A DNA stretch of 64,000 nucleotides from Streptomyces sp. NBC_00190 (lineage in GTDB: Bacteria; Actinomycetota; Actinomycetes; Streptomycetales; Streptomycetaceae), in the NCBI RefSeq assembly GCF_036203305.1, contig NZ_CP108131.1, positions 7,192,001-7,256,000 on the forward strand, written 5' to 3'. The notes beneath the pieces are model-generated. The model was not told the DNA's origin and made no database searches. It was given only the letters and a program-made list of their open reading frames with translations. Below are positions 1-64,000 of the stretch, piece by piece; positions within the stretch are counted from its first letter, which is position 1, and the number at the start of each line of letters is the position of its first letter. Both the position numbers and the translations under genes were made by a program.

Positions 1-239
1 GGCCCGGAAGGGGCCGGAAGGGGTGCGCCCATCCAGGTAATCGTCACATAAATGCCTGACGGGTCGTGACCTGCGGATCCGTCAGTTGCCCGGAGCGCGC
101 TTCGGCGTGTCGCTCAACCGGGCGGCCCAAAGGCGGAAATGCGGAGGTTGCGGCCCGCCCCGAGGGTTCGACGTGGGAGGCGTTCTCGTCGATCATCCGG
201 GGCCGACGCTCCGGGGCGCTTTCCGCTGGAGGTTCCACC

Positions 240-740
240 ATGCGTGCTTTCCGCGCTCTCACCGTGACGGCGGCAGCCTGCGCCGTGATCGGCCTCAGTA
301 CCCCGTTCGCCGCCGCGAACTCCCCGATGGGCGGGGGTGGCGGACCGAGCAACATCTCGGTCAACCCGTTTGCCGTGCACCAGGGATCCACGATGCAGGT
401 GAGCGCGGCGGGCTGTGGACACGGCGGTACCGTCTCCTCGCCGGGCAACTTTCCGCCGGCCAACCTGTCCGCGGGGTCCATCGGCTTCGCCACCGTCCGG
501 ATCTTCAACCACGCCTCTCCCGGCAACCACACGCTGCAGGTCAAGTGCAACGACAACAGCCTGGTCGCCACCGCCCGCTTCAGGATCCTGGAGGGCAACC
601 CCGCCCAGGGCGGCATCGGCGGCTCCATCGGCCCGTCCACCGCCGAGACCGCCATCGGCGCGGGCCTCGTCGGCGCGGCGGCGCTCGGCGCGGGCGCCCA
701 CGTGATGCGCCGCCGCCGCCCGGTCCGCGCCCGGGCCTGA
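240..740 (+). CDS. Small secreted, C-terminally membrane-anchored protein
   Basis: The 166-residue product has a Sec-type signal peptide (MRAFRALTVTAAACAV) ending near AAAN. A beta-rich middle with two cysteines follows, then a glycine-rich linker (GGIGGS), a hydrophobic helix of about 20 residues and an Arg-rich tail (RRRRPVRARA). This is the layout of an exported protein held in the membrane by its C-terminus; there is no LPXTG sortase motif. The ATG at 240 was chosen because GGAGG lies about 8 bases upstream and the signal peptide begins there. The gene at 889-1476 on the other strand has the same layout, so the two look like diverged paralogs. Function is unknown. Real gene: high confidence; role: not assigned. 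Confidence 0.8.
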   Translation: MRAFRALTVTAAACAVIGLSTPFAAANSPMGGGGGPSNISVNPFAVHQGSTMQVSAAGCGHGGTVSSPGNFPPANLSAGSIGFATVRIFNHASPGNHTLQVKCNDNSLVATARFRILEGNPAQGGIGGSIGPSTAETAIGAGLVGAAALGAGAHVMRRRRPVRARA

Positions 741-810
741 CCGGCCGACCTCCCCGGTCAGTTCCCCCGGGGGCGACTTCCGGGTCGGGCCGGACCCGGA
801 AGGCAGCCCC

Positions 811-862
811 CAACCGCCGGTCGCCCCGGGTCCTGGCCAGGACCCGGGGTCACCGGCGGTTG
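811..862. terminator. Bidirectional terminator between convergent genes
   Basis: A nearly perfect inverted repeat with arms of about 24 bases meets at GGCC and has one or two mismatches. It lies between the stops of two convergent genes (740 and 889) and can serve both. Confidence 0.8.
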
Positions 863-888
863 ACTGGAGTCCGGTCGGCACGGGGGGC

Positions 889-1476
889 TCAGTGCCCGCG
901 ACCGGTGGCCCGGCGGCGCAGGGCATACGCCGTGCCGCCGGCGGCGGCGAGGAAGAGGCCGGCTCCCACGCCGAGCTCGACGGGGTCCATGCCGGCGACG
1001 CTGCCGCCCAGACCGCCGCGGACACCCAGCGTGGAGGAAGTGGCGCCGGTGGCTACGACCGTGGCGACGCCCCTGGCCGCGGTCCGCGTGGAGCTGGTGG
1101 TCGGTCTGCTCGTGCCGCCGGCGATCGTCAGGTCGGCCGAACCGGTCTCCCCGTTGCAGGTGAAGGAGACGGAGTACAAGGCCCCGGGCCGGGCGTCGCG
1201 GTCCACCGTGACCCGTACGGTCTGGCCGCGGGCGATGCTCACGGTGTCGAAGACCCCGGAGGAGGCGGTGGAGTAGGCGGCGTTGCAGCCGGTGACGGAG
1301 AGCACCGTCTGACCGCCGGGGGCGACGGTCGAGGGGGTGAGGGCGAAGCCGAACGAGGTGACCTGCCGGGGCCCGGCCGCGGTCGCGGCGGGCGCGCCGA
1401 GGGCACCGAGCGCGAGTACGGCGCCCGTTGCGGCGGCGCTCAGCAGGGCTATGGCGGAGATACGTATCGCACCCAT
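889..1476 (-). CDS. Small secreted, C-terminally membrane-anchored protein (paralog of 240-740)
   Basis: The 195-residue product has a signal peptide (MGAIRISAIALLSAAATG) with Ala-rich cleavage region and a domain with two cysteines (VTGCNAA, FTCNGE). A Thr/Ser-rich stretch, GG(L)GGS, a hydrophobic helix and an RRRATGRGH tail follow. Domain order and spacing mirror the gene at 240-740, with which it is convergent. GGAG lies about 9 bases before the ATG. No enzymatic motif is visible; a surface or structural role is likely but not shown. Confidence 0.8.
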   Translation of the reverse strand: MGAIRISAIALLSAAATGAVLALGALGAPAATAAGPRQVTSFGFALTPSTVAPGGQTVLSVTGCNAAYSTASSGVFDTVSIARGQTVRVTVDRDARPGALYSVSFTCNGETGSADLTIAGGTSRPTTSSTRTAARGVATVVATGATSSTLGVRGGLGGSVAGMDPVELGVGAGLFLAAAGGTAYALRRRATGRGH

Positions 1477-1680
1477 GGTTGATTCTCCGGATCCCCGAGG
1501 AGCAGCCGCGGAAGGGTTTCCGCACGTGGGGGGTCGTGCGCCTCGATGTTCGACACGCTAGGCCGGGGGGCGGGCACACGCGATCAGGAGCGGGCGAATG
1601 GGGCACGGCACTGGGCCGAACCGGGGACGGGAGGCCCGTCCCCGGTTTGCCGGACGCCGGAGTGCGACGGCTTCCGCCGG

Positions 1681-1710
1681 CCTTCAAGGCCCTTCAAGGC
1701 CCTTCAAGGG
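1681..1710. repeat. Three tandem copies of a 10-bp unit
   Basis: CCTTCAAGGC is repeated three times with one change in the last copy, and weaker copies continue to about 1725. The unit is nearly palindromic. It lies directly downstream of the minus-strand gene ending at 1743 and may act as its terminator. Confidence 0.6.
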
Positions 1711-1742
1711 CCTTCAGCGGCCTTCGGCTGCTTTCGGGGCCC

Positions 1743-2513
1743 TCAGTCCGTGAGGCCCAGATGCGGGAACTGTGAGAGGAACGGTTCGGCGGTGGCCGCG
1801 ACGCCCCGCCCGAACGGCGCGTCGAAGTCCCAGATGAGGAACAGCAGGAAGGCGATGAGCGCGCTGAACAGGCCTGCCAGCAGCAGTTCCCGGAACGACC
1901 GCCGGATCTGCAGGGTGAAGATCAGACCGACCGTCACCAGGGCCCCGGTGATCAGCCCGAACCACACCACCCCCGGCATGGTGGCCCCGGCGCTCTCGCC
2001 GCGCGCGCTGCGGGCGTCGTCCGCCACCGCGACCTGGTCGACCAGCGGCTGGTACGCCTGCCCTTCGTGGTCGGTCTTCGGCTCGTAGTCGGTGACGTCC
2101 CGGCGGATCCGTTCCAGCAGTTCCCCGCCGCGGTCCGTGAGCTCGCCGTTGTCGGCCATCTCCTGCCACTCCGTGTCCACCACGTACGTCACGTACGCGT
2201 CGACGTCGGACCGGATCTTCTTGCGCACCTCGGCCGGGTAGACCTCGGAGCGGACGCTGATCTCGTGCAGGGCCTGCGCCTCCTGGCGCACGTACTCCTG
2301 GGCGGCACCGCGGCCCTCCCAGACACCGGCGATCGCCAGGCCCAGCACGATCGCGTAGATCACCCCGATCATCATCGTCATGTACTCGATGACGTCCGGG
2401 GTCTCGTTCGGATCGTCGTCCTCGCCGATCCGGCGGTGGTTGAAGAAGGTGATGGACAGCACCACGGCACAGGCCGCGGCCATCGCGATGGTCAGGACGA
2501 GCCATTCCGACAA
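1743..2513 (-). CDS. DUF4239 (bestrophin-like) membrane protein
   Basis: About 256 residues with four membrane segments: an N-terminal pair (LVLTIAMAAACAVVLSITFF and MMIGVIYAIVLGLAIAGVW) and a C-terminal pair (VVWFGLITGALVTVGLIF and LLLAGLFSALIAFLLFLIW). Between them is a charged, soluble helical region of about 100 residues. This fits the DUF4239 family, which resembles bestrophin channels; substrate is unknown. The start is taken as TTG at 2513 because GGGAG lies five bases upstream; an in-frame TTG at 2525 has no ribosome binding site. Confidence 0.75.
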   Translation of the reverse strand: MSEWLVLTIAMAAACAVVLSITFFNHRRIGEDDDPNETPDVIEYMTMMIGVIYAIVLGLAIAGVWEGRGAAQEYVRQEAQALHEISVRSEVYPAEVRKKIRSDVDAYVTYVVDTEWQEMADNGELTDRGGELLERIRRDVTDYEPKTDHEGQAYQPLVDQVAVADDARSARGESAGATMPGVVWFGLITGALVTVGLIFTLQIRRSFRELLLAGLFSALIAFLLFLIWDFDAPFGRGVAATAEPFLSQFPHLGLTD

Positions 2514-2556
2514 GATGACTCCCAATCGGGTACGGGCGGGACTTCGGCGGCAGGGT

Positions 2557-3258
2557 CTAGCGCGGGCGCAGCGCGACGATCGCGAGCACCGCGGGCGCCG
2601 CGGTCAGCAGGGTGAAGGTCACCGGCGAGACGTGGTGCTCGACCGGCTTGCGGGCAGGGGCGTGGTAGGCGGGACGGGCCACCGGCCTGGGCGCGGGCGG
2701 CGGTGTCACCACAGGGGTGGGCGGCGGTGGGGCGGGCGCCTTGACGACCCGGGGTGGCGCGGGCGCCGGTTTCGGCGGGGCCGGTTCGGGAGCGACGGGC
2801 TTCGGTACGGGTTTCGGCGCCGGCTTGGGCGGTGGCGGTGGCGGCGGCGTGGGCTTCGGGGGCGGGACGGGTACGGGCGGCGGGGCCGGCGTAGGGGGCG
2901 GAGTGGGTTTGGGCGGCGGAGTCGGCTTCGGCGGGGGAGTCGGCTTCGGGGGGCACGGCGGGGGAGGCGGCGGCGGGCAGTGGTGCCCGCCGTGGTGGCC
3001 GCCCCCGTGCCCTCCTCCGTGCCCTCCTCCGTGGTTGCCGTCGTGGTCATGGCCGTGGTCGCGGCCGTGATGTCCGCCACCCGGGCCGTCTCCGCGGCCG
3101 CCGCCGGAGGCCACTGCGACCACCGTGATGGCGGCCGCGCCGTCGTCGGCGTCGGTCGTCGCGTAAGCGCAGCTATCAGCCACGGCCGGCGTGACGGACA
3201 AGGCCGCCCACAGCAGGACCGGGACCGCCAGCAAGCGCCTGGCACAGGCTCTGTTCAC
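2557..3258 (-). CDS. Secreted His-rich / Pro-rich surface protein
   Basis: From a GTG at 3258 the product is about 233 residues. A signal peptide (ACARRLLAVPVLLWAALSV, cleavage after VADS) comes first. Then comes a Gly/His segment with repeated HGGGHGGG and HDHDGNH units, a run of CPPPPPPPCPPKP, and a long PKPTPPP-type Pro/Lys segment. A C-terminal hydrophobic helix ends in RPR. The His cluster looks able to bind zinc, nickel or copper, and the Pro-rich stalk could span the wall; both points are inference. The start is uncertain because no clear ribosome binding site precedes any candidate. The long Gly-rich frame on the other strand is a shadow. Confidence 0.6.
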   Translation of the reverse strand: MNRACARRLLAVPVLLWAALSVTPAVADSCAYATTDADDGAAAITVVAVASGGGRGDGPGGGHHGRDHGHDHDGNHGGGHGGGHGGGHHGGHHCPPPPPPPCPPKPTPPPKPTPPPKPTPPPTPAPPPVPVPPPKPTPPPPPPPKPAPKPVPKPVAPEPAPPKPAPAPPRVVKAPAPPPPTPVVTPPPAPRPVARPAYHAPARKPVEHHVSPVTFTLLTAAPAVLAIVALRPR

Positions 3259-3585
3259 CCCGGGAGCATGGGCCCGCGCACACCCGCGCACGCGAGGGTC
3301 CGTCACGGTTCGCCTGAACGGGTGGAGTGGTGACCAGTGAGGTTTGAGCCAGCCGTGAGCCGACCGTCGGGCGGGTACGGGCACTCACTGCGCATTTCCC
3401 AAAAGGGATTTGTCGGTATCGATCAATCCGCCGGGCGGGGGTGGCGGTCGCCTTTGGTGTGTGACGAAGAACGGATCGCCAATTTCCGCTTTTGCTCGCC
3501 TCGTTGGGAAATGATCAGTAGATTCGGCTCGGACAGGAGTCCGACGTCGGACGGACCGCCGCAGGAACAACGCTTGGAGACCCCG

Positions 3586-4416
3586 ATGGAGCGCCCCGCC
3601 TGGGCCCCGCCAGGTATCGACATATCGGTGCCGAGCGTGTCCCGCATGTACGATTACTACCTGGGCGGCTCCCACAATTTCGAGGTCGACCGTCAGGCGG
3701 CCCGCCGGGCGATGGAATTCATGCCGGGCCTGCCCAAGATCATGCAGGCGAACCGGGCATTCATGCGCCGCGCCGTACGGCACGCCGTCGCCGAGGGCGT
3801 CACGCAGTTCCTCGACATCGGCTCCGGCATCCCCACCTTCGGCAATGTCCACGAGATCGCCCAGGCCGCCAGCCCCGAGGCGCGCGTGGTCTACGTCGAC
3901 CACGACCCGGTGGCCGTGGCCCACAGCCGGGCCGTCCTGGAGGGCGACGACCGCTGCACCGTCGTCGCCGCCGATCTCCGCAAGCCGCGGGACATCCTGG
4001 GCGCCCCCGAAGTGGGCCGGCTGCTCGACTTCGACCGCCCGGTCGCGCTCTTGCTCGTCGCGGTCCTGCACTTCCTGGAGGACGCGGACGATCCGTACGG
4101 TGCCGTGGCCGAGCTGCGCGACGCCCTGGCCCCGGGCAGCCTGCTGATCCTCACGCACGCCTCGTTCGAGGGAATCCCGCTCACGGAGGAGGTCGCGGGC
4201 GGTACCGTCAGCGTCTACCGGGACATCCGCAACCCCCTCGTGATGCGCAGCGGCGAGCAGATCCGACGCTTCTTCGACGGGTTCGAGCTGCTGGAGCCCG
4301 GGCTGGTCTCCATGCCGGAGTGGCGGCCGGACCGCCCCGAGAACGCGGAGGACGGCGTGGCGCAGGAGGACCCGTACGCCTACTCGGGCTTCAGCGGAGT
4401 GGGACGCAAGGCGTGA
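3586..4416 (+). CDS. SAM-dependent methyltransferase, DUF574 family
   Basis: The 276-residue protein belongs to the S-adenosyl methyltransferase family (DUF574/PF04672) that is expanded in actinomycetes. Visible hallmarks are the N-terminal SVSRMYDYYLGGSHNF, the SAM-binding motif I FLDIGSGIPT, the acidic residue after strand 2 (VVYVDHDPVAV), and LLVAVLHFLED. The ATG at 3586 has GGAGA about 7 bases upstream, so the in-frame extension to 3337 is rejected. It overlaps the following GGDEF/EAL gene by four bases, so the two are translationally coupled. The methylated substrate is unknown. Confidence 0.85.
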   Translation: MERPAWAPPGIDISVPSVSRMYDYYLGGSHNFEVDRQAARRAMEFMPGLPKIMQANRAFMRRAVRHAVAEGVTQFLDIGSGIPTFGNVHEIAQAASPEARVVYVDHDPVAVAHSRAVLEGDDRCTVVAADLRKPRDILGAPEVGRLLDFDRPVALLLVAVLHFLEDADDPYGAVAELRDALAPGSLLILTHASFEGIPLTEEVAGGTVSVYRDIRNPLVMRSGEQIRRFFDGFELLEPGLVSMPEWRPDRPENAEDGVAQEDPYAYSGFSGVGRKA

Positions 4417-6650
4417 GACTCCCGGCACAGACGGCGGGCGCGCCGGACGCCGCCGCGGCGCCCGCCGAGGCTCCCGAGTCCGAGGCGCCGTCCGAGCCCG
4501 CGGCGGCTCCCAAGGGCGGCACCGAGGACCGCATCGCCCGCTTCGCGACCATCTGGGGACGGGCGATCTTCCCGGTGACGGCGACCTCGCTGACGCGTCC
4601 CGAGTTCGAACGCCACCTCGTACCGCTCACCCGGACCCTCGCCGAGGCCCTGCACGCCCGGCCCTTCGACGCGGCCGTCGCCCAGCGGGTGGGGACGGAG
4701 CTCGTCGCCGTGCACTGCACCGACCCCGAGGCGCTGGCCGGCACGCTCGGGGTGGTCGAGTCGTACCTGGTGCTCTACTGCGGCCCGGGTGGTTCGGGTG
4801 TGGAGGAGACCGAGGAGTACCGGGCCCGCTGTGCCCGCCTCCAGCACGGGATCGCGGCGGGGTTCGCGCGCGCCCTGCGCGAGCGCACCCTCAAGGAGCA
4901 GGAGGCCATAGCCCGCTCCGCGCTGACCGCCCGCATCGATGCGCAGCAGGCCCTGCACGCGAGCGAGGAACGCTTCCGGGCGGTCTTCGAGGGGGCGGCC
5001 GTCGGGATCGGCATCGCCGACCTGGACGGAAACATCCTGGAGGTCAACGACGCGCTGCTGAAGATGTTCGGCGGCCTGGAGGGGCACGTCCGGGGCCGCA
5101 AGGTCAGCGAGTGGGGACACCCCGACGACACCCCGCACGTCTGGCGGATGTACGGCGAGCTGGTACGCGGCGAGCGCGAGAACTACCGCGTGGAGAAGCC
5201 GTACTACCGGCACGACGGCACCGTGCTGTGGACCAACCTGACGGTGTCCCTGCTCCGCGACGCCGAGGGGGCGCCGCAGTACCAGCTGGCGCTGATGGAG
5301 GACACCACCGAGCGTCGGCTGCTGAACCTGCGCCTGCGCTACGAGGCCACGCACGACGCCCTGACCGGCCTGCCCAACCGGACGCTGTTCTTCGAGCGGC
5401 TGGAGAAGGCCCTCAGCGGGGCCGGAGGCAGCCACTTCGGCCTGTGCTACCTGGATCTCGACGGGTTCAAGACGGTCAACGACAGTCTCGGCCACTCGGC
5501 GGGCGACCGGCTGCTGGTGGAGGTCGCCGACCGGCTGCAGAGCTGCGCGACGGGCCCCGGCGAGGTGGTCGCCCGGCTCGGCGGCGACGAGTTCGTCGCC
5601 CTGACCACCGGCTCCGACATCGAGCACAAGGTGACCGACCTCGCGGTCCGCATCCTGTCGGCCCTCTCCACGCCGATCCGGCTGGAGGGCCGCGAGCTGT
5701 CGGTCCGGGGCAGCATCGGCATCGTCGAGGGTCCGGCCGGGGAGCGCACCCCCGCGGAGGTGCTGCGCAGCGCCGACATCACGATGTACCGGGCCAAGGC
5801 GGCCGGCGGCAACCGTTTCGAGTTCGCCGACGCCGAGGCCGACGCCCGGGCCATCACCCGGCACGGACTGACCAACGCCCTGCCGGCGGCGCTGGAGCGC
5901 GGCGAGTTCTTCATCGAGTACCAGCCGCTGGTCCACATGCACGACGGCAGCGTTCACGGCGCGGAGGCGCTGGTGCGCTGGTCGCACCCGCAGTACGGGG
6001 TGCTAGGGCCGGACCGCTTCATCCCGCTCGCCGAACGGACCGGACTGATCGTGCCGCTCGGCCGCTGGGTCCTCGAGGAGGCGGTCCGTCAGGCCCGCAA
6101 CTGGCAGCGCCAGCACGGCGGCTCGGCCCTGCGGATCAACGTCAACCTCTCTCCGACCCAGCTGCACCATCCGGGCCTGGTCGCCGACACCGTCGCCGTG
6201 CTGGAGAAGTCGGGCCTCGCCCCCGGCGCACTGTGCCTGGAGGTCACCGAATCGGCCCTGATAGGCGCCGACGACGAACTCCTGGAACCATTGCGCCGGC
6301 TCGCGGCCCTCGGTGTGGACATCGCCCTCGACGACTTCGGCACCGGCTACTCGAACCTGGCCAACCTGCGCCGCCTGCCGGTCAGTGTCCTGAAGCTGGA
6401 CCGCTCCTTCACCCAGGGGATGCAGCAGATCCCGGCCAACCCCGTCGACGTCAAGATCGTGGAGGGGATCGTCGCGCTGGCCCACAGTCTCGAACTCGCC
6501 GTCACCGTCGAAGGCGTGGAGACCGGCGCCCAGGCCGCCCAGCTGCGCGCCCTCGGCTGCGACACCGCCCAGGGCTGGTACTACGCCCGCCCCGGCGCCC
6601 CCGACCGCATCCACACCCTCTCCCTCTCGGACGCGGTGCCGACGCTCTGA
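4413..6650 (+). CDS. rmdA: PAS-GGDEF-EAL c-di-GMP turnover protein (RmdA-like)
   Basis: The 745-residue cytoplasmic protein makes and/or degrades cyclic di-GMP. An unassigned helical region (about 35-175) precedes a PAS/PAC domain (180-300). The GGDEF domain (305-475) has an intact RLGGDEF signature at 388-394. The EAL domain (485-735) has EALVRW at 518 and DDFGTGYS near 615. No membrane segment is visible. The GTG start overlaps the upstream methyltransferase stop (GTGA). Domain order and neighbourhood match RmdA of Streptomyces, a c-di-GMP phosphodiesterase affecting development, from memory. Both catalytic signatures look intact, so dual activity is possible. The in-frame extension upstream of 4413 lies inside the previous gene. 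Confidence 0.85.
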   Translation: MRLPAQTAGAPDAAAAPAEAPESEAPSEPAAAPKGGTEDRIARFATIWGRAIFPVTATSLTRPEFERHLVPLTRTLAEALHARPFDAAVAQRVGTELVAVHCTDPEALAGTLGVVESYLVLYCGPGGSGVEETEEYRARCARLQHGIAAGFARALRERTLKEQEAIARSALTARIDAQQALHASEERFRAVFEGAAVGIGIADLDGNILEVNDALLKMFGGLEGHVRGRKVSEWGHPDDTPHVWRMYGELVRGERENYRVEKPYYRHDGTVLWTNLTVSLLRDAEGAPQYQLALMEDTTERRLLNLRLRYEATHDALTGLPNRTLFFERLEKALSGAGGSHFGLCYLDLDGFKTVNDSLGHSAGDRLLVEVADRLQSCATGPGEVVARLGGDEFVALTTGSDIEHKVTDLAVRILSALSTPIRLEGRELSVRGSIGIVEGPAGERTPAEVLRSADITMYRAKAAGGNRFEFADAEADARAITRHGLTNALPAALERGEFFIEYQPLVHMHDGSVHGAEALVRWSHPQYGVLGPDRFIPLAERTGLIVPLGRWVLEEAVRQARNWQRQHGGSALRINVNLSPTQLHHPGLVADTVAVLEKSGLAPGALCLEVTESALIGADDELLEPLRRLAALGVDIALDDFGTGYSNLANLRRLPVSVLKLDRSFTQGMQQIPANPVDVKIVEGIVALAHSLELAVTVEGVETGAQAAQLRALGCDTAQGWYYARPGAPDRIHTLSLSDAVPTL

Positions 6651-6665
6651 CCCCGCCCGGGGTCA
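6648..6665. terminator. Hairpin embedding two convergent stop codons
   Basis: TGACCCCGCCCGGGGTCA is a perfect palindrome around two central bases. Its ends are the stop codons of the plus-strand gene (6648-6650) and the minus-strand gene (6663-6665). Confidence 0.55.
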
Positions 6666-7730
6666 GGCCAGTCCGGCCTCGGTGCCGCGGCCGGGCTCGC
6701 GCACCGCTGCCAGGACCCGCTCGTGCCGCCCGACGGTGTCGGCCAGCACGTGGGCGGCCGCCGGGAGCCGCTCGGCCTCGTAGGCGTCGAGCACGCCGTC
6801 CGCGGCCGGGTCGGTCAGGGCTGCGGCCAGAGTACGGCCGAGCGCGGCCGCGTCCTGCACCCCGGTGTTCATGCCGAGGCCGCCGGCTATGGGATGGACG
6901 TGCGCCGCGTCCCCGGCGAGGAAGACCCGGCCCTCGCGCATCCGGGCAGCCATGCGGACATTGACCCGCCAGGCCGCGAGCCAGGTGGGATCCGTCAGCC
7001 GGATCCCCGGAACCCGGGCGTGCCGGTCGAAGAGACGCTGGAAGCCCTCCAGCGAGGGAGGCAGCGGCTCTCCGTTCTCGCCGAGTTCGGGTGAGGCCTG
7101 GAGCTGGAAGACGTCCGTCGCCGGTATCGGGCAGAGCAGCATTCCCCCGCCGTCCGAGGTGAACCACTGGTGCCAGTGGTCCCGGCTCAGCCCCGGCGCC
7201 TTCACGTCCCCGATCACCATCGTCTCCGTGGCGTCCGTGCGTCCCTCGAAGGGGATCCCGAGGAGTTTGCGGACGGAGCTGTGGCCGCCGTCGCACCCGG
7301 CGGCGTAGCCGGCGCGGACCGAACGGCCGTCCGCCAGCTCCGCGGTGACCCCGGTCGCGTCCTGGGTGACGCCGACGACCTGGGCCTGGTACTCGATCGG
7401 GACGCCGAGGCCGGCGAGCAGCTCGCGGAGAGCCTCTTCGACCTGCCACTGGCCGATGAGCAGGCCGTCGCCGGTCGGCGTGTCGTTGATGTGGGCGCCG
7501 TCGAAGTACTTGCGCAGGATCACGCCCCGGGTGCCGATGGCCGCCATCCGCTCCGCGGCGCCGAGCCGGGCGAAGACCTCCAGGCTGCTCGGGACGAGGC
7601 CCTTGCCCCGGGACTCGCGGTGGGGCCCAGAGCGTCCGTCGAGGACGCGGACGGCGATCCCGCGGAGGGCAAGGTCGCAGGCCAGGGTGAGTCCGGTGGG
7701 TCCGGAGCCCACGATCAGAACGTCGGTCAT
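6663..7730 (-). CDS. FAD-dependent monooxygenase (class A, aromatic hydroxylase type)
   Basis: The 355-residue flavoprotein has the three motifs of class A monooxygenases: the Rossmann GSGPTGLT at the N-terminus, the DG motif (GCDGGHSSVRK) near 145, and the GD motif (FLAGDAAHVHPIAGG) near 270. Such enzymes hydroxylate aromatic or polyketide substrates with NAD(P)H and oxygen. The length is a little short for the family (usually 380-550), so the C-terminal domain is minimal. A TetR gene diverges 131 bases away and is the likely regulator. Substrate unknown. Confidence 0.85.
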   Translation of the reverse strand: MTDVLIVGSGPTGLTLACDLALRGIAVRVLDGRSGPHRESRGKGLVPSSLEVFARLGAAERMAAIGTRGVILRKYFDGAHINDTPTGDGLLIGQWQVEEALRELLAGLGVPIEYQAQVVGVTQDATGVTAELADGRSVRAGYAAGCDGGHSSVRKLLGIPFEGRTDATETMVIGDVKAPGLSRDHWHQWFTSDGGGMLLCPIPATDVFQLQASPELGENGEPLPPSLEGFQRLFDRHARVPGIRLTDPTWLAAWRVNVRMAARMREGRVFLAGDAAHVHPIAGGLGMNTGVQDAAALGRTLAAALTDPAADGVLDAYEAERLPAAAHVLADTVGRHERVLAAVREPGRGTEAGLA

Positions 7731-7861
7731 CGGAGGTCCTCTCGTCGTCTCGTTGTCGTTGCCTCAAGGAAAGCGGCTCCCGACACAAAAAGCAACCCAG
7801 TCAAAAAAATAACCGGATATGAAAAATAACTCGGTCACATCCTCGTGTTAGGGTGTGAAGC

Positions 7862-8512
7862 ATGGACAACAACACGACGGGTCTGCGCGAGAACAAGAAG
7901 CTCCGTACGCGTCACCGACTGGCGGCCACGGCGCTCGAACTCTTCCTGGAGCGCGGCTTCGACGCCGTCTCGGTGGCAGACGTCGCCGCCGCGGCGGAGG
8001 TCTCCAAGCCCACGCTGTTCCGGTACTTCCCGAGCAAGGAGGACCTGGTCCTGGACCGGTTCGCCGACCATCAGGACGAGGTGGCGCGCATCGTGCGCGA
8101 CCGGCCGGCCGGGCAGGGCCCGGTCGGCGCGGTACACGCGCACTTCCTGGAGGCCCTCGACCGGCGGGACCCGATCACCGGGCTCTGCGACCATCCCGAC
8201 GTGCTCGCATTCCAGCGCCTGCTCTACTCCACCGCGAGTCTGGAGTCGCGCCTCGCCCTCTACACCACCCGCGAAGTGGAACTGCTCGCCGCGGCCCTCG
8301 AAGCCGAGTCGGCCCCACCGCTCACCGCCCGGCTGGCGGCGCTGCACCTGGTGGCCGTGCGCCACGAACTGGGCCGGGAGAACTGGCGTCGCATCGACTC
8401 CGGCCGGAGCGCCGGCGAGGCCTATCCGGCGGCTGTGGCCGACGCCGACGCGGCTTTCGGGATGCTGTCCGGCGGCCTCGACCTGGCCCTGCCCGCGGCC
8501 ACCGCGGGCTGA
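7862..8512 (+). CDS. TetR family transcriptional regulator
   Basis: The 216-residue protein has an N-terminal helix-turn-helix (about 20-65) with the TetR signature VSKPTLFRYFPSKEDL. The effector-binding domain is variable. It is divergent from the FAD monooxygenase and probably represses it, since this pairing is common. The AT-rich 130-base intergenic region holds two similar stretches, AAAAATAACCGG and AAAAATAACTCGG, spaced about 20 bases apart. They are the best candidates for the operator. Confidence 0.85.
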   Translation: MDNNTTGLRENKKLRTRHRLAATALELFLERGFDAVSVADVAAAAEVSKPTLFRYFPSKEDLVLDRFADHQDEVARIVRDRPAGQGPVGAVHAHFLEALDRRDPITGLCDHPDVLAFQRLLYSTASLESRLALYTTREVELLAAALEAESAPPLTARLAALHLVAVRHELGRENWRRIDSGRSAGEAYPAAVADADAAFGMLSGGLDLALPAATAG

Positions 8513-8528
8513 CCGCCCCGGTCAGCCC
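8506..8528. terminator. Hairpin embedding two convergent stop codons
   Basis: A nine-base stem (GGGCTGACC with GGTCAGCCC, five-base loop) contains the stop of the TetR gene (8510-8512) and the stop of the LysR gene (8522-8524). Confidence 0.6.
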
Positions 8529-9400
8529 ACCAGGATGCGCTTCAGCTCGCGCGCCGCGCGCGGGGGAGCCACATCGGTGCGGTGGGCCAGGGCGATCGTG
8601 CGACGCAGCGGTGAGCCCGCCAAGGCGGTCGCCCGCAGGCCGGGGCCGGCGCGGTCCACCACCATCGCCGGGACCACCGCGATGCCCAGCCCCGCCCGAA
8701 CGAAGCCCAGGACCGCGTCCATCTCGCCGCCCTCCACGGTGAACACCGGCTCGAAGCCCTCCGCGCGGCAGGCCGTCACGGTCAGCTCCCGCAGGTCGTA
8801 CCCGTGGCGGAACATCACCATCGGCTCGTCGCGCAGCCCGGAGATGCTCAGCGGGCCGCCCCCGCCGGGCGGCGGCAGCTCGGCGGAGGAGACCACCACC
8901 AGGTCCTCCGTCAGCAGCTTCACCGTGGTCAGCGCCGGAGCCGAGGGCGGCAGCGGCAGCGCGATCAGGGCCAGGTCCAGGGCGCCGCGCGCCAGCTCCC
9001 GTACGAGGTCGAGCGAACCGCTCTCCTCGATCACCAGCTCGATCCCAGGATGCGCGGTGTGGAAGGCGCGCAGCACGTCCGGCAGTAGGCCCGTGCACAC
9101 GCTCGGCGTGGCCCCCAGCCGCACCCGTCCCCGCCGCAGCTGCGCCAGCTCCTGCACCTCCAGCCGTGCGGTGTCCGCGTCCGCCAGGATCCGCCGGGCC
9201 AGCGGCAGCAGCGTCTCACCCGCCTCGGTCAGCGCGATGTTGCCCCGCGCCCGGCTGAACAGCTCGGCCCCGAGCTCCCGCTCCAGCGCCTTGATCTGCT
9301 GCGACAGCGAGGGCTGCGCCACGTGCTCGCGCTCCGCCGCCCGGGTGAAGTGCAGGGTCTCGGCGACGGCCACGAAATACACCAGCTGCTGAAACTGCAT
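8522..9400 (-). CDS. LysR family transcriptional regulator
   Basis: The 292-residue protein starts with the classic LysR helix-turn-helix (MQFQQLVYFVAVAE ... HFTRAAEREHVAQPSLSQQI). A periplasmic-binding-fold effector domain follows from about residue 90. The ATG at 9400 is used; the in-frame TTG two codons upstream gives a less typical N-terminus. It is divergent from the sdhCAB operon by 72 bases, and a LysR-type box overlaps its start codon. It probably controls that operon and itself. Confidence 0.88.
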   Translation of the reverse strand: MQFQQLVYFVAVAETLHFTRAAEREHVAQPSLSQQIKALERELGAELFSRARGNIALTEAGETLLPLARRILADADTARLEVQELAQLRRGRVRLGATPSVCTGLLPDVLRAFHTAHPGIELVIEESGSLDLVRELARGALDLALIALPLPPSAPALTTVKLLTEDLVVVSSAELPPPGGGGPLSISGLRDEPMVMFRHGYDLRELTVTACRAEGFEPVFTVEGGEMDAVLGFVRAGLGIAVVPAMVVDRAGPGLRATALAGSPLRRTIALAHRTDVAPPRAARELKRILVG

Positions 9401-9413
9401 AGGCAATGTCTAT
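9399..9413. promoter_or_regulatory. LysR-type operator (T-N11-A) between lysR and sdhC
   Basis: ATAGGCAATGTCTAT is a dyad with ATAG and CTAT arms around seven bases and fits the LysR consensus T-N11-A. It overlaps the LysR start codon and lies about 60 bases upstream of sdhC, as expected for divergent control. Confidence 0.6.
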
Positions 9414-9472
9414 CAAGATGACCGACATCATGTCTTGGACCTTTCGGGCCCTTCGTCCCTACCGTCGATCCC

Positions 9473-10177
9473 ATGGCTCTGGCAACGCGCACCCGGACAG
9501 GCGGCTCCGCCGTCTCGACGGTCTGGGACTCCACCATCGGGAAGAAGACCGTCATGGCGGTCTCCGGACTGATCATGCTCGGCTACCTCGTCGTACACAT
9601 GCTCGGCAACCTCAAGATCTTCTTCGGTCCGGGCGAGTTCAACGCATACGCCCACTGGCTGAGGCACATGGGCGAGCCCTTCCTGCACAGCCACTGGGGC
9701 CTGTGGGCCGCCCGCGTGGTCCTGCTCGCCGCGGTCGTCGCCCACGCCGTGTCCGCGTACCAGCTCAGCCGCCGCGACATCAAGGCCCGCCCGGTGAAGT
9801 ACGCCCACAAGCGCCGCCGCGCGAGCTACGCCACCCGCACCATGCGCTGGGGCGGGATCATCCTCGGCCTGTTCATCGTCTGGCACGTGCTCGACCTGAC
9901 CACGCTCACCGTCAACGAGCGCGCCTGGGCCGGACACCCGTACGAGAACGTCCTCGCCACCTTCTCCACCTGGTACGGCAACACGATCTACATCGTGGCG
10001 ATGGCCGCGCTCGGCCTGCACGTCCGGCACGGCTTCTGGAGCGCCGCGCAGACCCTCGGCGCCGGCAACGCCCGCCGCGACCGGACCCTCAAGTTCCTGG
10101 CCAACGCCCTGGCCCTCGTCCTCTTCACGGGCTTCGTGTCCGTCCCCGTCGCCGTCATGACCGGAGTGGTGAACTGA
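9473..10177 (+). CDS. sdhC: Succinate dehydrogenase/fumarate reductase cytochrome b subunit
   Basis: The 234-residue integral membrane subunit is of the fused, single-anchor type with five hydrophobic helices. Conserved histidines within or near them include [28 protein letters not shown] and GLHVRHGF, placed to bind two b hemes. This type usually exchanges electrons with menaquinone. It is the first gene of an operon with the flavoprotein two bases downstream. LysR diverges upstream. Confidence 0.9.
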
Positions 10178-10179
10178 CC

Positions 10180-12137
<1,958 letters not shown>

Positions 12138-12141
<4 letters not shown>

Positions 12142-12878
12142 AGCTCACCCTGCGCGTCTGGCGCCAGCAGAACGCCGACGCCCCCGGCACCATGGCCTCC
12201 TACGAGGTCGACGGCATCTCCAAGGACATGTCCTTCCTGGAGATGCTCGACACCCTCAACGAGGACCTCATCCTGCGCGGCGAGGACCCGGTCGCCTTCG
12301 ACCACGACTGCCGCGAGGGCATCTGCGGCGCGTGCAGCCTCGTCATCAACGGCGACGCCCACGGCCCGGAACGCACCACCACCTGCCAGCTCCACATGCG
12401 GTCCTTCGCCGACGGCGACACCATCGACGTCGAGCCCTGGCGGGCCGCCGCCTTCCCGGTCGTCAAGGACCTCGTCGTCGACCGCGGCGCCTTCGACCGG
12501 ATCATCCAGGCCGGCGGCTACATCACGGCCCCCACCGGGTCCGCCCCCGAGGCGCACGCCACCGCCGTGCCCAAGGCCGACGCCGACTTCGCCTTCGAGC
12601 ACGCGGAGTGCATCGGCTGCGGAGCGTGCGTGGCGGCCTGCCCGAACGGCTCCGCCATGCTCTTCACCTCAGCCAAGGTCAACCACCTGGGCGTCCTCCC
12701 GCAGGGTTCGCCGGAGCGCGAGTCCCGCGTACTCGACATGGTGGCCCGGATGGACGAGGAGGGCTTCGGCGGCTGCACCCTGACCGGCGAGTGCGCCACC
12801 GCCTGCCCCAAGGGCATCCCGCTGCCGTCGATCGCCGCGATGAACAAGGAGTGGCTGCGGGCGGTCCGCAAGGGCTGA
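12138..12878 (+). CDS. sdhB: Succinate dehydrogenase/fumarate reductase iron-sulfur subunit
   Basis: The 246-residue protein carries electrons between the flavin and the quinone site. The N-terminal ferredoxin domain binds a [2Fe-2S] cluster (CREGICGAC and the distant Cys of TTTC). The C-terminal domain binds [4Fe-4S] and [3Fe-4S] clusters ([28 protein letters not shown]). Its start overlaps sdhA by four bases. A C-rich tract with a weak hairpin at about 12916-12945 follows and may terminate the operon. Confidence 0.93.
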
Positions 12879-13041
12879 GCCGCGCCCCGGCCCCGGCCCT
12901 CGGCCCCAGACCCGGGCCCAGGCCCCGCCCCCGGCGGAGCCTGGGCCGATCGGCTGACCCGATGCGCCGACCGGGCGCTCATCCGGGATCCGCACCGTGC
13001 CGCGTCCGGGCGGCGCACGGCCCGTGGCGGACAGTGGCCGC

Positions 13042-13695
13042 ATGCCACAAGCCCCCGCCGGGTCCGGACCGCGCCGCCGCACCGTGCTGGCCGCAGCCCT
13101 CGCCCCGCTCGCGGTGGCCGGCTGCTCCCCGGACGGCCACCCCCGCGGCCCCGCCGCCGGCGCGCAGCCCGTGCCCAAGGACGCCCTGATCATGGTGATC
13201 CGGCACGCGGAGAAGCCGTACGCCGGTGACTGGGGCCGGGACGAGGAGGGCGAGGACGACCCCGGTTCGCTGGCCAGGCGCGGCTGGCGCCGGGCCGCGG
13301 AGCTCTCGCGGCTCTTCCCTCCGGCCCGCGGTTCCGCACTGCCCCGCCCCGGCGCCGTCTTCGCGGCCGGCGGCAAGGTCGCGGCCCCCGCCCGGTGCAG
13401 GCAGACCGTGGCCGCACTGGCCACCGCACTGCGCACCCCCGTCCGCGCCGACTTCGCCGTCGGAGCCGAACCGGCCCTCGCACACGCCGCGCTGGCCGCC
13501 CCGATGCCCGTACTGGTCTGCTGGGAGCACACCGGAATCCCCCGCCTGGTCCGGGCCCTCGGCGCCCACGAGGTCGTCGGCGTCCCCGCGGCCTGGCCGC
13601 CCGATCGCTACGACCTCGTCTGGCAGTTCACCCGCGGCCGGGGCCGGTGGAGCTTCCGCGAACTGCCACAGCACCTGCTGCCGGGCGATGCCTGA
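13042..13695 (+). CDS. Lipoprotein with histidine-phosphatase-like domain
   Basis: The 217-residue product has a twin-arginine-like start (GPRRRTVLAAALAPLAVAGC) that ends in a lipobox (AVAGC), so it should be exported and lipid-anchored. MVIRHAEKPYAGDW resembles the RHG/RHxE motif of the histidine phosphatase superfamily, the catalytic His lying in RHAE. A later VCWEHTGIP could supply the second His. The ATG at 13042 is preferred to the in-frame start at 12997 because the signal peptide begins there. Substrate unknown. Confidence 0.75.
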   Translation: MPQAPAGSGPRRRTVLAAALAPLAVAGCSPDGHPRGPAAGAQPVPKDALIMVIRHAEKPYAGDWGRDEEGEDDPGSLARRGWRRAAELSRLFPPARGSALPRPGAVFAAGGKVAAPARCRQTVAALATALRTPVRADFAVGAEPALAHAALAAPMPVLVCWEHTGIPRLVRALGAHEVVGVPAAWPPDRYDLVWQFTRGRGRWSFRELPQHLLPGDA

Positions 13696-13747
13696 GCCTC
13701 GGAAACCCCGATACGGCTCGTTCCCGGCGGAGTCCACGATCAGCGGA

Positions 13748-16240
13748 TCACCATTGACCCAGACCACCAGCCGGTCCGGGCACTCCCTCGGGGACCTTCC
13801 CGAGCGCCCGCATTAGATAGCCCGCCGTACGGCTGCCCGCCGTGCCGGCCACCTCCGCCGGGGTGCCCGCCGCCACGATCCGGCCGCCCTCCGTGCCACC
13901 GCCCGGGCCCAGGTCGATGACCCAGTCCGCGCCCGCCACCACCGCCATGTCGTGCTCCACGACCACCACCGAGTGCCCCGCGTCCACCAGCCCGTGCAAC
14001 TGCCGCAGCAGCACCCGGACATCGGCCGGGTGCAGCCCGGTCGTCGGCTCGTCCAGCAGATATAGCGTGTGGTCCCGGCGCAGCCTCTGCAGCTCCGTGG
14101 CCAGCTTGATCCGCTGTGCCTCGCCGCCCGACAGCTCGGTGGCCGGCTGCCCCAGCCGCAGGTAGCCCAGCCCGATGTCCTCCAGCGCCCGCAGGCTGCG
14201 CGCCGCCGCCGGCACCTCCGCGAAGAATCCGGCCGCCGACTCCACCGTCAGCGCCAGCACCTCCGCGATGTTCAGGCCCGCGTACCGGACCTCCAGGGTC
14301 TCGGCGTTGTACCGGGCGCCCGCGCACTGCGGGCACGGGGAGTACGTGCTCGGCAGGAACAGCAGCTCCACCGAGACGAAGCCCTCGCCCTGGCACGTCT
14401 CGCACCGGCCGCCCGCCACGTTGAAGGAGAACCGGCCCGCCTTCCAGCCCCGCGCCTTGGCCTCCGGCGCCGCTGTGAAGAGCCTGCGCACCACGTCGAA
14501 CAGGCCCGTGTACGTCGCCAGGTTGGACCGAGGGGTGCGGCCGATCGGCTTCTGGTCGACCTCCACCAGCCGCCGTACGGGGAAGTCCGCTTCCGCGAGC
14601 CGCTCTTCGACCTCCCGGGCCAGCGCCTGCCCCACCAGCGTGGACTTCCCCGACCCCGACACACCGGTCACCGCCGTGAACACGCCCAGCGGGAACTCGG
14701 TACTGACATCACGAAGGTTGTGCCGGTCGACGCCACTGAGCCGCACCGTCCCGGTCGCCTCCCGCACCCGGCGCCCGGCGGCCACCGGCTCCCGCCCCGC
14801 GAACAGGTGCCGGGCCGTCGCCGACTCCGGTACACCGGCGAGCGACTCCGGCCGCCCGCTGTACAGCACCCGGCCGCCGTGCTCCCCGGCCAGCGGCCCC
14901 ACGTCCACCAGCCAGTCCGCGTGCCGCGCCACATCCAGATCGTGTTCCACGACGAACACCGTGTTCCCCGCTGTCTTCAGCCGGTCCAGTACGCCGAGCA
15001 GCGCCTCGGTGTCGGCCGGATGCAGCCCCGCCGACGGCTCGTCCAGTACGTACACCACGCCGAACAGCCCCGACCGCAGCTGCGTCGCCAGCCGCAGCCG
15101 CTGGAGCTCGCCCGTGGACAGGGTGGGTGCGGCGCGGTCCAGGCTCAGATAGCCGAGCCCCAGCTCGACGACGGGCCCGATCCGCGAGCGCAGGTCCTCG
15201 GCGAGCACCCGCGCAGCCTCCCCGCCCGCCTCTCCGCCCGCCTCAGCCCCCGCCTCCGCGTCCCTGGACGCGCCGGCCAGCACGCGGTCCAGGTCGGTCA
15301 GCGCCAGCGCCGCCAGTTCGGCGATGCCGTACCCCGCGAAGGTCACCGCCAGCGCTTCCGGCCGCAGCCGCCGCCCTTCGCACACCGGGCAGGGGGAGTC
15401 GGCGAGGAAGCTCTCCGCGCGGGTCCGCAGGGTGGGGCTCTTGCTGTCGGAGAAGGTCCTCATCACATAGCGGTGGGCGCTCATGTACGTGCCCTGGTAC
15501 GGCCGTTGGATCCGGTCGGCCTCGCGCACCGGGTGCACGGTCACCACCGGCTGCTCCTCGGTGAACAGGATCCACTCGCGGTCCTTCGCCGGCAGCTCCC
15601 GCCAGGGCCGGTCCACGTCATGGCCCAGGGTCTCCAGGATGTCCCGCAGGTTCTTGCCCTGCCAGGCACCGGGCCAGGCGGCGATGGCGCCCTGACGGAT
15701 GGACAGGCCCGGGTCGGGGACGAGGAGTTCCTCACTGGTGCGGTGGATCCGGCCCAGTCCATGGCACGAAGGGCAGGCCCCGGCAGCGGTGTTGGGGGAG
15801 AAGGCGTCGGAGTCGAGCCGCGCGGCTCCCGGCGGGTATGTCCCGGCCCGCGAGTAGAGCATCCGCAGCGAATTGGACAGCAGGGTCACGGTCCCGACCG
15901 AGGAGCGCGAGCCAGGCGAGGAACGGCGCTGCTCCAGGGAGACGGCGGGCGGCAGCCCCGTGATCGAGTCCACCTTCGGGGCGCCGATCTGGTGGATGAG
16001 CCGACGGGCGTACGGGGCCACGGACTCGAAGTACCGGCGCTGGGCCTCGGCGTAGATCGTGCCGAACGCGAGCGAGCTCTTGCCGGAGCCGGAGACCCCG
16101 GTGAACACGGTCAGCGCGTCGCGCGGGATGTCCACGTCGACGCCGCGCAGGTTGTGTTCGCGGGCTCCCCGGACGCGCACGTGGGAATCGCGGCCGTCGG
16201 GGGCGCGGGCGGAAGAGCCAGGGTCGGCGGGCTGGTGCAT
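13748..16240 (-). CDS. Class II UvrA-like ABC ATPase (drug-resistance/UvrA2 type)
   Basis: The 830-residue protein has two ABC ATPase halves. Each has a Walker A (VFTGVSGSGKSS and AVTGVSGSGKST), an ABC signature (LSTGELQRLRLA and LSGGEAQRIKLA) and a Walker B (YVLDEPSAGLHP and YLLDEPTTGLHP). Zinc-finger cysteines (CPSCHG, CPVCEG, CETCQG, CPQCAG) are kept. It is about 120 residues shorter than housekeeping UvrA, as in UvrA2/DrrC proteins that lack the UvrB-binding region. A low-complexity EAGAEAGGEAGGEA stretch interrupts the first half. It follows a luciferase-like gene by 10 bases and is probably co-transcribed with it. Confidence 0.88.
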   Translation of the reverse strand: MHQPADPGSSARAPDGRDSHVRVRGAREHNLRGVDVDIPRDALTVFTGVSGSGKSSLAFGTIYAEAQRRYFESVAPYARRLIHQIGAPKVDSITGLPPAVSLEQRRSSPGSRSSVGTVTLLSNSLRMLYSRAGTYPPGAARLDSDAFSPNTAAGACPSCHGLGRIHRTSEELLVPDPGLSIRQGAIAAWPGAWQGKNLRDILETLGHDVDRPWRELPAKDREWILFTEEQPVVTVHPVREADRIQRPYQGTYMSAHRYVMRTFSDSKSPTLRTRAESFLADSPCPVCEGRRLRPEALAVTFAGYGIAELAALALTDLDRVLAGASRDAEAGAEAGGEAGGEAARVLAEDLRSRIGPVVELGLGYLSLDRAAPTLSTGELQRLRLATQLRSGLFGVVYVLDEPSAGLHPADTEALLGVLDRLKTAGNTVFVVEHDLDVARHADWLVDVGPLAGEHGGRVLYSGRPESLAGVPESATARHLFAGREPVAAGRRVREATGTVRLSGVDRHNLRDVSTEFPLGVFTAVTGVSGSGKSTLVGQALAREVEERLAEADFPVRRLVEVDQKPIGRTPRSNLATYTGLFDVVRRLFTAAPEAKARGWKAGRFSFNVAGGRCETCQGEGFVSVELLFLPSTYSPCPQCAGARYNAETLEVRYAGLNIAEVLALTVESAAGFFAEVPAAARSLRALEDIGLGYLRLGQPATELSGGEAQRIKLATELQRLRRDHTLYLLDEPTTGLHPADVRVLLRQLHGLVDAGHSVVVVEHDMAVVAGADWVIDLGPGGGTEGGRIVAAGTPAEVAGTAGSRTAGYLMRALGKVPEGVPGPAGGLGQW

Positions 16241-16250
16241 TCGTCCTATT

Positions 16251-17258
16251 TTAGAGCCTGGGCCGGGGAGTGAGGCCCGTGACCCGGGCCAGCCTGCGAT
16301 AGGAGTCCACCAGCGCCGCCCGGTCGTACGTGGAGGTGGTGACCAGCAGTTCGTCCGCGCCGGTCAGCTCGGCGACCTCCGACAGCTCCGCCGCGACCTG
16401 CTCCTCGGTGCCGTGCACGTGCCCGGCCAGTGCCCCCTCGTACAGCTGCCGCTCCTTCGGGGCCATGACCAGGGCCTCGACCTCCTCGGCCGACCGGAGC
16501 GGCGGGAAGCTGCCCCGGGTGCGGGAATGGGCGAGGGACCACGCCTCCGGGATCAGGATCCGGCGGGCGTCCGCGGCGGTGGCGGCCACCGCCACCGTCC
16601 CCGAGACCACCACGTACGGCTCCGCACCCCAGGCGGTGGGCCGGAAATCCTTGCGGTACGCCTCGACGACGTCCGCGACCTTGCCGCGGGCCCGCAGGTC
16701 TCCCACGACGAGCGGCAGCCCGGCCCGCGCGGCGATCCCGGCGCCTTCGCCGGTGGCCAGCACGTAGGCCGGTATCCGCAGCCCCTCGGCGGGGCGGGCG
16801 TGTACCTCGGGATGCGCCTGCTGGCTGCCGTCGAGCCAGCCCAGCAGCTCGGCCAGCTGCTCCTCGAACAGGCCGGCGTCGCCGATGTCCCGGCCCAGGG
16901 CCCGCCGGATGCCGTTGGTGAATCCGACCGAGCGGCCGAGCCCCATGTCGATCCGGCCGGGGAACAGTGCCTCCAGGACCCCGAACTGCTCCGCGACCAC
17001 CAACGACTGGTGGTTGGGCAGCATGACCCCGCCCGTGCCCACCCTGATCCGCCGGGTGGCTCCGGCGACGGCGGCGGCCAGCACGGTCGGCGCGGAGCCC
17101 GCGACCCCGGGCACGCTGTGGTGTTCCGATACCCAGAAGCGGTGGTAGCCGAGCTCCTCGGCCGTCCGGGCCAGGTCCAGGGTGTCGCGCAGGGCCTCCG
17201 GGGCCGGGTGGCCCTCACGGGTGCGGGACCGGTCGAGTATCGAGAGTTTCCGGATCAC
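16251..17258 (-). CDS. LLM-class flavin-dependent oxidoreductase
   Basis: The 335-residue protein belongs to the bacterial luciferase-like (LLM) family, which uses reduced FMN or F420. Typical features are LSILDRSRTREG near the N-terminus, GYHRFWVSEHHSVPGVAGSAP, and RIRVGTGGVMLPNHQ. The GTG at 17258 is chosen because family members start just before this strand; the in-frame extension to 17612 lies antisense to the next gene. It sits 10 bases upstream of the UvrA-like gene on the same strand. Substrate unknown. Confidence 0.85.
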   Translation of the reverse strand: MIRKLSILDRSRTREGHPAPEALRDTLDLARTAEELGYHRFWVSEHHSVPGVAGSAPTVLAAAVAGATRRIRVGTGGVMLPNHQSLVVAEQFGVLEALFPGRIDMGLGRSVGFTNGIRRALGRDIGDAGLFEEQLAELLGWLDGSQQAHPEVHARPAEGLRIPAYVLATGEGAGIAARAGLPLVVGDLRARGKVADVVEAYRKDFRPTAWGAEPYVVVSGTVAVAATAADARRILIPEAWSLAHSRTRGSFPPLRSAEEVEALVMAPKERQLYEGALAGHVHGTEEQVAAELSEVAELTGADELLVTTSTYDRAALVDSYRRLARVTGLTPRPRL

Positions 17259-17357
17259 ACAGGTCTCAACGTCCCGGGGCCGTGAGGATTCCCGCGACTC
17301 GGCCTGAGCGGCCTCGGGGAAGTAGGGCACGTCCCCGAGGCCGCTTAGGGTTGCGGG

Positions 17358-17849
17358 ATGAGCGGGAACACCCACCGGCCGCTGGCCGTCTTCGACATCG
17401 ACAACACCCTGGCGGACACGGGGCACCGCCAGCACTTCCTGGAGCGCCGTCCCCGCGACTGGACCGGCTTCTTCGCCGCGGCCCCGGCCGATCCGCCGCT
17501 CGGGCGCGGAGTGGCGCTGGCGGTGGAGAGCGCGGCCGACTGCGAGGTGGTGTACCTGACCGGCCGTCCCGAGCGCTGCCGGGCGGACACGGAGGACTGG
17601 CTCGTCCGGCACGGCCTGCCCGAGGGCCGGCTGTGGATGCGCGGGAACCAGGACCGGCGGCCGGCCCGGACGACCAAGCTGGAGGTACTGAAGCGGATCG
17701 CCCGGGGCCGGGAGGTGCGCATGCTCGTCGACGACGACGAACTGGTCTGCCAGGCCGCCCGCGCCACCGGATTCCGGGTCGTCCTGGCCGACTGGGCGGC
17801 GGACGCGCCCGAACTCCAGGCGGCCCAGGAGGGTGAAGGCCGGACCTGA
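17358..17849 (+). CDS. HAD-superfamily phosphatase (polynucleotide 3'-phosphatase-like)
   Basis: The 163-residue protein has the HAD motif I FDIDNTLADTG near the N-terminus, motif II in VVYLTGRP, and motif IV MLVDDDE near the C-terminus. The short form with YLTGRPER resembles the phosphatase domain of polynucleotide kinase-phosphatases and nucleotidase-like HADs. No kinase domain is present. It is divergent from the LLM gene and convergent with dodecin. Confidence 0.8.
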   Translation: MSGNTHRPLAVFDIDNTLADTGHRQHFLERRPRDWTGFFAAAPADPPLGRGVALAVESAADCEVVYLTGRPERCRADTEDWLVRHGLPEGRLWMRGNQDRRPARTTKLEVLKRIARGREVRMLVDDDELVCQAARATGFRVVLADWAADAPELQAAQEGEGRT

Positions 17850-17867
17850 GCGTGCGGGGGAGCCGGG

Positions 17868-18083
17868 TCAGTCCTCGCCCTCCAGGCGGAAGCCGACCTT
17901 GAGCCCCACTTGGTAGTGGGCGATCTCGCCGTTCTCGATGTGCCCGCGTACCTGGACGACCTCGAACCAGTCGAGGTTTCGCACGGTCTGGCCCGCACGG
18001 GCGATCCCGTTGCGGATGGCCTGATCGATGCCCTCGTGGGCGGTGCCGACGATTTCGGTCACCCGGTACGTGTGATTGGACAT
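17868..18083 (-). CDS. Dodecin (flavin-storage protein)
   Basis: The 71-residue product has the dodecin fold: YRVTEIVGTAHEGIDQAI, then GQTVRNLDWFEVVQVRG with the Trp that stacks on flavin, then YQVGLKVGFRLE. Dodecins form hollow dodecamers that bind flavins or coenzyme A. GGGAG lies seven bases before the ATG. Confidence 0.92.
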   Translation of the reverse strand: MSNHTYRVTEIVGTAHEGIDQAIRNGIARAGQTVRNLDWFEVVQVRGHIENGEIAHYQVGLKVGFRLEGED

Positions 18084-18194
18084 GGGGGTCTCCCGACACT
18101 GGGGTGGCTTCTGCCTCGTTCTACGGTGCCCCAGTAAGTCCGGCTCCGCGAACTTTGCGGGAACAGTCCCGAGCGAAAGGCCCTTGACCCGCCC

Positions 18195-18210
18195 ATTGGT
18201 CTATGCCAAT
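18195..18210. promoter_or_regulatory. Possible DasR-type (dre) operator
   Basis: ATTGGTCTATGCCAAT is a dyad with ATTGG and CCAAT arms. It matches 12 of 16 positions of the DasR consensus as remembered (ACTGGTCTAGACCAGT). It lies 43 bases before the start of a sugar-binding lipoprotein gene, so control by the GlcNAc-responsive regulator DasR is plausible. Confidence 0.4.
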
Positions 18211-18252
18211 TTCAAGCCATCCCGGGTTCCGTCCCCAGAAGGTGGCCTTTTC

Positions 18253-19515
18253 GTGAAGATGCGCTTCCTCGCCGTGTGCACCGCCCTCGCGGCCGCGACC
18301 GCCCTGACGGGCTGCGGCCGGTCGGGTGACCCGGCCGGGGGGTCGCAGAAGGTGACGCTCTGGCTGATGAAGGGCAGCGCCTCGGAGGACTTCATCGGAA
18401 AGTTCACCACGTCCTTCGAGCGGGAACACCCGGGTGTCGACCTCGACGTCAGGATCCAGGAGTGGACGGGCATCGGCGACAAGGTGAACGCCGTGCTGCA
18501 GGGCCGGAGCGAGGAGGGCGCCGACGTGATCGAGGTGGGCAACACCCAGGTCGCCCAGTACATCGAGACGGGCGGCCTCTCCGAGCTCACCCTCGAAGGC
18601 CTGCGCGAATGGGGCAGCAAGGACTGGCTCAGGGGCCTCTCCGACCCGGGAAGCGTCAACGGCGCGCAGTACGGCGTCCCGTGGTACGCCGCGAACCGGG
18701 TGGTGATCTACAACAAGGACCTCTTCGCGAACGCAGGCATCAAGACCACGCCCAAGACCCGGGCGGAGTGGATCCAGACCACCCAGAAGCTCGACAAGGC
18801 CGGCCAGCAGGGCATCTACCTCGCCGGCCAGAACTGGTACGTCCTCGCCGGCTTCATCTGGGACGAGGGCGGCGAACTGGCCATCGAGACCGGCGGCCGC
18901 TGGGTCGGCAGCCTCGACGACGAGAAGGCCCTGGCCGGCATGGAGTTCTACAAGCAGCTCCAGGGTCTGGGCAACGGCCCCAAGGACGCCGACGAGGAGA
19001 CGCCCCCGCAGTCGGAGGTCTTCGCCGGCGGCCAGGTCGCCCAGATCATCGCCCCGCCCGGCCAGGCCGGCGCGATCGAGGCGGCCAACCCCGCGCTCAA
19101 GGGCAAGCTGGGCTACTTCCCGATCCCCGGCAAGACCTCCGACAAGGCGGGCGCCGTGTTCACCGGCGGCTCGGACCTGATCATCCCGGAGAGGACCCGG
19201 CAGCGGAAGGAGGCCGTGGCCGTGATCACCGCGCTGGTCAGCGAGAAGTGGCAGACCGAACTCGCCCGCACGATGAGCTACGTGCCGAACAAGACCACCC
19301 TGGCGCACGTGGTCGAGGGCAACGACGGCGCCGCCAGCATGGCCGTCGGAGCCGCCATGGGCAGGGCCACCCCGAAGTCCGCCCGCTGGGCCGAGGTCGA
19401 GGCGAAGAACCCGATCAAGCCCTTCATGACGGCCGTCCTCACCGGCCGGGACCCCAAGCAGGCGGCCAGGGCGGCCTCCGACACCATCAGCAAGGTACTC
19501 AGCTCCGACCGCTGA
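18253..19515 (+). CDS. ABC transporter solute-binding lipoprotein (sugar, family 1)
   Basis: The 420-residue product has a lipoprotein signal peptide with lipobox (ATALTGCG). The mature part is a family 1 extracellular solute-binding protein: KVTLWLMKGS, HPGVDLDVRIQEWTG, ADVIEVGNT, GVPWYAANRVVIYNKDLF. These features resemble sugar and amino-sugar binders. GTG at 18253 is used because AAGGTGG lies 8 bases upstream; an ATG two codons later is possible. No permease or ATPase genes are adjacent, so it must use a transporter encoded elsewhere. A DasR-like dyad lies upstream. Confidence 0.85.
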   Translation: MKMRFLAVCTALAAATALTGCGRSGDPAGGSQKVTLWLMKGSASEDFIGKFTTSFEREHPGVDLDVRIQEWTGIGDKVNAVLQGRSEEGADVIEVGNTQVAQYIETGGLSELTLEGLREWGSKDWLRGLSDPGSVNGAQYGVPWYAANRVVIYNKDLFANAGIKTTPKTRAEWIQTTQKLDKAGQQGIYLAGQNWYVLAGFIWDEGGELAIETGGRWVGSLDDEKALAGMEFYKQLQGLGNGPKDADEETPPQSEVFAGGQVAQIIAPPGQAGAIEAANPALKGKLGYFPIPGKTSDKAGAVFTGGSDLIIPERTRQRKEAVAVITALVSEKWQTELARTMSYVPNKTTLAHVVEGNDGAASMAVGAAMGRATPKSARWAEVEAKNPIKPFMTAVLTGRDPKQAARAASDTISKVLSSDR

Positions 19516-19625
19516 CCCGGCCGGTTCCACGGACCGCCGCCGGGAGCACCGCTGAGTTCAGCGTCCGCACATCCGCGTGCCGCTGAGCGGTCATGTCGAA
19601 TCCAGCCGGTGACGGAAGAAGTAAA

Positions 19626-19658
19626 GGAGCCAGGTCGCACACCTGCCGGCCTGGCTCC
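19626..19658. terminator. Hairpin between solute-binding protein and olsB
   Basis: GGAGCCAGG pairs with CCTGGCTCC across a 15-base loop that itself holds CAGGT/ACCTG. It lies 24 bases before olsB and 110 bases after the previous stop, so it may terminate the upstream gene or shape the olsB leader. Confidence 0.5.
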
Positions 19659-19681
19659 CCGTGCCCGGATCAGGAGCCGCC

Positions 19682-20506
19682 ATGACCATCGCACCCCTGT
19701 CCCCGTCCCCCCTTTCCCCGGCCGCCGCCCCAGCGGCCGCACTCGCCCCGGCCGCCACGGGCACCGCCCCGGCCGACGGGCCCCGCTACGCCGTGCGCCT
19801 CGCCCGCAACGAGGACGAGGTACGCGCCGCCCAGAGCCTGCGCCACCAGGTCTTCGCCGGCGAGCTCGGCGCCCGCCTGGACGGGCCCGAGCCCGGCCTC
19901 GACGTCGACGCCTTCGACGCCTACTGCGACCACCTCCTCGTCATCGACGAGGAGCGCGAGCAGGTCGTCGGCACCTACCGGCTGCTGCCCCCGGAGCGTG
20001 CCGCCGTCGCAGGGCGCCTCTACTCCGAAGGCGAGTTCGACCTCTCCGCCCTCGCCCCCATCCGTCCCGACCTGGTCGAGGTCGGCCGCTCCTGCGTCCA
20101 CCCCGACCACCGCAACGGCGCCGTCATCGCCCTCATCTGGGCCGGCCTCGCCCGCTACATGGAGCGCTCCGGGCACAACTGGCTCGCCGGCTGCTGCTCG
20201 ATACCGCTCGCCGACGGCGGGGTCCTGGCCGCCGCGACCCGTGAGGCCGCCCTGGCCCGCGCCTTCGCCCCCGAGGAGTACCGGGTCACCCCCCACCTCC
20301 CCTGGAACCCCGAGGGCATCACCTTCCCCGCCCGCATGGAGCTGCCCCCGCTGCTGCGCGGCTACCTGCGCCTGGGCGCCTGGGTCTGCGGCGAGCCCGC
20401 CCTCGACGCCGAATTCGGCTGCGCCGACCTCTACGTACTGCTCTCCCTGCGCCGCACCAACCCGCGCTACCTCAAGCACTTCCTCTCGCTCGTCCCGGGC
20501 GCATGA
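19682..20506 (+). CDS. olsB: Ornithine N-acyltransferase OlsB (GNAT-type)
   Basis: The 274-residue protein is a GNAT-family N-acyltransferase (Acetyltransf_5 type) that adds a hydroxy-acyl chain to ornithine, making lyso-ornithine lipid. Seen motifs: YAVRLARNEDEVRAAQSLRH, VVGTYRLLPPE, VEVGRSCVHPDHRNG, then a C-terminal LRLGAWVCGEPALD. An Ala/Pro-rich N-terminal stretch of about 35 residues precedes the domain. AGGAG lies about 6 bases before the ATG. It overlaps the PlsC-like gene by four bases, as expected for the ornithine-lipid pair olsBA. Confidence 0.82.
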   Translation: MTIAPLSPSPLSPAAAPAAALAPAATGTAPADGPRYAVRLARNEDEVRAAQSLRHQVFAGELGARLDGPEPGLDVDAFDAYCDHLLVIDEEREQVVGTYRLLPPERAAVAGRLYSEGEFDLSALAPIRPDLVEVGRSCVHPDHRNGAVIALIWAGLARYMERSGHNWLAGCCSIPLADGGVLAAATREAALARAFAPEEYRVTPHLPWNPEGITFPARMELPPLLRGYLRLGAWVCGEPALDAEFGCADLYVLLSLRRTNPRYLKHFLSLVPGA

Positions 20507-21441
20507 GCGTCTGGCTGCCCACCTCGCCCTGCACCCCCGAGGCCTGCGCCGGCCACGAGGGGAGCACCGCGAGCGTCCCGCGCGCGGTGCTCCGGCTCAC
20601 CGCCGCCATCGCCCTGATCCTGGCCGGGATCCTCGGCGCCCCGCCCCTGCGGCTGCTTCCCGCCCGGCCCCGGCACGCCGTCGTGCGGGCCTGGGCTGCC
20701 GCGCTGGTACGGGCCTTCGGCATACGGATCACCGTGCACGGCAGCCCCGGCCCGGGCGGCGGCCGCCTCGTCGTCGCCAACCACATCTCCTGGCTGGACA
20801 TCCCGCTCGTCGCCGCCGTCCTGCCCTGCCGGATGCTCGCCAAGAGCGACATCCGGGCCTGGCCGGTCCTCGGCCGCCTCGCCGGGCAGGCCGGAACCCT
20901 GTTCATCGAACGCGACCGGATCCGCGCCCTGCCCGCCACCGTCGAGAGCGTCACCGGAGCGCTGCTGGCCGGCGACCGGGTCACGGTCTTCCCCGAGGGC
21001 TCCACGTGGTGCGGGCGCGCCCAGGGCACCTTCCGCAGGGCCGCCTTCCAGTCGGCCCTGGACGCACGGGTGCCCGTACAGCCCATCCGCCTCACGTACC
21101 TGCGGTGCGACGGGCAAACGGCCGGGGAGCCCGCCTTCGTCGGGGACGACCCGCTGACCGCCTCGCTCTGGCGGATCGCCCGGGCCCGCGGAATACGGGC
21201 CGAGGTCACGCTGCTGCCGCGGATCCCGCCGGGCCGTCACACGGACCGGCGGGACCTCGCGGCCGCCGCTCAGACGGCGATCACCACCGCCTCACACCCA
21301 CTGCCGCTCCCGGGCGTACCCACTCAGCCCGCCAAACCGTCGGCGACCGACAAGGACAGTGCGAAACGGCCGTCCGCGTCCGTCCACCACTGGATCAGCT
21401 CCAGTCCCGCGGACGCCAGTTCCTTCCGCACCCCCTCCTGA
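20503..21441 (+). CDS. olsA: 1-acyl-sn-glycerol-3-phosphate-type acyltransferase OlsA
   Basis: The 312-residue PlsC-family protein should add the second acyl chain in ornithine lipid synthesis. The catalytic NHISWLD (NHx4D) and the substrate motif FPEGSTWC are intact. One membrane helix lies near residues 28-48 (LRLTAAIALILAGILGAPPL). It starts inside the olsB stop (ATGA). The last roughly 40 residues lie antisense to the 3' end of egtD and have Ser/Pro/Ala-rich composition, so they are a non-conserved tail. Confidence 0.82.
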   Translation: MSVWLPTSPCTPEACAGHEGSTASVPRAVLRLTAAIALILAGILGAPPLRLLPARPRHAVVRAWAAALVRAFGIRITVHGSPGPGGGRLVVANHISWLDIPLVAAVLPCRMLAKSDIRAWPVLGRLAGQAGTLFIERDRIRALPATVESVTGALLAGDRVTVFPEGSTWCGRAQGTFRRAAFQSALDARVPVQPIRLTYLRCDGQTAGEPAFVGDDPLTASLWRIARARGIRAEVTLLPRIPPGRHTDRRDLAAAAQTAITTASHPLPLPGVPTQPAKPSATDKDSAKRPSASVHHWISSSPADASSFRTPS

Positions 21442-22298
21442 CGGAACTTCGCGGACACCTCCGTCAGGATCTCCTCACCCGCCGCGAACGGCACCACCAG
21501 ATCCAGGGCCCGGATCTTCACCACGGCCTCGGACCGGGCCCGCAGGCGCATCTCGATCCACTCCTGCTCCCGGTTCCACACCGCCACGTGCTGGAAGTCG
21601 GCGGTGTGGAAGTCAGCGCCCAACTCCCGGTCGATGACGGCCAGTACGTTCTTGTTGAACTCGGCCGTCACCCCCTGCGCGTCGTCGTACGCCGCCACCA
21701 GCACGGCCTCGTCCTTGACCAGGTCCGTGCCGATCAGCAGCGTGTCCCCGGGCGAGAGCATCGCCCGCACGGACGCCAGGAACACCGCCCGCTCCGGTGG
21801 CAGCAGATTCCCGATCGTGCCGCCCAGGAACACCACCAGCCGGGGCCCGGGGGACTCCGGCAGACGCAGCGCCGCCGTGAAATCGGCCAGCAGGGCGTGC
21901 ACCCGAAGCCCCGGATGCGCCGCCAGCAGCGTCTCGGCCGCACCGGCCAGGGCGCTCTCGCTCACGTCCACCGGGATGTAGGTGTCCAGCGCGGGCATCG
22001 CCTCGATCAGGTGCCTGGTCTTCTCCGAGGAACCGGAGCCCAGCTCCACCAGGGTCCGGGCCCCGCTCGCCGAGGCGATCTCCTGCGCCCGCTCCAGCAG
22101 GATCTCCCGCTCCGCGCGCGTGGGGTAGTACTCGGGCAACCGCGTGATCTCCTCGAAGAGTTCACTGCCCCGCGCGTCGTAGAACCACTTGGGCGGCAGC
22201 GCCTTGGGGGTCTGGGTCAGCCCGTGCAGCACATCCGCGCGCAGCGCGGCCTCCGCGGCGTTCTCGTCGAGGGTCCGGGTCATCTGGAAGTCGTTCAC
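21324..22298 (-). CDS. egtD: L-histidine N-alpha-methyltransferase EgtD
   Basis: The 324-residue SAM-dependent enzyme trimethylates histidine to hercynine, the first step of ergothioneine synthesis. Seen motifs: LPPKWFYDARGSELFEEIT, LPEYYPTRAE, the SAM-binding LVELGSGSSEKTRHL, and VVFLGGTIGN. The GTG start at 22298 overlaps the egtC stop (GTGA), and residues VNDFQMTRTLDENA are typical. The gene is last in the egtABCD operon and its 3' end overlaps olsA by 118 bases in the opposite direction. Confidence 0.92.
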   Translation of the reverse strand: MNDFQMTRTLDENAAEAALRADVLHGLTQTPKALPPKWFYDARGSELFEEITRLPEYYPTRAEREILLERAQEIASASGARTLVELGSGSSEKTRHLIEAMPALDTYIPVDVSESALAGAAETLLAAHPGLRVHALLADFTAALRLPESPGPRLVVFLGGTIGNLLPPERAVFLASVRAMLSPGDTLLIGTDLVKDEAVLVAAYDDAQGVTAEFNKNVLAVIDRELGADFHTADFQHVAVWNREQEWIEMRLRARSEAVVKIRALDLVVPFAAGEEILTEVSAKFRQEGVRKELASAGLELIQWWTDADGRFALSLSVADGLAG

Positions 22299-23071
22299 GA
22301 GCGCTCCTTCTCCCTCATCGGGGTCTCCTTGAGCGGGGTCAGCTCGACCCGGGCAGGGGTGGCGGTCAGCAGGGTCCGGTCGGGTACTTCGCACCAGCGG
22401 GAGTCGTCGTCGTACGGCTCGGACGCCACGACCACGCGCCCCGTCTGCGGGTCGGTCAGATACCAGAGCGAATCGCCCCAGGCCGTCGCCGCGATGGCGG
22501 CGCCGTCCGTCAGCAGCAGGTTCAGCCGGGAACCGGGAGCGGCCACGGCCAGCTGCCGGACCGGCTCGGCCAGTGCCGTGCCCAGATCGTCCCCGGCCCG
22601 CAGCCGGTGCAGGACCAGCGCCCAGACCAGCGCCGAATCCGTGCGCGCCTCCAGCTGCAGCAAATCCTCGGGCGGCAGGCCGAGCGCGAGCGGAGCCGCC
22701 GAGTCCGGCCAGTCCCGTATCGCGCCGTTGTGGCTGAACAGCCACGGCCCGTCCCCGAACGGCGCTGCCGCGGCCTCACCGTCGGCCCCGGGCCGCGTGG
22801 CGTCCCGTACGGCGGCCAGCGCGGCCCGGCTGCGTACCACGCGGGCGAGATCGGCGAAGGTCAGGTCGGACCAGATCGGCCCGGCCCTGCGGTAGCGGGC
22901 AGGCACCGGGTCGTCGTCGGCGTACCAGCCGACGCCGAAGCCGTCGACGTTGACCGTGCCGTTGCGCTGGCGGCGCGGCTCCCAGGACTGGTGGACCAGC
23001 GAGTGCTCCGGCTCGCTCAGCAGCCGCCCGAGCGCCACCACCGGGCCCACATAGGCAAGATGACGGCACAT
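22295..23071 (-). CDS. egtC: Gamma-glutamyl-hercynylcysteine sulfoxide amidohydrolase EgtC
   Basis: The 258-residue class II glutamine amidotransferase-like protein removes the gamma-glutamyl group in ergothioneine synthesis. The N-terminal nucleophile is Cys2 (MCRHLAYVGP), with VNVDGFGVGWYA and WLFSHNGAI further on. The ATG shares one base with the egtB stop (TGATG) and its own stop overlaps egtD by four bases. Confidence 0.92.
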   Translation of the reverse strand: MCRHLAYVGPVVALGRLLSEPEHSLVHQSWEPRRQRNGTVNVDGFGVGWYADDDPVPARYRRAGPIWSDLTFADLARVVRSRAALAAVRDATRPGADGEAAAAPFGDGPWLFSHNGAIRDWPDSAAPLALGLPPEDLLQLEARTDSALVWALVLHRLRAGDDLGTALAEPVRQLAVAAPGSRLNLLLTDGAAIAATAWGDSLWYLTDPQTGRVVVASEPYDDDSRWCEVPDRTLLTATPARVELTPLKETPMREKERS

Positions 23072-24375
23072 CAGACGTCCCTCGCGGTTCGGAAGCCGGA
23101 GAATATCTGCCGTCGCACCGGCAGGTCCCAGTTGCGGAAGGTCCCCCGGCAGGCCACCGGGTCCACCGCGAACGAACCGCCTCGCAGCACCTTGTGCTCC
23201 GGCCCGAAGAACACCTCCGAGTACTCGCGGTACGGGAAGGCCCGGAACCCCGGGTACGGCAGGAAATCGGAAGCCGTCCACTCCCACACGTCGCCGATCA
23301 GCTGGCGCACCCCCAGCGGGGAGGCCCCGGCCGGGTAGCTGCCCGCCCGGGCCGGGCGCAGGTGGCGCTGGCCCAGGTTGGCGTGGACGGGCGTGGGGTC
23401 GGCGTCGCCCCACGGGTAGCGGGTCGAGCGGCCGCTCACCGGATCGTGCCGGGCGGCCTTCTCCCACTCGGCTTCCGTGGGCAGCCGGCGCCCCGCCCAG
23501 CGGGCGTAGGCGTCCGCCTCGTACCAGCTGACGTGCAGCACCGGCTCCTCGCCCGGCACCGGCTCGGTGACCCCGAAGCGGCGGCGCAGCCACTGCCCGC
23601 CCTCGCGGTGCCAGAACAGCGGCGCCCCGATGTCGTGTTCGCGGATCTGCTCCCAGCCCGCAGGCGCCCACCAGCGGGGCTCGCGGTAGCCGCCGTCCGC
23701 GATGAACGCCTCGTACGCGGCATTGGTCACCGGCACGGTGTCGATCCAGAACGGCGGCGTGTCCCGGGTGTGCGCGGGACGCTCGTTGTCCAGCGACCAC
23801 GGTTCGGCCGAGGTGCCCATGGTGAACGGGCCGCCGGGAACCAGCACTTCGGCCGCGAGTGGCGGATCGTAGTCGGGATCCGGGTCCGGTGCGGTCAGTA
23901 CGGGAGCGCCCCGCCTGAGCTGATGGGTGATCAGCATGGTCTCGTCGTGCTGCTGTTCGTGCTGGGCGATCATCCCGAAGGCGAAGCCCGAGTCCAGCAG
24001 CGCCGTACCCTCCAGCGGAGTGCGCTCCAGCAGGTCGAAGACCCTGCCGCGCACCTCGGACGCGTAGCGGCGGGCCTCCTCGGGCCCCAGCAGCGGCAGC
24101 TTCGGCCGCTCGGAACGGGGATGCTCGAACGCGTCGTAGAGCGAATTGATCTCGGGGCGCATGGACTCGCGCCCCGCGACGTTGCGCAGCAGCCAGAGCT
24201 CCTCCTGGTTCCCGATGTGCGCCAGGTCCCAGACCAGCGGGGACATCAGGGGGGAATGCTGCGCGGTGAGGTCCTCGTCGGTCACGGCGTCGGTCAGCGA
24301 AGCCGTACGGGCCCGTGCGGCGGTCAGCGCGGCGGCCGCCCGTTCCCGCAGGCCGGGGTGGGATTCGGTGGTCAC
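23071..24375 (-). CDS. egtB: Hercynine oxygenase / sulfoxide synthase EgtB
   Basis: The 434-residue iron enzyme joins hercynine and gamma-glutamyl-cysteine by oxygen-dependent C-S bond formation. The N-terminal DinB-like domain carries the metal ligands (DLAHIGNQEE and QHEQQHDETM). The C-terminal FGE-sulfatase domain has GPFTMGTS, RLPTEAEWEKAAR, GDVWEWTASDF and RNWDLPVRR. GTG start, overlapping the egtA stop by four bases. Confidence 0.93.
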   Translation of the reverse strand: MTTESHPGLRERAAAALTAARARTASLTDAVTDEDLTAQHSPLMSPLVWDLAHIGNQEELWLLRNVAGRESMRPEINSLYDAFEHPRSERPKLPLLGPEEARRYASEVRGRVFDLLERTPLEGTALLDSGFAFGMIAQHEQQHDETMLITHQLRRGAPVLTAPDPDPDYDPPLAAEVLVPGGPFTMGTSAEPWSLDNERPAHTRDTPPFWIDTVPVTNAAYEAFIADGGYREPRWWAPAGWEQIREHDIGAPLFWHREGGQWLRRRFGVTEPVPGEEPVLHVSWYEADAYARWAGRRLPTEAEWEKAARHDPVSGRSTRYPWGDADPTPVHANLGQRHLRPARAGSYPAGASPLGVRQLIGDVWEWTASDFLPYPGFRAFPYREYSEVFFGPEHKVLRGGSFAVDPVACRGTFRNWDLPVRRQIFSGFRTARDV

Positions 24376-25679
24376 AGCCGGGCCTCCCTCGCGGCGGGCC
24401 GCGGCTGGGGCGGGTCGTCGGCCGGGCTGCGGCCGCGCAGGACGAAGCGCTCGGAGAAGGCGCCGACGGTCTCCCGGACGTGCGCGCTCGCGCCCAGCCG
24501 GGGCAGCGCCTCGGAGGCGGCCCGGAAGCAGGCCTTGGCGGCCGCCCGCAGCTCCGGATCGGACAGGCCGCGGCGGGCGGCGGACCGCCAGAGCGGATTG
24601 TGCGGCGCGGGACCGGAGCCGTAGGTGTCGGCGAGTCCCTTCGCGACCCGGTACGCGGTCTCGGCCGCCTCCGGATCGTCGAACAGCGCGTGCACGACGG
24701 CGACCGGGACCAGCCAGCCGTCGTCACCGGGCTGGGCGTCGATCATCCGCAGCTCCAGGTGGCCGCGTGGCCGCACGGGAGGGAACAGCGTGGTCAGGTG
24801 GTAGTCCAGGTCCTCCGCGGTGGGGGGCCGCAGCCCGGGGTGGCCGTCCGTGCGCAGCCAGTCGCGGAAGGTCATGCCGCGCGGGAGCGTCCACGGCTCG
24901 CCGTCGTAGGACCGTACGCACATCACCTCGGTGTCCAGTGCCTGGCGGGTCCAGCTGTCGCGCGGCGGGCCGTCCAGCGGCGGGGCGAGCGCACGCCGGC
25001 CGGCGTCGATGTCGGCCCAGGTGCCCTGGCGGGCACAGCGCCATCCGGCGTACGGGCCCTCGTGCGAGGGCGAGTTGGCGAAGGAGGCCACCAGGACCGC
25101 GCCCAGCAGGTGCGCCAGCCGCCAGCGCCGGCCGTGGCCGAGTACGCCCGGCTCCTCGTGCCCGGCGTCCACACAGACCTGTACGGAGGCGGAAGCGCAC
25201 ATCATGGCGCGCCCGGCCGGGCCGGTGCGGTCGAAGTAGGCCTCCATCGCGTCGTAGCGGGGGCTGGCCAGCAGCCGGCGGTACGGGCGGCGGGAGTCGC
25301 GGCCGTGGCCGTGCAGGACCAGGCCCTGGGTGAGCAAGGCGGCCCGTACGGCGGTGAGGTCGTCCTGCAGGCTGTCCACGCAGCCGCTGAGGGAGGTGGC
25401 GGGGGCCGAGCTGAGCTCCAGCTGGCCGCCGGGTTCCACGGTCACCCGGGAATGCAGGGGAAGGGCGCGGGCGGCGGCGTGCGCGGCGCGCAGCCGCTCG
25501 GGGGACAGGGGCTGACCGGGCCGTTCCGCGTCCAGGACCAGCCATTCGAGCTCGGCTCCGAGGAAGCGGGGCGGGCCGGTCTTGAAACAGATGCCGTGGA
25601 CCAGGTCCTCGGCCTCGGTCTCGGTGATCGCGAGTGCGGGCGGACGGGCAGTGGGTGGAGCGGGTGAGTCCTGTGACAT
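24372..25679 (-). CDS. egtA: Glutamate-cysteine ligase EgtA
   Basis: The 435-residue GCS2-type ligase makes gamma-glutamylcysteine for the EgtB step. Seen motifs: PPRFLGAELEWLVLD at the N-terminus, VTVEPGGQLELSSAP, and LELRMIDAQPGDDGW. The ATG at 25679 is preferred because GGAGACGAGG lies about 10 bases upstream; an in-frame start at 25718 lacks this. First gene of egtABCD and divergent from the PARG-like gene, with about 107 bases for both promoters. No egtE follows. Confidence 0.92.
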   Translation of the reverse strand: MSQDSPAPPTARPPALAITETEAEDLVHGICFKTGPPRFLGAELEWLVLDAERPGQPLSPERLRAAHAAARALPLHSRVTVEPGGQLELSSAPATSLSGCVDSLQDDLTAVRAALLTQGLVLHGHGRDSRRPYRRLLASPRYDAMEAYFDRTGPAGRAMMCASASVQVCVDAGHEEPGVLGHGRRWRLAHLLGAVLVASFANSPSHEGPYAGWRCARQGTWADIDAGRRALAPPLDGPPRDSWTRQALDTEVMCVRSYDGEPWTLPRGMTFRDWLRTDGHPGLRPPTAEDLDYHLTTLFPPVRPRGHLELRMIDAQPGDDGWLVPVAVVHALFDDPEAAETAYRVAKGLADTYGSGPAPHNPLWRSAARRGLSDPELRAAAKACFRAASEALPRLGASAHVRETVGAFSERFVLRGRSPADDPPQPRPAAREARL

Positions 25680-25786
25680 GACCGGGTCCTCGTCTCCTGT
25701 CGTCGGTCGTGACATCACCCGTCCCTACCCGCCCGCCGGGCACAAATGCCTTTGCCGCCGAGGCTGGTGGTGCAGAAGATGAAGGT

Positions 25787-26623
25787 GTGAGCAGCAGATT
25801 GCGCGAGATCGCGCGGGAGAACGCGGAAATCCTGGCGGCCGGTGGCTACCGGACGCAGTCGGGACGGCAGGTCGCGCTGGCCGCCGCCCTGGCGGAAGCC
25901 AAGGCAGGAACCAGGATATATGGACCAAACCGTGCCATTCCAGGCGAGGTGATCGCGGGTGGGGGCGGCGAGACGGCCGTCGAGGTCACCGATGAGAGCA
26001 GCACGGTCGCCGCCCGCAGGCTCGCGGCGGAGGGCCTGGGGCCGGTCCCAGAAGGCGCCGGGGTGGCCGTGTTGAACTTCGCTTCGGCCCGGAATCCCGG
26101 CGGCGGCTACGTCCGCGGCGCCAAGGCCCAGGAGGAGGCCCTGTGCCGCGCCTCGGCCCTGTACGAGACCCTGCTGGAGGCGCCGGAGTACTACGAGATC
26201 CACCGCGCGGAACGCAGCACCTTCTACACCGACCGGGTGATTCACTCACCCGGGGTGCCCGTCTTCCGCGACGACCGGGGCGCGCTGCTGGAGAACCCCT
26301 TCCGGGTCGGCTTCCTGACCTCCCCGGCCCCGAACGCGGGCACGATCCGGCGCCAGGAACCCGAGCGGGCCGCCGAGATCCCGGCGGCGCTGGCACGGCG
26401 GGCCGGGCTGGTCCTGGAGGTCGCCGCGCTGCACGGGTACCGGGGGCTGGTGCTGGGCGCGTGGGGGTGCGGGGTGTTCCGGAACGACCCGGCGGAGGTG
26501 GCGGAAGCCTTCCGGGGGCTGCTGGCGGGACGGTTCGCAGGGGTGTTCGACCGGGTGGTGTTCGGGATCCTGGACCGCGATCCGCGGACACGGGAGACCT
26601 TCGAGCGGGCCTTCGCGGCGTAG
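25787..26623 (+). CDS. Microbial-type PARG (poly/mono-ADP-ribose glycohydrolase)
   Basis: The 278-residue protein fits the TIGR02452 family with a microbial PARG catalytic domain. The signature GGG-x-QEE is intact in NPGGGYVRGAKAQEEALCR. The macrodomain fold motifs VLNFASARNPGGG, VGFLTSPAPNAG and LVLGAWGCGVFRNDP follow. Such enzymes remove ADP-ribose from proteins. GTG at 25787 was chosen because GAAGG precedes it; the in-frame frame back to 25709 would run into the egtA promoter. Monocistronic. Confidence 0.87.
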   Translation: MSSRLREIARENAEILAAGGYRTQSGRQVALAAALAEAKAGTRIYGPNRAIPGEVIAGGGGETAVEVTDESSTVAARRLAAEGLGPVPEGAGVAVLNFASARNPGGGYVRGAKAQEEALCRASALYETLLEAPEYYEIHRAERSTFYTDRVIHSPGVPVFRDDRGALLENPFRVGFLTSPAPNAGTIRRQEPERAAEIPAALARRAGLVLEVAALHGYRGLVLGAWGCGVFRNDPAEVAEAFRGLLAGRFAGVFDRVVFGILDRDPRTRETFERAFAA

Positions 26624-26635
26624 GGCCTGTCGTCA

Positions 26636-26830
26636 CATTCCCGTCTGGCAGGATGCGGGCCAGGACGGTCGCGAGGAGCAGGACCACGACCGCGGCCACC
26701 AGGTAGGGGGCGCGCCGTCCCAGCCATTCGCCGAGGGACCCGCTGAAGGTGCGTTGGCCAACAGCATGCCGCCGATGGACCCGCTCAGCAGGGTCCCCAC
26801 CACCTCTCCGCGGCGCTCGGGCAGCTGACC
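26636..26830 (-). pseudogene. Remnant of an MFS transporter C-terminal half
   Basis: Two minus-strand frames carry adjoining pieces of an MFS transporter. The upstream piece is LPERRGEVVGTLLSGSIGGM and the downstream piece is RTFSGSLGEWLGRRAPYLVA followed by a hydrophobic helix ending RILPDG. The frame changes near 26755. The 5' and 3' ends of the transporter are gone, cut at the PARG-like and PemK-like genes. Confidence 0.6.
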
Positions 26831-26832
26831 GG

Positions 26833-27315
26833 CTATCGCCAGCCGTAGCGCTCGCGCAGCCGGCCGACGACCAGCTGGAAGCGGCCCCGGTCCAGCGCGC
26901 AGGCCTCGCGCCGCATCCCCGACTCGTGCACCCGCAGTACCCGGTCGACGTCCACCCAGGACTCCCGCCCGGCGCTGTCCCACGGTCCCGTGCCGATCGG
27001 CACCCACTCCCGGTCGTGGTCGTGCCGCTTGCTGGACAGCTGTACGGCGAGCAGGGTCCGCCCGCCCGCCTCCCGGGCCACGACGAGCACCGGCCGGTCC
27101 TTGCCGCGGCCGTCGTTCTCCTCGAAGGGCACCCAGGTCCACACGATCTCACCGGGATCGGGGTCCCCGTCGGGGTCGGGAGCGTACGACGTCTGCACCG
27201 GGCCGATGGCCTGCGGATCGGCCTCGGTGGTGGCGGTGGCACCGTCACGGCCGGGCTGGTCGATGCGACCGTTGCTGGAGGTGCCGGAGTTGCTGTGGTG
27301 CGAAAGGGCCGTCAT
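26833..27315 (-). CDS. PemK/MazF-like protein
   Basis: The 160-residue protein has a disordered N-terminal 50 residues, then a PemK/MazF-like domain: PGEIVWTWVPFEENDGRGKDR, PVLVVAREAGG, LLAVQLSSKRH. MazF-type toxins are mRNA endoribonucleases. No antitoxin gene is adjacent, and in actinobacteria many solitary members of this family are not toxins. A toxin role is inference. Start at 27315. Confidence 0.7.
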   Translation of the reverse strand: MTALSHHSNSGTSSNGRIDQPGRDGATATTEADPQAIGPVQTSYAPDPDGDPDPGEIVWTWVPFEENDGRGKDRPVLVVAREAGGRTLLAVQLSSKRHDHDREWVPIGTGPWDSAGRESWVDVDRVLRVHESGMRREACALDRGRFQLVVGRLRERYGWR

Positions 27316-27425
27316 CCGGGTGAGGGTAGCGGGTTGGGGGGCTTGGGTTGGGGCGGGGCGGGATGTCCGCTGGGCGGCGTCAGGGACGTGCGCGGGGTCA
27401 CGGCGGGCTGCTGTCCTTGGGCCCT

Positions 27426-27533
27426 ACCCACACCAGACAGCGACCAGAAGCCCATCGGCATCCGGGGCGCCCCAAATCGCTACGCGCTCCTCATGTCTCG
27501 GCGTCCGGCGGCTGTCCGGGGCTGGCAATAGGC
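27426..27533. repeat. Left 108-bp inverted repeat flanking the O-methyltransferase gene
   Basis: About 90% identical to the reverse complement of 28321-28429. It begins ACCCACACCAGACAGCGACC and ends GGCTGGCAATAGGC. It starts 48 bases downstream of the O-methyltransferase stop and encodes no convincing protein. Confidence 0.75.
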
Positions 27534-27580
27534 CGCCCACGACCGGTGGTGTCTGAGGTCGGTGTGCGGCGATCGGTGGG

Positions 27581-28243
27581 TCAGTCCGTGACGAGGGCCA
27601 TGATGAGGCCGTCGTAGCCCTTGCTGCCGACCGTCTGCAGGGCGGTGGCGGTCAGTTGGGGGTGCTCCGCGATGAGTTCGGTGAAGCGGCGGACGCCCTG
27701 TACGCGGGGGTCGGAGCTGGTGGAGTCGACCACGGCGCCGTCGCGGACGACGTTGTCGCCGATGATGACGCTGCCGGGGCGGGTGAGCTCGAGGGCCCAT
27801 TCGAGGTACTGGGGATTGGACGGCTTGTCCGCGTCGATGAACACCAGGTCGAACGGGGCGACGTCCGTGAGCTCAGGGAGGAGGTCGATGGCCCGGCCGC
27901 GACGGATGTCGACGACCTGCTCCAGCCCGGCGCGTGCGATGTTCGCGGCGGCGACGTCGGCGCAGTGTTCGTCGACTTCCAATGTGACCAACTGCCCTCC
28001 TTCGGGAAGGGCGCGGGCGAGCCAGATGGTGCTGTAACCGCCCAGGGTGCCGATCTCCAGGATGGTGCGGGCCCCACGGATCCTGGCGAGGAGGTGGAGA
28101 AGCTTTCCCTGGTTCGGAGCGACCTGGTGGGCCGGCATCCCCGCCGCATCACTGTCCGCTGCGGCGGCCGTCAAGACCTCGTCCTCTGCGACCAGCAACC
28201 CGTCGAAGTAGGCGTCGACGGCCGTCCAGGTCTGCTGACCCAC
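27581..28243 (-). CDS. Class I SAM-dependent O-methyltransferase
   Basis: The 220-residue protein is an O-methyltransferase of the cation-dependent, CCoAOMT-like family (methyltransferase 3). It has ILEIGTLGGYSTIWLARAL (SAM motif I), LVTLEVDEHCADVA, and FDLVFIDADKPSNPQYLEWA with the metal-binding Asp. GDNVVRDGAVVD follows. GTG start at 28243 preceded by GAGGGG. It is the only gene between two long inverted repeats, so it looks like cargo of a small cassette. Substrate unknown; catechol-like compounds are usual for the family. Confidence 0.88.
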   Translation of the reverse strand: MGQQTWTAVDAYFDGLLVAEDEVLTAAAADSDAAGMPAHQVAPNQGKLLHLLARIRGARTILEIGTLGGYSTIWLARALPEGGQLVTLEVDEHCADVAAANIARAGLEQVVDIRRGRAIDLLPELTDVAPFDLVFIDADKPSNPQYLEWALELTRPGSVIIGDNVVRDGAVVDSTSSDPRVQGVRRFTELIAEHPQLTATALQTVGSKGYDGLIMALVTD

Positions 28244-28320
28244 GGGGATCCCCTCTCATCGCACTGCATTCCCAAAAGGAACTTACATCAGAACGGACCT
28301 CCTTCAACAGTTTGTTGTGT

Positions 28321-28429
28321 GCCTGTTCCCAGCCCCGGACGGGCGTCGGACACTGAGACGTGAGGAGCGCGTAGCGATCTGGCGCGCCCCCGGATGCCGA
28401 TGGGCTTCTGGTCGCTGTCTGGTGTGGGT
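28321..28429. repeat. Right 109-bp inverted repeat flanking the O-methyltransferase gene
   Basis: Near-complement of 27426-27533 with a one-base length difference and about ten substitutions. It starts 78 bases upstream of the O-methyltransferase start codon, so the gene's promoter lies between repeat and gene or inside the repeat. Confidence 0.75.
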
Positions 28430-28477
28430 TGGGGTGCGCCCGCGCCTCCGAAGCCCCCGGCCCCGCCCAGCCCCACC

Positions 28478-29935
28478 TCACCCCGGCCGACGAGAGCCCC
28501 AGTCCTCCTCCGCCTCCAGTTGCGCCGCCAGCCCGAGCAGGGTCGGCTCCGATTCCGACGGGCCCAGAAGCTGTGCCCCCAGGGGCAGTCCGTCGGTCGT
28601 GAAGCCCGCCGGGACGTTCACGCCCGGCCAGCCCAGGACGTTCCACGTCCACGCGTACGGGCAGGCCGCGATCATCGCCCGGTCCGTGGCCATCGCCCCC
28701 AGCCCGGCCAGTGCTCCGATCCGCAGCGGCGGTGTGGCCGTCGTCGGGGTCAGGACCACGTCGAAGCGGCCGAAGATCTCGCCGACCCGCCGCCGCAGTA
28801 CCGACTCCGCCCGGCGTGCGGCCCGCAGCGGCAGGCCGCCCAGGATCCGGCCCGTCCGCACGGCCTCGTGCGTGCGCGGGTCCAGCAGCGCGGGATCCGG
28901 CACCCGGGCCGCCCAGTCCCGTACGCCGCTGGTCGCCCGGGGGACGAAGGTCAGGCCGATCGGGCCGTAGCGCGGGTCTTCCGGGACCACTTCGTGGCCC
29001 AGCGACTCCAGCCGCCCGGCCAGTCGCTCCACCGCCGAACGGACCTCGGGATCAAGGGACTTGGGCGTCGCCGTGAAGGGCATGGCGAACGAGAGGGCGA
29101 TCCGCAGCCGACGGGGGGTGCGGCGGGCCGCCTCGACCGCCGAGATGCGGGCCGGGCGGTGCAGGTCCTCGGGGTGCGGACCGCTCGCGGCGTCCAGCAG
29201 GAGCGCGGCGTCGGCGACCGTGCGGGCCAGCACGCCGTTGACGGTGAGCCCGTGGAACGACTCGGGCTCCGGCCAGGTGGAGATGCGCCCGCGCTGCGGC
29301 TTGACGCCTATCAGGTGGGTCCACGCCGCGGGGATCCGTACCGAGCCCGCTCCGTCGGACCCGAGCGCCGCCGGGACCAGCCCCGCCGCCACGGCGGTCG
29401 CCGAGCCGCCCGAGGAACCGCCGGGCGTGTAGGCGGGGTTCCAGGGGTTGCGGGTCCGGCCGAAGGCGTGCCCCTCGGTGAAGGGCCACTGGCCCAGCTC
29501 CGGCGTCTGGGTCTTGCCGACGATCACCGCGCCGGCCGCGCGCAGCCTTCGTACCGCTTCGCTGTCGGCGGTCTTGGGCGCGAAGTTCCCGGCGCAGCCG
29601 AAGGAGGTCACCTCGCCCGTCATGTCCATGTCGTCCTTGACGGCGATCGGGACGCCCAGCAGCGGCAGCCGCTCGCCTGCGGCCAGCCGCCGGTCCGCCG
29701 CGTCCGCCTCGGCCAGGGCGGCCTCGGTCCTTACGGTCCGGAAGGCGTTGAGCTCCGGCTGGGCGGCCGCGATCCGCCGCAGCGACTCCTCGGTCAACTG
29801 CCGTGCGGTGACGCTCCCTTCGGCGAGCGCGGCCGCCATCTCCACCAGGCCCGAGGGTCCGGCGGTGCCGGACGCGGACCTCGTGGCCGCCGAGACCGCT
29901 GACACCGAAGAACCCGTGACCGAAGAATCTGACAC
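28478..29935 (-). CDS. Amidase (amidase-signature family)
   Basis: The 485-residue enzyme is an amidase-signature hydrolase with the Ser-cisSer-Lys triad. The Lys lies in GVPIAVKDDMDM, and the Ser residues in YTPGGSSGGSATAVAAGLVP. GSDGAGSVRIPAAW follows. GTG at 29935 is chosen because GGGGGAG lies 8 bases upstream; the ATG at 29953 has no such site. A hairpin overlaps this ribosome binding site. A downstream gene of the same strand is absent. Confidence 0.88.
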   Translation of the reverse strand: MSDSSVTGSSVSAVSAATRSASGTAGPSGLVEMAAALAEGSVTARQLTEESLRRIAAAQPELNAFRTVRTEAALAEADAADRRLAAGERLPLLGVPIAVKDDMDMTGEVTSFGCAGNFAPKTADSEAVRRLRAAGAVIVGKTQTPELGQWPFTEGHAFGRTRNPWNPAYTPGGSSGGSATAVAAGLVPAALGSDGAGSVRIPAAWTHLIGVKPQRGRISTWPEPESFHGLTVNGVLARTVADAALLLDAASGPHPEDLHRPARISAVEAARRTPRRLRIALSFAMPFTATPKSLDPEVRSAVERLAGRLESLGHEVVPEDPRYGPIGLTFVPRATSGVRDWAARVPDPALLDPRTHEAVRTGRILGGLPLRAARRAESVLRRRVGEIFGRFDVVLTPTTATPPLRIGALAGLGAMATDRAMIAACPYAWTWNVLGWPGVNVPAGFTTDGLPLGAQLLGPSESEPTLLGLAAQLEAEEDWGSRRPG

Positions 29936-29947
29936 GCGACCAACTCC

Positions 29948-29982
29948 CCCCATTACCGACCGGTAGGAAGACGGTAATGGGG
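29948..29982. terminator. Hairpin between hydrolase stop and amidase start
   Basis: CCCCATTACCG pairs with CGGTAATGGGG across 13 bases. Both genes are on the minus strand, so it follows the hydrolase stop (29998) and its distal arm lies next to the amidase ribosome binding site. It may be a terminator or may limit amidase translation. Confidence 0.55.
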
Positions 29983-29997
29983 AGCGGTGGCGGGTGA

Positions 29998-30690
29998 CTA
30001 GATCCAGCCCTCCAGCGAGGCCATGAACCCGTCGAAATCGTCACGGTGGATGGTGTGCCCGGCCCCGGAGACCGAACGCACCTGGAAACCACGGCTCTTG
30101 AGGATCTCCGCCCGCTCCTTCGTGATCAGGGTGCTCGGATCGGCGAGCTGCACGAGCGAGGGGACCACCGGCGCGGCCGGCATCAGGTCGGCTCCCATCA
30201 GGGGACCGAGGCTCAGCGCGGTGGCCTCGTCCCACACCGCCAGGGTCGCCAGCTCGACGTCGACGTCCGCCTCCTCCCAGCGCGGGTTCATCGCCTGGAT
30301 CTGTTCCTTGGGCGCCGACTTGAACTGGGCGAGCATCTCGGGACCGAAGCCCTCCATGGCGGCGAGGTACCACGCCGGGTCGGAGAACACCGCGCGCCGC
30401 GGCTTCAGCCGGTCCACCGCGAGCGACAGGGTCAGGCCGCCCAGGGAGTGCCCGATGGCGAGTTCGGCACCGGCCGGAAGCGTCTCGGCCACGTCGTCCG
30501 CGTAGAGCTTCGGGCTGTACTCGCCGCGGCTGCTGGCCCCGTGGCCCCGCAGGTCCACGGCGATGACGCGGTACCCGAGGCCGGCGAGGGCGGGACCGAC
30601 CCGGCGCCAGGTGCGGTGGTCGGCCATGATGCCGTGGATCAGGAGGGCGACGCGGTCGCCCTCGCCCCAGGTCCGGGTGTGAAGCTGCAC
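29998..30690 (-). CDS. Alpha/beta hydrolase
   Basis: The 230-residue protein has the alpha/beta hydrolase fold with oxyanion HG (LLIHGIMADHRTW), IAVDLRGHGASS, the nucleophile elbow IGHSLGGLTLS and a C-terminal catalytic His (SGAGHTIHRDDF). GTG start with GAAAGG about 7 bases upstream. It follows the truncated MFS gene on the same strand by 54 bases and may be co-transcribed. Substrate unknown. Confidence 0.87.
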   Translation of the reverse strand: MQLHTRTWGEGDRVALLIHGIMADHRTWRRVGPALAGLGYRVIAVDLRGHGASSRGEYSPKLYADDVAETLPAGAELAIGHSLGGLTLSLAVDRLKPRRAVFSDPAWYLAAMEGFGPEMLAQFKSAPKEQIQAMNPRWEEADVDVELATLAVWDEATALSLGPLMGADLMPAAPVVPSLVQLADPSTLITKERAEILKSRGFQVRSVSGAGHTIHRDDFDGFMASLEGWI

Positions 30691-30744
30691 GGTGGTGCCT
30701 TTCTGCGGGAGAAGTAGTGGGAGGGGCAGTGGGGAACCGAGCGG

Positions 30745-31476
30745 TCAGCGCACGCTGCGGATCGGCTTCACGGCCAGGGCGCCCGCCACCGCCAGTACGG
30801 CGGCGACGATGAACAGGGCGGTGTACCCGCCGCTGAGCGAGACGATGACCGACGCGATGAACGGGGCGACGATCTGCGGGCCGGCGTTGGCGGCGCCCGC
30901 CACGAGGGCGCCGAAGACGAGGTACCCGGTGCGGTAGTCCTCTGAGAAGGCCGCGCCGACCAGCGCGCCCACGGTGGAGCCGAAGGGCAGGCCGAGGCCG
31001 ACGGCTGCCGAGGCCTTGCCGCGGGCGCTCATCGGCACCCGGTCGGGGACCACGGACGTGATGGCGGCCTGGTAGACGTTCATGACGGCCTGACCGAGGC
31101 ACCAGGCGATCGTGATCAGCAGGATCGTGTCGGCGAGGCCGAGCAGCAGCATCGCCGGTACGGCGGCGAGTCCGCCGCCGAGGATCCAGGGGTTGCGGCG
31201 TCCGCTGCGGTCGGACAGGGCTCCGGCGACCGGGTTGAAGACCGTCGCGAAGACCGCCGAGACCCCTGCGATCAGGCCGAAGTTCGCGACCTTGTCCGCC
31301 GGGTCGATGTCTTCCACCTGGAGCGCGAGCAGCACGCCGGCGACTCCGACGTAGAGCGCGTACATGGCGCTGTTGCCGACGAGCAGCAGCGGGAGCAGGC
31401 CGCGTCCGGGGCCGGAGGAGGCCGACGCGTCGGCGGCGCCGACGGCGGTGCCGGTGCCGGGGGAGGAAAGGGCCAC
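30745..31476 (-). pseudogene. MFS transporter with internal deletion
   Basis: The uninterrupted frame encodes 243 residues, but MFS transporters have about 400-430. The N-terminal half is normal: NSAMYALYVGVAGVLLALQV, PVAGALSDRSGRRNPWI, GQAVMNVYQAAITSVVPDRV. After SEDYRTGYLVFGALVAGA the sequence jumps to NAGPQIVAPFIASVIVSLS, which belongs to the last helices of the family. Roughly 150-180 residues (helices 7-10) are missing without loss of frame. GTG at 31476 has GGAGGG 7 bases upstream. It is divergent from a LacI-type regulator. A real half-size transporter is possible but unlikely. Confidence 0.7.
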
Positions 31477-31560
31477 GGTGCCCTCCTGGGCAGATGCGAG
31501 CGGATGAGGGGTGGAGTGCGGGGGGTGTGGCTGAGCTGGGATGACCGGGGTGAGCGGGGT

Positions 31561-31599
31561 GGACGAGGGGTGCGGACGAGGGGTGCGGACGAGGGGTGC
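31561..31599. repeat. Three tandem 13-bp repeats upstream of the MFS gene
   Basis: GGACGAGGGGTGC is repeated three times without change. It lies in the 335-base divergent region between the MFS and LacI genes (31477-31811). Apart from this and the operator dyad the region shows no gene. Confidence 0.75.
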
Positions 31600-31713
31600 G
31601 CGCCGCCCTGTCGCGACGGCGGGGGTGCGACGGAGCGCGACCGGGCGGCGGCAGGTCCGGGCACGACCGGACACGTCCGGCGGCAGACCTGTTGAGGCAG
31701 ATGCGGCAGTCGG

Positions 31714-31740
31714 GTTACACGTGTCAATGAATCGTGTAAC
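31714..31740. promoter_or_regulatory. Operator dyad in the MFS/lacI divergent region
   Basis: GTTACACG and CGTGTAAC form a perfect 8-base dyad 11 bases apart; the left arm also contains ACACGTGT with a central CG, as favoured by LacI-family proteins. It lies 72 bases upstream of the LacI-type gene, whose product is the obvious binder. Confidence 0.65.
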
Positions 31741-31811
31741 CACTGTCTAGCATTGGTTTCTGGCCATCCGCTAGCCCCCGGGCGCAACCGGTCTGGAAAG
31801 ATGCCACGGCA

Positions 31812-32882
31812 ATGTCACAGTCATCGAATTCGCCGAAGCCGCCCGCACCGGCCTCCGGGTCTCCCACGCCGCCGCCCCCCGTGCCGACCAGCGCCGACGT
31901 GGCCCGCCTCGCGGGCGTGTCGCGCGCGACGGTCTCGTACGTCCTGAACAACGCGGAAGCCGTGCGCATCAGCGAGCCGACCCGCCGCAAGGTCCGCGAG
32001 GCCGCCGAGGAGCTCGGGTACGTGCCGCACGCGGCCGCCCGCAGCCTTCGCGCGGGACATACCCGGATCGTGCTGCTGCCCACCTCGCACGTGCCGGTCG
32101 GACCGCTGTACAGCACCTTCCTCAACGAGCTCCAGTGGGCGCTGCGCCGCCTCGACTACACCGTCGTCCAGTACGGGAGCCTCGGCCTGGGCGGCGACGA
32201 GGCCGTGCGCGCCTGGGCGGAGCTGCGTCCGGTGGCGGTGATCTCGCTGGGCGAGATCGCGCTCTCGGCGCGCAACGTCGCCACCCTCAAGCGGGCCGGG
32301 GCCCGCGCGGTGATAACGATGGGCCCGGTCGGCGTGCCGGGGGCGCACGCCCTGGTCATGAACCAGGAGGAGGTCGGCGCCCGGGCCGCCGCCCATCTGG
32401 TCGAGCGCGGTCGGCGGCGGATCGGAGTGATCGTGCCCGAGGAGGACGGACTCGAACTGTTCTCCGCGCCCCGTCTGGCGGGCGCCCGCTCGGTGACCGG
32501 GACCGGAACCGGTGCCGGTGCGGGGGTCCGGGTCGAGGCCCTCCCGATGGCCTACTCCGAGGAGTCGGCCGCGGCGCTCGCGGTCCGCTGGCGCGGGCTC
32601 GGGCTCGACGCTGTGTTCGCGTACAACGACGAGTACGCGATGCTGCTGATGCGCGCCTTCCAGGACGAGGGGCTGCGCATCCCCGAGGACGTCGCCGTCA
32701 TCGGCGCCGACGACCTGCTCATCGGGCGGCTGCTGCGGCCCCGGCTGAGTACGGTGCAGATCGAGATGCCGACCGGTGACCACCTGGCGTCGCTGGTGGA
32801 CCGCGCGGTGCGGGAGCCGTCGGAGATCACGGAGCGGCACGACCTGATGGCCGCCGCGGCCGTCCACCGGGAGTCGACCTGA
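31812..32882 (+). CDS. LacI family transcriptional regulator
   Basis: The 356-residue protein has a Pro/Ser-rich N-terminal 25 residues, then the LacI helix-turn-helix (TSADVARLAGVSRATVSYVL) with hinge, then a periplasmic-binding-like effector domain ending GADDLLIGRLLRPRLSTVQI. It is divergent from the deleted MFS transporter and probably controlled it. A Gly/Thr/Ala insert (TGTGTGAGAGVRV) near residue 230 is unusual. Confidence 0.88.
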   Translation: MSQSSNSPKPPAPASGSPTPPPPVPTSADVARLAGVSRATVSYVLNNAEAVRISEPTRRKVREAAEELGYVPHAAARSLRAGHTRIVLLPTSHVPVGPLYSTFLNELQWALRRLDYTVVQYGSLGLGGDEAVRAWAELRPVAVISLGEIALSARNVATLKRAGARAVITMGPVGVPGAHALVMNQEEVGARAAAHLVERGRRRIGVIVPEEDGLELFSAPRLAGARSVTGTGTGAGAGVRVEALPMAYSEESAAALAVRWRGLGLDAVFAYNDEYAMLLMRAFQDEGLRIPEDVAVIGADDLLIGRLLRPRLSTVQIEMPTGDHLASLVDRAVREPSEITERHDLMAAAAVHREST

Positions 32883-32900
32883 CGGTCCCGGGATCCCGCC

Positions 32901-32947
32901 GGACCGGATCCGGCGCCCGGACCGGATCCGGACCGGACCCGGCGCCC
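32901..32947. repeat. GGACCGGAT repeats downstream of the lacI-type gene
   Basis: Units beginning GGACCGGATCC occur three times, the first and last extended by GGCGCCC. The palindromic units could fold and terminate transcription before the thiolase gene at 33090. Confidence 0.5.
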
Positions 32948-33089
32948 GGGCCTGGGGGCCGTTGACAGGCGGTGACCTGCGGACGGAGACTTCGGGCGCG
33001 CCCCACCGGGCGCGCCCGGCGGCGTTCTGCGGTGCCCACACAGGCAGCGATGCGCCACCGCCCGTACGGATCCGCCCAGGAGCGACCCC

Positions 33090-34289
33090 ATGAGCATCCG
33101 CACCGTCCGCGACGTCTACGTCGTCGACGCCGTCCGCACCCCGATCGGTAAGTTCGGCGGGGCCTTCGCCGGGGTCCGGCCGGACGACCTCGCCGCGCAC
33201 GTGGTGCGCGCGCTGGTGGACCGTACGCCCGACCTGGACCCGGCGCGCATCGACGACGTCGTCTTCGGCGACGCCAACGGCGCCGGTGAGGACAACCGCG
33301 ACGTCGCGCGGATGGCCGTGCTGCTCGCCGGGCTCCCGGTCAGCGTCCCCGGGGTCACCGTCAACCGGCTCTGCGGATCCGGCCTCGAAGCCGTGATCCA
33401 GGCCGCCCGCGCCATCGCGCTCGGCGACGCCTCCGTCGCCATCGCGGGCGGCGTCGAGTCGATGACCCGCGCGCCCTGGGTGGTGCAAAAGCCCGAACGG
33501 ACCTTCCCCGCGGGCCACCAGCAGATGTGGTCCACCACGCTCGGCTGGCGGATGACCAACCCGCGCATGCCCGCGGAATGGACCGGCTCGCTCGGCGAGG
33601 GCGCCGAGCTGGTGGCCGACAAGCACGGCATCACCCGCGAGGCGCAGGACGCCTTCGCCTTGGAGAGCCACCACAAGGCCGCGGCCGCCTGGGCCGCCGG
33701 GCTGTACGACGACGAGGTCGTGCCGTACGCGGGCGTGGACCTGGTACGGGACGAGTGCATCCGGGAGGGTTCCACGCCCGAGGCGCTGGCCCGGCTCAAG
33801 CCCGCCTTCCGGGCGGACGGCAGCGGCACGGTCACCGCGGGCAACGCCTCGCCGCTCAACGACGGTGCCGCCGCACTGCTGCTGACGGACGAGGCGGGGC
33901 TGGCCGCCACCGGAAGGGAGCCGCTCGCCCGGATCAGTGCCTCCGCCGTCACCGGGATCGAGCCGCAGCTCTTCGGCCTGGGCCCGGTGGACGCCGTCCA
34001 GCGGGCACTCGGCAAGGCCGGCCGGGGCTTCGCCGATCTCACCACCTTCGAGCTCAACGAGGCTTTCGCCGCCCAGGCGTTGGGCTGCCTCGCGTCCTGG
34101 CCGGAGCTCGACCCGGCCGTGGTCAACCCGCGCGGCGGGGCCATCGCGATCGGTCACCCGCTCGGCGCGTCGGGGGCCAGACTGGCCGGCTCGGTCGCGC
34201 ACCAGCTGGCGGCGGCGGGCTCCGGTACCGGCATGGCGGCGCTGTGCATCGGGGTGGGGCAGGGCATCGCGCTCGTCCTGGAGCGCTGA
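33090..34289 (+). CDS. Acetyl-CoA acetyltransferase / beta-ketothiolase
   Basis: The 399-residue thiolase has all three catalytic elements: Cys in VNRLCGSGLEAV, His in GGAIAIGHPLGASGAR and Cys in AALCIGVGQG. VDAVRTPIGKFGGAFAG at the start is typical. Candidates are degradative 3-ketoacyl-CoA thiolase (FadA/PcaF type) or biosynthetic acetoacetyl-CoA thiolase; sequence alone does not decide. A benzaldehyde-dehydrogenase-like gene follows, which slightly favours aromatic catabolism. AGGAG precedes the ATG. Confidence 0.88.
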   Translation: MSIRTVRDVYVVDAVRTPIGKFGGAFAGVRPDDLAAHVVRALVDRTPDLDPARIDDVVFGDANGAGEDNRDVARMAVLLAGLPVSVPGVTVNRLCGSGLEAVIQAARAIALGDASVAIAGGVESMTRAPWVVQKPERTFPAGHQQMWSTTLGWRMTNPRMPAEWTGSLGEGAELVADKHGITREAQDAFALESHHKAAAAWAAGLYDDEVVPYAGVDLVRDECIREGSTPEALARLKPAFRADGSGTVTAGNASPLNDGAAALLLTDEAGLAATGREPLARISASAVTGIEPQLFGLGPVDAVQRALGKAGRGFADLTTFELNEAFAAQALGCLASWPELDPAVVNPRGGAIAIGHPLGASGARLAGSVAHQLAAAGSGTGMAALCIGVGQGIALVLER

Positions 34290-34456
34290 ACCCGTCGGCG
34301 GTGAACTCGCCGCCTCCGTGCGGTCGTCGATCGTTTCCGGACAGGTCCATCGCCAACTGCCCAATAACTGAACAGAAGTTGGTGCCTCCGGTCTGGCACG
34401 ATGGCGCGTGCTGCCGCCCCCCCCGCCCCGCCCATCCCCACCGGAGGCCCCGCGCC

Positions 34457-35896
34457 ATGCCGCTTCTCGATCCGACGCTCTGGCAGGACGGACCCACCCT
34501 CACCGGCGGCGCCGCCGCGGTCGTCGAACCCGCCACCGGCCGTACCCTCGCCACCGTCGACCTGGCCGCCCCCGCCGACGTCGCGGACGCCGCCCTGCGG
34601 GCCCGGGCCGCGCAGCAGGACTGGGCGCGCGCCACCCACCTGGAGCGCGCGGCCGTGCTGCGCCGCGCCGGGGACCTGTTCGCCGCGCACGCCGGGGAAC
34701 TGCGGGAGTGGCTGGTGCGGGAGTCCGGTTCGATACCGGGCAAGGCCGACTTCGAGCTGCACGTCGCCGCGCAGGAGTGCTACGAGGCCGCCGCCCTGGC
34801 CTCGCGCCCCACCGGTCAGGTGCTGCCGAGCGAGGCGCCCCGGCTGTCCTTCACCCGGCGGGTGCCGGCCGGGGTGGTCGGGGTCGTGGCCCCGTTCAAC
34901 GCCCCGCTGATCCTCGCGATCCGCTCGGTCGCGCCCGCGCTGGCCCTCGGCAACGCGGTGCTGCTCAAGCCGGACCGGCGCACCGCCGTCTGCGGCGGCC
35001 TCGCCCTAGCCGCCGTGTTCGCCGAGGCCGGCCTGCCGGGCGGGCTGCTGCACGTCCTGCCGGGCGGCGCCGAGACCGGGGCCGCGGTGGTCGCCGACCC
35101 CCGGGTGCGGGTGGTGTCCTTCACCGGATCCACCGCCGCCGGCCGGTCGGTCGCGGAGCTGGCGGGCCGTCATCTCACTCGCGCCCACCTGGAGTTGGGC
35201 GGGAACTCGGCCCTCGTCGTGCTCCGCGACGCCGATGTCGAGGCAGCCGTGGCCCAGGCCTCCTGGGGTTCCTTCTTCCACCAGGGCCAGATCTGCATGA
35301 CGGCCGGACGCCACCTCGTCCACGCCTCGCTCTACGACGAGTACGTGGAGCGCCTCGCCGTGCGCGCCGAGGCGCTGGCGGTGGGGGACCCCTACCGCGA
35401 GCAGGTCCACTTGGGCCCGCTGATCGACCGGGCCCAGGTGGAGCGCGTACACGCGCTGGTGGAGGCCAGCACCGGGCAGGGCGCCAAGCTCGTCGCGGGC
35501 GGTACCCACCGGGATCTCTTCTACCGCCCGACGGTGCTGGCGGGCGTCGCCGACGACACGCCCGCCTACGCGGAGGAGGTCTTCGGCCCGGTCGCGCCCG
35601 TACGCTCCTTCGCGACGGAGGAGGAGGCGGTGGCCCTGGCCTCGGCGGGTCCGTACGGCCTCTCCCTCGGGATCGTGACCAGGGACGCGGCGCGCGGGCT
35701 GGACCTGGCCGAGCGGATCCCGACCGGGATCGCGCACGTCAACGACCAGACGGTCAACGACGAGGCCGTCGCCCCGTTCGGCGGTGTGGGTGCCTCCGGC
35801 ACCGGTGCCCGTTTCGGAGGCGAGGCGAACCTGGACGCCTTCACCGAACTGCGCTGGACCACGACCCGCGCCGTTCCCGCAGGTCACCCCTTCTAG
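34457..35896 (+). CDS. NAD(P)-dependent aldehyde dehydrogenase (benzaldehyde-dehydrogenase-like)
   Basis: The 479-residue enzyme has VVAPFNAPLILAIRSVAPAL (co-substrate pocket), SFTGSTAAGRSVAELAG, the Glu of LELGGNSALVVL and the catalytic Cys in HQGQICMTAGRHLV. EVFGPVAPVRSF follows. The pocket pattern resembles benzaldehyde/vanillin dehydrogenases. The ATG at 34457 has GGAGG 9 bases upstream, so the long in-frame extension through the thiolase gene is rejected. Confidence 0.88.
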   Translation: MPLLDPTLWQDGPTLTGGAAAVVEPATGRTLATVDLAAPADVADAALRARAAQQDWARATHLERAAVLRRAGDLFAAHAGELREWLVRESGSIPGKADFELHVAAQECYEAAALASRPTGQVLPSEAPRLSFTRRVPAGVVGVVAPFNAPLILAIRSVAPALALGNAVLLKPDRRTAVCGGLALAAVFAEAGLPGGLLHVLPGGAETGAAVVADPRVRVVSFTGSTAAGRSVAELAGRHLTRAHLELGGNSALVVLRDADVEAAVAQASWGSFFHQGQICMTAGRHLVHASLYDEYVERLAVRAEALAVGDPYREQVHLGPLIDRAQVERVHALVEASTGQGAKLVAGGTHRDLFYRPTVLAGVADDTPAYAEEVFGPVAPVRSFATEEEAVALASAGPYGLSLGIVTRDAARGLDLAERIPTGIAHVNDQTVNDEAVAPFGGVGASGTGARFGGEANLDAFTELRWTTTRAVPAGHPF

Positions 35897-35958
35897 GAAT
35901 GCCGACGGCAGGTCGTTCGTTCAAGGATCAGACGGCTCAATCAGGAGGTCTGGAAACC

Positions 35959-36366
35959 GTGGCTACAGTCGAGCTCACCAAGGAAAACTTCGACCAGACG
36001 GTCAGCGAGAACCCGTTCGTGCTGATCGACTTCTGGGCGGGCTGGTGCCGGCCGTGCCTGCAGTTCGCCCCGGTCTACGAGAAGGCCTCGGAGGCCCACC
36101 CCGACCTGGTCTTCGCCAAGGTGGACACCGAGGCGCAGCAGGAGCTGGCGGGTGCCTTCCAGATCACCTCGATCCCGACGCTGATGATCGTCCGGGACCA
36201 GGTGGCCATCTTCGCCCAGCCCGGCGCCCTGCCGGAGGCGGCGCTGACGGACCTCATCGGGCAGGCCCGCGCCCTCGACATGGACGAGGTGCGCGCGAAG
36301 ATCGCCGCCGAGCAGAAGGGTGCCCGGGACGCCGGAGCGCAGGACACGGGCACGCCGGAGGCCTGA
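35959..36366 (+). CDS. Thioredoxin with atypical WCRPC active site
   Basis: The 135-residue protein has the thioredoxin fold: VLIDFWAGWCRPCLQFAPVY with active site WCRPC instead of WCGPC, then FAKVDTEAQQELAGAFQI and the cis-Pro loop TSIPTLMIVRD. An acidic C-terminal extension (about 25 residues) follows. GTG at 35959 with AGGAGGT about 9 bases upstream. It lies just before a flavin-disulfide oxidoreductase. The Arg between the cysteines should shift redox potential (inference). Confidence 0.88.
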   Translation: MATVELTKENFDQTVSENPFVLIDFWAGWCRPCLQFAPVYEKASEAHPDLVFAKVDTEAQQELAGAFQITSIPTLMIVRDQVAIFAQPGALPEAALTDLIGQARALDMDEVRAKIAAEQKGARDAGAQDTGTPEA

Positions 36367-36407
36367 TTGCGTGACGCCGCCCCCGGCGGGCGGTGACACT
36401 GATCCGC

Positions 36408-37838
36408 ATGACTGAAGCCGTGGAGTACGACGTCGTGGTGCTCGGCGGGGGACCGGCAGGCGAGAACATCGTCGACCGGACCCGCGCCGCCGGGCTGAGT
36501 ACCGCCCTCGTGGAGAGCGAGCTCGTGGGCGGGGAGTGCTCGTACTGGGCCTGCGTCCCGAGCAAGGCGCTGCTGCGGCCGGTGCTCGCCCGGTCCGACG
36601 CCCGCCGGGTGCCGGGGCTGGCGGGGGCCGTGGCGGGGCCGCTGGACTCGGCGGCGGTGTTCGCGCACCGCGACTACTGGACCGGGAACTGGAAGGACGA
36701 GGGCCAGATCGACTGGCTCGACTCGATCGGCGCCCATGTGTACCGGGGCCACGGCAGGCTCGACGGGGTCCGCAAGGTCGCCGTCACCGGCCCCGAGGGC
36801 GAGCACCACGTGCTGTCCGCCCGCCACGCGGTGGTGATCGCCACCGGCACCCGGGCGGTGATCCCCGACGTGCCGGGGCTCGCCGGGGCCCGTCCCTGGA
36901 CCAGTCGGGAGGCGACCTCCGCCCACGAGGCGCCCGGCAGGCTGCTGATCGTGGGCGGTTCCGTGGTCGCCGCCGAGATGGCCACGGCGTGGCAGGGCCT
37001 CGGCTCGCAGGTCACCGTGCTCGTACGCGGCCCACGGCTGCTGCCGCGGATGGAGCCCTTCGCGGGCGAGCTGGTCGCCGACGCGCTGCGCGAGGCGGGC
37101 GCGGTGGTCCGTACGGGTGTGGCCGTCGAGGCGGTCGTACGCAACGGCTCCACCGGGCCCGTCACGGTGGTGCTGGAGGGCGGCGAGATGCTGGAGGGCG
37201 ACGAACTGCTGATGGCGACGGGCCGTTCGCCGCGGACCGATGACATCGGGCTGGACACCGTCGGGCTGCCCGCGGGGGAGTGGATCGGGGTCGACGACAG
37301 CTGCCGGGTGACGGGACACGACTGGCTGTACGCCGTCGGAGACGTGAACCACCGCGCGCTCCTGACCCACCAGGGCAAGTACCAGGCCCGGATGGCGGGC
37401 GCCGCCATCGCCGCCCGCGCCGCCGGCACGGCCTCGCTCGACACCGGACCCTGGGGCGCGCACGTCGCGACCGCCGACACGCGGGCCGTCCCGCAGGTGG
37501 TCTTCACCGACCCGGAGGCCGCCGCGGTGGGCCTCAGCCTGGCCGAGGCCGAACGGGCGGGCCACCGGGTGCGCGCCGTCGACTACGACCTGTCCAAGGT
37601 CTCCGGCGCCGGGCTGTACGCCGACGGCTACCGCGGCCGGGCCCGGATGGTCGTCGACCTGGACCGCGAGGTCCTCCTCGGGGCCACGTTCGTCGGCCCG
37701 GGCGCCGCCGAGCTGCTCCACGCGGCGACGGTCGCGGTGGCGGGGGAGGTGCCGATCGCGCGGCTGTGGCACGCGGTCCCGGCGTTCCCCACGATCAGTG
37801 AGATCTGGCTGCGCCTGCTGGAGACCTACCGGGGGTAG
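36408..37838 (+). CDS. Pyridine nucleotide-disulfide oxidoreductase
   Basis: The 476-residue flavoprotein is of the glutathione reductase/lipoamide dehydrogenase/mercuric reductase superfamily. Motifs: VVVLGGGPAGEN (FAD), GGECSYWACVPSK with the redox-active CxxxxC pair, LLIVGGSVVAAEMAT (NAD(P)H), and YAVGDVNHRALLTHQGKYQA. The dimerisation domain has QVVFTDPEAAAVG, but the usual HxxxxE is HAVPAFPTISE. The ATG at 36408 is used; an in-frame GTG at 36393 is possible. It lies 41 bases after the thioredoxin gene, so a thiol partnership is plausible but not shown. Confidence 0.87.
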   Translation: MTEAVEYDVVVLGGGPAGENIVDRTRAAGLSTALVESELVGGECSYWACVPSKALLRPVLARSDARRVPGLAGAVAGPLDSAAVFAHRDYWTGNWKDEGQIDWLDSIGAHVYRGHGRLDGVRKVAVTGPEGEHHVLSARHAVVIATGTRAVIPDVPGLAGARPWTSREATSAHEAPGRLLIVGGSVVAAEMATAWQGLGSQVTVLVRGPRLLPRMEPFAGELVADALREAGAVVRTGVAVEAVVRNGSTGPVTVVLEGGEMLEGDELLMATGRSPRTDDIGLDTVGLPAGEWIGVDDSCRVTGHDWLYAVGDVNHRALLTHQGKYQARMAGAAIAARAAGTASLDTGPWGAHVATADTRAVPQVVFTDPEAAAVGLSLAEAERAGHRVRAVDYDLSKVSGAGLYADGYRGRARMVVDLDREVLLGATFVGPGAAELLHAATVAVAGEVPIARLWHAVPAFPTISEIWLRLLETYRG

Positions 37839-37871
37839 GAGTCGCCGACGCGTGCCTGTGGGTGAGGGGTG

Positions 37872-38702
37872 TCAGGTCCGGTTCGCCGCGGGCAGCGTCG
37901 TGCTGTTGGGAAAGGAGGCCTTGAGGATCCGCCCCGATACCGCCAGCGTGACGCGACGGGGCGTCAGGGTGGAGGCAAGGGTGGAGATGCGGTTGCCGAG
38001 GCCGGCGACGATGCTGGGCGGGGTCTTGCGGCGTTCCAGCGCACGGCGCGTGGCGGTCACGACCTGCTCAGGGGTGGCCATCCGGCCGACGGCCGCGTTG
38101 CGGCTGCCGGCGACGTCGAAGAACTCGGTGCCGACCGGGCCCGGTGATACGGCGAGCACGCGCAGGTGAGAGGTGCGCGTCTCGTAGCCGACGGCCTCGG
38201 TGAAACTCAGGACGAAGGCCTTGGTGGCACCGTAGACCGCCATCGCGGGGGTCGGCTGGTAGGCCGCGGCGCTCGCGACGGTGACCAGGGCGCCCCGGCC
38301 GTCGGCGGCCAGATCGGGCAGGAACGTCCGGGTGAGCTCGGTGACGGCTACGACGTTGAGCTGGATCATCTCGTTGATCTGCGACGCGTCCTGCCGGACG
38401 AAGGCGCCGTAGCTGCCGAAGCCGGCGTTGTTGATGAGGGTGTGGACCGAGATCCCGCGGGCGTCGAGCTCCGCGCGCAGCGCGGCCGCAGCACCCGGCC
38501 GGGCGAGGTCGGCGGCGATCACGTGGGCGTTGATGCCGTATCGCTTCTCCAGGCCCGCCGCGAGCTCTTCGAGCCGGTCGAGGCGCCTGGCGACGAGTAC
38601 GACGTCTGCTCCGCGCTCGGCCCACTGGCGGGCGAACTCGACACCGAGACCGGCGCTCGCCCCGGTGATCAGGGCCACGGTCCCCTGGTATGTCATAGGC
38701 AT
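37872..38702 (-). CDS. Short-chain dehydrogenase/reductase
   Basis: The 276-residue SDR has the cofactor motif ALITGASAGLGVEFAR, the NNAG motif in INNAGFGSYG, catalytic Ser (VTVASAAAY) and YxxxK (VYGATKAFVLSF). The ATG at 38702 has GGAG about 9 bases upstream; the extension to 38945 lies over the divergent TetR gene. Divergent from and probably controlled by the TetR regulator. Substrate unknown. Confidence 0.88.
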   Translation of the reverse strand: MPMTYQGTVALITGASAGLGVEFARQWAERGADVVLVARRLDRLEELAAGLEKRYGINAHVIAADLARPGAAAALRAELDARGISVHTLINNAGFGSYGAFVRQDASQINEMIQLNVVAVTELTRTFLPDLAADGRGALVTVASAAAYQPTPAMAVYGATKAFVLSFTEAVGYETRTSHLRVLAVSPGPVGTEFFDVAGSRNAAVGRMATPEQVVTATRRALERRKTPPSIVAGLGNRISTLASTLTPRRVTLAVSGRILKASFPNSTTLPAANRT

Positions 38703-38795
38703 GGTCGTCTGCTCCGTTTCCACGCGTTGGTGATATCGAATGTAGGCGGCGCCATCATTGTAGTCAATGCCAACATAGGGAGAGGGGAGACCGCC

Positions 38796-39392
38796 TTGAC
38801 CGAGGGGTCCTACCACCACGGCAACCTCAGGGCCGCTCTGCTGGAGCGCGCGGAGGCCGTCCTCGCCGAGTCGGGCGTGGACGGCCTGTCCCTGCGGGCC
38901 CTGGCGCGCGATCTGGGCGTGAGCCATGCGGCGCCGTCCCGCCACTTCCGTGACCGGCAGGCGCTACTGGACGCCCTCGCCGTCAGCGGCTTCACCCGGC
39001 TGAACGAGCGTCTGCGGACCGCGGCCGAATCCCCCGGCCCCGTCGCGGCGCGCCTGGCCGAACTGGGACGGGCGTACGTGGACTTCGCCGTCACCCATGC
39101 GCCCCTGCTGAACCTGATGTTCACGGCCAAGCACGCCGACGACTCCAGCGCAGAGCTGAAGGAGCTCGGGCACCGGAGCCTGGAAGCCACCGCCGAGCTC
39201 ATCGCGCAGGCGCAGCGGGAGGGGGGCTCCGTCCGCGCGGGCGACCCCGCCCGCCTCGCCCAAGTCGCCTTCTCCACCCTGCACGGCCTGGCGACGCTGG
39301 CCCTTGGATCCCTCCTCGACGACACACCTCTGCCGGAGGCGACCGAGCTCGCCATCGACGTGCTGCTGACCGGCCTGGGGCTCGGCCGGTGA
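38796..39392 (+). CDS. TetR family transcriptional regulator (TTG start)
   Basis: The 198-residue protein starts LTEGSYHHGNLRAALLERAE and has the helix-turn-helix LSLRALARDLGVSHAAPSRHF. The C-terminal domain (WHG-like) carries HAPLLNLMFTAKH. Start assigned to TTG at 38796, preceded by AGAGGGGAGA with good spacing. Divergent from the SDR gene with 93 bases between; ATTGTAGTCAAT at about 38757-38768 is a small dyad that could be the operator. Confidence 0.85.
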   Translation: MTEGSYHHGNLRAALLERAEAVLAESGVDGLSLRALARDLGVSHAAPSRHFRDRQALLDALAVSGFTRLNERLRTAAESPGPVAARLAELGRAYVDFAVTHAPLLNLMFTAKHADDSSAELKELGHRSLEATAELIAQAQREGGSVRAGDPARLAQVAFSTLHGLATLALGSLLDDTPLPEATELAIDVLLTGLGLGR

Positions 39393-39546
39393 CGGGGCGT
39401 GAGGTCCGTGACGTGCCGGAGCGTCCCATGTGGGCGAAGCCGCGGGAGCCGGGTGCCCGAGCTTATTCGCCTGGAGAAATGATCTCCGCTTTGTGTTGAA
39501 TATGGCGTACGCACGTGTGGACCAGAGACGAAAGAGGCATCGCCCC

Positions 39547-40314
39547 GTGATCGTGATCGCCCACCTCAGCGACATCCACCTCGACGGCGGCCCGCGGGCA
39601 GCCGACCGAACCCGCGCCGTCATGGAATACCTCGACGCCCTGCCCTACGACCTCGACGCGGTTCTGGTGAGCGGGGACATAGCCGACCACGCCGCTCCCG
39701 CCGAGTACGAGGAGGCCGCCAAGCTGCTGCGCTCGCGGCATCCCGTGGTCATCTGCCCCGGCAACCACGACGAGCGGATCGCCTTCCGGCAGGGGGTGTT
39801 GGGGGAGGGGGCCGATGCTTCCGCGGCTCCGGTCGACCAGGTGCTGCGCGGGGACGGCTTCGTGCTCGCCGTGTGCGACTCCTCCGTCCCCGGCGAACAC
39901 CACGGCCTGCTGGAGGAGTCCACGGTGGCCTGGCTGGACGGCGTACTGTCCGACACCCCGCGCGACACCCCCGTGCTGGTCGCCTTCCACCACCCGCCGG
40001 TCCCGCTGCACACCCCGTACGTCGACGGGATCCGGCAGTTCGGCGAGGAGCGGCTGGCGGCGCTCGCCGAACGGCACCCGCACCTCACCGCGTTCCTGTG
40101 CGGGCACGCCCACACCGCGGCCGCCACCACCTTCGCCGGACGTCCGCTGCTGGTGGCGCCCGGTGTGGTCTCCACGCTCCGGCTCCCCTGGGAGGTCCAG
40201 ACGGGGCCCGACCACCACGTCCACCTCGACGAGCCGCCCGCCCTCGCCTTCCACGTACTGGGCGAGGACGCGCGGCTGACCACCCACTATCGCGTGGTCG
40301 TCGCCCGCCGGTAG
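39547..40314 (+). CDS. Metallophosphoesterase (CpdA-like)
   Basis: The 255-residue calcineurin-like phosphoesterase has all metal-binding motifs: IAHLSDIHLDGGP, VLVSGDIADHA, VICPGNHDERIAF, VAFHHPPVPLH and FLCGHAHTAAAT. This set matches cAMP phosphodiesterase-like (CpdA/Icc) enzymes, but activity on cAMP is not proven by sequence. GTG at 39547 with AGAGG upstream. Its 3' end overlaps the convergent DUF2087 gene by 28 bases. Confidence 0.87.
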   Translation: MIVIAHLSDIHLDGGPRAADRTRAVMEYLDALPYDLDAVLVSGDIADHAAPAEYEEAAKLLRSRHPVVICPGNHDERIAFRQGVLGEGADASAAPVDQVLRGDGFVLAVCDSSVPGEHHGLLEESTVAWLDGVLSDTPRDTPVLVAFHHPPVPLHTPYVDGIRQFGEERLAALAERHPHLTAFLCGHAHTAAATTFAGRPLLVAPGVVSTLRLPWEVQTGPDHHVHLDEPPALAFHVLGEDARLTTHYRVVVARR

Positions 40315-40604
40315 CAACTGCCGTCCCGGGTCCGGGTGAGACGGCCCGAGGTGATCAGATAGCGCCGCAGCGCCGAGCAGTCCTCGTGCACCGTGCGCAG
40401 CGCGTCGTTCACCTCGGGCTCCGTGTACTCCCGGTCCGCCGCGAACAGCGTCTCGGTGAGGTGGGCGAGCAGCTGCTCGCGCCGGGCCGCCTTGCGGGGG
40501 ATGGCTACGAGGCGCCCGCCGGAGAAGAGGTCGGAGACGTCCCGCCGTGCCGGGGAGGGGGATTGCTGGTGTTCGGTGCTCTGTGACATGTCCGCGAGCT
40601 TCAC
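40287..40604 (-). CDS. DUF2087 domain protein
   Basis: About 105 residues. The C-terminal 80 fit DUF2087: RLVAIPRKAARREQLLAHLT, YTEPEVNDALRTVHEDCSAL and RRYLITSGRLTRTRDGSCYRR. DUF2087 is often a winged-helix-like domain in putative regulators. GTG at 40604 with GGGAGGG 6 bases upstream is preferred over the ATG at 40589. Convergent with and overlapping the metallophosphoesterase. Confidence 0.78.
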   Translation of the reverse strand: MKLADMSQSTEHQQSPSPARRDVSDLFSGGRLVAIPRKAARREQLLAHLTETLFAADREYTEPEVNDALRTVHEDCSALRRYLITSGRLTRTRDGSCYRRATTTR

Positions 40605-40748
40605 CCGCCGCCCTCCCGCGGGGCAACGCAATTTGAAGCTCGGAGCACCTCGACGGCACAAAAAGTGACGGTCATTCATCTTACTGAGTGGTAGTCCCGC
40701 CAGTACCCTCCCCCGTGACCGGTTCCTGCCCCCCACGGAGGAGCACGT

Positions 40749-43505
40749 ATGCGACGTCCCACCGCTCGCCTGAGAACCGCCGTCGCCACTGGGCTGATAG
40801 CCCTCGCCGCGGCCCTGCTGTCCCCCCTCGCACCCGCGTCCGCCGCCGCACCCGGCGACCCCGTACCGCTCCCCGTCGCCGACTACTGCGGCGGCCAGTG
40901 CTCGGACATCCTGCCGCCCGGCCAGAACGGCAACGCCACCCTCGCGCAGATCCTCCTGCACAAGGCGTTCGGCACGATGCCCGCCCACACCTCCGACCAA
41001 CTGGCGCGCTACGACTCCCTGGTGGCCGGCTACCCCGGCCTGACCGACGCCAAGGTCAACGACTTCTTCAACACCGCCGCCTTCGGCGTGCCGGCCGACC
41101 AGGTCGAGTCCACGGCCAGCCCGCGCCCCGACGTCACCATCACCCGCGACAAGAAGACAGGCGTCCCCCACATCAAGGGCACCACCCGCTACGGCACTTC
41201 CTTCGGCGCGGGTTACGCCGCCGCCCAGGACCGGCTCTGGCAGATGGACCTCTTCCGGCACGTGGGACGCGGCGACCTCACCCCCTTCGCGGGCGGCGCC
41301 CTCGCCAACCAGGGCCTGGAGCAGCAGTTCTGGCCGCAGGCCCCGTACACGGAGGCCGACCTCCAGGCCCAGGTGGACCGGATCCGCACCACCGAGGGCG
41401 AGCGCGGCCGCCTCGCGATGGAGGACGCGCAGGCCTACGTCGACGGCATCAACCTCTACGGCACCCAGTCCAAGAACGGCCGCTACTTCCCCGGTGAGTA
41501 CGTCCTCACCGGCCACATCGACTCCGTCACCAACGCCGGTGAGATCCAGCCCTTCAAGATCACCGACATGATCGCCCTGGCTTCCGTCGTCGGCGGCCTG
41601 TTCGGCGGAGGGGGCGGCGGCGAGGTGCAGGCCGCGCTGTCCCTGCTGTCCGCGCAGCAGAAGTACGGGCTGGAGGAGGGCACCCGGGTCTGGGAGTCCT
41701 TCCGCCAGCGCAACGACCCCGAAGCCGTGCTCACCGTCCACGACGGTACGAGCTTCCCGTATGCCCAGAAGCCCGCGAACCCGCAGGGCACCGCGCTCCC
41801 GGACGCCGGCTCCGTGGTCCCCGAGCAGCTCGTGTACGACCGTACGGGCGCCGCGACCGCCAAAGAGGCCGCAGACCCGCCCAAGCCGGTGAAGCAGAGC
41901 ATGTCCAACGCCCTGCTCGTCTCCGGAGCCCACACCGCGAGCGGCCACCCGCTCGCCGTCTTCGGACCGCAGACCGGCTACCTGGCGCCCCAGCTCCTGA
42001 TGCTCCAGGAGCTCCAGGGCCCCGGCATCAGCGCCCGCGGCGCCTCCTTCGCGGGCGTCAGCATGTACGTGCAACTCGGGCGCGGCCAGGACTACGCGTG
42101 GAGCGCCACCTCCGCCGGGCAGGACATCACCGACACCTTCGCCGTCGAGCTGTGCGAGCCCGGCGGCGGGGCGCCGACGAAGGAGAGCACCTCGTACCTC
42201 TACCGCGGCACCTGCACCCCCATGGAGAAGCTGGAGCACATCAACGCCTGGAAGAAGTCCGTCGCCGACCCCACCCCCGACGGCTCCTACCGGATGCAGG
42301 TCCGGCGCACGTACTACGGCATCGTCACCCACCGCGCCACCGTCGCCGGCAAGCCCGTCGCCTACACCGCGCTGCGTTCCACCTACCGCCACGAGGCCGA
42401 CTCGATCATCGGCTTCCAGATGCTGAACGACCCCTCGTACGTCAAGGACGCCCGCACCTTCCAGCAGGCGGCCGAACACATCGGCTACGCCTTCAACTGG
42501 TTCTACGCCGACTCGCGCGAAGCCGCCTACTACAACAGCGGGCTGAACCCGGTCCGCGCGGCGGGCGTGGACGCGGCCCTGCCCGTGCACGCCGGGCAGG
42601 CGTACGAGTGGCGGGGCTTCGACCCGGCCGCGAACACCGCCGCCTACACCCCGCCCGCCGAGCATCCGCAGTCCATCGACCAGGACTACTACGTCAGTTG
42701 GAACAACAAGCAGGCCAAGGAGTACAGCGCGGCCGGTTTCGGGATGGGAGCCGTCCACCGCGGCGACCTCCTCGACCGCCGGGTGAAGCCGCTCGTCGCC
42801 GCGGGCGGGGTGACCCGGGCCAAGCTCACCCAGGCCATGGCCGAGGCCGCCGTCACCGACCTGCGCGCCGAGAACCTGCTGCCCGAGCTCCTCGCCGTCC
42901 TGCGCGGCGCTCCCAGCACGGATCCGGCCGTGACCGCGGCGATCGACAAGCTGGCCGCGTGGCAGGCGAGCGGAGCCAAGCGCAAGGAGACCGCCCAGGG
43001 GTCGAAGACGTACGCGCACGCGGACGCCGTCCGGATCATGGACGCCTGGTGGCCGCTGCTGATCGAAGCCGAGTTCAAGCCGGGCCTCGGCGCCCCGCTC
43101 TACGACGCGCTGCGCGCCTCCCTGACCGTCGACGAGGCGCCCAACGCGGGTCACGGGCCGACGGGTTCGCATGCCGGGTCGGCCTTCCAGTACGGCTGGT
43201 GGAGCTACGCGGACGAGGACCTGCGCATGGTCCTGGGGCAGCCGGTGGCCGAGCCGCCGTCCCAGGTGTACTGCGGCGGCGGCTCGCTCGCCGCGTGCCG
43301 CGAGGCCGTGACCGCCACACTGAAGCAGGCGGCCGCCGCCACCCCCGCGGCCGTGTACCCGGCCGACGGGACCTGCGCGGCGGGCAACCAGTGGTGCGCG
43401 GACTCGATCGTGCAGCGGCCGGTCGGCGGGCTGAGCCATCCGCAGATCAACTGGCAGAACAGGCCCACGTACCAGCAGGTGGTGGAGTTCCCGGCCCACC
43501 GCTGA
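40749..43505 (+). CDS. Secreted penicillin acylase family protein
   Basis: The 918-residue precursor has a signal peptide of about 33 residues (APASAAAPGD cleavage). The alpha region (RDKKTGVPHIKG, AAAQDRLWQMDLFRHVGRG) precedes a spacer and the beta region, whose likely N-terminal nucleophile is Ser386 in KQSMSNALLVSG. Like other Ntn hydrolases it should self-cleave there. Family members hydrolyse penicillins, acyl-homoserine lactones or echinocandin-type lipopeptides; which applies here cannot be read. Secretion suggests action on an external amide. Lone gene, terminator at 43524. Confidence 0.87.
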   Translation: MRRPTARLRTAVATGLIALAAALLSPLAPASAAAPGDPVPLPVADYCGGQCSDILPPGQNGNATLAQILLHKAFGTMPAHTSDQLARYDSLVAGYPGLTDAKVNDFFNTAAFGVPADQVESTASPRPDVTITRDKKTGVPHIKGTTRYGTSFGAGYAAAQDRLWQMDLFRHVGRGDLTPFAGGALANQGLEQQFWPQAPYTEADLQAQVDRIRTTEGERGRLAMEDAQAYVDGINLYGTQSKNGRYFPGEYVLTGHIDSVTNAGEIQPFKITDMIALASVVGGLFGGGGGGEVQAALSLLSAQQKYGLEEGTRVWESFRQRNDPEAVLTVHDGTSFPYAQKPANPQGTALPDAGSVVPEQLVYDRTGAATAKEAADPPKPVKQSMSNALLVSGAHTASGHPLAVFGPQTGYLAPQLLMLQELQGPGISARGASFAGVSMYVQLGRGQDYAWSATSAGQDITDTFAVELCEPGGGAPTKESTSYLYRGTCTPMEKLEHINAWKKSVADPTPDGSYRMQVRRTYYGIVTHRATVAGKPVAYTALRSTYRHEADSIIGFQMLNDPSYVKDARTFQQAAEHIGYAFNWFYADSREAAYYNSGLNPVRAAGVDAALPVHAGQAYEWRGFDPAANTAAYTPPAEHPQSIDQDYYVSWNNKQAKEYSAAGFGMGAVHRGDLLDRRVKPLVAAGGVTRAKLTQAMAEAAVTDLRAENLLPELLAVLRGAPSTDPAVTAAIDKLAAWQASGAKRKETAQGSKTYAHADAVRIMDAWWPLLIEAEFKPGLGAPLYDALRASLTVDEAPNAGHGPTGSHAGSAFQYGWWSYADEDLRMVLGQPVAEPPSQVYCGGGSLAACREAVTATLKQAAAATPAAVYPADGTCAAGNQWCADSIVQRPVGGLSHPQINWQNRPTYQQVVEFPAHR

Positions 43506-43523
43506 GCGCCGTACGCACGAACG

Positions 43524-43554
43524 GCCCGCCGGGCTCCGAGGGAGTCCGGCGGGC
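43524..43554. terminator. Bidirectional terminator after the acylase gene
   Basis: GCCCGCCGG pairs with CCGGCGGGC across a partly paired 13-base loop. It lies between the convergent acylase (stop 43505) and secreted-protein gene (stop 43578). Confidence 0.75.
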
Positions 43555-43577
43555 TTCGGCGTGCGCGGGGTGGTGGG

Positions 43578-45330
<1,753 letters not shown>

Positions 45331-45438
45331 GAGATCGTCCCTTAACTTCGGCTGTGCACCGTTGTTACCGACGAGTTGAATGTAAGAGTGCCAATGGAGG
45401 TTGGCAAGGTTGTGCGAGCGCGCCCTTTCGGCCGACTC

Positions 45439-46191
45439 CTACTGCTCCGTACGGAGCAGTTCGGCGACCTCCGCGTCCACCCGGCGTGCCATCGCCCGCG
45501 CGAACTCCGTGGCCACGACCTCGCCCGCCACTGGCCTCAATGCCGTCACCGCCGCCGTGATGTGCTCGAGCTGCGTGGCCGAAAGCCGCTCCAGCCCTTG
45601 CGCACCGATCACATGCCGCCGGAACAGTCCGACGAACCGGTCCGCGAGCGCCGCCGCCTGCACATGTACGAAATCCCCGGCGTCGAGGATCTCCCCCAGC
45701 GGCACCCCCTGCCGAACCAGCGCCAGCGTCGCGTCCAGCAGCCGCCGACTCGGGTAGGTGACCAGGTCCCCGTCGACCGTCAGGTACCCCAACTCGGCCG
45801 CCCGACGGGTGTCTTCGGCGGTGGCCGTGGGGCCGAACAGCTCCCGCAGCTCGGCCCGGGTCATCGTGACCGGCTCCTCCTGCACCCAGTCTCGGGTCAT
45901 CTCCCGTTCCAGGCCCAGCAGTTGCGACAGACCGCCGCCGTCCTCCCAGGCGTGCAGGAGCTCGGCGATGCCGTTGACGGTGTAGCCGCGCCCCAGCAGG
46001 TCGCTGATCAGCCGCAGCCGCGTCAGATGGTCCTCGGAGTACCAGGCGATCCGGCCCTCCCGGCGCGGCGGGGGCAGCAGCCCGCGCTCCTGGTAGTAGC
46101 GCAGGTTGCGTACCTTGACGCCGGCCGCGCGGGCCACGTCCTCCCGGCGGTACCGCCCGCCGCCGCTCTCGTCCCCCACCTGGCTGCTCAC
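45439..46191 (-). CDS. MerR family transcriptional regulator
   Basis: The 250-residue protein has an N-terminal MerR helix-turn-helix (RREDVARAAGVKVRNLRYYQ, RLISDLLGRGYTVNGIAELL). A long helical effector region follows with no metal-binding cysteines, so it is unlikely to sense metals. GTG start at 46191. It lies upstream of the DUF6230 operon on the same strand, with 108 bases between. Confidence 0.85.
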   Translation of the reverse strand: MSSQVGDESGGGRYRREDVARAAGVKVRNLRYYQERGLLPPPRREGRIAWYSEDHLTRLRLISDLLGRGYTVNGIAELLHAWEDGGGLSQLLGLEREMTRDWVQEEPVTMTRAELRELFGPTATAEDTRRAAELGYLTVDGDLVTYPSRRLLDATLALVRQGVPLGEILDAGDFVHVQAAALADRFVGLFRRHVIGAQGLERLSATQLEHITAAVTALRPVAGEVVATEFARAMARRVDAEVAELLRTEQ

Positions 46192-46219
46192 GCGGCCGAG
46201 TGTAGGTCTTACCGGCAGG

Positions 46220-47422
46220 TCACATAGCCCGTGGACGATCCTGCTTGACCGCGCGCAGCACCACGAACCTCGGTTCGCTCGCGACGACTTCGCTGTTGCC
46301 GAAGAGCCGGCGCAGGTGGGTGTGGTACCCCATGTGCCGGTTGGCGACGATCCACAGCTCGCCGCCGGGCCGCAGGGCCTTGCGCGACTGCGCGAACATC
46401 CGCAGCGCCGTCGCGTCCGTCGTGGCGTGGTGGGAGTGGAAGGGCGGGTTGCTCAGCACCAGGTCGACGGAGCCCGGGGGCAGCATGGCCACCCCGTCGC
46501 CGACGAGGAACTCGGCGGTCCGCCGGCCCTCGCGGACGTTCGCCCGGTAGGTGGCCCGCGCCGAGGCGACCGCCTGGTAGGACTCGTCGGTGAAGACGAC
46601 CTCGGCGTCCGGGTCGTGGACCTGGACCGCCGTGCCGACGACGCCGTTGCCGCAGCCCAGGTCCACGACCCGGGCGCCGTCCGTGTTGGTCGGCAGGTTC
46701 TGCAGGAAGAAACGGGTGCCGACATCGAGCCGGTCGGCGCAGAAGACCCCGGCGTGGTTCACGACCGTCAGGCCGGAGCCCGACCCCGCGTCCCCGTCCA
46801 CGGTGTACGTCAGCGGCCACGGCCCGGCACTCGTCGGGTGCACGGCCCCGGGGGTGCCCGGCGTACAGAAGATCAGCCGCGCCTTCTTCTCGGCGAGCGA
46901 GGTCTTCGTCGGGCCCAGGATCCGCTCGAAGAGCCGCAGCGTGGAGGTGTGGATCTCCTTGACCATGCCGGTGCCGACGACCACGGTGCCCGCGTGCACG
47001 TGCGGGGCCAGCCGGTACAGCTGGTCCTCCAGCAGCGCCAGGCTCTTCGGTACGCGCACCAGCAGTACGTCGATCCGCCCGGGCGGCGGATCCTGCGTGG
47101 TCAGCAGCGTCACCGTCGACTTCGAGGTCCCGATCCCGTTCCGGTCGAGGTTCGCGGCGGTGGCGGAGCGGGTGAGGGAGGAGTCGGTGATCTGCGTCGG
47201 CCGGTACGCGGCGAGCGCCGTCGTCAGCGCTCCCCAGCGGTCCCCGAGCACGGTGATCTGCCCGGCGCCGGCCAGGTCCACCGGCCCGCGCTCCCCGGTA
47301 CCGGAGTCGAGGTGGCGCAGCAGGTACTCGTCGGCGGCGTCCCAGGCGCGGAGCCGGTCGCGCGGGTCCTCGGGGAAGCGGGTGAGCTCGTAGGTGCCGA
47401 AAGGCGTGGTCAGGCGGTTCAT
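46220..47422 (-). CDS. RlmG/RsmC-type class I methyltransferase
   Basis: The 400-residue protein has a degenerate N-terminal methyltransferase-like domain and an active C-terminal one: ARVVDLGCGNGVVGTAVQV (SAM motif I) and LVLSNPPFHSHHATTD (motif IV NPPF of base N-methyltransferases). This two-domain form matches RlmG/RsmC, which make m2G in ribosomal RNA. Which rRNA site is modified here cannot be told. Follows the TPR gene on the same strand. Confidence 0.85.
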   Translation of the reverse strand: MNRLTTPFGTYELTRFPEDPRDRLRAWDAADEYLLRHLDSGTGERGPVDLAGAGQITVLGDRWGALTTALAAYRPTQITDSSLTRSATAANLDRNGIGTSKSTVTLLTTQDPPPGRIDVLLVRVPKSLALLEDQLYRLAPHVHAGTVVVGTGMVKEIHTSTLRLFERILGPTKTSLAEKKARLIFCTPGTPGAVHPTSAGPWPLTYTVDGDAGSGSGLTVVNHAGVFCADRLDVGTRFFLQNLPTNTDGARVVDLGCGNGVVGTAVQVHDPDAEVVFTDESYQAVASARATYRANVREGRRTAEFLVGDGVAMLPPGSVDLVLSNPPFHSHHATTDATALRMFAQSRKALRPGGELWIVANRHMGYHTHLRRLFGNSEVVASEPRFVVLRAVKQDRPRAM

Positions 47423-47447
47423 ATGGGACCCAGGCTAGCCGAGGCGG

Positions 47448-47479
47448 AGCCCCGGCCCCGCACGGACGGGGCCGGGGCT
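47448..47479. terminator. Strong GC hairpin downstream of the TPR gene
   Basis: A 13-base stem (AGCCCCGGCCCCG with CGGGGCCGGGGCT) and six-base loop lies 25 bases after the TPR-gene stop and before the RlmG-like start on the minus strand. Confidence 0.75.
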
Positions 47480-47503
47480 GCCGTTGACCGGCCCGTACGG
47501 CCC

Positions 47504-47854
47504 CTACTCGGGGAACTCCCCGGCCATCGCGGCGGCCATCCGCAGGTACGGACGGGCCTCGGCGGCCCGGCCGCTCCGCTCCAGCGTGCGACCGAGCATC
47601 AGCTGCGCGTAGTCCTCCACCGGCCAGCGCTCCAGGATGGCGCGGAGCTCGCGCTCGGCGCGGGAGAGCTGGGCGGAGTGGTAGTAGGCGCGGGCCAGCA
47701 GCAGCCTGGGCGCCAGCTGCTCCGGGGCCTCGCTCGCGAGCGTGTCCAGGATGCGTGCGGCCGTCGCGTACTCCCTCGCGTCGAAGAAGAGCTGGGCCCG
47801 CGCCCAGCGCTCGGCTGCCGTCCCGTGCTCGAAGTACGTCGTCGGCGCGTTCAT
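47504..47854 (-). CDS. Small tetratricopeptide-repeat protein
   Basis: The 116-residue protein has about three TPR-like helix pairs (AERWARAQLFFDAREYATAA, RLLLARAYYHSAQLSRAERE, DYAQLMLGRTLERSGRAAEA). No signal peptide. Such proteins are scaffolds; partner unknown. Divergent from pirin. Confidence 0.82.
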   Translation of the reverse strand: MNAPTTYFEHGTAAERWARAQLFFDAREYATAARILDTLASEAPEQLAPRLLLARAYYHSAQLSRAERELRAILERWPVEDYAQLMLGRTLERSGRAAEARPYLRMAAAMAGEFPE

Positions 47855-47966
47855 CGCGTCCCTTCCGCCTTTCCGCGTTCAGGTGGTGTGTCCGCAGCCT
47901 CCAACACGTTCGGGCGGTGCAACATTCCACCCGACGCAGCCCTCGCCGCGCGGCTAGGTTGTCCGC

Positions 47967-48932
47967 ATGAGCAATCTCGATCGCCAGCCCGCTCTCTCCA
48001 CGTGCGGAGGCCGCGGTTTCGTCGTGGCCGAACCGGTACGCGAACTCCTCAGCCCGCGCACCGTCAAGCTCGGGGAGTCCACAGAGGTGCGCCGGCTCCT
48101 GCCGAACCTGGGCCGCCGCATGGTGGGCGCCTGGTGCTTCGTGGACCACTACGGCCCGGACGACATCGCGGACGAGCCCGGTATGCAGGTCGCGCCGCAT
48201 CCGCACTCCGGGCTCCAGACCGTGAGCTGGCTCCACGAGGGCGAGGTGCTGCACCGCGACAGCGTGGGGAGCCTGGCGACGGTGCGTCCGCGCGAGCTGG
48301 GTCTGATGACCTCCGGGCGCGGCATCAGCCACTCCGAGGAGAGCCCGCGTCCGCACGCCCGTTTCCTGCACGGCGCCCAGCTGTGGGTGGCCCTGCCGGA
48401 CGCCCACCGGGACGTGGAACCCCATTTCCAGCACCACGCGGAGCTCCCGCACGTGACCGCCCCGGGCCTGACCGCCACGGTCGTCCTGGGCACCCTGGAC
48501 ACGGCGACTTCGCCCGGGTCCACGTACTCCCCGATCGTCGGTGCGGACCTGGCCCTCGCGGCGGGCACCGAGACGAGGCTCCCCCTGGAGCCGGACTTCG
48601 AGTACGCGGTCCTCTCCATGTCCGGCGAGGCCCACGTCGACGGCGTCCCGGTCGTCCCGGGCTCGATGCTCTACCTCGGCTGCGGCCGCACGGAACTCCC
48701 CCTGCGGGCCTCGTCGGACGCTGGCCTGATGCTCCTGGGCGGCGAGCCGTTCGAGGAGGAGATCGTCATGTTCTGGAACTGGATCGGCCGCTCCAACGAG
48801 GAGATCGTACAGGCGCGCAAGGACTGGATGGAAGGCTCCCGGTACGGCGAAGTGAAGGGCTACGACGGCCCTCCGATCCCTGCGCCGCAGCTCCCGCCGG
48901 GGCCTCTGAAAGCGCGTGGTCGGGTGCGCTGA
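47967..48932 (+). CDS. Pirin family protein
   Basis: The 321-residue bicupin has the pirin metal site: MQVAPHPHSGLQTVSWLHEG, GRGISHSEESP and RFLHGAQLWVALPD. Some pirins are quercetinases. The last 30 residues (RYGEVKGYDGPPIP...) are repeated with about 85% identity 9.4 kb downstream, on the far side of a mobile-element island, so the 3' end marks the island's left edge. Confidence 0.88.
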   Translation: MSNLDRQPALSTCGGRGFVVAEPVRELLSPRTVKLGESTEVRRLLPNLGRRMVGAWCFVDHYGPDDIADEPGMQVAPHPHSGLQTVSWLHEGEVLHRDSVGSLATVRPRELGLMTSGRGISHSEESPRPHARFLHGAQLWVALPDAHRDVEPHFQHHAELPHVTAPGLTATVVLGTLDTATSPGSTYSPIVGADLALAAGTETRLPLEPDFEYAVLSMSGEAHVDGVPVVPGSMLYLGCGRTELPLRASSDAGLMLLGGEPFEEEIVMFWNWIGRSNEEIVQARKDWMEGSRYGEVKGYDGPPIPAPQLPPGPLKARGRVR

Positions 48933-49145
48933 CCTGCGCTTTTCTGAAGTATCCAGATCGGCCGAGACCGGCCGAAGAGAGGCCGCCACTCCTGCGGAGA
49001 TCGTTCCTGCGGAGGGAGCGGCGGGCGCTCCCGGAGGCCCGTCTCGGGCGGTCGACGTTTCCCATGTGTGACCAGCTGGGGTCAGCTTTGCCAGGACCAA
49101 TGCTGACCCAATGCTGACTTTAGTGACAGTTCGTCAGGTCTGATG
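48823..49145. repeat. Left copy of a diverged direct repeat (pirin 3' end and downstream)
   Basis: Covers the last 110 bases of pirin and about 210 bases beyond. It matches 58203-58506 with roughly 80% identity, including CTACGACGGCCCTCCGATCC, the stop, CCAGCTGGGGTCAGC and GTGACAGTTCGTCAGG. The left copy has an extra AATGCTGACCC duplication near 49105. Confidence 0.75.
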
Positions 49146-49187
49146 GCGTCCCGCTACCTCAGGCGTGGGGGCGATCGCAGCCTGACG

Positions 49188-49217
49188 CTGCTCGGTACAA
49201 CACGCTGTACCGAGCAG
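49188..49217. repeat. Perfect 12-bp inverted repeat
   Basis: CTGCTCGGTACA and TGTACCGAGCAG with a six-base loop. No gene ends close by, so it could be an operator or a terminator of a lost gene. Confidence 0.6.
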
Positions 49218-50011
49218 GTGGTTTCAGGAGTGGCGCGGGCCTCGGGCAGCGCTGCTCGCGGCCTACGGGCGCTTGCCTGGTCGAACGCAGTATCGAAATC
49301 CCGGCAGTGCGCTGCGGGAGCGAGCAGGTATGGCGTTCCCGAACTCACGAGCGAGTGCTGGTCGGCCTGTTCCTGCCGTGAGGGCGTCGTACGAGGCGCG
49401 GTCGTCGAGGTTGTAAGCAGGTTCTTCGTCTCCTGGTGGTACAGCAGAGGTACTCATGCTGAGTGCGGAAATGGCCATGCCCGCAGCTTCACGGAGGGAG
49501 CTGGTCCGTAAATGGTCCGGATCTTGGTCGGTGCCTGGTGTCAGTCGCGGACCTGCCGGCGTCAGAAGCCCTCGGCGGTCTGTGTGGCCCGGGCCTGTCG
49601 GGTGCTCACGTGATGATCAGGCGTCGGGGTGCTGGCCCGCCAATGGCCCGGCTTCCTGCAAACGGACATCGCTGACGTGCCCGAGGCCCCGGTGTGGGGC
49701 GGGGGGTGACTCAGGTCAAGTGGTGACGGTGAGGACGCGTACGAAACCCTGCCCGGCGCCCTACGCCCGTTCGTGGTGGGTGTGGAGGGGCGCGGCAGAC
49801 GTCGGGTGTCATGGGGGCTGGGTGGGCAGCGGGCACCGCTGGCTTCACCGCTAGGGCCTTGGCGTGGCACCGCCGAGCCGGTGGTGATGACACCTGGGAG
49901 ACGGGAGGAAGGCAAGGTGGAAGAACTCTCTGAACACCCAGGCGAGTGCGCGGTCGCTCTCAAGCTGTCCGTGATCACCTCATGGAGGCTCTTGGGCTCG
50001 TCGTCGGACCT

Positions 50012-50146
50012 TCAGTCACAACCCAGACCCACGCCGCCCGAACCCACAGCAGGCAGACCGACCGCACCTTCGGCCAGCGCGCTGGCCATCCCCCAGCGAC
50101 AACCATTCCGCAGGTTGAAACAGCCCGCCTTGCCAGCAACGGGCAT
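50012..50146 (-). CDS. Possible small protein (44 residues)
   Basis: The frame has an ideal ribosome binding site (AAGGAG, 6 bases before ATG) and encodes MPVAGKAGCFNLRNGCRW followed by a Gly/Ala-rich tail with three cysteines in total. There is no recognised family, and codon use does not prove coding. Confidence 0.25.
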   Translation of the reverse strand: MPVAGKAGCFNLRNGCRWGMASALAEGAVGLPAVGSGGVGLGCD

Positions 50147-50551
50147 GGCGAACTCCTTGCATAACAAGAGGGATGGGGATGAGTGGGGTGACGCGGCCGT
50201 ACGGCGGTGGAGCTGAGCATCTGCCGGTGCTGGCGGGGGTGGATCCGGGACCCGGCGCAAGCCCGGACGGGGCAGGAGCCCGGCGGGTTCGCCACGGGCG
50301 GTGATCACCGGGGCGCCGCCGGGCATGGAGGGTTGAGCGACGTCATCGCTGCGGCGTGATCGCGCCACCGGTTCGGCACTTGGGCTGCGGACTGGTATCG
50401 GGCTGGCGGTTCTGCCGTGAACGCTCTGGCGCGGTCGAGAGCGGTGCGCGGCGAGGAAGACGCAGGTCAGCGTCTGACGGTACGCAGGCGGCGGTCAAGG
50501 AGGGCGCGTTCGCCCGTGTTGCGATCGCGGGCTCTGCGGCGGGGGTGCTAG

Positions 50552-51993
50552 TAGGGCTTAGTCAGGTTGGGGCTGGTGTTGCGTGTCCTGCGGGTTCGGT
50601 GTGTCGTTGCAGACGTGTGACGCCGGAGGAAATTGCAGCTGTACGTGGCGAGTTGGAGGACTTCGCGACAGAGGTTTTCGAGCCATTCGCGCGTAAGGAT
50701 CAGCGTCGGTGGGGGCGGGTTTACCTGCGGGGCCTGCTCGCGGACGGGCAGCGCAAGTCCGTCGAGCCGATGGCCGCCAGGCTGGGCGAGGACGGTAACC
50801 GTCAGGCCCTGGCCCACTTCATCACCACCAGCCCGTGGGACCCCGCGCATGTGCGGGCCCGGCTGGCCTGGAAGATGGAAAAGGCGATCCGGCCCACCGT
50901 ACTGGTCTTCGATGACACCGGGTTCCTCAAGGACGGCACTGCCTCGGCGTGTGTGTCGCGGCAGTACACCGGCACTGCGGGCAAGGTCACCAACTGCCAG
51001 GTGGGCGTCTCCCTGCACCTGGCCTCGGATCACGCCTCGGCGGCGGTCGACTGGCGGCTGTTCCTGCCCGAGACCTGGGATCCCGCCTCGCCGAAGGCGG
51101 ACCCGGCCAAGGTCGCCCGTCGCACCGCCTGCCAGATTCCCGACGACATCGGGCATGTGGAGAAATGGCAGCTCGCACTCGACATGCTCGATGAGACCCG
51201 CTCGTGGGGCATCGAGGTGCCGGTGGCCGTCGCGGATGCCGGATACGGCGACGCGGCGGCCTTCCGGCACGGCCTGCAGGCCCGCAGCCTCAATTACGTC
51301 GTGGGAATCTCCACCACCCTCTCGGCCCAGCCCGGCCACGCGCTACCGGTCGCCGAGCCGTACTCCGGGATCGGACGCCGGCCGGTGGAGAAGTACCCCG
51401 ACAAGCCGCAGTCGGTGAAACAGCTGGTCATCGCGGCCGGCCGGAAGGCGGCAAAGCCGGTGCAATGGCGTGAGGGCTCCCGGCCCGGCACCGGCCGCAG
51501 CGGCTTCAAACGGATGTACTCGCGGTTCGTGACCCTGCGGATCCGGCCCGCCGGACGCGAGGTCCGCCAAGCGGCCGACAGCCCGGAACTGCCCGAGTGC
51601 TGGCTCCTGGCCGAGTGGCCGGCCAACCAGGGCGAACCCGTCCAGTTCTGGCTCTCCGACCTGCCCGCCGACACCCCACTGACCACACTGGTCCGCCTGG
51701 CCAAGCTCCGCTGGCGCATCGAACACGACTACCGCGAGATGAAACAGGCCCTGGGACTCGCCCACTTCGAGGGCCGCACCTTCAACGGCTGGCACCACCA
51801 CGTCACCCTCGTCTCCGTCGCCCACGCCTTCTGCACCCTGCAGCGGCTGGCCAGAGCCCCAAAAGACACGGCGCCGGCCTGAGCCTCTACCGGATCGTCC
51901 GCGAACTGCAGACCCTCCTCGCCACCTGGAACGGCGCCTGCCCCACCTGTCACCGCGACATACCCACACCAGCCCCAACCTGACCAAGCCCTA
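50552..51993 (+). mobile_element. IS701-family insertion sequence A
   Basis: 1442 bp with 28-bp terminal inverted repeats (left TAGGGCTTAGTCAGGTTGGG..., right its complement with one mismatch). It is flanked by 4-bp target duplications CTAG (50548-50551 and 51994-51997), as usual for IS701. It holds one transposase gene. Its right duplication is also the left flank of the next element. Confidence 0.88.
50617..51983 (+). CDS. IS701 family transposase, -1 frameshift near the C-terminus
   Basis: Frame one runs 50617-51882 (about 421 residues). DDE elements: LVFDDTGFLKDG, PVAVADAGYG and WRIEHDYREMKQALG. The expected C-terminal part (SLYRIVRELQTLLATWNGAC, then PTCHRD) is in the -1 frame and ends at 51983. 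The switch is at 51858-51864, CCCAAAA read as C CCA AAA, a canonical slippery heptamer. Either programmed frameshifting or a one-base indel explains this. GTG start at 50617 is uncertain. Confidence 0.75.
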
Positions 51994-52109
51994 CTAGTAG
52001 TCCAGCCGTAGATCGTGATCTTGCTGGTGTGGGACGCCGCGGAGATGGCCAGCGTTGATCATCTGGACGAGATCGCCCACACCATTGGCGGCGTCCGTCC
52101 CTTGCCCGC

Positions 52110-52514
52110 TTACTCCAGTCCACCGAGGCGGAGGGCATCCTTCATCTCGCTGAGCTTCGCGGCTGCCGTCGCGGTCCACTCCTTCGGCTGTTCAGCAACA
52201 CGGAGGGCGTCCTCAATCTCGCTGAGCTTCACGGAGGACAGCACGCCTGCCCGTTCGACCAGGTCGTCACGGGACACGGTGGTCAGCCACGTGCAAGGGG
52301 TGAAGCCTGGACGCGGGAACGCGAACCGCAGCACGCCTTCGAAGGGCAGTCCTTCCGTGGCGCCCACGGCCACTTCGACGCCGAGATCGCTGATGTCGAC
52401 GCCCGCCGGAGCGACGACCTGCATCGCCCGGAACCCGGACGCCTCGTCTCCCGGCAGCAGCACGACCGGCCGTCGCTCATCGAACTCAACCCACCAGACT
52501 TCGCCGCGTTGCAT
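52110..52514 (-). CDS. MazF/PemK-like endoribonuclease toxin inside an IS
   Basis: The 134-residue protein has the MazF/PemK start MQRGEVWWVEFDERRPVVLL, then MQVVAPAG, VEVAVGATEGLPFEGVLRFA and CTWLTTVSRDDL, the core of the family. MazF toxins cut mRNA. The C-terminus carries a repeated segment (VKLSEIEDALR and AKLSEMKDALR). ATG with AGGAGGA about 6 bases upstream. No antitoxin gene is seen. It lies within the terminal repeats of element B, antisense to the transposase. Confidence 0.83.
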   Translation of the reverse strand: MQRGEVWWVEFDERRPVVLLPGDEASGFRAMQVVAPAGVDISDLGVEVAVGATEGLPFEGVLRFAFPRPGFTPCTWLTTVSRDDLVERAGVLSSVKLSEIEDALRVAEQPKEWTATAAAKLSEMKDALRLGGLE

Positions 52515-52584
52515 ATGTCCTCCTGGCGCGATCTGCGGTGAGGGCGCTGTGAAAACGGGTGCGACCACCGTTGATCATCGGTGT

Positions 52585-53923
52585 GTGAAGATTGAAGATC
52601 ATGCGGTGGCCGCAGGTCACAGCGTAGACCGTGCCCGGTGGCAGGAGTCATTCGAGGGCCTGATGCAGCGGATCGCGGGCCGCTTCGCGCGGGTTGAACC
52701 CCGGCGTCGGATCAGAGGCTTGGTGCTGGGGCTGCTGTCGGACCTGCCGCGCAAGAACTGCTGGACCATAGCCGAGCACATCGGAGACACCACCCCCGGA
52801 CGGGCTGCAGCACCTGCTCCGGCGGGCTAAGTGGGACGCCGACCTGGTCCGCGACGACCTGCGCGGCTACGTGCTGGAGCATCTGGCGGACAAGCAGGCC
52901 GTGCTCGTGATGGACGAGACCGGCGCCCTGAAGAAGGGCACGCACACTGTTGGCGTCCAACGCCAGTACGTCGGAACCGCCGGCAGGATCGAGAACTCCC
53001 AGGTCTCCGTCTACCTCACCTACACCTCCCGGCACGGGCACGCGGGTATCGACCGCGCCCTGTACCTGCCCAAGTCCTGGACCGGCGACATCGAACGCCG
53101 CGAGCAGGCCGCCGTCCCGGACGAGGTGTGCTTCGCCACCAAGCCGCAGCTCGCCCAGCAGATGATCGAACGCGCCCCGGACGCCGGGACCCTGGCCGCA
53201 TGGGCAGCCGGCGACGAGGTCTACGGCGACAACCCGAAACTTCGAGCCGCCCTGGAGACACGCGAACTGGGCTACGTGCTCGCGGTCTCGTGCGCCAACC
53301 GCATCCCCACCCCGGCCGGCCCGCAGCGCGCCGACCACCTGGCCAGGAAGATACCGCGCCACGCCTGGCAGAAGCTGTCCGCCGGACGCGGCGCGAAGGG
53401 CCACCGCTGGTACGACTGGGCGCTGGTCGCCATCACCACAGGCCAGCCGGCCGGACACCAGCACCTGCTGATCCGCCGCAACCGCACCACCGGGGAGCTG
53501 GCCTACTACCGCTGCTATTCTCCCCGCCCCGTCCCGCTCAGCACCCTGGTCACGGTCGCAGGCAGTCGCTGGACAGTGGAGGAGATGTTCCAAAGTTCCA
53601 AGGGACTGGCGGGACTTGACGACCATCAGGTGCGACGCTGGGACTCCTGGTACCGCTGGGTCACCCTCGCACTGCGCGCCCACGCCTTGCTCGCCGTCAC
53701 CATGACCCTCGAACGCCGCGAGCAGACCCCAGCAGACGACGGGACCAGCCCCAGCGGACTGATCCCCCTCACCTGTAACGAGATCCAGCGCCTGTTCATC
53801 GCCCTGATCGTTCAACCAGCCCGCGACACCGTCCACCGACTGCGCTGGTCAACCTGGCGCCGACGCCACCAGGCCCGCGCCCGCCACAGTCACTACCGCC
53901 GCCAAGCCGCCCCTCACCCATGA
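52585..53923 (+). pseudogene. IS701-like transposase with a +1 frameshift
   Basis: The N-terminal part (RIAGRFARVEPRRRIRGLVL, NCWTIAEHIGDTTP) is in one frame. From the five-C run at 52793-52797 the sequence continues one frame ahead (DGLQHLLRRAKWDADLVRDD) and reaches the stop at 53923. Compared with element C, one extra C is the simplest cause. DDE elements: LVMDETGALKKG, AAGDEVYGDN and WTVEEMFQSSKGLAG. The C-terminal domain (CNEIQRLFIALIV, WSTWRRRHQARAR) is in frame here, unlike in element C. Start uncertain. Confidence 0.75.
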
Positions 53924-53951
53924 AGATCACGATCTACTGCTGGAGTACTAA

Positions 53952-54071
53952 TACTCCAGCAGTACTTTGTGGCTTGACCTGGGGAAACGTCGAGCGGTGG
54001 GAGTGTAGCGGGCAGGTTGTCGTCACGGACGGCTTCTGCCCGCCTGCCCCTCGAAGGAGTGCCCACGACGG
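53952..54071. repeat. Left 120-bp terminal inverted repeat of element C
   Basis: Begins TACTCCAGCAGTACTTTGTG and ends GTGCCCACGACGG. Single mismatch with the right repeat. It ends 33 bases before the transposase start and probably contains its promoter. Confidence 0.85.
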
Positions 54072-54104
54072 CAAGGTCGTCCCGGGCCGGGGAAGCCTCA
54101 TGTT

Positions 54105-55447
54105 GTGATCACCGAACAGGCAGGCGAGACCTGGGACCGCGACCTGGACCACCTCTTCACCACCATCGGGCACCACTTCGGCCGTGTCGAACCACGCCGC
54201 CGCATGCGGGACTACGTGCGCGCACTACTGGGCCCGGTGGCCCGCAAGAACAGCTGGCAACTTGCCGAACACGCCGGCCACGCCACCCCCGACGCACTGC
54301 AGCACCTGCTCTCCCGAGCCCGCTGGGACCCCGACGGCATCCGCGACGACCTTCAGGCCTACGTCGCCGAACACCTCGGCCGCCCCAACGGGGTGCTGAT
54401 CATCGACGACACCGGCTTCCTGAAGAAGGGCACCACCTCCGCCGGAGTCCAAAGGCAGTACTCCGGCACCGCCGGCCGCACCGAGAACTGCCAGATCGGC
54501 GTCTTCGCCGCCTACACCAGCACGGCCGGCCGTGCTCTCGTAGACCGCGAGCTCTACTTGCCCAGGTCCTGGACCGACGACCGCGACCGCTGCCGCGCCG
54601 CCAAGGTCCCCGATCAGCGGGAGTTCGCCACCAAGAACACCCTCGCGGCGACGATCGTCCGCAGGGCCCTGGCCTCGCCACTGCCAATCGCCTGGGTCAC
54701 GGCGGACGCCGCTTACGGACAGGACAACCGCTTTCGCCGGATGCTGGAAACGTCAGGTGTCGGCTATGTCCTGGCCGTCCCAAAGTCTCAGTTCTCCCTG
54801 GCCGGCCCACGCATCGACAAGGCCTTCGACAAGGCCCCCGACCAGGCATGGGAACGCCGTTCCTGCGGCGCGGGCGCGAAGGGACAGCGCGAGTACGACT
54901 GGGCGGCCGTGCAGTTGCGCCCGGTGGACGAGTACGACCACCGTGACGGCGTGCTGATCCGCCGACGGTGGGCACTGGCACGACGCAGCCTGAGCCGGCC
55001 GGACGAGATCGCCTACTACCTCGCCTACACGCCGCTGGATGTCGCCGTGGACGAACTGGTGCGCGTCGCGGGCGCCCGGTGGGCGATCGAGGAGTGTTTC
55101 CAGGCCGCGAAGAACGAGTGCGGCCTGGACGAGTACGAGGTCCGCCGCTACGTCGGCTGGTACCGACACATCACCCTGGCCATGCTCGCCCATACCTTCC
55201 TCGCCGTGATGAGCACGCAAGCAGCCCAAAAGGGGGATCCGCCGGTGAGGATGCCGTGGTCATCGAGCTCACTGTGGCAGAAGTGCGGCGCCTCCTGGCA
55301 GCTCGTCCACCCCGAGATCCCCGCGCCTACACCCACGCGTTGAACTGGTCGCACTGGCGTCGGCGACGCCAAGCGGTGGCCCGCCGCTGCCACTACCACC
55401 GTCGTGGGCACTCCTTCGAGGGGCAGGCCGGCAGAAGCCGTCCGTGA
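54105..55447 (+). CDS. IS701-like transposase, -1 frameshift near the C-terminus
   Basis: Frame one runs 54105-55343 (412 residues): HHFGRVEPRRRMRDYVRALL, DDE elements LIIDDTGFLKKG, WVTADAAYGQDN and WAIEECFQAAKNECG. After THTFLAVMSTQAAQKG-type sequence the family C-terminal domain (ELTVAEVRRLLA, NWSHWRRRRQAVARR) appears in the -1 frame, ending at 55447. The switch is at 55229-55235, A AAG GGG, a canonical slippery heptamer. In element B the same domain is in frame, so the -1 product is the full-length form. Confidence 0.75.
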
Positions 55448-55518
55448 CGACAACCTGCCCGCTACACTCCCACCGCTCGACGTTTCCCCAGGTCAAGCCA
55501 CAAAGTACTGCTGGAGTA
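55399..55518. repeat. Right 120-bp terminal inverted repeat of element C
   Basis: Reverse complement of 53952-54071 with one mismatch. It encodes the last 16 residues of the -1 frame transposase product, including its stop at 55447. Confidence 0.85.
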
Positions 55519-55543
55519 CTAAGAACGTCGGTGCCGGATACAG

Positions 55544-55584
55544 CAGAAGGGCCCAGATCTCTATTGGAGATCTGGGCCCTTCTG
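55544..55584 (-). terminator. Terminator of the initiator tRNA gene
   Basis: A perfect 18-bp stem (CAGAAGGGCCCAGATCTC) with five-base loop, beginning 5 bases past the tRNA 3' end on the minus strand. The T-poor tail is usual for Streptomyces. Confidence 0.85.
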
Positions 55585-55589
55585 AGCAG

Positions 55590-55663
55590 TAGCGGGGACA
55601 GGATTTGAACCTGCGACCTCTGGGTTATGAGCCCAGCGAGCTACCGAGCTGCTCCACCCCGCG
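55590..55663 (-). tRNA. tRNA-fMet (CAU), initiator
   Basis: A 74-base cloverleaf with acceptor CGCGGGG, anticodon loop CTCATAA, T-loop TTCAAAT and A73. Initiator marks: the 1-72 pair is a mismatch (C and T), and the anticodon stem carries three consecutive G-C pairs next to the loop (GGG/CCC). CCA is not encoded. It is complete and followed by a strong terminator. Confidence 0.93.
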
Positions 55664-55944
55664 TCGATGCCTCCACCATACGGCACCTTTGGCCTGGGCT
55701 TCGCCAGATTTTCCTGCCCGACCTGCTGCCGCAAGCGCTGGCAGCTTGCAGGGGCATCCGATCTCTGCCCGCCTCCGGCGTCATGGGGGAGTGCGGGCCG
55801 CCGCTGTCGGGGAGCGGCGGCCCGCACTGCTGTTTCCGAGGATGTCCTAACGGTTGCGAAGCTATGCGGTTCGCGTGGTGCCGCGGGCCTACCGGGTGGC
55901 CTTGCTATCAGTCTGAGTCCCACGGAAGGCATCGGCGCGAGAGG
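55664..55944. other. Intergenic stretch with no gene
   Basis: The tRNA promoter must lie in the first 60 bases. No supported frame or strong repeat is seen in the rest. Confidence 0.4.
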
Positions 55945-56664
55945 TCAGATGAGGGAGGGCAGGATGCCGCGGGGCCAGTGCCCGAGCCAGAATGCGGCGG
56001 CTGATGGCCGGTCCTGGGCCTCGGTTGAACCGTCGTGCAGCAGGTACTCGGTGGGAGCTACATAGCCTTCGCCCGGGGCTAGGCGTATTCGGATGATGCC
56101 GATGGGGCGGCCGCTGGCGACGTAGTCGCGGTAGTCCTGGGTGTGCGGGTAGCGGTCGGCGTGGTAGTCGGGGTGGACGGCTCGGCAGACCGCTTGGGCG
56201 TCGATGGCACCGAGAATGACGTACCGCACTCCGGGGCCGAGGTTGAGGCAGATCCTGCGGCGTCCGGTGTGCTTGCCGGCGTACGGGAGCTTGTCCCAGT
56301 TGTCGAGGTGCAGCCCGATCAGCCGGCCGTCTTCGTAGTTGTCGGTGGTGGTGGTCATTTCGGCCTTGGCGAAGGCTTGGCCGAGGTACACCGCATCCGG
56401 GTCGCCCAGGGGGTCGGTGAGGGCTTCAAGCGGGAGTCCTTCCCGGTACGGGGGCCGGACGACCTCCACCAGCGTGCTGTCCAGGGGGCGGCGAGGGGCT
56501 GTGACGGCCTTGACATCCACCTCGGTCATGGGGCGCCACTGCCCGGCGGGGATGAGCGCGCCGGGCTCGTATGCGGTCTCCTCGGGGCGGGTGGTCCGGA
56601 CGGTGGCGATCTCGCAGCGGGCGCGGAGGGCGGAGGGGTCGCCGTAGGCGATGTACAGGGGCAC
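55945..56664 (-). CDS. Unassigned 239-residue protein of the RiPP locus
   Basis: Family not recognised. The middle has RLIGLHLDNWDKLPYAGKH, then RRICLNLGPGVRYVIL and LAPGEGYVAPTEYLLHDGST. An HxD followed by strands, an RICLNLG core and a distal His is reminiscent of cupin or Fe(II)/2-oxoglutarate oxygenases, which would suit a tailoring step, but this is a guess. GTG start with AGGAGG 7 bases upstream. It lies 14 bases after the pentapeptide-repeat gene, so it is in the same operon as the RiPP precursor. Confidence 0.7.
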   Translation of the reverse strand: MPLYIAYGDPSALRARCEIATVRTTRPEETAYEPGALIPAGQWRPMTEVDVKAVTAPRRPLDSTLVEVVRPPYREGLPLEALTDPLGDPDAVYLGQAFAKAEMTTTTDNYEDGRLIGLHLDNWDKLPYAGKHTGRRRICLNLGPGVRYVILGAIDAQAVCRAVHPDYHADRYPHTQDYRDYVASGRPIGIIRIRLAPGEGYVAPTEYLLHDGSTEAQDRPSAAAFWLGHWPRGILPSLI

Positions 56665-56678
56665 GGGGTCCTCCTGGG

Positions 56679-57353
56679 TTAGTCGTCCCCGATGGTGATG
56701 TCGAGTTCGTTCACGAGGGCTTCGGCGAGGTCGGATTGCTGGCCGGGGTCGATGCGGACCTTGGCGAGGTTCGCGAGGCCGCGGATTGCCGACAGATCGT
56801 TCTCACGGAGGTCGGTGTTGCGGTAGCGGCCCGTGCCGAATTCGGTGAGCCGGAGCGTGCAGTCGGTGAACACGACGTCGGACAGGTCGCAGTCGGTGAA
56901 CGTGGCTTCCTTGAGGACGCAGCCGATGAAGGCCACGGGGCCGGTGACGCGGACCTTCTCGAAGGTGGCGAAGTCGAGCTTGCAGCCTTCGAACAGCACG
57001 TCGTCGAGGACCAGGCCGTCCAGGGAGGCGCCCATCAGCTTGCAGTCCCGGACGTGGACGCGGGTCAGCTTGCTGCCGGTCCAGCGTGCCGAACCGAGCT
57101 CGCTGTCGCTGATCTCGACGCCGTGGAGGTTGACCGCCTCGAACTCGAGCCGCTTCGCGCGGACGCCCGCGATCCGGCCGGTGACGAGCTGCGTGTCCGC
57201 GAGGTCGAGTGATCGGAGATCGGCGTCCCCGTACGCGAAGTCCTGGACGGTGCCGTGGGAGCTGTCGAGGCTGTCGACGTTATTCAGGTAGAGGCCGGGC
57301 TCGTCCAGCCCCGGCAGGGTGATCGTGGCGTGGCCGAAGGTGCGGATGGCCAT
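56679..57353 (-). CDS. Pentapeptide-repeat protein (possible RiPP immunity)
   Basis: The 224-residue protein is a right-handed beta-helix of pentapeptide repeats (A/C-D/N-L/F-X-X): ADLRSLDLADTQL, LEFEAVNLHGVEISDSEL, VLFEGCKLDFATFEKV, ATFTDCDLSDVVFTDCTL. About 25 repeats are visible between residues 35 and 195. Pentapeptide-repeat proteins such as McbG, AlbG and MfpA mimic DNA and protect gyrase from toxins. Its place between the precursor and the unassigned gene suggests self-protection; that is inference. ATG with AAGGAG upstream. Confidence 0.83.
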   Translation of the reverse strand: MAIRTFGHATITLPGLDEPGLYLNNVDSLDSSHGTVQDFAYGDADLRSLDLADTQLVTGRIAGVRAKRLEFEAVNLHGVEISDSELGSARWTGSKLTRVHVRDCKLMGASLDGLVLDDVLFEGCKLDFATFEKVRVTGPVAFIGCVLKEATFTDCDLSDVVFTDCTLRLTEFGTGRYRNTDLRENDLSAIRGLANLAKVRIDPGQQSDLAEALVNELDITIGDD

Positions 57354-57420
57354 GGTGCTCCTTGTCGTTGGGGCGGGGCGGCCCCGCGCGGCGGCGGGAC
57401 CGCCCGGACGTCGGCGGGTG

Positions 57421-57681
57421 CTACTTGTTCTTCCAGTTGTCCCAGGTGGGCCGGTTGTCGAAGGTGGCCGTGGGGTTGTCCCAGGTCGGGCGGTTGTCGA
57501 ACGCGGCGAGGGGCTTGGCGTGCGCTGCTTCGGAGGTGGGCTGGTTACTCCAGGTGGCGTTGGTCCAGGCGTTCTCCCAGCGGGCGACGGCGGCGGTGCC
57601 CGCTGCCTCCAGGAGGGACTCGAATCCCTCCGCTGAGTCCATCACGAGCGTGGCGGCGTCAGTGGGCGTGTGAACGGACAT
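57421..57681 (-). CDS. amcA: RiPP precursor with eight aromatic-x-Asn motifs (multi-cyclophane type)
   Basis: The 86-residue peptide has a leader of about 33 residues (TLVMDSAEGFESLLEAAG) and a core rich in W/F-x-N. The motifs are W35-E-N, W39-T-N, W44-S-N, F61-D-N, W67-D-N, F74-D-N, W80-D-N and W83-K-N. FDNRPTWDN occurs twice, 13 residues apart. Aromatic-x-Asn is the substrate of radical SAM/SPASM enzymes that join the ring to the beta-carbon of the third residue (triceptides). The name follows a database family remembered as multiple-cyclophane RiPP AmcA; not checked. AAGGAG precedes the ATG. It overlaps the maturase stop by 23 bases. Confidence 0.75.
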   Translation of the reverse strand: MSVHTPTDAATLVMDSAEGFESLLEAAGTAAVARWENAWTNATWSNQPTSEAAHAKPLAAFDNRPTWDNPTATFDNRPTWDNWKNK

Positions 57682-58205
57682 GTCGCGTGACTCCTTCGAG
57701 TAGGGCGATCTTGGCGGTGGTGCAGTACCGGGTCCTGGTCCCGTCGAACCTGCCGGCATGCTCGAAGTACCGGTTCGCGGCGTGGGCACCCCCGCAGAAG
57801 GCGAAGGCGGGGCAGGTGTCGCGGCACGCGTCGACGCCCTGCCAGAACTCGGTGATCCAGGGGGTGCGTTCCTCGGCCTCGGCCACGAGGACGTACAGGC
57901 CGTCCTTGAGCACGTTGCCGGTGGTGAAGTCGCCGAACCGGGCGTCGGTGAACCCCGCCAGCTCTGGGGAGAGAGCATGACTACCCCGCCGTCGTAGGCG
58001 ACAGTGGGCATCGGATCCCAAGGTGCAGAGGTGGGTGTGGGGGCGGTGTCGTGGCTGCCGAGAACGGCACCGGCGAAGTTGAGCACCCGCTGTGTCTCCC
58101 GCAGCCGGATCACCGGATTGGCCCGCCAGGCGTCCGCGAGGGCGGCCCAGAACTCGGTCGCGCGCACGGGGTCGGACTCCTTGGCCCCGCGGTTGACCCC
58201 TTCTG
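57659..58205 (-). pseudogene. Radical SAM/SPASM peptide maturase, 5'-truncated and frameshifted
   Basis: Only the C-terminal part is left: EFWAALADAWRANPVIRLRE, MPTVAYDGGVVML, then after a frameshift ELAGFTDARFGDFTTGNVLK and the SPASM cysteines (VDACRDTCPAFAFCGGAH, RYCTTAKIALLEG). The radical SAM CX3CX2C domain is missing; homology stops near 58205, where the pirin-derived repeat starts. A CT-repeat expansion at 57970-57975 adds two bases. It resembles cyclophane-forming maturases of the FxsB/GrrM/AmcB group. Clearly non-functional as it stands. Confidence 0.78.
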
Positions 58206-58311
58206 GACGAACGGCACCCGCTACGGCGAGGTCAAGGGCTACGACGGCCCTCCGATCCCTGCGCCGCAGCTCCCGCCGGTGCCGCTGAAGGCGCGCGGAC
58301 GGGTGCGCTGA
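58203..58311 (+). pseudogene. Pirin 3'-end fragment
   Basis: Encodes FWTNGTRYGEVKGYDGPPIP and then APQLPPVPLKARGRVR with stop at 58311, matching the last residues of the pirin at 47967-48932. The rest of the gene is absent. It differs enough in DNA to be a paralog or a copy from a related strain. Confidence 0.8.
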
Positions 58312-58506
58312 CCTGCACGTTTCTGAAACGTGTCGATCTAGGTCAGCCGAGGAGAGGTCGCATCCCGCGCGGAGATCGTTCCGGTGGGGCGGGCGACGGG
58401 GGCTCCGGGAGGCCTCCTCCGGGCCCTCGATGTTTCCCAGGTATGACCAGCTGGGGTCAGCTTTGCCCGGACCAATGCTGACTTCGGTGACAGTTCGTCA
58501 GGATGC
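58203..58506. repeat. Right copy of the pirin 3'-end direct repeat
   Basis: About 80% identical to 48823-49145. It begins inside the pirin coding part and ends GTGACAGTTCGTCAGG. It forms the right edge of the mobile-element and RiPP island and abuts the truncated maturase. Confidence 0.75.
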
Positions 58507-58797
58507 TGGATGACTTCCGGTGGCCACGAAGGAGTCGGGGACGAGGTCCTCAGACTGGACTTGGCAGGTTGTACGGAGCGTAGCCGTCAGAGGTGATCAC
58601 CGACTCCGAACTCGCCGCGGACGATGACTACGAGGTCGACGGCTACAGAGCCTGGGCTGCCGGCGAACCAGCCTGATTCATCGCGCGCGAACCGTGCGTG
58701 TCCGCGTCGGCGCCGGGATCCGCTGCACGATCCCGGCGTCGGCCGATCAGGCCGGCCACAGGATCGCTTCCGGCCTTCGACCGCACATCGGGAACTT
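58507..58797. other. Degraded stretch
   Basis: No complete gene. A plus-strand frame at about 58593-58674 reads ITDSELAADDDYEVDGYRAW and ends AAGEPA; it has coding-like composition and could be the tail of a lost gene. Confidence 0.35.
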
Positions 58798-59373
58798 CTA
58801 GAGCACGGCCTGGCGCGCCACGCGGTAGCGGAGGTAGACGACCTTCGAGCTGAAGGTGCGGGTCTCGACGAGTTCGAGATCCACCCGGCGCTCGTCCCGG
58901 GGGAAGAACGGGATGCCGCCGCCGACCAGTACCGGGTAGACCATGGCTTGGTACTCGTCGATCAGGTCCGACGCGGCCGCCTCGGCGGCGAGGGTCGCGC
59001 CGCCGATTGCGATGTCGCCCTCCCCCGGCTCGGCTCGCAACCGCTCGATCTCCTCCGGCAGGCCGCCGGAGAGCAGGCGGGCGTTGCCCTGCACCGTCGA
59101 CAGCGTGGCGGAGAACACCACCTTGGGGAGCGGCTTCCAGAGTGCGGCCCACTCCAGCTCGGGGTCGCCGAGCGATGGATCCTGGTCGGCGGTCTCCCAG
59201 TACAGCATCGTCTCGTACAGCCGTCGTCCCAACAGGTGGACGTCGATCTTTCGGATCTCGTCGATCCAGAAGCGGAAGACGTCCTCGTCGGGCTCCGTCC
59301 AGTCGAAGCTGCCGTCCGGCCCGACGATGTAGCCGTCAAGGGAGACGCCCATCGAGTAGGTCACGTTGCGCAT
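58798..59373 (-). CDS. Dihydrofolate-reductase-like (RibD C-terminal) protein
   Basis: The 191-residue protein fits the RibD_C/DHFR-like family: VTYSMGVSLDGYIVGPDGSF at the start, VHLLGRRLYETMLYWET, and IAIGGATLAAEAAASDLIDE for NADPH binding, then YPVLVGGGIPFFP. Such solitary proteins are reductases of unknown substrate. ATG at 59373. Confidence 0.87.
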   Translation of the reverse strand: MRNVTYSMGVSLDGYIVGPDGSFDWTEPDEDVFRFWIDEIRKIDVHLLGRRLYETMLYWETADQDPSLGDPELEWAALWKPLPKVVFSATLSTVQGNARLLSGGLPEEIERLRAEPGEGDIAIGGATLAAEAAASDLIDEYQAMVYPVLVGGGIPFFPRDERRVDLELVETRTFSSKVVYLRYRVARQAVL

Positions 59374-59677
59374 CAGAAGTCCTCCTCGGAGACAGGAGCG
59401 ACACTACGACCGCCACCGCCGCAGGACTCATCTCGGCTCGCGGCCCGTCCTCAGATCTATCCGAGGACCTCAGCCCTGTGGGGTCCGAAGCCGGCGCTGT
59501 CGTGCTTCCGCCGGAACCAGCTCTCCGGCCCCACATGTTCGGGTGCGTCCGGCGTGCACACTGCACGAGCCGGGCACAGTCTGTGGGCGCCGGCAGCCGG
59601 CAACTGGCAGCCATCCCACGCAGACGAAAGAGGCGCCATGGCCGATCAACCAGACGAGACCCCCCCGCAGCTCACCC

Positions 59678-59878
59678 ATGAGCGACGAGGAGCGGTACGA
59701 ATACACCACGGGCATCCTCGCCGGATCGGAGGACTACTCCCTCTTCGGCGAGCGTGTCTTCAAGGGCTGGTACGACGCCGACGGCAACCCCTGCACCCTG
59801 AGGAGATACAAAACGGGCCCGAACGGCACGCCCGTCCCCGTCGACCCCAATGAGCCCCCACCCGTTCACCGGCCCTGA
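59678..59878 (+). CDS. Small conserved-looking protein, probably frameshifted at its start
   Basis: From ATG 59678 the 66-residue product begins [20 protein letters not shown] and has [15 protein letters not shown]. The ATG lacks a ribosome binding site, whereas ATG 59638 in another frame has AGAGG and encodes MADQPDETPPQLT. Removing one C from the seven-C run at 59661-59667 would join the two, so the gene may be mutated there. Family not recognised. Confidence 0.55.
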
Positions 59879-59892
59879 CGAGCTCGTGCCCG

Positions 59893-60018
59893 CTGTCGGC
59901 GTTGGACCTCGCACCCCTTGTTTCGGACTCGACCCCTGCACTGGCGCTGCACCGCACGGTTGACCTGGCCCGGCATGCCGAACGTCTGGGCTACGCCCGC
60001 TACCGGATCGCCGAGCAC
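59893..60018 (+). pseudogene. N-terminal fragment of an LLM-class oxidoreductase
   Basis: Encodes [20 protein letters not shown] followed by [23 protein letters not shown], the N-terminus of luciferase-like oxidoreductases. It is cut at about 60018, where an IS1182 transposase fragment begins on the other strand. Confidence 0.7.
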
Positions 60019-60410
60019 CGACGTTCGACCATCACCGCCAGCAGCCGGTCCGCCCGGTCCCCTTGTGTCAGCCGGTCACGGAACTCGCTCAGCACCGAGA
60101 AGTCGAATCCCGCGTCATCCAGCTCCAGGCGCAGGCAGTACTTCCAGTCCAGAGGGCATCGGACGGCCTCCGCCGCCTGCCGATCGGTCAGATTCTCCGT
60201 GTACTGCAACACCGACACCAGCGCCAGCCGGGCCGGTGACAGGCCTGGGTGACCGTCCTCCGGATACCAGTCGGCGAAATCCTCGTCCACGAACAACTCG
60301 TCCAGGCGGTCACGCATCCACATCGCCGCAGTGCCCCGCGGATTGCTCGCCCGGGCCATCCTCACGGTCAGAGCCGGCACCACACGACCCGAAGCAAACC
60401 CCATCGTCAT
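60019..60410 (-). pseudogene. IS1182 family transposase, N-terminal fragment
   Basis: About 130 residues match the N-terminal (DUF772-type) region: [60 protein letters not shown] and EFRDRL. The catalytic remainder is missing. Upstream, the repeat at 60511-60545 is probably the element's end. Confidence 0.75.
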
Positions 60411-60510
60411 CCCGGCCCCCTCCGACCGGCAGAACTACCCCGCTCGACAACAGCAGCACACCGACCGCCAGCACGAACAGCATGTCGAAGTGCTTTCACC
60501 CCACCGAGCG

Positions 60511-60545
60511 AAGATCGCCAACAGCATCAGTTCCGTGATGACTAC
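60511..60545. repeat. 35-bp repeat, copy 1
   Basis: Contains GCCAACAGCATCAGTTCCGT. It matches the reverse complement of 61622-61656 at 32 of 35 positions and lies about 100 bases upstream of the IS1182 fragment, as a terminal repeat would. Confidence 0.7.
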
Positions 60546-60639
60546 TGCTGTCGCGAGTGTGGGTGCAGACGGTGAGTTCAGAGCAGTAGCCGACGCGGGC
60601 CAGCGGCCCGGGCCTCGCGGGCCCGGGCCGCGAGTGCCG

Positions 60640-61314
60640 TCACGCGTCGGGGTTCTTGCCCTCCGCTGTCTTCCTGATCCGGTCGATCTGAAGTTTCGCG
60701 AGTCCTTGCAGGTCGTCCGGCTTCCTCTGGTCGTATCCCTTGAGGTAGACGACGACCCCGCCCACGCGCATCATCACCTGAACGCTGTACTCGCCGCTGA
60801 CGTCTTCGGAGAACGCATCCGTTTCGTCTGCGCCCGCCGAGATGGTCAGCGGCGCCGGGGGGCTCCCGCCCTGCGACGCCTGCTTGCGCTTGTTGGCGGC
60901 CAGGCCCTTGAACGCCACGCCCGCGTTCTCGGCGGTGTCGAAGGAGTAGATGTGGAACCACACAGGTGCCCCCTTGCCCGTCGATTCCGCGTTTTCCTTG
61001 GTCTCGACGGACCGGTGGCCGTAGGCCGTGAGCCCGGCGCAGCTCGTCTGGGTATCGGGCCCGCACTCCTTTGCCGCTTTCGCACCCTCGTCCACCTGCG
61101 GCTTGGACGCCCAGTTTCCCCCGATCCAGCCTTCAGGAAGGCTCCCGCCGCTCGGTATCGCCACACGCACCTGCTCCGCGGACAACGTGAGCGACGTCGC
61201 ACTCTCGTGCCCCTCCAGGGAGTCGCCGTTCGCGCGGCCAGCCGGATCGCCTCCGCACCCGGCCAACACCACCGCCAGCACCGCCAGCGCTATCCCCCGT
61301 GTCGCCCTCTTCAC
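60640..61314 (-). CDS. Lipoprotein of unknown function
   Basis: The 224-residue product has a lipoprotein signal (GIALAVLAVVLAGCGG). The mature part includes RVAIPSGGSLPEGWIGGNWA, a CGPDTQTSCAG pair of cysteines, and VWFHIYSFDTAENAGVAFKG, then VGGVVVYLKGYD. The layout recalls PknH-type extracellular sensor domains, and a Ser/Thr kinase is encoded next in the same direction upstream; a link is a guess. GTG 61314 is used because AGAGGAG lies 6 bases upstream. Confidence 0.78.
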   Translation of the reverse strand: MKRATRGIALAVLAVVLAGCGGDPAGRANGDSLEGHESATSLTLSAEQVRVAIPSGGSLPEGWIGGNWASKPQVDEGAKAAKECGPDTQTSCAGLTAYGHRSVETKENAESTGKGAPVWFHIYSFDTAENAGVAFKGLAANKRKQASQGGSPPAPLTISAGADETDAFSEDVSGEYSVQVMMRVGGVVVYLKGYDQRKPDDLQGLAKLQIDRIRKTAEGKNPDA

Positions 61315-61320
61315 CGTCAA

Positions 61321-61859
61321 CTCCTCTGAACATCCAGATCACTTGGAACGTCTACTCAACAACATTGCAGACCGGAGCGCCATCGGCGTTGGAATCTGGA
61401 CCCGATTCGGCCCTCGCGGATGGTGCTGCGCAGGAGTTTCCGCATGAAGGAGGGAAGCCGGAATGTTGGCCAGCCATCGATCGACTCGGCCAGCAGCGGG
61501 TGCCGACCGTGCCACCGTGAAGGCCCAGGCCTCCAGCCCCGAGTGCTTCGAGCGCAGACCCCGAGCCGCTCAAGCGGTTGCACGCAGGCGAGCTGGCCTG
61601 GACGCGGGCCGTCCTCCTGGCGTAGTCATCACGGAAGCGATGCTGTTGGTGATCTTGCCGGAGCTCCCCGCGCCGCGCTGCGGCGCGTATGGAGCGCCTC
61701 GGGTCGTCGCGGTGCTGGCGGCAGGCGGACAGGGGCCTGCCGCAGGGCTGGCCGCTCTTGGTGGGCTTCGCGCAGAGCCACAGCACGGAGGGGTCTGAGC
61801 AGCGGCAGCCGGTGCCCGTCTCATCCATCCAGCGAACGCCAGGGCCCCGCTCTGACACT
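61321..61859. other. Degraded stretch with repeat copy 2
   Basis: Several overlapping frames exist but none shows a family or a good start. The only clear items are the lipoprotein promoter region (first 100 bases) and the 35-bp repeat at 61622. Confidence 0.4.
61622..61656. repeat. 35-bp repeat, copy 2 (inverted relative to copy 1)
   Basis: Begins GTAGTCATCACGGAAGCGAT. Together with copy 1 it brackets the lipoprotein gene; its last 18 bases (61640-61657) are a perfect inverted match of copy 3. Confidence 0.7.
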
Positions 61860-61976
61860 GGCCTGCGCCAGCTTTTCGCCCCGCGGCGTGCGGGCTGGGA
61901 CCTGCACGAGTACTGCAACTCCGACCTGACCCACCTCGGTGAGAAAGGTCCGAGCGTCAGGCACTGTCTGCCGCCC
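61860..61976 (+). pseudogene. Tyrosine-recombinase (integrase) C-terminal fragment
   Basis: Encodes AGWDLHEYCNSDLTHLGEKG, matching the catalytic RHSxxTHLG-region of phage-type integrases (usually GWDLHELRHSxLTHLGE). The Arg-His of the active site has become Cys-Asn, and the rest is gone. It overlaps the kinase 3' end on the other strand. Confidence 0.6.
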
Positions 61977-63594
61977 GCCTCGCGAGGTATCCCTGCGTGC
62001 GTCGGAGCGCGTCGGCTATCAGGCCGTTTGCGAGAAGTAGCAGCCATCCTCCAGGCAGGAGCACGCTGCGAATCGTGTATCCGGGGTTGGCGTCATCCGA
62101 GGGCTCCAGGCCGAGTGTCATCGCGAGCACCCACAGACCAAGGAGCGTGACGATGGTGATCCAGCCGGCACAGATCACGCCTGCCACCAGGCCGCACTTC
62201 TTTAGGTCTTGGTCGTCGGCCAGCCTCAGCAGGAACAGGACTGCCAAGGCTAGTCCAGCCGCTGTACCGATGATCCCCATGGGTATCGCCTGCCAGCTCG
62301 TTGTCACTCCGGGGATGCCGCTGGGAATTGCTTCCCAAGGGTGCTGCCAGTTGAAGCGTTCGAGTACGTGTGCCATTTGAGTGCCGGAGGGCTCCTTCTT
62401 CCAGGTCTCCGAAAAGATCGGCTTGAAGCTCGCCCAGAGGAGCGCTCCCGCTGCCAGGAGGATCTCTGCCACATGGGTGCCGATCACTTCGCCCACCGAT
62501 GGAGTCCCGATCGGGTTCGGCACCTGCTGCGGCAGTTTCTGAGTGCCCGGCAACGCGGCCGGAGCCGATGCGGCGACAGGCCCGGTCTCCGGCGTCCCGC
62601 CGCCTTCATTGCCACCCGTCATATGCGGGGAATCGGGCTGATCACGAAGGGCGGTGTCTGCCGCTTCCGAGTCGGTGACAGTAAGGGCGCGCAAAGCGCT
62701 GGTGCGCGCCTGGATAGCTGCGCGGGCACCAGTGATCCCCATCCAGGCGCCCGGACCGAGCGCGTTACCCAGCTCCTCCTCGCACCACTCCAGCACACGT
62801 AACGGTGCCGGGCGCTGGTCGGGGTCCTTGTGCAGGCAGGCGCCAATCAGTTGACGCAAAGGGGGAGTGAAGAGGGACACGTCCGGGTCGTCCGCGACGA
62901 CGCGGTGGGCAACGGCCCACTCGTTCTCCGCGGCGAACGCCTCACGGCCGGCGGCGAGGAAGTACAAGGTAGAACCGAGAGCGAAGACATCGGAGGCCGC
63001 ACCGACGGGGCGGCCCGAGGCCTGCTCGGGCGACATGTACAGCGGAGTGCCGATCCGGGTGGAATGGCTCCTGTAGGTCACGGACTGGGTCAGAGATTTG
63101 ACGATGCCGAAGTCGATGACCTTCGGACCGCTCTCGTCCAGCATGATGTTCCCGGGCTTGAGGTCCCGGTGCACCACGTTCGCGGCGTGGATGTCGACGA
63201 GGGCGTGGGCGATGCCCCAGGCCAGCAGCATCACCTGCTCGGTCGGCAGCGGCCCATGGTCGGCCACCAGATCCCGCAGGGAGGGCCCGGCCACGTACGT
63301 CGTGGCCAGCCATGGCCGCTCGGCCTGGGGGTCGGCGTCCAGCAACGGCGCGAGGTGGGCACCGCGCACCTTCTGTGCGGCGCCCACCTCGCGCGCGAAT
63401 CGTTGTCCGAACTCCCCGTCCCCGGCGAACTCGTGACGGATCACCTTCACGGCCGTTGGCTGCCCGCCGGGGGAAAGAGCGAGAAACACCTGCCCCATAC
63501 CGCCCTCGCCCAGCCGCGCCACCAGATGAAAGCCCCCGAGACTGTCCGGATCATCCGACTGCAATGCAGGAAACTGAAACGCTGCCCTCGGCAC
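61957..63594 (-). CDS. Membrane serine/threonine protein kinase
   Basis: The 545-residue Hanks-type kinase has all main motifs: LGEGGMGQVFLA (glycine loop), TAVKVIRHE (ATP Lys), VVHRDLKPGNIML (catalytic loop), KVIDFGIVK (DFG), and RIGTPLYMSPEQASG. A Pro/Ala linker follows (about 325-390) and then a C-terminal region with four or five hydrophobic helices. No PASTA repeats. GTG 63594 is preferred because a G-rich ribosome binding site precedes it; an in-frame start at 63660 is possible. Confidence 0.88.
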   Translation of the reverse strand: MPRAAFQFPALQSDDPDSLGGFHLVARLGEGGMGQVFLALSPGGQPTAVKVIRHEFAGDGEFGQRFAREVGAAQKVRGAHLAPLLDADPQAERPWLATTYVAGPSLRDLVADHGPLPTEQVMLLAWGIAHALVDIHAANVVHRDLKPGNIMLDESGPKVIDFGIVKSLTQSVTYRSHSTRIGTPLYMSPEQASGRPVGAASDVFALGSTLYFLAAGREAFAAENEWAVAHRVVADDPDVSLFTPPLRQLIGACLHKDPDQRPAPLRVLEWCEEELGNALGPGAWMGITGARAAIQARTSALRALTVTDSEAADTALRDQPDSPHMTGGNEGGGTPETGPVAASAPAALPGTQKLPQQVPNPIGTPSVGEVIGTHVAEILLAAGALLWASFKPIFSETWKKEPSGTQMAHVLERFNWQHPWEAIPSGIPGVTTSWQAIPMGIIGTAAGLALAVLFLLRLADDQDLKKCGLVAGVICAGWITIVTLLGLWVLAMTLGLEPSDDANPGYTIRSVLLPGGWLLLLANGLIADALRRTQGYLARRAADSA

Positions 63595-63779
63595 GAAGCC
63601 CCCCTCGTCTCCCCACCCGGGGGATACCTCACGGCTCGACGCCCGCCGCGTTCGTCCCACGAGCGTAGAACTCTGCCTGCCGTTCCACCAGAAAAGCCGA
63701 AGGTCCGACCCGCCTCGCTCATTGGCTGCAAGTCAGGCAGCTGCACGGGGCGCGTCGGCTCCGTGCCAACAGGCCCCGA

Positions 63780-63797
63780 CAAGATCACCAACAGCAT
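63780..63797. repeat. 18-bp repeat, copy 3
   Basis: CAAGATCACCAACAGCAT, an exact inverted copy of 61640-61657. The pair brackets the kinase gene and the integrase fragment. Confidence 0.65.
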
Positions 63798-63872
63798 CCG
63801 GAACGGGTGCCAGAACCGCAACTCGCTTGCAAAGCCACCCGGAGCGCGTAGGGCGCCGCTATCGCGCTGTGC

Positions 63873-64000
63873 TCACGCCCCGGCGCTCCCGCTGCTGCCC
63901 CGCTCGACCGGGATCCACAGCTGGGAGTCGGTCTCCGCGCCGATCTCCACAGGCTGCGTCCGCAAGAGCTCCGGACCCGGCCGGGTCGCGTACGGGTTCG
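63873..64000 (-). CDS. 3' end of an unidentified gene
   Basis: The open frame enters from beyond the window and ends at 63873-63875. It encodes PYATRPGPELLRTQPVEIGA and ETDSQLWIPVERGSSGSAGA. Only 42 residues are visible; family not recognised. Confidence 0.5.
   Translation of the reverse strand, partial: NPYATRPGPELLRTQPVEIGAETDSQLWIPVERGSSGSAGA

Follow-up and report, generated by a model that had tools for sequence, protein, structure and literature searches.

The small open reading frame at positions 57421-57681 (minus strand) of the 64,000-nucleotide stretch of Streptomyces DNA analysed here (the window) is very probably amcA from an operon for a multi-cyclophane RiPP of actinobacteria, amcB - amcA - PPR (pentapeptide-repeat protein) - oxygenase, in which the gene for the maturase has been destroyed. 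Translation of the window DNA gives 86 codons starting with ATG, and by eye a ribosome-binding-like stretch, AAGGAG, lies 9 nt 5' of the start; the 86-residue ORF proposed in the first-pass annotation is real. Its product scores 73.3 bits against the NCBIfam model NF041721 ("multiple cyclophane-containing RiPP AmcA"), above the curated cut-off of 40, and 89 homologs were found among 92 candidates at E 0.001 or better. Among homologs with a source name, the majority are already labelled AmcA at NCBI and nearly all come from Streptomyces or Kitasatospora. Judged by sequence, then, the peptide is a member of an already named family, AmcA, in which it is ordinary as a precursor and to which it adds one more, orphaned, member. 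The first-pass annotation was right in seeing a RiPP precursor whose maturase would be a radical SAM enzyme that forms cyclophanes; it looked to the XyeB, GrrM and FxsB types, whereas the family is AmcA/AmcB, though GrrM/OscB is the nearest. AmcA/AmcB (NF041721/NF041718) is probably the actinobacterial triceptide group of Phan and Morinaka (2022). A literature search for AmcA and AmcB returned nothing relevant.

All eight aromatic-x-Asn motifs that had been listed are present in AmcA: W35EN, W39TN, W44SN, F61DN, W67DN, F74DN, W80DN and W83KN. They are not there by chance, since 200,000 trials of residue shuffling never gave more than five [WF]-x-N motifs. We scored the conservation of each ring site over 90 sequences, the window AmcA and its 89 homologs. 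An aromatic-x-Asn motif occurs at F61 and at W67 in 86/90 sequences each and at F74 in 89/90; at W80 the residue is aromatic in 89/90, with Asn at the +2 position in 64/90 and Asp in 25/90. W83 is followed at +2 by Asn in 53/90 and in 34 by some other residue, most often Lys; W35, W39 and W44 form aromatic-x-Asn motifs in 37, 28 and 31 of the 90, respectively. At these last three sites 36, 44 and 41 of the 90 sequences are gapped, 10 or 11 sequences at each site keep the Asn but have lost the aromatic, and some homologs carry FDN..FDN in place of the N-terminal W motifs. Because of these losses and replacements, the N-terminal segment is best described as variable, yet motif-bearing in some lineages. 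The alignment thus points to F61, W67, F74 and W80 as the conserved ring sites, a core kept among the homologs, and to the W35, W39 and W44 motifs as lineage-specific and often lost. The earlier claim of up to eight cyclophanes was too strong: in view of the lower figures for W83, W35, W39 and W44, eight rings, as predicted from the motifs, are an upper bound for the window AmcA. The count of [WFY]-x-N motifs per sequence ranges from 2 to 8, so that the window AmcA does lie at the top of the family range, but it shares this place with 16 other members (17/90 sequences in all). In the accessible text of PMC11002830, the OscB, XncB and MscB triceptides carry aromatic-x-Asn/Asp/Ser motifs, like those of AmcA, that are joined i to i+2 by SPASM radical SAM enzymes. 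The same text gives the partners used by OscB, whose family is the closest one characterised: Trp is linked to Asn or Asp, and Phe to Asn. This choice of residues fits the AmcA core, Asp variants included.

The core contains FDNRPTWDN twice, as the first-pass annotation noticed: unit 1 (F61DNRPTW67DN) at 57475-57501 and unit 2 (F74DNRPTW80DN) at 57436-57462, both on the minus strand, 39 nt apart from start to start and differing at 2 nt. The suggestion that these C-terminal units grew by DNA duplication was not borne out, as two near-identical units are found family-wide. We compared the units in a set of 95 rows (the 80 loci of the species scan described below, 14 further loci and the window; five genomes are in it twice), using the 27 rows with two exact FDNRPTWDN units. 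The mean identity of unit 1 to unit 2 is 22.3/24 nt within one locus and 22.2/24 between loci; these 27 loci bear no sign of a recent duplication, whether by copying or by gene conversion.

An intact form of the operon is found in a relative, locus L035 of genome G054. There the genes stand in the order amcB - amcA - PPR - oxygenase, as in the window, and amcB encodes 372 aa that score 446.3 bits against the AmcB profile NF041718 (362 positions, curated cut-off 425 bits). Window and L035 are 95% identical in amcA, 90% in the PPR and 88% in the oxygenase. AmcB forms a family of its own, in contrast to the OscB, XncB and MscB enzymes; for the L035 protein the nearest other family is GrrM/OscB, at 230.3 bits, below its cut-off of 310. 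A species scan (one genome per species) was run with patterns derived from the window AmcA, so its counts are valid for this precursor type. It gave 91 loci with an AmcA relative; in the best 80 of these 91, an amcB match was present at 78, the PPR at 79 and the oxygenase at 41. Homologs of the precursor do therefore lie near radical SAM genes; as the core motifs are also kept among them, both refuting conditions that the first-pass annotation had set turned out in favour of its reading. The only one of the 80 loci without a PPR, L118, is also the sole record that is not actinobacterial: it is acidobacterial (Solibacteraceae) and has AmcB and an AmcA-like match, with a relative of the oxygenase upstream. 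A full-length amcB ORF (alignment span >330 residues) was found in 79 of the 95 rows and was absent in 16, window included; amcB loss may recur across loci, and some of the 16 may be draft-assembly faults.

In the window, amcB is reduced to two minus-strand pieces in different frames. The SPASM (C-terminal) piece at 57659-57976 shares 23 nt with the start of amcA; its profile-matching part, about 57677-57976, covers NF041718 positions 264-361 only and scores 118.7 bits against the cut-off of 425 that L035 exceeds. The middle piece, at about 57964-58206, matches positions 190-268 with 48.4 bits. Everything N-terminal of these is missing, the SAM/iron-sulphur cysteine motif included. DNA homology between the window and L035 (92.5% identity) runs from 55927 to 58204 and ends there. 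On the foreign side of the break, 58203-58502 (plus strand) is 80% identical to window positions 48824-49138, that is, to the 3' end and downstream stretch of ORF 47967-48932, so that the source has its other copy in the same window. By eye we presume this ORF to be pirin-like; it has no NCBIfam match at E 1e-20. Between it and a tRNA-Met gene at 55589-55663 lie three ORFs (50356-51882, 52871-53923 and 54105-55343) that we take, by eye, to be transposase-like. A sequencing error might account for the frame change in amcB, but not for the missing N-terminal half. On this reading of the DNA the window amcB is a pseudogene and not a working maturase. The SPASM gene that had been placed directly upstream of the precursor is thus there as a SPASM piece, but it is only an AmcB fragment that lacks the radical-SAM half and changes frame. 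A search of the strain's own genome (2 contigs, 100% estimated completeness) with the AmcB profile gave no match above the cut-off, the best being the remnant itself, and maturation by another AmcB of this genome was rejected on that count. With amcB a pseudogene and nothing else in the genome above the AmcB cut-off, AmcA is probably not cross-linked in the window strain.

Could another radical SAM enzyme of the strain, for example one of FxsB type, mature the precursor and close rings at all eight motifs? The genome holds three FxsB-type maturases above their own cut-off of 370 (524.6, 424.3 and 581.8 bits), FxsB is also a cyclophane former by its NCBIfam name, and the amcA ORF is intact and constrained relative to L035. 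These enzymes nevertheless belong to a different subfamily, their AmcB-profile scores (77-97 bits) fall short of the 425 required, and four of the eight motifs (W35, W39, W44 and W83) are not family-conserved. We regard a working eight-ring triceptide as highly improbable, although an FxsB-type enzyme of this genome, or a product made elsewhere, could matter in principle. The five other radical SAM matches that were classified comprise the three FxsB-type enzymes and two that fall below every cut-off; a sixth, weak match has 23.4 bits on the AmcB profile.

The next gene of the operon, at 56679-57353 (minus strand), encodes an intact PPR of 224 aa, for which we propose a role in self-immunity. 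It matches Pfam PF13599 and PF00805 and is modelled (pLDDT 95.6) as a right-handed beta-helix of pentapeptide repeats. The Foldseek best match of this model is EfsQnr (TM 0.68, E 1.7e-9); EfsQnr, a clostridial PPR and AlbG are closest, and HetL is among the fold matches. A profile built from 40 chosen sequences aligns with EfsQnr over positions 14-213 of 224 (E 2.3e-26) and also matches MfpA, QnrB1 and AlbG (there labelled McbG-like). The protein thus has the fold of EfsQnr, AlbG and MfpA, an almost full-length profile alignment to EfsQnr, and an acidic character (net charge -15 to -2, median -10, in 40 members), but these three are only 14-19% identical to it in the model comparison. By sequence, the designed PPR 5dra matches best, and the best NCBIfam match is HetL, at 36.1 bits well below its cut-off of 260; the best Qnr-type score (33.2, cut-off 240) and that of MfpA (22.8, cut-off 360) also fall short of the curated values. 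Because the similarity is generic in this way, we infer the step to gyrase rather than read it from the matches. There are precedents for immunity PPRs in AlbG, CysO and McbG, and AlbG and McbG adjoin peptide genes, as does the window PPR (both points from the accessible part of PMC9886550). In the speirobactin cluster, a PPR correctly pointed to gyrase, as stated in the part of PMC12406682 returned by our search.

The close coupling of the PPR to this type of precursor is the unexpected part of the finding. The PPR adjoins amcA in 79/80 loci, on the opposite strand in six (L060, L071, L079, L094, L099 and L123). Across 295 genomes of the genus, 20 have the PPR subfamily at E 1e-35 or better and 15 have AmcA, all of these being among the 20. 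The remaining five (G062, G156, G202, G231 and G276; loci L182-L186) lack AmcB at E 1e-60, and no amcB match turned up in the 8-13 kb surrounding the PPR (the contig of G276 stops some 1.1 kb from the PPR); their PPR genes are possible stand-alone immunity genes. Conversely, a PPR was found within 2 kb of 0/10 AmcB genes that lack an AmcA of the window type (five above and five below the AmcB cut-off), by which a tie of the PPR to AmcB as such was rejected. An eleventh such gene, G121:C9, below the cut-off and outside the ten-locus count, lies on a contig with no PPR among the listed matches of G121. These co-occurrence counts ignore kinship; with that qualification, the pattern in the sequences is that expected of product-specific immunity. 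Against a strict link of PPR and AmcA, G121 carries two further PPRs of the same subfamily on contigs other than its amcA contig.

Some of the AmcB genes without AmcA have neighbourhoods of their own. Two of the ten loci have a different likely precursor, ending WDKWQDWTKILN. At L177, L178 and L179, AmcB relatives below the cut-off are accompanied by a different likely precursor with several C-terminal W-x-N/D/K motifs and no PPR within 2 kb; at L179 a PPR is found about 5 kb away. An oxygenase relative lies near AmcB in all three of L179-L181.

The PPR might instead be a partner in biosynthesis (a scaffold, chaperone or peptide carrier) or have some other role, in which case it would be silent on the target of the peptide. 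Its place directly 3' of amcA and in the same direction at most loci would suit such a partner, PPRs do have other functions, with HetL both the best, if sub-threshold, NCBIfam match and among the fold matches, and the extra copies in G121 are away from amcA. A partner would be expected to disappear with its pathway, however, and 5/20 PPR genomes keep the PPR with neither AmcA nor AmcB, which speaks against this role, as do the opposite orientation in 6/80 loci and the want of a PPR within 2 kb of the ten AmcB genes lacking this precursor. We hold the partner reading to be possible without favouring it. As tentative is the proposal to which self-immunity would lead: by analogy with McbG and microcin B17, AmcA-type peptides may be topoisomerase (gyrase) poisons and the adjacent PPR a dedicated, product-specific DNA-mimic immunity protein. 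If so, triceptides would gain their first target, and the window strain would be a former producer that kept its immunity gene after losing the maturase. The bioactivities of triceptides are described as not yet elucidated in the accessible text of PMC12257519, and the PPR link turns a peptide class without an elucidated activity into a target hypothesis. The literature search found no paper pairing "pentapeptide repeat" with "cyclophane"; one genome-mining review, in the portion retrieved, treats pentapeptide repeat protein, radical SAM, RiPP and gyrase together. Since the key 2022 paper on the group was outside the reach of the search, the link cannot be called unpublished.

The last gene, at 55945-56664 (minus strand, GTG start), is intact and encodes a 2-oxoglutarate/Fe(II) oxygenase-like protein of 239 aa, a candidate tailoring enzyme. 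Its profile matches PDB 9vkm, MicC, an alpha-ketoglutarate-dependent non-heme iron oxygenase, with E 4.5e-15; the alignment covers the catalytic half, and the HxD and the distal HDGST motif are common to both proteins. In the metal-binding HxD...H, aligned with that of MicC, H119 and D121 are invariant and H210 is kept in at least 90% of 70 sequences. The fold matches of the model are 2OG oxygenases, though weak, and the protein has no match at all in NCBIfam. Nothing on this enzyme was among the matches listed in a literature search for MicC.

Taken together with the intact relatives, these genes suggest a pathway in which the radical SAM/SPASM enzyme AmcB would link every aromatic of the (F/W)-D-N core to residue i+2. 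Four core rings would result, often together with a fifth at W83 and, in the window subclade with its added N-terminal motif segment, with up to three more in that extension. Oxidation of the peptide by the oxygenase-like protein would follow, and the producer would owe its protection to the PPR. In the window strain, the radical-SAM half of amcB appears to have been lost by the rearrangement at 58204, with the frame change in addition; because amcB is destroyed, amcA is presumably an orphan, possibly translated and without cross-links, beside PPR and oxygenase genes that stay open. The window precursor thereby corrects an over-reading of eight rings and a working maturase.

The whole locus may be decaying, with none of its four genes functional now: what is left of amcB abuts a foreign fragment, and several transposase-like ORFs adjoin the locus. 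Yet the other three genes, amcA, PPR and oxygenase, are open over their full length, and their dN/dS against L035 is 0.19, 0.24 and 0.22, a sign of constraint; values of about 0.2 do not show the rest of the operon to be dead, because they include the time before amcB was lost. Non-synonymous to synonymous changes are 11:8 (PPR) and 11:23 (oxygenase) on the window branch and 13:15 and 16:17 on the L035 branch, counts too small to separate the time before amcB loss from that after it; the 23 synonymous against 11 non-synonymous changes in the window oxygenase also go against simple decay. We think a pure relic unlikely. That the PPR gene stays open although the maturase is gone fits kept immunity, and recent loss of the maturase would explain the retention of the PPR equally well.

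Finally, the AmcB proteins of the window's clade have CX4CX2C instead of the usual CX3CX2C in the N-terminal cysteine motif (e.g. L035:5215-6330). This form occurs in 20/79 full-length rows (two genomes counted twice), all on one side of a single tree branch, and has a precedent in GenD1 in the accessible text of PMC4340712. A separate branch shows another insertion of one residue in the iron-sulphur loop: the AmcB proteins of L078, L097, L100 and L116 (Catenulispora) have CNxDCxAYC, that is CX3CX3C, and are encoded beside a full set of amcA, PPR and oxygenase.
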